NCBI GenBank assembly: GCA_018714725.1
Contig: DVMZ01000053.1
Coordinates: forward strand, 1 to 36,584
Origin: Candidatus Scatosoma pullistercoris
GTDB lineage: Bacteria > Bacillota > Clostridia > Christensenellales > Borkfalkiaceae
Direction of reading: 5' to 3'
Length of the DNA stretch: 36,584 nt
Within the stretch, counting starts at the first letter, position 1. Every line of letters begins with the position of its first letter. The position numbers and the translations under genes are program-made. The notes under the pieces were generated by a model that saw nothing but the letters and a program-made list of their open reading frames with translations, was not told where the DNA came from and searched no databases. This document shows, one piece after another, positions 1 to 36,584 of this stretch.

Positions 1-1
1 C

Positions 2-1527
<1,526 letters not shown>

Positions 1528-1537
1528 TTACAGATGC

Positions 1538-1786
1538 TTACTCGCCTTTGAAGGGGAGCAGAGAAGCAATTCTCGCACGCTTGATCGCGGTGGCAAGAAG
1601 TCTCTGATGTGCCGCACAGGTACCGCTCATGCGGCGGGGAACAATTTTTCCGCCTTCCGTCACGAATTTCTTCAGGCGGTTGATGTCCTTATAGTCGATT
1701 TCGTCGATTTTTTCCTGGCAGAAAGCGCATACCTTTCTGCGGGGAGCTTTTTTATAGCTCTTTTTAACGGCAGTCTTTTCTTCCAT
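1538..1786 (-). CDS. rpsR: 30S ribosomal protein S18
   Basis: [64 protein letters not shown]. Confidence 0.97.
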
Positions 1787-1822
1787 GACCTTTTACTCCT
1801 TATGTTATTTTCCCTTACGACA

Positions 1823-2254
1823 TCAGAAGGGGATGTCGCTGTCGTCGTCCAGAGTCTGGAGGACGGGTTTCTTTTTCGCCGGGGCATTGGCAGAGCGCGC
1901 GGGAGCAGCCGGCGCGTCGTCGAACGAATCGCCGCTTGTCTTGGGGGTAAGAAATTCCACATCCTGCACGATAATGTCGACGGCGGTGCGTTTTACGCCC
2001 TGATTGTCTTCATAATTTCTCAGCTGAACGCTTCCGCTGACGGCGACTTTGTTGCCTTTTTTGGTATAGCGGGCAACCGTTTCCGCCGTGGCGCGCCATG
2101 CGGTGCAGTTGAAGAAATCCGTCTGGCGCTCGCCGTCCTGCGAGGAATAATTCCGGTTGACGGCAATGGCGAAATGGCATACCGCGACGCCGCTGGGGGT
2201 CTCGGTAAGTTCAGGGTCGCGCGTTAAGTTCCCGATCAAAAAAACCTTGTTCAT
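1823..2254 (-). CDS. ssb: Single-stranded DNA-binding protein
   Basis: MNKVFLIGNLTRDPELTETPSGVAVCHFAIAVNRN...; acidic C-terminal tip DDDSDIPF. Confidence 0.97.
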   Translation of the reverse strand: MNKVFLIGNLTRDPELTETPSGVAVCHFAIAVNRNYSSQDGERQTDFFNCTAWRATAETVARYTKKGNKVAVSGSVQLRNYEDNQGVKRTAVDIIVQDVEFLTPKTSGDSFDDAPAAPARSANAPAKKKPVLQTLDDDSDIPF

Positions 2255-2273
2255 GTTCTTGTTTCCTTTTCGC

Positions 2274-2558
2274 TCAGTTGAGTTTCGTGATCAAGCGTCT
2301 CAAAACTTCGCTGTCGATGCCCGCAACGCGGTCAAGCTCGCTGACGACGGCTGCGTCCGCTTCAAACGTCATGAGGACATAATACGCTTCGTTCTTGAAA
2401 CGAATCGGATATGCAAGCTTTTTGGTTCCCCATTTGTCCGTGGACACAAGCGTGCCGCCCATCGACTTGACAATGCCTTCAAACTTTTCGATTTCGGCAT
2501 TTTTTGTCTCTTCCGCGGCGTCGTTGTTGAGCAAATACAGCATTTCGTATTTGGTCAT
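2274..2558 (-). CDS. rpsF: 30S ribosomal protein S6
   Basis: MTKYEMLYLLNND...; start moved from the ORF-track M to the ATG preceded by gggaggtg (Shine-Dalgarno). Confidence 0.95.
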   Translation of the reverse strand: MTKYEMLYLLNNDAAEETKNAEIEKFEGIVKSMGGTLVSTDKWGTKKLAYPIRFKNEAYYVLMTFEADAAVVSELDRVAGIDSEVLRRLITKLN

Positions 2559-2637
2559 AGCTTTTGTTTCACCTCCCGGTCTTATTCGGCATATCTTTTC
2601 GATATGCAAGGCTAAATACGGCTGTCTTTTGAAGCCG
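2559..2637 (-). promoter_or_regulatory. rpsF 5' leader, candidate S6:S18 autoregulatory RNA
   Basis: Minus strand leader contains hairpin gcatatc-gaaaa-gatatgc followed by CCG-containing ccgaataagaccgggagg, plus a second hairpin acggct...agccgt. S6:S18 leaders are known upstream of rpsF. Confidence 0.45.
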
Positions 2638-2644
2638 TGTTACT

Positions 2645-2673
2645 ATTATACCCGATTTCGGGGGCTTAGTCAA
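2645..2673 (-). promoter_or_regulatory. Sigma-A-type promoter for rpsF-ssb-rpsR
   Basis: Minus strand TTGACT-N17-TATAAT; the spacer contains the dyad cccgaaatcggg. Confidence 0.8.
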
Positions 2674-2759
2674 TTATTTTTATGGCGAAAGCGCGCGATT
2701 TTTGAGTTTTTTGTGGTTTTTTGTCCGGCGTTTTTTAAGAGCGGGCGGTTTTATGAAGA

Positions 2760-2792
2760 GCCCCTCCGGCGGAATCATTCCGCCGGAGGGGC
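2760..2792 (-). terminator. 15-bp perfect hairpin after the repeat protein gene
   Basis: gcccctccggcggaa-tca-ttccgccggaggggc; T-tract weak on both strands. Confidence 0.5.
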
Positions 2793-2815
2793 GTCTTTGA
2801 AATTTGGGATAAGTC

Positions 2816-5104
2816 TCAGCTGATTGCCGTGAGAATATCGGTGACGTAGTTGATCATCTGGTTGATGGTCAGTTCGCCCAGTTTGGATTTGTTGTCATAT
2901 TTTGCGGGATCGATGTCGAAAACCGTATAGCTGAAAGGCTCTTCGCCGAAAATGTATACATAGATGATCGGCTTTTCGAGGAAAGCGCTGTCTTCCAGAA
3001 CGATGATTCCGTCTTTGTACAGGTCGTTGAGAACGGCGCTCTGAATATTTGCAGTCATATTGCTGGTCATCGCTTCCATATTCGTCAGCGTATATCCGGA
3101 AGGCGGGATCAGGCCGTCGGGATCGGTCAGCAGATATTCCCAGGAGCCGGTCATGACCCGTTCAGACTGCGTGTCCGCTTGGTAGTCGGGCGTCGTGTAA
3201 TAAATGCCGTCGTCGGGGTTGAGATAGAGCGCTTCGCCCTGAGCGTTGACAAAATTGCCCGCAGCGTCTTTCTTATATACGTCGTCTTCGAATACGGCGG
3301 CAACCGACAGATTTTCGATGTCGGCCGAAAGGGTGAGTACGGTGGAATTGCGCAGATGTCTGAGAATCCGGTTGTTTTCCACGTCTTCCTCGCCCAGAAT
3401 TTCCGTGGGAGTCAGCGTGTTGATCCTGGGTGTAAGGTCTCCGATCGACGTATCTTTCAGGCTGAGCAGAAGCGCGGAGGTTTTGGGATCGTTTTCGTCG
3501 ATTTCGATGATCTCCCCGAGGCGGAGCGAGTTGACGTTATCTTTGTCGTTGAGATCGTTCAGCGTCCAGTTTTTGTCGCGGATGGCTTTGAGGAAGCCGG
3601 GCGAGGTCTCGTCGTCGATTTCAATGACGTCGGCCAGCTTCAGGGACATGATTTTGTCCTGATCGTTGAGATCGTTCAGCGTCCAGTCTTCCATGGCAAG
3701 GAGGAGTTTGGAGGAATTCTCATCAATTCCCATCACGTCTCCGATTTTCAGAGACATGATTTTGTCCTGGTCGTTGAGATCGTCTATTTTCCAGTCCGCA
3801 ATGGAGGCAATGAGGCCGCTGGTCCCCGTTTCGCCCATGATGTCGCCGATCGTAAGGTCTTTTTTGATGTTGGAGAGCAGAGAAGAACTTTCGGAAAGAT
3901 CGCCGATCGTATGCGGCTGATAGAAAACATATCCGCCTTGCTGCGTTGCGGCATAATAGCAGGGCGCTTTTACAGATTCGCCGTTTACGGAGATCTCCGT
4001 AAAGTTCCCGGACTGTTCGGTTAAAATCCAGGTCGTATTGCCTTCGGTATAGATATAACCGGTATCTCCGGCGCCGAGAGAGCCGGGGAGCAGTTCTCCG
4101 CGCTCATCATAGGCCTTTCCGTCATATATTGCAACTTCGCGGCGGAGCATGATCACTTCGCCCGTTCCTCCGTCGAGGTCATAATGCACGCCCTTTTTGC
4201 CGTAGAGCAGATACATGGTAATCGCGTCGTCGGGATCGGCGGAGAGCACGGCAGACAGCTGTATGCCGTCAATCAGGTCCTCCGGACCGTCCAGCAATGC
4301 GCCGAGCGTCATTTTCTGATAAAGGAGTTTTTCTCCCGAGCAATCTTTGGTTGCATGGAGCCAGACGGCAGAGCCGTCGCTTTCGGCTTTGGCGTAGAAA
4401 ATTTCCGTTTCGCCGTCCTGTTCTTTCGTCACCGTCCATACGCCGGAGGCTTCGTCCCATACGGCGTCAGTCCGGTTGCCTTCGTCGTCATAGAGGATTC
4501 CGCCGGAGACGGAATATTTCACGGGCAGCATGGTGGGGGCGGCGTCTCCCTCCGGCCAGACGTAATGTTTTCCTTCCGTGCCGTACACGAGGGCGCACAT
4601 TACGCTGTCGGTGCGGTCGACGGTCATCAGGGAATCGAGGGTGACCCGGTCCAGCAATTCGTTTGCGCTTCCGCCGGTAAGCTGTCCGACCGTGGTGGGC
4701 TTGGAGCCGTTGATCATCACGACTTTGCCGTTTTCCAGAATGAAATCTTCGCCGAGGCTGCCGTAAGCCAGCGCGAACAGCATTTTGTTGTCATCGTTGT
4801 ATTCTTTGTCCGAAAGGCCGAGCAGGGTGCCCAGTTCCACATCGGCGAGCAGATCCATGACGTTGCCGCCATTTCCGCTCAGAACGTCCATCAGTTCTTT
4901 CAGCGAACGGGGAGAATTGTACAGAAGTTCCCCGTCGGAGAGATAAGCGTAGAAGAGTCCGGCTTCCGTTTCTTCCGCAAGAAGGCTGCATACGGCTTTT
5001 TCGTCCGCGTCATAGACGATGTAGGAATAGGAGACCGCGGCGCCGGCATTTCCGGTTCCCGGCTGCGCCGTCGCGGGACGGATGGATTCCCCGCTCCCGC
5101 TCAC
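2816..5104 (-). CDS. C-terminal portion of a large repeat protein, separated from its N-terminal part by one in-frame TAG
   Basis: 762-aa open frame in the same frame as 5105..6172. Repeats of xYGxEGxxY type and ~36-aa DW(T/K)(L/I)(N/D)DLNDQDKIMSL(K)(L/I)(A/G)DV units. Confidence 0.8.
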   Translation of the reverse strand: MSGSGESIRPATAQPGTGNAGAAVSYSYIVYDADEKAVCSLLAEETEAGLFYAYLSDGELLYNSPRSLKELMDVLSGNGGNVMDLLADVELGTLLGLSDKEYNDDNKMLFALAYGSLGEDFILENGKVVMINGSKPTTVGQLTGGSANELLDRVTLDSLMTVDRTDSVMCALVYGTEGKHYVWPEGDAAPTMLPVKYSVSGGILYDDEGNRTDAVWDEASGVWTVTKEQDGETEIFYAKAESDGSAVWLHATKDCSGEKLLYQKMTLGALLDGPEDLIDGIQLSAVLSADPDDAITMYLLYGKKGVHYDLDGGTGEVIMLRREVAIYDGKAYDERGELLPGSLGAGDTGYIYTEGNTTWILTEQSGNFTEISVNGESVKAPCYYAATQQGGYVFYQPHTIGDLSESSSLLSNIKKDLTIGDIMGETGTSGLIASIADWKIDDLNDQDKIMSLKIGDVMGIDENSSKLLLAMEDWTLNDLNDQDKIMSLKLADVIEIDDETSPGFLKAIRDKNWTLNDLNDKDNVNSLRLGEIIEIDENDPKTSALLLSLKDTSIGDLTPRINTLTPTEILGEEDVENNRILRHLRNSTVLTLSADIENLSVAAVFEDDVYKKDAAGNFVNAQGEALYLNPDDGIYYTTPDYQADTQSERVMTGSWEYLLTDPDGLIPPSGYTLTNMEAMTSNMTANIQSAVLNDLYKDGIIVLEDSAFLEKPIIYVYIFGEEPFSYTVFDIDPAKYDNKSKLGELTINQMINYVTDILTAIS
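3307..3862 (-). repeat. Five tandem ~36-aa protein repeats (about 108 bp each, approximate bounds)
   Basis: LTIGDIMG...DDLNDQDKIMSL / KIGDVMGIDENS...LNDLNDQDKIMSL / KLADVIEIDDET...LNDLNDKDNVNSL / RLGEIIEIDEND...IGDLTPRINTL / TPTEILGEEDVEN...LSADIENL. Confidence 0.8.
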
Positions 5105-6172
5105 CTAGATGTTTTCGGCGTCCCGATAAGCATATTCCGTTCCGTCGGAGCTTGAAAAGACGTTGGTTTCCCCGTCGAGCCGGTAGGTGACGGGCAGCCA
5201 GGTGATTTCAATTTTGTCTGCGTCATAGGTGTACTGTTTTCCTTCCGTTCCGTAGAGCAGACTGCGGACGAGCGGATCGCTGTTGTCGAGGGAGCCGGTG
5301 GCGGACTGAATTCCGGAAACGGAGATTTTTTCCAGCAGGGAAATTATGCCGCCGCTTTCTTGCTGTCCGGAAGCGAAAGAGAGCAAATCGCCGATCGTGG
5401 TCGCTTCCGCGCCGTTTTTCATCACGGCGTTGCCGTTCTCATCGCGCACGACGGTGCCGTCGGCATTCTTTTCATAATTGGTGTCGTCCCCATAGCAGAG
5501 CAGCATGAGGATTTCAAAATTTTCGGAAGAGGGCGAAAGGAGATTGAGCTTCGGCGAAGCGAGCACCGTGCCCAGTTCCAGAGGGTTCAGAGTTTGCGTG
5601 AAGAAAGTGAGAAGAAGCGAAAGGGGAACGTCCATCAGCCCCACCATCATTTCGCCGTTGTCTCCGGTGAGGACGGCTTTTCCGTTTTCGTCTTTTTTGA
5701 CAACGTTGCCGTCCTTGTCGAGAATGACGTTATCCGCATCGTCGAGGATATTGCCCGCTTCGTCTTTGTTCGGACTGGTCACCGTGAGGGGGATATTGAA
5801 CTGGGTTTCCAGCTGATTGGCCAGATCGGTGACTTTTTTCTCCATCTGCGGGGAAATCCGGTTGAGGTCGTCCAGAGTGATCGTCTTTCCGGAGAAAGAG
5901 GAGGCCAGCGACTGCAGGTCCTTGAGAAGCGCGGCGACGGTTTTGTCGGCGTATTCGTCGGTTATGTAGTCCTGGTACTTGATGTCGTTTCCCATAATCT
6001 GTCCGACCAGGTTGATCCCTTCGCGGATGCGCATTTTTGCGTAAAGGTAGTACCCGACCCCCGCAATGCTGCCGATCGTGACGATGATTCCGAACAGAAA
6101 ACCGAGAAAGACCGCCAGAAGTTTTCCCGCGAATCCGCCGCCTTTCTTCTCTTCTTCGTAATATGTAGCCAT
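5105..6172 (-). CDS. N-terminal portion of the membrane-anchored repeat protein
   Basis: N-terminal transmembrane segment KLLAVFLGFLFGIIVTIGSIAGVGYYLYAK, then an extracytoplasmic-type region; ends ...YRDAENI-TAG immediately before the 2816..5104 frame. Confidence 0.8.
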   Translation of the reverse strand: MATYYEEEKKGGGFAGKLLAVFLGFLFGIIVTIGSIAGVGYYLYAKMRIREGINLVGQIMGNDIKYQDYITDEYADKTVAALLKDLQSLASSFSGKTITLDDLNRISPQMEKKVTDLANQLETQFNIPLTVTSPNKDEAGNILDDADNVILDKDGNVVKKDENGKAVLTGDNGEMMVGLMDVPLSLLLTFFTQTLNPLELGTVLASPKLNLLSPSSENFEILMLLCYGDDTNYEKNADGTVVRDENGNAVMKNGAEATTIGDLLSFASGQQESGGIISLLEKISVSGIQSATGSLDNSDPLVRSLLYGTEGKQYTYDADKIEITWLPVTYRLDGETNVFSSSDGTEYAYRDAENI

Positions 6173-6180
6173 TTTTTACC

Positions 6181-6486
6181 TCACTTTCTGACGACCAGAA
6201 ATTTTTCCGATCCGTTTACTTCGTATTCGCCGAGCTTTTCCGCTTCGAAACAATCGCCCGGCCGGAAGTCCGTTTCGCCCTGCTTCCATTTGAAATGCCC
6301 GTTCCCTTCCAGGATCCGGAGCAGGTCGGTTTGTTCGGTGTACAGCTTGAACCGTTTCGCGCCTTCCACCAGAAGGCAGTTTCCGTTTTTGCCCAGTCTT
6401 GCGCCCTGCACTTTTCCGGCGCCGAAGACGAACGAGTCTTCTTCCGGCTCGGGAACGCAATCGGGCGTAATTTTCAGGAGATGCAT
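6181..6486 (-). CDS. Small cupin-like protein, uncharacterised
   Basis: MHLLKITPDCVPEPEEDSFVFGAGK...LLRILEGNGHFKWKQGETDFRPGDCFEAEKLGEYEVNGSEKFLVVRK; beta-rich, cupin-like pattern; a few bp upstream of the 6172 start. Confidence 0.6.
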   Translation of the reverse strand: MHLLKITPDCVPEPEEDSFVFGAGKVQGARLGKNGNCLLVEGAKRFKLYTEQTDLLRILEGNGHFKWKQGETDFRPGDCFEAEKLGEYEVNGSEKFLVVRK

Positions 6487-6779
6487 ATTTTTATACCGTT
6501 GCTCCCATATCTGAATTTTTACAGTTTCTATTATACTGTATTTTTTATGAAAATGCAAGTATTTCCCGAAAAAAAGAGCCGCTTTTGCGGGAATTTGACG
6601 CAGGGAAATTCAGGGAACCGCCGCGCGTCCTTTTAGGCGCCTCCGGCCGAACCTCCTTCCGCCGGGCAAGAACGTGCGCAGACGGGAGGGCAGACGGAGA
6701 ATGCTCGGTTTTCCGCGGCCGCCCGGGTGCCTTTGTCTCCGCGCGGGAAATACCGGGAAACGGCCGGCAGTTTGGCCGG

Positions 6780-6841
6780 GATTCGTCGGAGTGCAGTCGG
6801 GGGTAGTCGGGATTTGTCGGAGTGCAGTCGGGCTTTGTCAG
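6780..6841. repeat. Two copies of a 31-bp imperfect direct repeat
   Basis: gattcgtcggagtgcagtcggggg... at 6780 and gatttgtcggagtgcagtcgggct... at 6811. Confidence 0.75.
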
Positions 6842-7992
6842 GGGGATTCGGGCGGCTCGCTGCCGGGGAGCCCGAGGTCGACGCTGCGCAGTTTTTTGGC
6901 GATGATCCGGGTCCGGCCCGCCGCCGTCTCGATGGTGTCCTGCGCTTCCTGCAATTTTTTCTGCGTCTTGTCCAGCACTTCCGTAAATTTCCCGAATTCG
7001 TACTTGAAGGCCGCCAGAAGTTGCCAAAGTTCCTGCGAGCGCTGTTCGATGGCGGATACTTTGAATCCCGTCTGCAGGGTGGAGAGCAGGGCGGCGAGGT
7101 TGGTGGGGCCGCAGACGAGAATGCGGCGGAGGGACAGGTATTCGCTGAGCCCGGGAATTTTGAGGATTTCCGCATACAGGCTTTCGATGGGGAGATACAT
7201 CACGGCGAAATCGGTGGTGCGGGGCGGGAGGATATATTTCGCGGCGATCGAATCCGCCTGCAATTTTACGGCTCTGCCGAGATTTTTCAGCGCCCGTTCT
7301 TCCGCTTCCCGGTCGCAGGCGTTTCCCGCCTCCACCAGCCGCTGGTATTCCTCCGTGGGGAATTTGCTGTCGATGGGCAGGCAGACCGTGCTGCCGTCTT
7401 TGTCGGGCAGAAGCACCGCAAAGTCCACCATGCCGTCCGAGAGCGGATTGAGCTTGACGCTGGCGGCGTACTGATTGGGCGCCAGCATCTGGGAGAGCAG
7501 GGCGCCCAGTTGCGCTTCGCCCCAGGTGCCGCGCAGTTTCACGTTGGAAAACACCTTTTTGATGTCCGCGACGCCCGCGGCGAGGCTGCGCACTTCGCCG
7601 ATTCCGCGATACACCGCTTCCAGCCGCTGCTGAATGATCGAGTAGCTTTCCGTCAGTTTGGTTTCCAAAGTTTCCGACAGCCGGGTATCCACCGTGCGGC
7701 GGATTTCGTCCAGCGAGCGCTGGTTGTTTTCCGTGACATAGCGGAGCTGGTCGGAAATGGTTTTCTGAATGTTGTTCAGCCGGTATTCCGTCATCGAGCC
7801 GAGCGACGTGATCGATTTGTTGGTGTAATCGGCGATGCCGCCCAGTTTGTCGATTTTTTCTTTCAGCGCGTCCGTGTCCCCGCCGTTTTTGTCCGAAACG
7901 CCCGTTCCCCGGCGTTTGAGGAGCAACAGCAGCAGAAAGACGCAGAGAATCAGCAGGGCGATGCATACGCCCAGAAGCATTTTTTCCGTCAT
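6838..7992 (-). CDS. rmuC: RmuC family DNA recombination protein
   Basis: N-terminal TM, coiled coil, LRGTWGEAQLGALLSQMLAPNQYAASVK...DFAVLLPDKDGSTVCLPIDSKFPTEEYQRL. Confidence 0.92.
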   Translation of the reverse strand: MTEKMLLGVCIALLILCVFLLLLLLKRRGTGVSDKNGGDTDALKEKIDKLGGIADYTNKSITSLGSMTEYRLNNIQKTISDQLRYVTENNQRSLDEIRRTVDTRLSETLETKLTESYSIIQQRLEAVYRGIGEVRSLAAGVADIKKVFSNVKLRGTWGEAQLGALLSQMLAPNQYAASVKLNPLSDGMVDFAVLLPDKDGSTVCLPIDSKFPTEEYQRLVEAGNACDREAEERALKNLGRAVKLQADSIAAKYILPPRTTDFAVMYLPIESLYAEILKIPGLSEYLSLRRILVCGPTNLAALLSTLQTGFKVSAIEQRSQELWQLLAAFKYEFGKFTEVLDKTQKKLQEAQDTIETAAGRTRIIAKKLRSVDLGLPGSEPPESP

Positions 7993-8007
7993 GGTGTTTC
8001 CTCTTTT

Positions 8008-9453
8008 TTATCCGTTTTGTTTTTTGTTTACAGGTTCGCCTGCCTGTTTGTCCGCATTGTCGTTTGTCTGTCCGTTTGCCTGTTCGCGGAGTTGTTCTTC
8101 TTCCGCGGTTTTCACGAACGAAGGGAGCAGGGCCAAAAGACGCGATTTCGCGTTGTCGGCGGGGCAGACGGCGGCGTGCAGGAGCATCGCCCGGAGCACG
8201 CGGGAAATGAGCCGGGGCGGGGCGTCTGCTTCCAGCAGGTCTTTGCCGGAAACCGCGAGTTCTTTCAGCCGCAGGGGTGCGCCTTCCGCCTGCATCCGGG
8301 CGAGTTCCGCCCGCCATTTTATATTCGTGGGGCAGGGGGACAGATCGTCTTTACAGCCCGAAAAATCCGCTTGTTTGAGGAGCATCAGCTCTTCGAGCAG
8401 CGGGGCGTTCCGCACGAAAAACCGGCGCAGTTTGCCCGGTTTCGTCCGTCCGTCAAAGTCGTACATATGCCAAAGGATCAGCACTCTGATCTGCTCCGAG
8501 GCATGAACGGGGGCTTTCAGCCGGGCGAGGATTTCTCCCGCAATGCGCGCGCCCTCTTCGGGATGCGCGTGGACGTTGCCGTCCCGGAGCATGCAGAAGG
8601 GCTTTCCCGCGTCGTGCAGAAGGGCGGCCAGCCGCACCCGTTCATCCGCATAGCGCGCCGCGCGCAGGGAATGTTCCAGAATATCGTAACTGTGGAAATC
8701 CTTTCGCTGTTCCATGCCCCTTCCCGCGGTCAGTTCGGGCAGAATCCGGTCGAGCACGCCCGTGCGGTCGAGAATTTTCAGCCCCGCATAATGTCCGTCC
8801 TTTACGCCGTATTTCCGGTCGGCGCGAAGGAGCAGGGTGAGTTCGGCGAAAATCCTTTCCGGGGAAATGTCGAGAATGAGCGCCGCATTTTCCGCCGCGC
8901 CCGCGAGACATTCTCCGTCCGGCGTAAATCCCAGCTGTCCCGCCTGCCGGGCGAGCCGCATCAGCCGGAGTCCGTCCTCGCCGAATACCTTTTCCGCCGC
9001 GTCCACGGTGCGGAGCCGCCGCTCGGCGATGTCCTTCCGCCCGCCGAGGGGGTCGACGAATTTTTCGCTTCCGATGTCGTAATAGACGGCGTTGGCGGTG
9101 AAATCCCGGCGCTTTGCGTCGAGGGCGATGTCGTCCGTAAAGAAAATTTCAACGGGGACATGGGTGCCCCGCACATACCGGTCGGAACGGAAGCAGGTGT
9201 ATTCAAACGCGTGGTTTTCCCCGTCTTTCAGCTTCACCGTGCCCGTATGGCGGTAGACGGCGACGGGGGTGAACCCGCAGCGCTCGGCGGCGGCGACAAA
9301 ACTGTCCGCGTCCGTCGGCGAGCAGATGTCCAGATCCGGTTCGGCGCAGGTGCGCCCGGAGAGGAAGTCCCGCACAAAGCCGCCGACGACATACAGCGGC
9401 TCGGGCATTTCCTTCGCCAGGCGGAGGAGGCTTTCCGGCAAAAGTTCTTTCAT
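8008..9453 (-). CDS. cca: CCA-adding tRNA nucleotidyltransferase with HD domain
   Basis: YVVGGFVRDFLSGR...DLDICSPTDAD...RRDFTANAVYYD...VDPLGGRKDI...LAALLHDAGKP; ATG at 9453 has a gaggaa Shine-Dalgarno. Confidence 0.92.
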   Translation of the reverse strand: MKELLPESLLRLAKEMPEPLYVVGGFVRDFLSGRTCAEPDLDICSPTDADSFVAAAERCGFTPVAVYRHTGTVKLKDGENHAFEYTCFRSDRYVRGTHVPVEIFFTDDIALDAKRRDFTANAVYYDIGSEKFVDPLGGRKDIAERRLRTVDAAEKVFGEDGLRLMRLARQAGQLGFTPDGECLAGAAENAALILDISPERIFAELTLLLRADRKYGVKDGHYAGLKILDRTGVLDRILPELTAGRGMEQRKDFHSYDILEHSLRAARYADERVRLAALLHDAGKPFCMLRDGNVHAHPEEGARIAGEILARLKAPVHASEQIRVLILWHMYDFDGRTKPGKLRRFFVRNAPLLEELMLLKQADFSGCKDDLSPCPTNIKWRAELARMQAEGAPLRLKELAVSGKDLLEADAPPRLISRVLRAMLLHAAVCPADNAKSRLLALLPSFVKTAEEEQLREQANGQTNDNADKQAGEPVNKKQNG

Positions 9454-9485
9454 AGACAAAATTCCTCAAAAAAAATTACGATTCC

Positions 9486-9537
9486 AGTATACCAAATTTC
9501 AAAATAAATTGCAATTCCTCGAAAAGTGTTATATAAT
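9486..9537. promoter_or_regulatory. Divergent promoters sharing one palindromic -35 (TTGCAA)
   Basis: Plus: TTGCAA(9509-9514)-N17-TATAAT(9532-9537). Minus: TTGCAA(same 6 bp)-N17-TATACT(9491-9486). Confidence 0.8.
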
Positions 9538-9611
9538 ATATCCGTCCTGTTTTCAAAAAAAGCGCGGAATTTTTCATTTTTTTGACAAAACGTACAAAGA
9601 GAGAGGTTAAA

Positions 9612-10592
9612 ATGTATCATATTATCGTCAATCCTTCGTCGGGGGGCAAGAAGGCGCAAAGACAGCTGCATACGTTTGTCCGGATTCTGGAAAGCCGCGG
9701 CGCGGAATATATCGTACATTCCACTTCCCGGCCGGGCGAAGCGCGCGAACTGGCGGCGGCGCTGACGCGGAAAGCGGATTGCGGCCCGGCGAAGTCGCCG
9801 GAGCCGACGGCGGAAGCGGCGGTTTCTCAGGCGGACAAGCCCGTCTGCCCGGTGCAAGGAGAAGGCGCGGCGTCGTCGCTTTGCGGCGCTCCGGAACCGG
9901 AAATCATCGTCGTGGGCGGGGACGGGACTTTGCATGAAGTGCTCAACGGCCTGTCCGACCCTTCGGCCTGCCGGCTGGGACTGATTCCGGCGGGGACGGG
10001 AAACGATTTCGCCGCGGCGGCGGGGATTCCCCTGAACGCGGAAGAGGCAGCCGGACTGATTCTGGACGGCGGGACGAAGGAGACGGATTATCTGAAAATC
10101 GGCGATCTGCGCTGTATGAACGTGGGCGGCATGGGGATGGACGTGGACGTGCTCGTCCGCTGCAAAAAGGGGAAGATCAAGGGAAAGATCAAGTATTTCC
10201 TCAGTCTGTTGCAGAGCCTGTTTGCCTTCAAAGGATACCGGGTGACCATTGAAAGCGAGGGGCGGAAAGAAGAACACCGGGCGCTGATTGCCGTGGCGTG
10301 CAACGGCCGGCAGATCGGCGGGGGGATCCGGATTTGTCCCGCTTCGGTCATCGACGACGGAAAGATCGACGTGATGGCGGTGGATTGCCTGAGCAAACGG
10401 CAGATACTCCGGGTGTTCGGCTATCTGATGAAGGGAAAAGTCCTCGAATACCCCGCGGCGGAGCATTTCCGCTGTGAACGGGTGAAAATTACGCCGTCTC
10501 AACCCTGTACCGTGCAAATGGACGGAGAATTGTATGACGGAGTGGATTTCGATGTGAGCATCGGCAGGGGGCTTAAAATGTATCGCCCGTAA
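9612..10592 (+). CDS. dagK: Diacylglycerol/lipid kinase family protein
   Basis: MYHIIVNPSSGGKKAQR...EIIVVGGDGTLHEVLNGL...LGLIPAGTGNDFAAAAGIP...; start at the ATG after agagaggtt. Confidence 0.9.
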   Translation: MYHIIVNPSSGGKKAQRQLHTFVRILESRGAEYIVHSTSRPGEARELAAALTRKADCGPAKSPEPTAEAAVSQADKPVCPVQGEGAASSLCGAPEPEIIVVGGDGTLHEVLNGLSDPSACRLGLIPAGTGNDFAAAAGIPLNAEEAAGLILDGGTKETDYLKIGDLRCMNVGGMGMDVDVLVRCKKGKIKGKIKYFLSLLQSLFAFKGYRVTIESEGRKEEHRALIAVACNGRQIGGGIRICPASVIDDGKIDVMAVDCLSKRQILRVFGYLMKGKVLEYPAAEHFRCERVKITPSQPCTVQMDGELYDGVDFDVSIGRGLKMYRP

Positions 10593-10668
10593 TTTGCATA
10601 CGGTGATACGGCGAGCGGAGGCAGGCAGGTGTGGTGTTTGCAGACGGAGCGGGATGCGGAGATACGGC

Positions 10669-10706
10669 GGCGTTTTTGCGCGGCGGTTCCGCCGCGCAAA
10701 AACGCC
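10669..10706. repeat. Near-perfect 38-bp palindrome (18-bp arms, tt centre)
   Basis: ggcgtttttgcgcggcgg-tt-ccgccgcgcaaaaacgcc. Confidence 0.95.
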
Positions 10707-10750
10707 TGATCGTAGCTTTGCCGCTTTGCGGAAATACGGAAAAGGAAGGA

Positions 10751-11845
10751 ATGGGAATGCTGGGCACACAATATAAAAAAATTCTCGACCGGATGCCCGC
10801 GGGGGTGTTTGTTTTTGACGAGCGGCTGCGCGTCCGTTTTGCCAATGCCGCGTTCCGGCGTTCGTTTTCAGACCGCGCCAAGGGAAAGGGCACCCTGAAA
10901 GAAGCGCTCGGGTGCGGAGAGGACTGCGCGGACTGCGGGGATTCGCCTTCCTGCGGGGGGTGTGCGCTCCGCAATGTAATGAAGGCGGCGGTAAGAGACC
11001 GGGCGGAAAAGACGGAAACGGTTTCCGCCGGCGCATATCATGCCGGGCGGCGGGAAAAGGTGGCCGTGCGCATCCGCATCCTTCCCGTGGACGAGAAGGG
11101 AAAGCTGTATCTCGGACTTACCGACGGAATCTATCAGACGGAAATCGAACGGGAGATGATTTCCGCCCGCCAGATTCAGCGCCGGCTTCTTCCCGCCGGC
11201 AAGAGCATGGGCGGCGTCACTTATTCGTATCTGTATGTGCCCAGTCTCGAAATCGGCGGCGATCTTCCGGATGTGTACGAACTGGACGGCAGGACGTACG
11301 GCATTCTTGCCGACGTGTCCGGAAAGGGGATTTCCGCGGGAATGCTGTCGGCCTTCGTGCGGGCGGGATTCGACCGCAGGGAGCCCTCGCTGGCGCTGGC
11401 GCTCGGGAAATTGAGCGAAAAATTCCGCGAACTCAATCCGGACGAGCGTTCGTATATCACGGTGGCCGGGGTGGCGATCGATGAAACCCGCCGGACAATC
11501 CGCTATGTTTCCGCGGGGCATAACGCCCCCATTCTCCTGAAAACCGGATTCGGCATCAACGAGATCGAATCTCCCGCGCCGCCCATTTCCAACTGGATGC
11601 CCGATTTCTGTTATGAGGAACGGGAAATCGGGTTTGAAAAGGGGGATATCCTCGTGCTCCTGACGGACGGAATCACCGAATGTTCCAACTCGGCCGGCGA
11701 CCGTTTCGGCATCGAACGCACGGAAAGCGTATTGCTGCAATCCCGCGGCGCCGAGGATTTTATCGGGAAACTCAAAAACGCGCTCGGCGTATTTTCCGGA
11801 GGCCGGTTCACCGACGACATTACGGCGATGGCGTTCGACCTTTGA
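10751..11845 (+). CDS. PAS domain plus SpoIIE/PP2C-type serine phosphatase
   Basis: PAS-like YKKILDRMPAGVFVFDERLRVRFANAAF; RQIQRRLLPAGK...GGDLPDVYELDGRTYGILADVSGKGISAGMLSAFVR...DILVLLTDGITECSNSAGDRFG...FTDDITAMAF. Confidence 0.9.
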   Translation: MGMLGTQYKKILDRMPAGVFVFDERLRVRFANAAFRRSFSDRAKGKGTLKEALGCGEDCADCGDSPSCGGCALRNVMKAAVRDRAEKTETVSAGAYHAGRREKVAVRIRILPVDEKGKLYLGLTDGIYQTEIEREMISARQIQRRLLPAGKSMGGVTYSYLYVPSLEIGGDLPDVYELDGRTYGILADVSGKGISAGMLSAFVRAGFDRREPSLALALGKLSEKFRELNPDERSYITVAGVAIDETRRTIRYVSAGHNAPILLKTGFGINEIESPAPPISNWMPDFCYEEREIGFEKGDILVLLTDGITECSNSAGDRFGIERTESVLLQSRGAEDFIGKLKNALGVFSGGRFTDDITAMAFDL

Positions 11846-12011
11846 CGAAAAAATGTAAAATTTTAACATTTTGTTCGCACGGCTTTTCCCTTTACGGCGG
11901 GCATTGCCGGGCGGAACGCTACGGAATATCCCTTTCGGATTGACAGAATTGCAAAAATATTTGTGAAAAAATTACAAAGAAATGTAAGAAAGGTTTTCCT
12001 CTGTCAGCCGT

Positions 12012-12040
12012 TTGCAATTCCGGTTTGTTTTTGGTATAAT
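12012..12040 (+). promoter_or_regulatory. Sigma-A-type promoter of the purine operon
   Basis: TTGCAA-N17-TATAAT. Confidence 0.8.
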
Positions 12041-12111
12041 AGAGGAGCGGTCGTAAGGAGAGGAAAAGGGGAAAGGGTGAGAGAGAGAACGGGCACGAAA
12101 GAGGTTCTGGT

Positions 12112-12252
12112 ATGAAAAAAATGCGCAAAAAAGGGAATTTCGGCGGCAGCCGGCACTTCGCTTTTTCCGGATGCAGACGCATTTGCGGATATGGCATCCG
12201 CGGCCGTTTGCGGGCGGATCATACCTTTTTCGGCGCTTTTGCAGCCCTTTGA
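12112..12252 (+). CDS. Candidate 46-aa leader ORF upstream of purE
   Basis: ATG with aaagagg upstream; MKKMRKKGNFGGSRHFAFSGCRRICGYGIRGRLRADHTFFGAFAAL*; stop lies 8 bp before a terminator hairpin. Confidence 0.3.
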   Translation: MKKMRKKGNFGGSRHFAFSGCRRICGYGIRGRLRADHTFFGAFAAL

Positions 12253-12259
12253 GACGATG

Positions 12260-12290
12260 AGTGCAGCCATATCGGCTGTGCTTTTTCATT
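12260..12290 (+). terminator. Candidate attenuator in the purE leader
   Basis: agtgcagcc-atatc-ggctgtgct stem (two wobbles) followed by ctttttcatttt. Confidence 0.55.
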
Positions 12291-12374
12291 TTCCGGGGAT
12301 CGGAGATTCTTTCGGCGGGTATTCTGAAAACTTTGAAAATCGTGGGACCGAGACAAACAGGAGGTTGTGAAAAT

Positions 12375-12863
12375 ATGGCAAAAGCAGCGATTCTGATGGG
12401 AAGCAAATCGGATTTCGACGTGGTGAAACCGGCCGTCGGGATTCTGAAACAATTCGGCGTGGAGACGGAGGTACGGGTGATTTCCGCGCACCGCACGCCC
12501 GAAGAGGCGCACGAGTTTGCCGCGAACGCGCGGAAAAACGGAATCGAAGTGATCATCTGCGCGGCGGGAAAGGCGGCGCATCTCGGCGGAGTAATCGCGG
12601 CGTCCACCACTTTGCCCGTCATCGGGCTACCCGTCAAGACGGATATGATGGGAGGGCTGGACAGCCTGCTTTCCATCGTCCAGATGCCGTCGGGGATTCC
12701 CGTGGCGACGGTGGGCGTGAACGGCGGGGAAAACGCCGGGCTGCTCGCTTTGCAGATTCTCGGCGTCAGATATCCCGAAATTGCGGAAAAGCTGAGCGCT
12801 TATAAGCTCGCCATGCGGGAAAAGATCAACGCTGACGACAAGGCGTTGCAGGAAATGCTGTAA
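12375..12863 (+). CDS. purE: N5-carboxyaminoimidazole ribonucleotide mutase / AIR carboxylase
   Basis: [17 protein letters not shown]...[11 protein letters not shown]...[24 protein letters not shown]...[14 protein letters not shown]. Confidence 0.95.
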
Positions 12864-12996
12864 ACGCTGTAAAGATTGCGGAGAGAAAGCGCCGGGAGTT
12901 CCGGAGCATCGGCAGGGCCGCGGAAGCGGAAAGGCCGGAAAAAACTCCGGAGACAAACCGGTAAAAATTTTTCAGGAGAAAAAGGAGATTCAGATT

Positions 12997-13707
12997 ATGG
13001 AAAAGAAAGAACAGCTCTACGAAGGCAAAGCCAAGAAAGTTTACGCAACCGACAACCCCGATCTCGTCATCGTGGACTATAAGGACGACGCGACCGCGTT
13101 CAACGGCCTGAAAAAAGGCACGATTGCCGGCAAGGGCGCCATCAACAACCGCATGAGCAACATGATGTTCCGCCTGATGGAATCCAAGGGGATTCCCACC
13201 CATTATGTGGAGGAGCTCTCCGACCGGGAAACGTTGGTCAAGAAAGTGCAGATCGTTCCCCTCGAAGTCATCATCCGCAACACCGCGGCGGGCAGCATGT
13301 CCAAGCGGCTGGGGATTCCCGAGGGCACCAAATTGCTGACGCCCGTCATCGAATTCAGCTACAAGAACGATGAGCTGGGGGATCCGCTCATCAATTCCTA
13401 TCACGCGTTGGCGATGGGGCTCGCGACGAAAGAGGAGATCGACACGATCAAGAACATGGCGTTCGCGATTAATGACATCATGATCGAATTTTTCAGGAAG
13501 CTGAACATCAATCTCATTGATTTCAAGCTGGAATTCGGCCGCTATAAGGGCACAATTGTGCTCGCCGACGAGATTTCCCCCGATACCTGCCGTTTCTGGG
13601 ATATGACGACGGGCGAAAAACTGGACAAAGACAGATTCCGCCGGGATATGGGCGGGGTCGAGGACGCATATAAAGAAGTGTTCAAGCGCCTCAACGAGAC
13701 GAAATAA
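12997..13707 (+). CDS. purC: SAICAR synthetase
   Basis: [34 protein letters not shown]...[14 protein letters not shown]...[12 protein letters not shown]. Confidence 0.97.
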
Positions 13708-13713
13708 TCCGGC

Positions 13714-13754
13714 CCCGCCCTGCGCCCCGGTTTTGCGGCGGGGCGCAGGGCGGG
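13714..13754. repeat. 16-bp perfect GC-rich hairpin between purC and purF
   Basis: cccgccctgcgccccg-(9 nt)-cggggcgcagggcggg; no T-tract. Confidence 0.9.
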
Positions 13755-13826
13755 CGCGCGCCGAAAAGAAGGCGGACCGGCCGGTCGCGGAAAACCGCAA
13801 AGAATTTGCAAGGAAGAGGATAAGGC

Positions 13827-15257
13827 ATGTATCTGAGAGATTCAAAACCCGTATTTGACAGTATGCACGAGGAGTGCGGGGTCTTCGGGATTTATTCCGA
13901 GGACACGCACGACGTGGCGAGCACCGTTTATTACGGGTTATACGCGCTGCAGCACCGCGGTCAGGAAAGCTGCGGAATCGCCGTCGCTTACGCGAACAAA
14001 ATCGAATACTACAAGGGCATGGGGCTGATTCCGGATGTCTTTTCGGAGCATACTCTGCACGAACTTCCCGAAGGCGACATCGCCATCGGGCACGTCCGCT
14101 ATTCGACGACGGGCGCAAGTCTGCTGCTCAACGCTCAGCCCATTGTCTTTACGGGGAAATGCGGCAAGATGGCGCTTGCGCATAACGGCAATCTGACGAA
14201 TACGGACGAACTCAGGTCCAAGCTCATCGCGGACAACGCCGTGTTCCAGACGACGATCGATTCGGAAGTGATGGCGATGCTCATCAACAAATTTTCCGAC
14301 GGCGACATCGTGCAGGGAGTGCTGAAAGCCTGCGAATACTTCAAGGGTTCGTATGCGCTGGTTGTCATGACGGCGGATAAGCTGATCGCGGTGCGCGATC
14401 CTTACGGCATCCGTCCCCTGTGCGTCGGCCGGAATATGGACGACGTCGTCGTGGCGTCCGAAAGCTGTGCGATCGATTCGGTGGGCGCTACCTTCCTGCG
14501 CGATGTGGAACCGGGCGAAGTGCTGGTGATCGACAGCGCCGGTATGCACTCGTACCGGGTGAACGGCGCGGAAAAATGCCGTTCCGCTTCCTGTATCTTT
14601 GAATATGTGTATTTTTCCCGTCCGGACAGCGTTTTAGACGGGTGCAGCGTCTACCGCACCCGCATGCTGGCGGGACAGATCCTCGCAAAGAACTATCCCG
14701 TGGACGCGGACATCGTTTCGGGTATGCCCGATTCCGCGCTGGTGGCCGCGCGCGGCTATTCGCAGGTGTCCGGCATTCCGTATGTGGAGGCGATCGAGCG
14801 CAACCGCTATGTGGGCCGGACGTTCATTCAGCCCAACCAGAAAATGCGGGAAAACAGCGTCAACGTCAAGATGAATCCGCTCCGCGCGAACATCCAGGGC
14901 AAGCGCCTGGTGCTCATCGACGATTCCATCGTCCGGGGTACCACTTCCAAGCGGATTGTGCGGATGTTGAAAAATGCGGGTGCAAAAGAGGTGCATCTGA
15001 GAATCTGTTCGCCCATCATCAAACACCCCTGTCATCTGGGCATCGATATGCAGTCGTACAGCCAGCTGATCGGCGCCAACAAGACGGAAGAGGAGATCTG
15101 CGCCTATCTCGGCGCCGATTCCCTCAAATACCTCACGATCGAACAGCTGGTTGAAAGTTGTCACGGCGCAAAGACGGGGTTCTGTCTCGGCTGTTTCAAC
15201 GGCGAATATCCCTATTGCCTGGACGGCTATAAACCCAGTAAATTCAAATTTGAATAA
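13827..15257 (+). CDS. purF: Amidophosphoribosyltransferase
   Basis: HEECGVFGIYS...ALQHRGQESCGIA...VLIDDSIVRGTTSKRIVRMLKNAGAKEVHLRI. Confidence 0.97.
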   Translation: MYLRDSKPVFDSMHEECGVFGIYSEDTHDVASTVYYGLYALQHRGQESCGIAVAYANKIEYYKGMGLIPDVFSEHTLHELPEGDIAIGHVRYSTTGASLLLNAQPIVFTGKCGKMALAHNGNLTNTDELRSKLIADNAVFQTTIDSEVMAMLINKFSDGDIVQGVLKACEYFKGSYALVVMTADKLIAVRDPYGIRPLCVGRNMDDVVVASESCAIDSVGATFLRDVEPGEVLVIDSAGMHSYRVNGAEKCRSASCIFEYVYFSRPDSVLDGCSVYRTRMLAGQILAKNYPVDADIVSGMPDSALVAARGYSQVSGIPYVEAIERNRYVGRTFIQPNQKMRENSVNVKMNPLRANIQGKRLVLIDDSIVRGTTSKRIVRMLKNAGAKEVHLRICSPIIKHPCHLGIDMQSYSQLIGANKTEEEICAYLGADSLKYLTIEQLVESCHGAKTGFCLGCFNGEYPYCLDGYKPSKFKFE

Positions 15258-15356
15258 AAGCGCGCAATCCGCGGCCGGGTTCCGGCAATGCCATTCCCTT
15301 CGGCAGAGAGCGGCGGAAAATTCGGATTGCGTCCGGAAAATAAAGGAGCAGAAACA

Positions 15357-16382
15357 ATGGCGATTTCTTATAAGGACAGCGGCGTGGACGTGACGAGAGG
15401 CTATAAGGCCGTGGAACTCATGAAAAAGCACGTCAGGAGCACTTACGACGGGAACGTGCTGGGCGATATCGGTTCGTTCGGCGGGTTTTATTCGATCGCG
15501 GGCGAGAAGGCGGAAGAGCCCGTATTGGTGGCCGGCACGGACGGCGTGGGGACCAAACTCAAATATGCTTTTCTTCTGAACAAACATGACACGATCGGAA
15601 TCGACGCGGTGGCGATGTGCGTCAACGACATCGTCTGCCAGGGCGCAAAGCCCCTGTTCTTCCTCGATTATTATGCCTGCGGCAAACTTTCGCCCGAATC
15701 GGAAGCGGAAGTCGTCAAGGGGATCGCGGAGGGCTGCCGTCAGGCCGGCTGTGCGCTGATCGGCGGGGAAACCGCGGAAATGCCCGGTTTCTATCCGGAA
15801 GGGGAATACGACCTCGCCGGGTTCGCCGTCGGCATCGTCGACAAGAAGAAGGTCATCAACGGCAAGGACATCCTTCCCGGCGACGTCCTCATCGGCATCC
15901 GTTCCAGCGGCGTTCATTCCAATGGCTACTCGCTGGTGCGCAGACTGTTCGGCGATTCCGACCGCGCGGCGCTGGAAACGTATGACGAGAACCTGGGCGC
16001 AACGCCTGCGGAAGTGCTGCTTACCCCTACGAAAATTTATGTCAGAAGCATTCTTTCGCTGATCGCCGAAGTCCCCGTCAAGGGAATCGCGCACATCACG
16101 GGCGGCGGATTCATCGAAAACATTCCCAGAATTTTCCCCGAAGGAGTGGGTTGCGAGATCGACCGGAACAGCTACGAGCTTCCGGCGGTGTTCCGCGTCA
16201 TGCGCGACAAATCCGGCCTTTCCGACGAACAGATGTACAATACTTTCAATATGGGCATCGGCATGGTGGTCTGCGTAGCGCCGGAGTATGCGGACGCGGC
16301 CGTCGCTTCTCTGGAAAAGAGCGGTGAAAAGACGGTGCGCCTGGGCAGAACGGTTGCCGGGAAGGGGGTCAGCCTTCGCTGA
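15357..16382 (+). CDS. purM: Phosphoribosylformylglycinamidine cyclo-ligase
   Basis: MAISYKDSGVDVTRGYKAVELMKKHV...GTDGVGTKLKYAF...GIDAVAMCVNDIVCQGAKPLFFLDYYA...GGETAEMPGFY. Confidence 0.97.
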   Translation: MAISYKDSGVDVTRGYKAVELMKKHVRSTYDGNVLGDIGSFGGFYSIAGEKAEEPVLVAGTDGVGTKLKYAFLLNKHDTIGIDAVAMCVNDIVCQGAKPLFFLDYYACGKLSPESEAEVVKGIAEGCRQAGCALIGGETAEMPGFYPEGEYDLAGFAVGIVDKKKVINGKDILPGDVLIGIRSSGVHSNGYSLVRRLFGDSDRAALETYDENLGATPAEVLLTPTKIYVRSILSLIAEVPVKGIAHITGGGFIENIPRIFPEGVGCEIDRNSYELPAVFRVMRDKSGLSDEQMYNTFNMGIGMVVCVAPEYADAAVASLEKSGEKTVRLGRTVAGKGVSLR

Positions 16383-16457
16383 CCGGCCGCTTGGGCAGAT
16401 TGCAGATAGATTGTGGACAGATTGCGGCGCTCTTTGAAGAGGAACGGGGTGTAAACC

Positions 16458-17075
16458 ATGAAAAACATAGCGGTGTTCGCTTCGGGCGGCGGGACGGATT
16501 TTCAGTCGGTCATCGACGCCAACGAACGGGAAAAATTTTGCGTCATCAAATACCTGATTGCCTCGAAAGAGGGAATCGGCGCGATCGAACGCGCGAAAAA
16601 AGCCGGGATTCCCGCGGCCGTGTTTGCCAAAAAGGACTACTCTTCCCTCGAAGAACTGTACGATTCGCTTTCGGCGCTTCTCGAAGGGGCAGAGGTGGAT
16701 TACATCGTGCTTGCGGGATGGCTGAAAATTATTCCTCCTTCCTTCATCGCCCGTTTCCGCGACCGGATCATCAATATTCATCCTTCTTTGATTCCCGCTT
16801 TTTGCGGCGCCGGATATTACGGGCTGAAAGTGCATGAGGCGGCGCTCTCCTACGGCGTGAAAGTTTCGGGCGCCACCGTGCATTTCGTCGAGGCGGAAGT
16901 GGACGGCGGGGCGATCGTCATGCAGCGCGCCGTGCCCGTCCTCGACGGGGATACCCCCGAACTTCTGCAAAAGCGGGTGCTGGAAACCGAACACGAGATG
17001 CTGCCCCTCTGCGTACAACTCCTCTGCGAGGGAAAAATCGAAAAAGAGGGCAGGCAGGTACGCATTCGCGCCTGA
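16458..17075 (+). CDS. purN: Phosphoribosylglycinamide formyltransferase
   Basis: IAVFASGGGTDFQSVIDAN...DYIVLAGWLKIIPPSFIARFRDRIINIHPSLIPAFCGAGYYGLKVHEAALSYGVKVSGATVHFVE. Confidence 0.96.
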   Translation: MKNIAVFASGGGTDFQSVIDANEREKFCVIKYLIASKEGIGAIERAKKAGIPAAVFAKKDYSSLEELYDSLSALLEGAEVDYIVLAGWLKIIPPSFIARFRDRIINIHPSLIPAFCGAGYYGLKVHEAALSYGVKVSGATVHFVEAEVDGGAIVMQRAVPVLDGDTPELLQKRVLETEHEMLPLCVQLLCEGKIEKEGRQVRIRA

Positions 17076-17227
17076 AATGTACGGCTGAATTGGACTGGTT
17101 TTCAGGGCGTGCGGGCAGGCCGTGCCGGTCAGTATGACGGGCGAAGACTGCCGTGCGATTCCGGAAGCAGGGCGACGAAAGGTAAAAGCGCAGAGAGAGA
17201 ATAGGAAAAAGGAAGTTAAGAGGGAGA

Positions 17228-18181
17228 ATGATGGACAAACAAAAATGCGGCGAATATATCCGCCGCAAACGGGAGGCGCGGGGATTGTCGCAGGCGGAGC
17301 TTGCGGAAAAGCTCGGCGTCAGCACTTATGAGATAAGCGCATGGGAAGCGGGATTTTTCCCGGAAGCTGAATACCTGCTCCCCTTGTCCGCCGCGCTGGG
17401 CGTGGAAGTGGAGGAGCTTTTGTCGGGCGAAGACGCCGCGGACGGAGAAAGTGCCGCAAAAGCGGTTTCCGTTGCCGGTCGGTCGGCTGAGATAAACCGG
17501 GAGGAAGCGAACCCGGAAGTACCGAACCCGGAGGGACCGAAGAGCTCCGAAGAACAGGCGGAGGAACCCGAAAAGCCGGAAGCGGCCGCAAACGATTCCG
17601 TAAGCGTTTCCGGTCGGAATAAATCCGAACCGTCCGCGAGGCCCGTAAAGTCCGTAAAAGCGCCGGCGGAAGAAAGCTATTACGAGAAGCTGCATAAAAA
17701 ACTGGGGGAAACGGATTGGGAAAAAGTGATCGAGCCGCCGTCGGGTGAAAACGGCTTTTCGGACGGGGAACGCAGATTCGGAAAAATTCTCTGTATTTGT
17801 TTTATCATTCTTATTCTGATTTTACAGGGAACTCGGTTGCAGTCGTATCTGCAACGGGACAGAGAACTGACGTTGGAAAATTATCGTCAATATATTGAAA
17901 TTTCCGTTCATCCGGCAGGCGAAGGACCCGTTTATACGGATCTTACGGAGCAAGTATTAGAAGTGACGGCAAAAAAGGAAATTCGTGATTTTTCCATTTC
18001 CGTGAAAGTCTGTTTTTCCTATACACTGTCCGGCGATTCGGAAAATACGGTTTTCCGGGAAGCGCAGATCAGAGAACAAACAATCGATGAATATACCTTT
18101 GCGGTAAGGACATTTTTTTTCGATCGGAGCGTTTGGAACTGCGGAGTTGAAGTACTGTCGGTGGAGGGGAAACTGCCGTGA
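17228..18181 (+). CDS. XRE-type HTH protein with central TM and C-terminal extracytoplasmic domain
   Basis: HTH: CGEYIRRKREARGLSQAELAEKLGVSTYEISAWEAG; Glu/Pro/Ser-rich linker; TM ILCICFIILILILQGTRL; ~110 aa beyond it. Start may be the second Met. Confidence 0.85.
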   Translation: MMDKQKCGEYIRRKREARGLSQAELAEKLGVSTYEISAWEAGFFPEAEYLLPLSAALGVEVEELLSGEDAADGESAAKAVSVAGRSAEINREEANPEVPNPEGPKSSEEQAEEPEKPEAAANDSVSVSGRNKSEPSARPVKSVKAPAEESYYEKLHKKLGETDWEKVIEPPSGENGFSDGERRFGKILCICFIILILILQGTRLQSYLQRDRELTLENYRQYIEISVHPAGEGPVYTDLTEQVLEVTAKKEIRDFSISVKVCFSYTLSGDSENTVFREAQIREQTIDEYTFAVRTFFFDRSVWNCGVEVLSVEGKLP

Positions 18182-18489
18182 ACAAACAAAAAAAAGATAG
18201 AAACATGGTTGTATTGCTGTGCTTTACGGCGTTGGTCGGGTTGGCAAATATTTTGCTGAACGGGAATTTCGAGCTGATATTTCTGTATCTGCTGTTCATG
18301 GTGGTGTCTGTTCCTACGATTTATTTCAATTATTCTCTCTGTAAATTGGAAAACAAGTGGCATTCCCTTTGGAGGGAACGGACGCCCTGCGACGGAGAGC
18401 CGAGTGTCGTTCGGCTCAAAACCGGGAAAATCGGGGAATGGGGAGCGTTTATCCTGGGATTGATCCTGGCGTTGATTCCTTCGATATAG
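18178..18489 (+). CDS. Small membrane protein, GTG start overlapping the upstream TGA
   Basis: MNKQKKDRNMVVLLCFTALVGLANILLNGNFELIFLYLLFMVVSVPTIYF...IGEWGAFILGLILALIPSI; gtga overlap suggests translational coupling. Confidence 0.8.
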   Translation: MNKQKKDRNMVVLLCFTALVGLANILLNGNFELIFLYLLFMVVSVPTIYFNYSLCKLENKWHSLWRERTPCDGEPSVVRLKTGKIGEWGAFILGLILALIPSI

Positions 18490-18564
18490 GCAATATAGGG
18501 CTAAGACATAATTGATATAAAAGGCATGGCATTCAGATAATAAAAGTAAAAAAGGAGAAAACGC

Positions 18565-19839
18565 ATGAACGTTCTGGTCATCGGAAACGGCGGGCGGGAA
18601 CACGCGATTATACGCGCTTTGAAAAAATCTCCGCGCGTCGGAAAAATTTATGCGATGAAGGGGAATGCGGGCATCGGCGAACTGGCCGAGCTCGTCGACG
18701 TCGATTACTGCGACGTCAAAGCGGTGGGCGACTGGGTAGACGCACATAAAGACGTGGAATATACCGTCATTGCGCCGGATGACCCTCTGGCACTGGGGCT
18801 TGCGGATGAATTGGAGAGCCGCGGCCACCGCGTGTTCGGGCCGGACAAAAAAGCGGCGGCGATTGAATCCAGCAAGGCCTTCGCCAAAGAGCTCATGAAA
18901 AAATACGGCATTCCCACCGCGAAATACGAAATTTTCGATCGTTATGAACAGGCGCTCGAATATGTGCGCAGCGCCCCTCTTCCCGTCGTGCTCAAAGCAG
19001 ACGGATTGGCACTCGGCAAAGGCGTGTTGATCTGCTCCACGGAAGCGGAGGCGGAAGAAGGGCTGAAAGAAATCATGCTCGACAGGAAATTCGGCGCAGC
19101 GGGCAATAAAGTGGTCGTGGAAGAATTTCTGGAAGGCCCGGAAGTTTCCGTGCTCGCCTTCACCGACGGAAAGACGATCGTGCCCATGGTCACCAGCTGC
19201 GACCACAAGCGCGCTTTCGACGGGGACAAGGGACTGAACACGGGGGGGATGGGCACCTTTTCCCCCGCGCCCTTCTACGGCGAAAAATGCGCGGATGAAG
19301 TGATGAAAAAGATTATGCTGCCCACCATGGCTGCGATGAACGCCGAAGGGAGGACCTTCAAAGGCGTTCTGTATTTCGGCTTGATGAAGACGAAGGACGG
19401 CATGAAGGTGATCGAATACAATTCCCGGTTCGGCGATCCCGAAACGCAGGTGGTGCTGCCCATGCTGAAAACCGACCTCCTCGACATTTTTGAGGCGGTG
19501 ACGGACGAAAGGCTTGCCGACATCAGGATCGAATGGGAAGAGGGCGCGTGCGTGTGCGTGGTGCTCGCTTCCGGCGGCTATCCCGTGAAATACGAAAAGG
19601 GGAAAGTCATCGAAATCGGAGCGCTCGATCCGGACGTCTTTCTCTATCACGCGGGGACGGCAGTAAAAGACGGGAAACTGGTCACCGCCGGCGGCCGGGT
19701 GCTCGGGGTCAGCGCCAAAGGCGCCACCGCGGAGGAAGCCCGGGAAAAGGCTTATGAGAATGTCAGAAAGATTTCTTTTGACGGCATGCACTACCGCACC
19801 GATATCGGGATTAAGTACCGCGATATTCCGAGAGAATAA
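18565..19839 (+). CDS. purD: Phosphoribosylamine-glycine ligase
   Basis: MNVLVIGNGGREHAIIRALKKS...PVVLKADGLALGKGV...NTGGMGTFSPAPFY...YNSRFGDPETQVVLP. Confidence 0.97.
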   Translation: MNVLVIGNGGREHAIIRALKKSPRVGKIYAMKGNAGIGELAELVDVDYCDVKAVGDWVDAHKDVEYTVIAPDDPLALGLADELESRGHRVFGPDKKAAAIESSKAFAKELMKKYGIPTAKYEIFDRYEQALEYVRSAPLPVVLKADGLALGKGVLICSTEAEAEEGLKEIMLDRKFGAAGNKVVVEEFLEGPEVSVLAFTDGKTIVPMVTSCDHKRAFDGDKGLNTGGMGTFSPAPFYGEKCADEVMKKIMLPTMAAMNAEGRTFKGVLYFGLMKTKDGMKVIEYNSRFGDPETQVVLPMLKTDLLDIFEAVTDERLADIRIEWEEGACVCVVLASGGYPVKYEKGKVIEIGALDPDVFLYHAGTAVKDGKLVTAGGRVLGVSAKGATAEEAREKAYENVRKISFDGMHYRTDIGIKYRDIPRE

Positions 19840-19940
19840 TTCGTCTGAATAAAAAAGGCGCGGGAAAGGCGCATGAAAAAATCCTGCGGAAAACCGGGAA
19901 CCGGATTTTCCCAAACGCGAAAAAGGAGCGCAAAGGACGT

Positions 19941-22900
19941 ATGATATACAGAATTTTTGTGGAAAAGAAAGAGAACGTGCAGGCGAGAAAAGAGGCGGAG
20001 GACATCGGGACTTTGTTGGGAATTTTTCCCTCGGATTTCCGGCTCATTCTGCGCTATGACGTGGAAGGACTGACGGAAGAGGAACTCGACGCTTCCCTGG
20101 GTACCGTATTTTCCGAACCGCCTGTCGACAATGTGTATCTCGAACACATGGAATTCGGGAAGGAATACAAGGTCTTTGCGATCAGCTATCTCACCGGTCA
20201 GTACGACCAGCGTGCAGACAGCGCGGCGCAGTGCGTGCAGCTCCTGACGAAAAAATCCCGGCCGCTGGTGAAATGCGCGAAGGTGTATGCGGTGAGCGGA
20301 GTGACGGACGCGCAGCTTTCGGCGATCAAGAAACATCTCATCAATCCCGTCGAGAGCGAGGAAGTGACGTTGGAAAAGCCCGTCACGCTCAGGCGGGAAG
20401 CATTGCAGAGCGCGGACGTGGCGACGGTGAACGGCTTTCTGGACATGACGGACGAAGAGATTGCGGCGTATCATAAAACCGTCGGGTTTGCCATGAGCGT
20501 CGCCGATCTCGCGTTCGTGCGCGATTATTTCCGCGGCGAAAAGCGGGAACCGACGGAAACGGAACTCAAAGTGATCGACACTTACTGGTCGGATCATTGC
20601 CGGCATACGACGTTTGCCACCGAGCTGAAAAATATCGAAATCACGTCGGAGAACAGGTCGGTCGGGAAAGCGTACGGGTTGTACCGGGAGCTGTATGAAG
20701 AACTCAACGGCAGCCGCCCGGAGAAATATCCCTGTCTGATGGATCTCGCCACGATTGCGGCGAAGAAACTGAAAAAGGACGGCAAGCTGGACAACCTGGA
20801 CATTTCGGACGAAATCAATGCCTGTTCCATCTGCATCGACGCGGAGATCGACGGGAAGAAAGAAAAATACCTCGTCATGTTCAAGAACGAAACGCATAAT
20901 CACCCGACGGAGATCGAGCCGTTCGGCGGCGCGGCGACCTGTCTCGGCGGCGCCATCCGCGATCCTTTGAGCGGGCGGACGTATGTCTATCAGGCGATGC
21001 GCGTGACGGGCGCTTCCGATCCCAGGGAAAAGCTGGAAGATACCCTTCCCGGCAAACTTCCCCAGCGCGCGATTACCCAGCGCGCGGCGGCCGGGTTCTC
21101 TTCTTACGGCAACCAGATCGGACTGGCGACCGGGATTGTGGACGAAGTGTATCACGAGGGCTTCAAGGCGAAGCGCCTCGAAACGGGATTTGTCGTCGGC
21201 GGCGCGCGGCGGGATATGGTGTACCGCGAAGCGCCGAAGGCGGGAGACGTCATTCTGCTCCTCGGGGGCGAGACGGGCCGGGACGGCTGCGGCGGCGCGA
21301 CGGGATCGTCCAAGGCGCACGACGCGCATTCGGTGGAAACCTGCGGCGCGGAGGTGCAGAAGGGAAATCCTCTGACCGAGCGGAAATTGCAGCGCCTGTT
21401 CCTCAACCGCGAAGTGACCCGGCGGATCAAGAAATGCAACGATTTCGGGGCGGGCGGCGTGTCCGTCGCGATCGGCGAACTGGCGGACGGCCTGGACATC
21501 GATCTCGACAAAGTTCCCAAAAAATACGAGGGATTGTCGGGAACGGAACTCGCGATTTCCGAATCGCAGGAACGCATGGCGGTGGTCGTGGACAAAAAGG
21601 ATGTGGACGCATTCATCGCGCTTTCGGCGGAGGAGAACCTCGCCGCCACGCCCGTGGCGGTCGTGACGGATACCGGCCGTATGCGGATGTATTTCAAGGG
21701 CCGGCCGATTGTGGATATCGCGCGCGCGTTCCTCGACACCAACGGCGTGAAGCAGACGGCGGACGCGGAAATTGCCGACCGGGTGACCCGTTGGTTTGAT
21801 AAAAAGGAGGGCCTGGATTTTGCCGCGGAGACGGAAAAAGTGCTTTCCGATCTCAACGTCTGCGCGAAAAAGGGGCTTTCGGAAATGTTCGATTCCACGA
21901 TCGGCGCGCGCAGCGTGTATATGCCCTGGGGCGGAAAGAATCAGCTGACCCCCGCCATCGCCATGGCCGCGAAAATCTGCGGCGGGGAAACGGACGTCTG
22001 CACGGTGTCCGCTTACGGATATTCCCCTTATCTCATGGAAACCAGTCCGTTTGTCGGGGCAATCTATTCGATCGTCGCCTCCGTCTCCAAAGTCGTGGCG
22101 GCGGGCGCGGATTATCGGGAAATCCGTCTGACGCTGCAGGAATTTTTCGAGCGGATGACCAAGGACAAAAAAGTATGGGGAATCCCTGCGGGGGCATTGC
22201 TCGGCGCCGTGTATGCGCAGATGGGGCTGGGCCTGGGCGCGATCGGCGGCAAGGACAGCATGAGCGGCACGTTCGAGCACATTCACGTCCCGCCCACCCT
22301 CATTTCGTTCGCGCTGGCGCCCGCCAAAGCGTCCGCGCTCATCGACAATGTGCTGAAGGGCGGGGAAAAGCTCTGGCTGCTGCCCGTGCCGAAAGATGAT
22401 CAGTTTGTGCCCGACTTCGGGAAGCTCAAAGAGTTGTATGCCGAAGTGTATAAAAACATTCAAAGCGGAAATATTACTTTTGCGACGGTGGTGGAAAACG
22501 GCGGCGTCGGCGCGGCGGTGATCAGAAGCGCGCTCGGCAACGGCGTCGGCGTGAAGTTTGAGATGACGGCGGACGAATTGTACACCGAGTGCTATGGCGA
22601 TCTGATCGTGTCCGTGAAGGACGAATCCGCATTGGCGGTTTCCGGGAAGCGCTTTATCGGAAGTGCGGAAGGAAAGGAATTTGTCTGCGGCGGCGAAAAA
22701 GTTTCTCTTCAAAAAGCGGTGGACGCTTACCTGTCCCCGTTGGAGAGCGTGTTTGCGACAACGGCGCCCGCTTCTGGTGAGATCAAAAACTGTGATTACT
22801 CCGGGCCTGTCGTGCGCGCAAATGCGGGCAGCCGGGTGAAAATCGCCAGACCGAGGGTGTTCATTCCCGTATTCCCGGGCACCAACTGCGAACTGGATAC

Positions 22901-23645
22901 GGCGCGCAAATTCCGCCTTGCGGGGGCAGAAACGGAGACGGTGGTCGTGAAAAACCGTTCCGCGGCGGACATCGAGGAGAGCGTCAGGGCGATTGCGGAC
23001 GCGATCGGCAGGGCAAATATCATCGCGTTCCCCGGCGGATTTTCGGGCGGCGACGAGCCGGACGGCAGCGGGAAATTCATCGCGACCACCTTCCGAAATC
23101 CGTATATTGCGGAGAAGATAGCGGAGCTTCTGGAAAAGCGCGACGGGCTGATTCTCGGCATCTGCAACGGATTCCAGGCGCTTATCAAACTGGGATTGGT
23201 GCCGTACGGAAAGGTGACGGCGCTGACGGAAAAGTCTCCGACCCTTACGTTCAACAATATTTCCCGCCACGTTTCGACGATTGCAGATATCCGCGTGGCG
23301 TCCGTTCTGTCGCCCTGGCTGTCCGCGTGCCGCGTGGGGGAAGTGTACAAGGTGCCGGTTTCTCACGGCGAAGGGAAATTCGTCGCGCCGGCCGAAGCGC
23401 TGGAAAGCCTGCGCGCAAACGGGCAGATTGCCACGCAGTATGTCGATCTTTCGGGGGTTCCCGCCATGCGTTCGCCGTACAATCCCAACGGCTCGCTGTG
23501 GGCGATCGAAGGCATTACCTCTCCGGACGGAAGGGTGCTCGGAAAAATGGGACACGCGGAGCGCACGGGAGAAAATCTGTACAAGAATATCGACGGCGAT
23601 TTCGATATGAAGATCTTTGAGAGCGGCGTCGGATATTTCGGTTGA
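19941..23645 (+). CDS. purL: Large-type FGAM synthase with C-terminal glutaminase domain
   Basis: TYWSDHCRHTTFATELKNIEI...FKNETHNHPTEIEPFGGAATCLGGAIRDPLSGR...FIPVFPGTNCELDTARKF...GLILGICNGFQALIKLGLVPYG. Confidence 0.97.
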   Translation: MIYRIFVEKKENVQARKEAEDIGTLLGIFPSDFRLILRYDVEGLTEEELDASLGTVFSEPPVDNVYLEHMEFGKEYKVFAISYLTGQYDQRADSAAQCVQLLTKKSRPLVKCAKVYAVSGVTDAQLSAIKKHLINPVESEEVTLEKPVTLRREALQSADVATVNGFLDMTDEEIAAYHKTVGFAMSVADLAFVRDYFRGEKREPTETELKVIDTYWSDHCRHTTFATELKNIEITSENRSVGKAYGLYRELYEELNGSRPEKYPCLMDLATIAAKKLKKDGKLDNLDISDEINACSICIDAEIDGKKEKYLVMFKNETHNHPTEIEPFGGAATCLGGAIRDPLSGRTYVYQAMRVTGASDPREKLEDTLPGKLPQRAITQRAAAGFSSYGNQIGLATGIVDEVYHEGFKAKRLETGFVVGGARRDMVYREAPKAGDVILLLGGETGRDGCGGATGSSKAHDAHSVETCGAEVQKGNPLTERKLQRLFLNREVTRRIKKCNDFGAGGVSVAIGELADGLDIDLDKVPKKYEGLSGTELAISESQERMAVVVDKKDVDAFIALSAEENLAATPVAVVTDTGRMRMYFKGRPIVDIARAFLDTNGVKQTADAEIADRVTRWFDKKEGLDFAAETEKVLSDLNVCAKKGLSEMFDSTIGARSVYMPWGGKNQLTPAIAMAAKICGGETDVCTVSAYGYSPYLMETSPFVGAIYSIVASVSKVVAAGADYREIRLTLQEFFERMTKDKKVWGIPAGALLGAVYAQMGLGLGAIGGKDSMSGTFEHIHVPPTLISFALAPAKASALIDNVLKGGEKLWLLPVPKDDQFVPDFGKLKELYAEVYKNIQSGNITFATVVENGGVGAAVIRSALGNGVGVKFEMTADELYTECYGDLIVSVKDESALAVSGKRFIGSAEGKEFVCGGEKVSLQKAVDAYLSPLESVFATTAPASGEIKNCDYSGPVVRANAGSRVKIARPRVFIPVFPGTNCELDTARKFRLAGAETETVVVKNRSAADIEESVRAIADAIGRANIIAFPGGFSGGDEPDGSGKFIATTFRNPYIAEKIAELLEKRDGLILGICNGFQALIKLGLVPYGKVTALTEKSPTLTFNNISRHVSTIADIRVASVLSPWLSACRVGEVYKVPVSHGEGKFVAPAEALESLRANGQIATQYVDLSGVPAMRSPYNPNGSLWAIEGITSPDGRVLGKMGHAERTGENLYKNIDGDFDMKIFESGVGYFG

Positions 23646-23653
23646 GAACTGAA

Positions 23654-23708
23654 GCCGGACGGCCGTTCCTCAGGACTTCGGAACGGCCGTCCGGCGGCGG
23701 AGTTTTTT
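23654..23708 (+). terminator. Terminator of the purine operon
   Basis: 16-bp perfect stem gccggacggccgttcc / ggaacggccgtccggc, followed after 7 nt by tttttt. Confidence 0.75.
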
Positions 23709-23870
23709 CCGGAAAGTATTTTTCCTCGGCCGGTTTCCGGCCCGGGAAAGTCTTTCCTTTTGACGGTTTTCGGGCGCAATCGTTTTTACGGCGCGCCGAA
23801 AAATAAAGCATGAATGTTTTTCCGAAATTGACAGCGGACAGCCGGCCCGGAAAAACAGGGAGAATGAAAA

Positions 23871-24623
23871 ATGGTCGATTTGCATACTCATGTATTGCCC
23901 GGCATCGATGACGGCGCCGAGGACGCAGAGGTTTCCCGAAAACTTCTGGAAATCCTTTCGGCGCAGGGAGTGGACAGCGTTGTCCTCACTTCTCATTATT
24001 ATGGCAGAAAACGCAGCCCCCGGCAGTTTCTGGAAGCGCGCGCGGCTGCATTTGATTCTATTAAGGAACTGGTTCCGCCCGGAATGGACGTGTATCTCGG
24101 GGCGGAGGTGCATTTTTCCGGACAGATGGTCGTTTCCAATGAAGCAATCTGTCCGATGGCAATCGGGGATACCAGGTATGTACTTATCGAGCTTCCTTTC
24201 CTGTCTGCCTGGGATTCGGCGCTTTACAATCGCCTGAGGGATTTCGTTTCGGAAACGGATTACGTCCCCGTGGTTGCGCATGCGGAGCGGTATGCGGAAG
24301 TGCAGAAAAGTCCTGCCGTTCTCTCCGTGCTCAGCGATCTGGGTTGTCTGTTTCAGGTAAATACGTCCGCTTTTACGGGCGACGAGAGCAGGCTGGCTTT
24401 TGCCATGCTCAAGAACGGTTATGTGGACTGCCTGGGCACGGACGCACATAACCTGACCGATCGCGCGCCGTGCTACACGGAGGCGAAATCGGCCGTCGAA
24501 AGCGCCGGATACGGGGAAGCGTTTGAAAAAATTCAGGAAAATATGCGGCTGTTGCTGGACGATAAGCCCGTCAGGACAAAGCGCGGGAAGACGATCCGGA
24601 AATTTTTCGGGCGCTATCGCTGA
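23871..24623 (+). CDS. CpsB/YwqE-type PHP-domain tyrosine phosphatase
   Basis: MVDLHTHVLPGIDDGAEDAEVSRKLLEIL...VVLTSHYY...PVVAHAERYAEVQ...GTDAHNLTDRAPCY. Confidence 0.9.
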   Translation: MVDLHTHVLPGIDDGAEDAEVSRKLLEILSAQGVDSVVLTSHYYGRKRSPRQFLEARAAAFDSIKELVPPGMDVYLGAEVHFSGQMVVSNEAICPMAIGDTRYVLIELPFLSAWDSALYNRLRDFVSETDYVPVVAHAERYAEVQKSPAVLSVLSDLGCLFQVNTSAFTGDESRLAFAMLKNGYVDCLGTDAHNLTDRAPCYTEAKSAVESAGYGEAFEKIQENMRLLLDDKPVRTKRGKTIRKFFGRYR

Positions 24624-24652
24624 ACGGGCAGGTCGCGGCGGGGAGGACTCGG

Positions 24653-25267
24653 ATGAGCGCGAAACGGAAGGTGCTTTGTGCGGTGCTGACGCTTGTGACG
24701 TCGGCATTTCTGGCTTGGATTTTTTCCAATTCCCTCAAAGACGCGGCGGAATCTTCCGCGCAGAGCGGCGCCGTGCTCGCGTTTGTACAGAAAATTCTCG
24801 ACGCCCTGACGGGCGGCGCGCTTGTCGTCAGCAGCCATGTCATCCGGAAACTTGCGCATTTTTCGGAATATGCAATGCTGGGCGCGCTGTTGTCGTTTAC
24901 CTATCGCGCCTATACGTCGGGGAAGAAAAAAGTTTTTATTCCCGCGCTTGTCGGATTTTTGTCTCCGTTTATCGATGAGGGGTTGCAATTTTTTGCCGAC
25001 GGACGCGCGCCCATGCTCTCCGATGTCGCGATCGATCTTGCGGGCGTCGTTGCGGGAGTGCTCTTTGCGATGATTGTGTTTTCGTTGGCACGCCGGATTG
25101 CTCGCAGGCGGGAAAAGGGCGTAGCAGTGCCTTCTCTTGCCGGGGCTTCCGGGGATACGGAGCCAACGGATCTGCCTCCCGAGGACCGGGAAGAAAAAGC
25201 GGAAGGACAGAGAACGTCCGGTCGGATGAAGCCGGAACATCGGCAGAGCCGAAAGGGAAACGAATAA
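24653..25267 (+). CDS. VanZ-like family membrane protein
   Basis: FSNSLKDAAESS...IRKLAHFSEYAMLGALLSF...PFIDEGLQFFADGRAPMLSDVAIDLAGVVAG. Confidence 0.85.
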   Translation: MSAKRKVLCAVLTLVTSAFLAWIFSNSLKDAAESSAQSGAVLAFVQKILDALTGGALVVSSHVIRKLAHFSEYAMLGALLSFTYRAYTSGKKKVFIPALVGFLSPFIDEGLQFFADGRAPMLSDVAIDLAGVVAGVLFAMIVFSLARRIARRREKGVAVPSLAGASGDTEPTDLPPEDREEKAEGQRTSGRMKPEHRQSRKGNE

Positions 25268-25296
25268 AAATTCACGGAACGCAGATACTGGTTTTC

Positions 25297-25713
25297 GTGA
25301 AAAAGCAGATTAAACTCAGGAGTGCGATTCTCGCCTCCGCGGCGGCGCTTTCCGCGCTGTTATTCGATGTTTCTTCGCTGGGAGAGCTGAAAGACGTTTC
25401 CCGGCCATATCTCGGCACTTATGAATGCGAACGGATTTTTCTGGGCGAGGAGGAAAAGACCGATCGTTTCGAATACGTTCGTATCGAGTTGCAGCCGGAC
25501 GGGAAAATGAAACTGCTCTATCAGGAAAAGCAGGGGAAAAAGGGAGAAGCGGAAGCCCGGTATTCCTATGACACGCAAAAGGATCTTTTGACCGTTTATG
25601 TGGATATTGCGGGTTTTGAACAAAAAAAGACTTTTCCGGTGGAGAACGGGGTTCTCGAATTGTCCGTGCGCTATGGCGGCAGGATGCTGATGATGCGGTT
25701 TGTCAGGAAATGA
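25297..25713 (+). CDS. Small exported/anchored protein, uncharacterised
   Basis: GTG start, N-terminal signal-like KKQIKLRSAILASAAALSALLF, then a beta-rich YLGTYECERIFLG...RYGGRMLMMRFVRK domain. Confidence 0.65.
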   Translation: MKKQIKLRSAILASAAALSALLFDVSSLGELKDVSRPYLGTYECERIFLGEEEKTDRFEYVRIELQPDGKMKLLYQEKQGKKGEAEARYSYDTQKDLLTVYVDIAGFEQKKTFPVENGVLELSVRYGGRMLMMRFVRK

Positions 25714-26035
25714 TCTTCGGGTCGGCGGTCCTTTGGAAAGGACCGCCGATAAAAATTTCGGCGGTTGGGCCGGTTGGGGGTAACGCCTGGCGACAACGGG
25801 CGCAAGTCTGACGAACTTGCTTTTATTGGGAGCGCCTGACGGCAATAAAGCGCAAACCCTTGGTTTGCTTTTGGGGTTCGGGTGCGCCTTGCGGCGAAGT
25901 GCCTTCGGCAAGGGTTCGCGGGCTCCGCCCTGCACCCGCAAGGGACAGTGTCCCTTGACCCGATTCGGCGCAAGCCTTCCGGCTTGCTTTCCGGAAAATC
26001 CGTCGGGACGTTCGGGGATTCCGACAGCCTTTCCT
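25714..26035. repeat. Intergenic GC-rich hairpin array (REP/BIME-like)
   Basis: Hairpins at 25723-25748 (12 bp), 25800-25824, 25850-25872, 25939-25956 and 25968-25990; three share flanks GCGCA...TGCTTT with compensatory stem changes. Confidence 0.7.
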
Positions 26036-26088
26036 CCTCGGGATATGAGAATATTGTACAAAAAAATAAACAAACGTTTGATAAATTC

Positions 26089-26117
26089 TTGCTATTTTTT
26101 CCGGAATGTGGTACAAT
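26089..26117 (+). promoter_or_regulatory. Sigma-A-type promoter, very close to the helicase start
   Basis: TTGCTA-N17-TACAAT; ATG at 26127. Confidence 0.65.
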
Positions 26118-26126
26118 AAAATTGTT

Positions 26127-27380
26127 ATGGAACGAGTACTCACTTCCGACCAGGAAAAAGCGAAGAATTTAATAGCCGAATGGTTTCTCAATTCCGATAA
26201 CCGCATGTTCGTCCTGTCGGGATACGCGGGAACAGGCAAGACGTTTCTGATCGATTATATCGTGCGGGAAGTGCTGCACCTGAAAGCGGGGACGGAGGCG
26301 GTGTTCGTGACGCCGACGGGTAAAGCCGCTACGGTGCTCATCCGCAACGGCACGGTGGCGGGAACGGTTCACAGCCTCATCTATATGCGGAATGAGGACG
26401 ATTTTGACGTGGATGAAAACGGGGAGATTGTCGAACGGGAAATCCTCTCGTTTACCAAGCGGGAAAAAATCGATGAGAAAATCCGGCTGATCGTCATAGA
26501 CGAAGCGTCCATGATCGCCGAGGACGTCCTGCGCGATCTGCTGAGCTTTGACGTCAAATGCCTTTTTTCCGGAGACGGAGCCCAGCTCCCGCCCGTGGGC
26601 AGCTCCTGCGGACTGATGGACCGGCCCGATTATCAGCTGACGGAAATCGTGAGACAGGAAGCCGATAATCCCATTATCCGGCTTGCCACCATGGCGCGGG
26701 AAGGAAAAACAATTCCCTACGGCAACTATGGGGATAAAGTCAGCGTCATCGGCAGAAATTATCTCTCCGAATCCCAGCGCCGCCGAATCTTTCTCAAAGC
26801 CGATCAGATTATCTGCGGCCGAAACCGGACGCGCGCGGCGCTCAATGCGGAAATCCGGCGTTACAAGGGAATTTCGCCCGATAAACTGCTGCCCCTGGAA
26901 GGCGAGAAACTCATCTGCACCCTCAACGACTGGGAAAAACCGCTGGACAAAGAGGGCAATTTCCACCTCGTCAACGGAATCATCGGGACGGCTTCGGAAA
27001 TCCGGACAGATTCGGATTTTCTCGCCACTATGTATTTCACGGCGGATTTTGCGGACGAAGGCGTGCGCGTACCCTTCGATACGGGAATTTTCACCGAAGG
27101 GCGCTATGCCTACGGCTACGGCGACCGTGCGGTGACGCTGGTGGACGGCTCCGTCGTCCACGAGGACGATTTTGAGCGGCTTCGGCTGCTGAAAGCCGTT
27201 TCCGAAGAACCGATCTGCCGCTTTGAATTTGCCTATGCTGTTACCTGTCACAAAGCGCAGGGTTCCGAATTCGGATTCGTCGTCGTGTTCGACGAATCCC
27301 GCGTGTTCGGAGAGGACCGGAATCGCTGGCTGTATACCGCAATCACCCGCGCCCGGGAAAAATTGCTCATCATCCGCTGA
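26127..27380 (+). CDS. RecD-like / Dda-like superfamily 1 DNA helicase
   Basis: FVLSGYAGTGKTFLIDYI (Walker A), IRLIVIDEASMIAEDVL, FSGDGAQLPPVG, C-terminal AYAVTCHKAQGSEFGFVVVF...WLYTAITRAREKLLII. Confidence 0.9.
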   Translation: MERVLTSDQEKAKNLIAEWFLNSDNRMFVLSGYAGTGKTFLIDYIVREVLHLKAGTEAVFVTPTGKAATVLIRNGTVAGTVHSLIYMRNEDDFDVDENGEIVEREILSFTKREKIDEKIRLIVIDEASMIAEDVLRDLLSFDVKCLFSGDGAQLPPVGSSCGLMDRPDYQLTEIVRQEADNPIIRLATMAREGKTIPYGNYGDKVSVIGRNYLSESQRRRIFLKADQIICGRNRTRAALNAEIRRYKGISPDKLLPLEGEKLICTLNDWEKPLDKEGNFHLVNGIIGTASEIRTDSDFLATMYFTADFADEGVRVPFDTGIFTEGRYAYGYGDRAVTLVDGSVVHEDDFERLRLLKAVSEEPICRFEFAYAVTCHKAQGSEFGFVVVFDESRVFGEDRNRWLYTAITRAREKLLIIR

Positions 27381-27477
27381 GTGCATTTGTTTTTCCGGTC
27401 TGCTCCGGTTTTCGTCTGCCTTTTTAATTCCTATCAATTTAGTATGAAATTATAGCGAATCGAGGGGGTGAAATCTG

Positions 27478-27506
27478 TTTACAAACGGGGCGCGGTGTGG
27501 TATAAT
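27478..27506 (+). promoter_or_regulatory. Sigma-A-type promoter upstream of nadA
   Basis: TTTACA-N17-TATAAT. Confidence 0.8.
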
Positions 27507-27564
27507 AGTACAGCCGACCGGGAAGAGCGGGCGGCGGGAAATTTTACGAGGAAGAGAAAAGACG

Positions 27565-28476
27565 ATGACAATCCGTGAGATGCAGGAAGAGATCCTGCGC
27601 ATGAAAGAAGAAAAAGACCTGTGCATTCTCGCGCATACATACCAGTCCCGGGAAGTGACGGAGATTGCGGATTATGTCGGAGATTCTTTTCAGCTTAGCC
27701 TGAAAGCGAGAACGGCGCCGCAGAGTTCGATTCTGATGTGCGGGGTGCGTTTTATGGCGGAAACGGTGAAAATTCTGTCTCCGGAAAAGGCGGTGTACCT
27801 CTCTTCCCCGCAGGCGGGCTGTCCCATGGCGGAACAGCTTACCCCGGAGCAGGTATGCGCCGAGAAAGAAAAATATCCCGGCTGCATGACGGTGGCGTAT
27901 GTGAATACGACGGCGGAGCTGAAAGCGGTGGCGGACGTCTGCGTGACCTCCTCGTCGGCGGCGGAAATCGTGAAGAAACTGCCCGCGAAGGACATCCTGT
28001 TCATTCCCGACGTCAATCTGGGCGCCTATGTGCAGGCGTGCTGTCCGGAAAAGAAACTGCATTTTCTCTTCGGCGGCTGTCCCGTGCATTCTTCCCTGAC
28101 GTTAAGGGACGCAAAACGCGCGAAAGCGGAGCATCCGGCGGCGAAACTTCTGGTACATCCCGAATGCCGGCCGGAGGTGGTCGCTTATGCGGATTATGTC
28201 GGCTCGACGGCGGGGATCATAGAGTATGTCGCCCGCTCGCCGAAGAGCGAATTCATCATCGGCACGGAAAATTCCGTGGCGGAGTACCTCGGGTTTGAAT
28301 ATCCGGAGAAAAAATTCTATCCGCTGTCGAAAGGGCTGATCTGCGCCGACATGAAGGCGACGACGCTCCCCGACGTGTACAGAATTCTCAAAGAGGGAGC
28401 CGAGCCGCTGGAAATGAACCCGGAGCTGCTGCAAAAGGCCCGGGGATGTATCGACCGGATGCTGGCGCTCGGCTGA
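27565..28476 (+). CDS. nadA: Quinolinate synthase
   Basis: LCILAHTYQSREVTEIADYVGDSFQLS...CGVRFMAETVKIL...FGGCPVHSSLT...VHPECRPEVVAYADYVGSTAGII...LICADMKATTLPDVY. Confidence 0.95.
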   Translation: MTIREMQEEILRMKEEKDLCILAHTYQSREVTEIADYVGDSFQLSLKARTAPQSSILMCGVRFMAETVKILSPEKAVYLSSPQAGCPMAEQLTPEQVCAEKEKYPGCMTVAYVNTTAELKAVADVCVTSSSAAEIVKKLPAKDILFIPDVNLGAYVQACCPEKKLHFLFGGCPVHSSLTLRDAKRAKAEHPAAKLLVHPECRPEVVAYADYVGSTAGIIEYVARSPKSEFIIGTENSVAEYLGFEYPEKKFYPLSKGLICADMKATTLPDVYRILKEGAEPLEMNPELLQKARGCIDRMLALG

Positions 28477-28633
28477 GAAAAAGCGGACGGGGCGGCCTGC
28501 CCGGTGCGTCCGCCGGATGAAAAAAATCATTACAAATTTCAAATTTATCAGATACGGACAAGCGGCGGAAATTTTCGGGAGAAAAAGGCGGAAACGCCGG
28601 AGCCGCGGCGTCCGGATAATTACGGAGTCAATT

Positions 28634-29353
28634 ATGCTGGAACTTGAAAATATCACCTATCGGGTCAAAGACGATCAGGGCGAAAGGACGATTCTGAACG
28701 GCGTGAACCTGTCTATGAACGAGCGCTTTGTGGCGTTCACGGGGCCGAACGGCGGGGGAAAATCCACGCTTGCGAAAGTGATCGCGGGGATCATCCGCCC
28801 CACGGAGGGCAGGATTCTCTGGGACGGCGAGGACATCACGGAGATGTCGGTCACCGAGCGGGCGAAGCGGGGCATTTCCTATGCCTTTCAGCAGCCCGTG
28901 CGGTTCAAGGGTCTGACCGTGCGCGATCTCATTTCGCTGGCGGCCGGGAAAAACGCGGGGGTATCCGACGTCTGCGCCTATCTTTCGGAGGTGGGGCTCT
29001 GCGCCCGGGACTATATCGATCGGGAAGTGAACGCATCCCTGTCCGGGGGAGAGCTCAAACGGATTGAGATTGCCACCATTCTCGCGCGGGGAACGAAACT
29101 GTCCGTGTTCGACGAACCGGAGGCGGGAATCGATCTCTGGAGCTTCGGAAATCTCATCAATGTCTTTGAAAAAATGTATGCGAAAACGCAGGGCAATATC
29201 CTCATTATTTCCCATCAGGAACGCATTCTGAACATTGCCGACCGGATCGTGGTCATTTCGGGCGGCTCGGTGGAGAAATCGGGGACGAAAGAGGAAATTC
29301 TGCCCGGATTGCTCGGCGGAGATACCTGCCGGGTGCTGACGGAAAAGCTGTAA
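28634..29353 (+). CDS. sufC: Fe-S cluster assembly ATPase SufC (SmsC-like)
   Basis: FTGPNGGGKSTLAKVIAGI...ISYAFQQPVRFKGLTVRDLI...NASLSGGELKRIEIATILARGTKLSVFDEPEAGIDLWSF. Confidence 0.92.
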   Translation: MLELENITYRVKDDQGERTILNGVNLSMNERFVAFTGPNGGGKSTLAKVIAGIIRPTEGRILWDGEDITEMSVTERAKRGISYAFQQPVRFKGLTVRDLISLAAGKNAGVSDVCAYLSEVGLCARDYIDREVNASLSGGELKRIEIATILARGTKLSVFDEPEAGIDLWSFGNLINVFEKMYAKTQGNILIISHQERILNIADRIVVISGGSVEKSGTKEEILPGLLGGDTCRVLTEKL

Positions 29354-29364
29354 AGGAGGGCACC

Positions 29365-30291
29365 ATGGACGCAATCGAGAAAGATTTGCTCTTGAAAATA
29401 GCCGATTTGCACGGTGTGCCGGAAGGCGCTTACAACATCCGTGAAAACGGGGAATCCGCCGGCAGAAGTTCGACGGCGAACATAGAAATTCTGTCCCGCA
29501 AGGACGGAAAGGCGGGCATAGACGTATTTATCCGGCCGGGCACGAAAAACGAAAGCGTGCACATTCCCGTCATTTTGAGCAAGGCGGGCTGGCAGGAGAT
29601 GGTGTACAATGATTTTTATATCGGAGACGGAGCGGACGTGCTGATCGTCGCGGGCTGCGGGATTCATAACTGCGGCGGGGTCGATCTCACTTCCCGTCAC
29701 GACGGAATTCACACGTTTTACCTGGGCCGCAACGCGCGGGTGAAATATGTGGAAAAACATTACGGCGAGGGGGACGGGAACGGTGAAAACGTCATGAATC
29801 CCACGACGGTGGCGCACCTTGCGGAAGGCGCGCACATGGAAATGGAAACCACGCAGATCAAGGGGATCGATTCCACCAACCGGGTGACCAGAGCCGACCT
29901 CAAAGAGGGGGCGGAACTCATTATCCGGGAAAAGATTTATACGCACGGCAAACAGAAGGCCGACACCGATTTTATGGTGGATATGAACGGCGCGGGGGCG
30001 AGTGCGGACGTGATTTCCCGTTCGGTTGCGGCGGGAAATTCCCGCCAGCATTTCGTCTCGACGATGAACGGAAACGCGCCCTGCCACGGCCACACCGAAT
30101 GCGACGCCATCATTATGGACAAGGCTTCGGTCACGGCGGCGCCCTGTCTTTCCGCCAATGACATCGACGCGGAACTCATTCATGAAGCGGCCATCGGAAA
30201 GATCGCGGGCGAACAGCTGATCAAGCTGATGACGCTGGGGCTCACCGAAAAGGAAGCCGAGGAACAGATCATCAAAGGCTTCCTGCACTGA
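29365..30291 (+). CDS. sufB: SufB/SufD-family scaffold (SmsB-like)
   Basis: GADVLIVAGCGIHNCGGVDLTSRHDGIHTFYLGRNARVKYVEKHYGEG...GHTECDAIIMDKASVTAAPCLSANDIDAELIHEAAIGKIAGEQLIKLMTLGLTEKEAEEQIIKGFL. Confidence 0.9.
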   Translation: MDAIEKDLLLKIADLHGVPEGAYNIRENGESAGRSSTANIEILSRKDGKAGIDVFIRPGTKNESVHIPVILSKAGWQEMVYNDFYIGDGADVLIVAGCGIHNCGGVDLTSRHDGIHTFYLGRNARVKYVEKHYGEGDGNGENVMNPTTVAHLAEGAHMEMETTQIKGIDSTNRVTRADLKEGAELIIREKIYTHGKQKADTDFMVDMNGAGASADVISRSVAAGNSRQHFVSTMNGNAPCHGHTECDAIIMDKASVTAAPCLSANDIDAELIHEAAIGKIAGEQLIKLMTLGLTEKEAEEQIIKGFLH

Positions 30292-30477
30292 GCGGAAGGC
30301 GCTTCATTTCTCTTTCCCCGGCGGAGGAATCCGTAAGGCGGGGTGGAGGAAAAAGGCGCCGGCAGGGATTTGACGACGGAAAGGGCGAACGGCCGGAAAG
30401 GGCCGGATTGCTTTGAAAAATGAAAAAAGGATAACCAAAAAATAACGAAAACAGAAATAAAAGAAGGAGATAAAACC

Positions 30478-31851
30478 ATGAGCGAACTGGCCTATAAGCG
30501 CACCAATGTCTATGAAAAAGCGGATGCGGAGACGATGCAGGCGATTTTTGAGTATGCGGAAGGGTACCGGAAATTCATCGACGGCGGCAAGACGGAGCGC
30601 GAAGCGTGCGCTTTCGTGGAGAAAGCGGCGAAGAAACAGGGATATAAACCCTTTTCGTTTGACAGGAAGCTGAAACCGGGGGACAAAGTGTATTACAACA
30701 ACCGCGGCAAGAATATCTATCTTCTGCGGGTGGGCACGGGCAATGTCGCCGAAGAGGGAATCCGGATCATCGCGGCGCACATCGACAGCCCGCGCGTCGA
30801 TCTCAAACAGGTGCCCCTGTACGAATCGGACGGCGTCGCGCTGGCCAAAACTCATTATTACGGCGGGATCCGCAAGTATCAGTGGGCGGCCATTCCCCTT
30901 GCCCTGCACGGCGCGGTCGTGCGCAGAGACGGAAGCGTGCTGGAAGTGGCGATCGGTGAAGAGGAGAAGGATCCCGTGTTCTACATAAGCGACCTTCTTC
31001 CCCACCTCGCGGCGAAGCAGAACGCCAAACCGCTGGGCGAAGGCCTGGCCGGCGAGGACCTCAACATCTGGCTGGGCAATATCCCGTATACGGCTGCGGC
31101 GGACGAAAAAGACCGGACGGTGAAGGAGAATCTCCTCCGGATTCTGCATGAAAAATACGGGCTCTGCGAAGAGGATTTTCTCAGCGCCGAACTCTCGCTG
31201 GTACCCGCTTTCAAAGCGCGTGACATCGGCTTTGACCGCGGCCTGATGGCGGCGTACGGGCATGACGACCGCGTTTGCGCCTATCCCGCCTACACCGCTC
31301 TGTTCGACGAGGCGTCGGAAAAAACCGTCATGGTGGTGCTGGCGGATAAAGAGGAAATCGGCAGCGAAGGCTCCACGGGTATGCAGTGCGCGGTATTTTC
31401 CGATCTCATCGACGCCGTCGCGGCGTCCTTCGGGGTCAATCCCGCCAAAGTGCGGGCGAATTCCCGTTGCCTTTCCGCCGACGTCAATGCGGGATATGAT
31501 CCCAATTTCAAGGACGTGTGCGAACCGCTGAACTCCACTTACCTTTCCTGCGGCGCGGGAATTACCAAATTCACGGGGTCGCGCGGGAAGGGGGGCTCCA
31601 ATGACGCTTCCGCGGAATTCATGGGCGAAATCCGGAAAATCTTTTCGGAAAACGGCGTGATCTGGCAGACGGGCGAACTCGGAAAAGTGGACGTCGGGGG
31701 CGGCGGCACGGTGGCGAAATTCATCGCGAAGATGAACATCGATACGGTGGACATCGGCGTGCCCGTCATCTCCATGCACTCGCCGTATGAGGTCATCTCC
31801 AAAGCCGACCTCTACGAACTGTATCTGGCCGTCCGCGCGTTTGTCAAATAA
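30478..31851 (+). CDS. M18 family aminopeptidase
   Basis: IIAAHIDSPRVDLKQ...LLPHLA...GHDDRVCAYPAYTAL...DKEEIGSEGSTGMQ...SADVNAGYDPNF...KGGSNDASAEF. Confidence 0.93.
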   Translation: MSELAYKRTNVYEKADAETMQAIFEYAEGYRKFIDGGKTEREACAFVEKAAKKQGYKPFSFDRKLKPGDKVYYNNRGKNIYLLRVGTGNVAEEGIRIIAAHIDSPRVDLKQVPLYESDGVALAKTHYYGGIRKYQWAAIPLALHGAVVRRDGSVLEVAIGEEEKDPVFYISDLLPHLAAKQNAKPLGEGLAGEDLNIWLGNIPYTAAADEKDRTVKENLLRILHEKYGLCEEDFLSAELSLVPAFKARDIGFDRGLMAAYGHDDRVCAYPAYTALFDEASEKTVMVVLADKEEIGSEGSTGMQCAVFSDLIDAVAASFGVNPAKVRANSRCLSADVNAGYDPNFKDVCEPLNSTYLSCGAGITKFTGSRGKGGSNDASAEFMGEIRKIFSENGVIWQTGELGKVDVGGGGTVAKFIAKMNIDTVDIGVPVISMHSPYEVISKADLYELYLAVRAFVK

Positions 31852-31866
31852 GCGGACGAGACAGGT

Positions 31867-31898
31867 CGGCGCGGCGATAAAACGGCGCGGCGATAAAA
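31867..31898. repeat. 16-bp perfect tandem duplication
   Basis: cggcgcggcgataaaa x2, followed by partial cggc. Confidence 0.9.
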
Positions 31899-31924
31899 CG
31901 GCAATCCCCAAAAGAGATAAAAAG

Positions 31925-31951
31925 AAAAGCCCATCGCTCGATGGGCTTTTT
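31925..31951. terminator. Bidirectional terminator between convergent M18 genes
   Basis: aaaagcccatcgctcgatgggcttttt. Confidence 0.9.
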
Positions 31952-31998
31952 CCGTTGCGTAAAAAATTGTGAATCCTGTGAAACTAAGCGCAGAGCGC

Positions 31999-32040
31999 AA
32001 CGGCTTACAATAAAACGTGAACGGCTTACGATAAAACATG
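31999..32040. repeat. 21-bp tandem duplication (2 mismatches)
   Basis: aacggcttacaataaaacgtg / aacggcttacgataaaacatg. Confidence 0.85.
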
Positions 32041-32244
32041 GCGGCCTGAAACAGACGCTTCCCGTCGCCGCAGCCGAAAAGGAACTGACGGCAGGCGGCC
32101 CGGAAAGGTCACAGGGGAAAGATCGCAGGGGAAAGGCGGACGGAAGAGGCCCTTGAAAAATATTGGTTCTGAAAAGAGATCGCCGGGAAAAGAGCGCCGC
32201 AAACGGCGGGCGAACCGCGGATTTCCGGAAGCCGTACGCGGGTT

Positions 32245-33519
32245 TTATTTCAGTTCGATTCCCTCTTCCGTGAAGAGGATGTCGGAGGAGTAGTAGGCGG
32301 TCAGTCCGCCGATGAGTTCGTCGTAGTCCGCCTTGGCAAAGCATTCGCAGGCGGAGTGCATGGCGAGCTGTGCAAGACCCAGGTCTGCGCTGAGCACGCC
32401 GACGTGCCCGGAAGAGATCGCGCCGAGCGTTCCGCCGCTGGGCATATCCGAGCGGTTGAAGAAGGTCTGATATTTTACGCCCGCGCGGTCGAAGAGCGCT
32501 TTGACGACGGCGGAGGACATCGCGTCCGTCGTGTAGGCCTTGTCCGCGTGGGCCTTGATGACCACGCCCCCGCCGGGCAGAGTCCGGTTGGTGGGATCGC
32601 ATTTTTCGGGGTGATTGGGGTGCATGGCGTGCGCGTTGTCCAGGGAGATGAGGAAAGAGGCCGCCAGTGCCTTGTAATATTCGTTGTCGTCGAATTTGAG
32701 CGCATACGCAATCCGGCGGAGGACGTTTTCGAGAAAATCACCGCCGGCACCCTGCATGGTCCGGCTGCCCACTTCTTCGTTGTCCAGGCACGCCGCGACG
32801 CAGATTCCGCCGCTTTCGCCGTGGGAGGTCAGCGCTTCCAGCGAAGCGCAGACGCTGGTTAAGTTGTCAATTCTCGGCGAAGCGAGAAATTCCCCGTTGA
32901 TACCGAAGGAATAGGGCGCTTCCGCATTGACGAGATAGAGATCGTAAGCGAGGATTTCCTTGTCGGAAAGCAGGGCGGGGAAATCGGGCGCGCCTTCGGG
33001 GCTGAGCGACAGCAAGGGCTGCAGATCGGTTTGCGCGTTGACGGAAAATCCGTCGTTGACCCCTCTGTTCATGTGCACGGCGAGGGAGGGGACGGTGACG
33101 AAGAAATCGCTTTCCGCCGTTTCGCTGCGGATGACGCCGTCTTCGCGGACGACCAGCCTTCCCGCGATTTTCAGCGGCCGGTCGAAGAAACTGTACCAGA
33201 TCCCCCCGCCGTATTTTTCGGCGTTGAGCCGCGCATACGGCCCGTTCATCGTCACGGCGTTTTCTTTGAGTTTGAGTGCGGGAGAATCGGTGTGCGAAGC
33301 GACGATCCGGAAAGCGAACTGATCGAGCGCGCCCACCGTGAACGCGACGATCGCGCTTCCGTTTCTCACGACGAAATATTTTCCGCCTTCCGAAATCGTC
33401 CAGTCGTCCGTTTCGTTCAGGCGGACAAAGCCGTTTTTCAAGAGCAGTTCCTCCGCGTTTTCCGCCGCGTGATAGGCGGTGTAAGAAGTGGCCAGAAATT
33501 GGGTGAGTCTGTCAGACAT
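32245..33519 (-). CDS. M18 family aminopeptidase (second paralogue)
   Basis: MSDRLTQFLATSYTAYHAAENAEELLLKNGFVRLNE...RIVASHTDSPALKLKEN...ASPRIDNLTSVCASLEAL...CLDNEEVGSRTMQGAGGDFL...DNAHAMHPNHPEKCDPTN. Confidence 0.95.
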   Translation of the reverse strand: MSDRLTQFLATSYTAYHAAENAEELLLKNGFVRLNETDDWTISEGGKYFVVRNGSAIVAFTVGALDQFAFRIVASHTDSPALKLKENAVTMNGPYARLNAEKYGGGIWYSFFDRPLKIAGRLVVREDGVIRSETAESDFFVTVPSLAVHMNRGVNDGFSVNAQTDLQPLLSLSPEGAPDFPALLSDKEILAYDLYLVNAEAPYSFGINGEFLASPRIDNLTSVCASLEALTSHGESGGICVAACLDNEEVGSRTMQGAGGDFLENVLRRIAYALKFDDNEYYKALAASFLISLDNAHAMHPNHPEKCDPTNRTLPGGGVVIKAHADKAYTTDAMSSAVVKALFDRAGVKYQTFFNRSDMPSGGTLGAISSGHVGVLSADLGLAQLAMHSACECFAKADYDELIGGLTAYYSSDILFTEEGIELK

Positions 33520-33553
33520 GATAAAAACCCCGTTCCTTTTTTGTTTTTCTATT

Positions 33554-33583
33554 ATTGTAACACATCGGCGCGCGGGTTGACAA
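33554..33583 (-). promoter_or_regulatory. Promoter for the minus-strand M18 gene
   Basis: Minus strand TTGTCA-N18-TACAAT. Confidence 0.6.
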
Positions 33584-33610
33584 CTCTTTCGGAAGAAATA
33601 TTTGCTCATC

Positions 33611-33642
33611 TTTTCACAAAACTTGTGTTTTGTTTTCACAAA
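33611..33642. promoter_or_regulatory. Direct repeat TTTTCACAAA x2, 22 bp apart, candidate regulator site
   Basis: ttttcacaaa at 33611 and 33633, with dyad cacaa-aac-ttgtg between and a TATATT at 33655. Confidence 0.45.
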
Positions 33643-34015
33643 GGTGTAGTACACTATATTAAAGATAAACTACCGGACTGTCGCCCGCCGCCGGAAACGG
33701 CCGTCGGATTTTTGCGGGCCGGGCGGAGCGGGATTTTGGAGGGGACAGAGAAAGCGCCCGATTACGGGGAGCGGATCAATGTGCAGAGACGACAGGGGCG
33801 GGACGTATGAGCGCGGGAGGCGTATGAAAAGACGCGGAAATTCCCATACTTTTGCCGGACGGTTTCCGGCCCGGGGACAAGGCGGGAACTGCGTCAAAAG
33901 ATTCTGTTGAAAAGCGTCAAAAGACGGTTTTCCGGGCGTTTCCGGGACTGTGTTTTTTGAGGGCTTTGCGTTTCCATAATGTTTTCAAAAAAATTCAAGT
34001 AAGGAGTGCGGTATA

Positions 34016-34501
34016 ATGGAAGAAAACAGAGAGATTGCCGAAAAAGTGCGGCAGAACGACGAAGAGAGGAATGAAGCGTACCTCGGCAAGATTTTTACCA
34101 TGCTGAAAAAGATGGAAGGAGTGGCGCTGACCAAAGCGAGGTCGCATTTCAACAATTCCGAGATGCGGCTTCTGGGGGAGATTCTTCTCGCCGATTACAG
34201 CGGCAAGAGGATTATTTCCACGCAGCTTGCGACGAGGCTGGGCATCACCCGTTCCGCCGTTTCGCAGATGGTGAACAAGCTGGAATCGCAGGGGATAGTC
34301 AAGAGAGTTCCCGACGATGTGGACAGAAAAATCGCCTATATCGAACTGTCCGACAAGGCTCTTGCATATTATAGCGAGGAAAAGAAGAGCTGTTGCGAGT
34401 TCGTCGGAAAAATAGCCGAGAACATGGGCGAAGAAAAACTTGATCAGCTGATGCAGCTGAGCGATCTGTTCATCGAGACTGTGGAGAATCTGAAAAAGTG
34501 A
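34016..34501 (+). CDS. MarR family transcriptional regulator
   Basis: STQLATRLGITRSAVSQMVNKLESQGIVKRVPDDVDRKIAYIELSDKA. Confidence 0.9.
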   Translation: MEENREIAEKVRQNDEERNEAYLGKIFTMLKKMEGVALTKARSHFNNSEMRLLGEILLADYSGKRIISTQLATRLGITRSAVSQMVNKLESQGIVKRVPDDVDRKIAYIELSDKALAYYSEEKKSCCEFVGKIAENMGEEKLDQLMQLSDLFIETVENLKK

Positions 34502-34597
34502 AACAGCCGCCCCGCACGAGGCGGTTGCGGACGGTTGCAGCCGGGAGTGCAGCCGTAAAATTGCGGCTCGCGGACGGGATTTCCGGGAGGTTTTGTT

Positions 34598-36584
34598 ATG
34601 TTGCAGCTGAGAGACATCAAAAAGGATTATAAGACGGCCGGTACCGTCGTGCATGCGCTCAAAGGGGTTTCTCTGGACTTCCGGAAAAATGAATTTGTCT
34701 GCATTCTCGGCGCGTCCGGCTGCGGAAAAACGACCCTCCTCAATATTATCGGGGGGCTCGATCATTACACCTCGGGTGATCTGATCATCCGGGGCGTATC
34801 CACCAGGCGTTATGGCGACAGGGACTGGGACGTATATCGCAATCACCGGATCGGTTTTGTATTCCAGTCCTATAATCTCATTCCCCATCAGACGGTTTTG
34901 GGCAACGTCGAACTGGCGCTGACCATTTCCGGCTGTTCCAAAGCGGAGCGCCGCCGCCGCGCGGAGGAAGCGCTGCGCCGGGTGGGGCTGGAAGAGCAGA
35001 TGAACAAGCGTCCCAACCAGCTTTCGGGCGGGCAGATGCAGCGCGTGGCGATCGCGCGGGCGCTGGTAAATAATCCCGAAATTCTGCTGGCGGACGAACC
35101 GACGGGCGCGCTCGATTCCGCCACGAGCGTTCAGATCATGGATCTGATCCGCGAAATAGCGGGGGAAAGGCTGGTCATCATGGTGACGCACAATCCCGAG
35201 CTCGCGGAAAAATATTCCACCCGCATTGTCCGGCTGCAGGACGGACTGGTCGTTTCCGATTCCGATCCTTACGACAGCGCGGCGGAGCGGAAAGAGCTGG
35301 AACGCAAGCTGAAAGAAAGGGGAATTACGCCCGCACAAGTGAAGGCGTGGAAGAAGCGGAAGGAGCAGGACGGGAACCCGCAGGAAAAAGCGGCGATGTC
35401 GGTGGGCACTTCCCTGGGTCTGAGCGCGCGCAATCTCCGGGCCAAAAAGGGGCGTACCGTCATCACGTCTTTTGCGGGGAGCATCGGCATCATCAGCGTC
35501 TGTCTCGTGCTGGCGCTCTCCAACGGTTTCAACCGGTATATTCTGAAAACGGAAGAGGATATGCTGTCCTATTATCCGTTGCAGGTGACGAGAACGGCGC
35601 TGGATCTCACTTCGGTGATGACGGGAATGAGCGGCATTGCCGACGCGCCCGATTTGTCTGAACTGGAAGACAAAGTGTACGTCAATTCCTTCCTGACCAA
35701 GATTGCAAAAGGGATGACAGTCACCAATACCATCACGCAGGAATATCTTGATTATATCGGGGCGATGGATGAGTCGCTTTGTTCCGCCATTCAGTACGAT
35801 TACGGGGAGACGCTTACCGACAATCTGTTTACGGGGGTGGTGACGGGGATTTCGGAAGACGCGTCAACGGTCCGTTATATGTCGTTGAACACGTTGAAGG
35901 AATTTTATGTTCAGGAACTCAACACCCATGCTTCCGAATACGCGCAGATGGCTTATCTGGTGGAATATCTGGGTTCCGTCGTCAACAAGATGCCGGGCAC
36001 GGCGGATTTTTCGGACGAGGATTACGGGAAATACATCTCTTCGCAATACGATGTGATCGCCGGGGAATTTCCCGACGCGGATGACGAAGCGGTGCTGGTG
36101 ATCGGGGGAAACAACGACGCCACCGACCTTCTTCTCGCACAGCTCGGTCTCCTCGAAGAATATAAATTCCTGTCGCTGTTTGAGAAAGGGGAGACGGACG
36201 CCGCAGACGATTATATGACGATCGATTTCGACAGCATCGTCGGGAAACAATACACCCTCTTTTTTAACGACAGCGTCTATCAGCAGAACGGAGCGGGGCT
36301 GTATCCGTTTACATATAGCGGAGAAAAGACTTCGCTTTCCGCAGACGGACAGGGCATCGAAATCACGGTCAGCGGCATTCTGCGGCTGAAAGACGGGCTT
36401 TCTTACGGCTGTCTGCCCAGCGGGCTGAATCTCACCGAAGAGACGGTGGAGAGATATATTCAGGCGAATATGCAGTCGCAGATCGTGCAGTGGATGAACG
36501 ATCCGGCAAATGCCGTCAGGTTTGGCGATCTGACCATTTACCGTTCTCCCGCTGAACATCTCAATCAGTATTATTATGCGTATC
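34598..36584 (+). CDS. ABC transporter, ATPase fused to FtsX-like permease (partial, 3' end outside window)
   Basis: Not in the ORF track because it has no stop in the window. [57 protein letters not shown]...[35 protein letters not shown]..., then [39 protein letters not shown] and a long extracytoplasmic region. Confidence 0.92.

Follow-up and report, generated by a model that had tools for sequence, protein, structure and literature searches.

The REP/BIME elements of Proteobacteria are short palindromic units that occupy intergenic DNA, assemble into mosaic clusters, carry complementary changes in their stems and are distributed patchily among strains (PMC2817692, PMC3733652). The BOX elements of Streptococcus are modular composites with a boxA-boxB-boxC organization that are dispersed and measure about 70-640 bp (PMC3049150). 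We analyzed a 36,584-nucleotide stretch of Candidatus Scatosoma pullistercoris DNA, referred to here as the window, in which an array of covarying hairpins had been noticed and likened either to a REP/BIME-type composite or to a structured non-coding RNA. The source genome (G000; 1.49 Mb in 175 contigs, 73% complete) belongs to a genus of Clostridia that includes Candidatus Scatosoma pullicola. We consider it likely that the feature in the window is one copy of a family of small, non-autonomous, mosaic palindromic repeats that act at the DNA level. Copies of this family are dispersed, stacked in tandem, patchy among species and missing from the matching gap in relatives, and their pairing is kept under sequence drift.

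The array lies in an intergenic gap of approximately 396 bp (25714-26105) that separates two coding genes, both on the + strand. The upstream gene (25297-25713) encodes 138 amino acids, is kept in relatives and has no Pfam match, while the downstream gene (26106-27380) is a Pfam-checked call for an AAA_30/UvrD_C_2 helicase; calls without such a check are the approximate output of a simple codon model. The pairing of these two genes is conserved in relatives. A separate observation concerns the sequence AAACAAACGTTTGAT at 26068-26082, upstream of the helicase gene, for which relatives carry (A/G)AACAAA(C/T)GTT(C/T)G at a comparable distance from the promoter. We take this site to resemble a Firmicutes LexA (SOS) box, and thus the helicase gene may be induced by DNA damage.

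The repeat copy spans positions 25800-25990 of the window, and every hairpin named in the original prediction was found where it had been placed. Its modules, all on the + strand, run in the order A1, a shortened B/C, A2-B-C-D-E and A3. The three hairpins of the form gcgcAA...TTGCttt that had been reported at 25800, 25850 and 25968 are the A hairpins. In the family alignment, A1 occupies 25800-25820 (stem GCAAGT/ACTTGC) and is followed at 25830-25848 by a fused short B/C module, GCC-TGAC-GGC, identified by comparison with other copies. A2 (25850-25868; stem GCAAACC/GGTTTGC) is followed by a T-run and a GGGGTTCGGG linker (25869-25884), after which come hairpin B (25885-25896; CGCC-TTGC-GGCG, with a C-G to G-C double change in three copies), hairpin C (25900-25910; TGCC-TTC-GGCA), hairpin D (25918-25933; GCGGGC-tcc-GCCC(T)GC) and hairpin E (25939-25957; CAAGGGAC-agt-GTCCCTTG, then ACCCG), the last being the predicted AAGGGACagtGTCCCTT hairpin. 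A3 (25968-25987; stem GCAAGCC/GGCTTGC) begins the next, truncated unit. The D-E doublet of this copy matches the covariance model at 25914-25962 with a score of 77.5 bits. A further hairpin, described as a 12-bp member of the array at 25723, is present as a perfect 13-bp hairpin, tcggcggtccttt-gg-aaaggaccgccga (25722-25749, no strand assigned), but it lies outside the repeat family, being single-copy with its own palindrome as its only match in the genome. Since relatives carry unrelated hairpin-plus-T-run terminators at this position, the 25722-25749 hairpin probably serves the upstream gene as its native terminator.

Across copies, the repeat unit consists of hairpin A (gcGCAAnnn-loop-nnnTTGCtt), a GGG-rich linker, hairpin B (CGCC-n4-GGCG), hairpin C (TTGCC-n4-GGCAA) and a doublet of hairpins D (GCGGGC-tcc-GCCC-T-GC, then ACCCG) and E (CAAGGGAC-nnn-GTCCCTTG, then ACCC), the doublet being summarized as GCGGGCtccGCCCTGC-ACCCG-CAAGGGACnnnGTCCCTTG-ACCC. 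Units come in a short A-B-C form of approximately 70 bp and a long A-to-E form of approximately 125 bp, and in the source genome they are stacked head to tail with 1-4 units per array. The order and orientation of the modules are fixed, and a strand asymmetry is conserved, with a T-run 3' of A and ACCC after both D and E.

A BLAST search of the region against its own genome returned 29 matches, indicating a dispersed repeat rather than a locus-specific structure, and a non-coding RNA specific to this locus was rejected for the same reason. The source genome contains at least 20 D-E cores, detected with a covariance model of this most conserved part, and at least 34 A hairpins; these counts are minima, since many copies run to contig ends (C34, C48, C57, C83, C88, C120 and C175). 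Such arrays break draft assemblies, with about half of the loci in the source genome ending a contig, and they also generate false open reading frames and false non-coding RNA candidates. Arrays are seen at the end of contig C57, 3' of clpX, and at the start of contig C48, before lon; the two contigs are probably adjacent, and the assembler may have divided a single array between them.

Exact copies of the core were found in 'uncultured Clostridia bacterium E10__bin181' and in Candidatus Scatosoma pullicola. The core is present in 33 of the 57 species of the genus, at 1-43 copies each, and several genomes that are at least 94% complete have none. Among 199 genomes of the order, a further 9 contain weaker look-alikes with different flanks, and the D-E model had no match in the other 398 genomes of a phylum sample. 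Viral contigs, plasmids and phages likewise gave no match, and spread by phages or plasmids was rejected on that basis. Two other repeats were encountered in these searches. One, in a genome of another family of the order (G075; loci L087-L092), is a tandem repeat of approximately 250-270 bp with at least 29 matches in its genome, a D-E-like doublet (GGGGGCTCCGCCCCC...GCAAGGGACTGCGTCCCTTGACCC) and otherwise different modules. The other, AAGGCTCCTTTGTGCAAAGGGAGCTGTC...GACTGAGGGATTGT, is a second interspersed repeat interleaved with the mosaic hairpin family in the congener G028 (L047-L069).

We compared the gap between the 138-aa gene and the helicase gene with its counterparts in eight relatives, none of which has the array. 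The gap measures 91-160 bp in these genomes (160 bp in G028, 155 bp in G007, 91 bp in G255 and 105-115 bp in five others) as opposed to 396 bp in the source genome, and contains nothing beyond a terminator and a promoter region. It is empty even in G028 and G007, which carry 43 and 18 copies of the repeat, respectively. Contig C40 bears another array, between divergent genes, and this one is likewise missing from the matching gap of G028. In the few neighbourhoods that allowed comparison, no repeat location was found to be common to the source genome and either G028 or G007. We infer movement of the repeats from presence and absence only; empty sites are seen, but the spacers of the relatives are too diverged for junctions to be placed or for exact boundaries and a target-site duplication to be recognized.

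As a single strand, the region folds better than its dinucleotide shuffles, with z values of -3.7 for the + strand and -5.5 for the - strand and none of 100 shuffles as good. The inner stems of the A hairpins in the source genome include GCC/GGC, GTC/GAC, AAC/GTT and ACC/GGT, and the compensatory changes claimed for them are borne out: among 34 A hairpins collected by sequence anchors alone, 98% of inner stem cells are paired, compared with 81% (maximum 89%) in 1000 shuffles. Twenty-five distinct A hairpins contain 15 double-change cells versus 3.8 when shuffled and 0-4 when slid, although this set was chosen with a pairing requirement and the anchor-only test is the fairer one. Pairing is also maintained in relatives. 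In the D-E doublet across the genus, both sides have changed in 11 of 14 pairs, and there are 87 double-change cells versus 14.1 ± 3.0 when shuffled and 1-20 when slid; this alignment was fitted to the structure and so favours pairing, but the slides and the single-copy readings agree with it. The latter, GTGGGCtctGCCCAC, GAGGGCtccGCCCTC, AAGAAACtgaGTTTCTT and AAGGGACatcGTCCCTT, display the same covariation. Short stems are frequent in GC-rich spacer DNA, yet chance hairpins are hardly conceivable here, given coordinated stem changes at no fewer than 20 places; copy number and covariation already refute such an origin.

Strong covariation, a fixed order of modules, folding that surpasses shuffles and strand-asymmetric linkers and T-runs would all be expected if the array were a structured RNA, either a trans-acting non-coding RNA or a cis-regulatory element, in which pairing at the RNA level is selected. 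An RNA role could also lie behind the conserved strand asymmetry noted above. However, G-U pairs are nearly absent, accounting for approximately 8 of approximately 1120 paired cells in the D-E doublets of the genus and 1 of 100 in the A hairpins of the source genome, and RNA helices, which normally tolerate such pairs, usually carry more of them. The rarity of G-U points, as a lead and not as proof, to pairing in DNA or on both strands. The - strand also folds even better against its own shuffles than the + strand does, each genome has many copies beside unrelated genes in both orientations, including in the gap between ruvA and ruvB, and relatives lack the array in the matching gap. A search of Rfam at gathering and relaxed thresholds returned nothing credible. 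Thus, the structured-RNA half of the original prediction was not upheld, and we regard it as quite unlikely.

The neighbours of the copies in the source genome are housekeeping genes, among them tmk, metG, rsmA, tgt, clpX, lon, ruvA and ruvB. Copies occur in co-directional, convergent and divergent gaps and on either strand relative to the adjacent genes, and none of the D-E cores detected falls within a predicted gene. Of the 18 two-sided contexts in G028, 11 are convergent but only 1 divergent, a preference that could mean that copies act where transcripts end and are not simply tolerated there. This preference, together with the GC stems and T-runs of the A hairpins, would fit a reading in which the hairpins are intrinsic terminators or mRNA 3'-end stabilizers that serve as spare transcript ends. 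Terminator-like sites in the region are not clearly more numerous than in shuffles (5 versus 3.2 ± 1.8 expected), however, and none of hairpins B to E is followed by a T-run. Copies also lie inside operons, namely between ruvA and ruvB in the source genome and, in both orientations, among pyrimidine-operon-like genes at locus L041, and one lies in the divergent promoter gap on C40. Finally, the matching gap of relatives already has a terminator of its own. An array of terminators or stabilizers is therefore an unlikely explanation.

We also considered whether the array consists of true REP/BIME elements mobilized by a REP-associated tyrosine transposase (RAYT). The repeats are palindromic, intergenic, clustered and covarying, and some relatives (L129 and L135) have inverted as well as direct arrangements. 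Nevertheless, the GTAG/CGTC tetranucleotide forms no conserved column at any hairpin foot in our alignments, and the same search for the Y1 transposase (PF01797) that was positive in E. coli found no such gene in the source genome, which at 73% completeness makes this result not final, or in most high-copy relatives (G007, G004, G023, G236, G014 and G022), these seven genomes having 13-37 copies each. Y1 is present in about equal shares of zero-copy and high-copy genomes, and a link to RAYT or IS200 was rejected since neither is associated with copy number. Mobilization by a RAYT is therefore very unlikely. A link to reverse transcriptase was rejected as well: RVT_1 occurs in 8 of 57 genomes, only one of which is high-copy.

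For a non-autonomous DNA-level repeat, we envisage that a copy would enter an intergenic gap through copy-and-paste of a hairpin-rich strand, either by an enzyme acting in trans or by template switching during replication, and that the number of units would then rise or fall through recombination between head-to-tail units. Copies would persist preferentially where nothing is broken. The element may work, or be repaired, as folded single-stranded or cruciform DNA, with a change in one arm being copied to the opposite arm or selected against, so that the stems stay complementary; folding or repair at the DNA level would account for the near absence of G-U pairs. Any effects on the host, such as protection of mRNA 3' ends, binding of gyrase or nucleoid proteins, or weak termination by the A hairpins, would then be of secondary importance. 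A more specific version, which we put forward only tentatively, is that these mosaic repeats are genus-wide and have no tyrosine transposase, their hairpins being held complementary by templated arm-to-arm repair or by an uncharacterized mobilization factor that recognizes hairpins, with stems homogenized species by species within a fixed architecture.

The family is real, well supported and ordinary in kind, with the look of a parasitic or structural repeat, and it is apparently undescribed, as no published description was found in the open literature, subscription journals being outside the scope of that search. It provides uncultured gut Clostridia with a well-defined interspersed repeat family that has measurable stem covariation and no RAYT. 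Such a family allows one to ask how palindromic repeats multiply and retain their symmetry when the enzyme believed to drive REPs is missing.

With MITEs and REPINs, the repeats share their small size, non-autonomy and foldability, as well as inverted pairs of half-elements in the congeners G248 and G004. At the loci concerned (L129 and L135), inverted D-E pairs with A and C hairpins between them form bilaterally symmetric, MITE- or REPIN-like elements of approximately 200-280 bp. Units in the source genome differ in that they follow one another head to tail and no terminal inverted repeats are seen in them, and no insertion sequence sharing terminal inverted repeats was found for these units or for the inverted pairs of G248 and G004. 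A candidate parent insertion sequence between an inverted and a direct copy at L041 was rejected because the intervening open reading frame, which from its translation we take to be a pyrimidine-operon gene, looks like an ordinary host gene; the two copies would thus be separate insertions.

The likeness to REP/BIME elements holds in kind, extending to palindromic intergenic units present in many copies, mosaic clusters, complementary stem changes and patchiness, but not to strict identity. The Scatosoma repeat has five hairpin types in one orientation where REP/BIME elements have one or two that alternate, and all multi-copy clusters in the source genome run head to tail. A conserved tag, an associated Y1 transposase and alternating order were all looked for and not found, which places the repeat outside the GTAG/CGTC REP class. 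BOX elements are likewise dispersed and highly paired, with sub-sequences in fixed order and a variable number of internal modules, as in the A-B-C and A-B-C-D-E units found here. The Scatosoma repeat differs in that it occurs in Clostridia and that whole units are also stacked in tandem. Judged by modular architecture alone, its nearest known counterpart in logic would be BOX.
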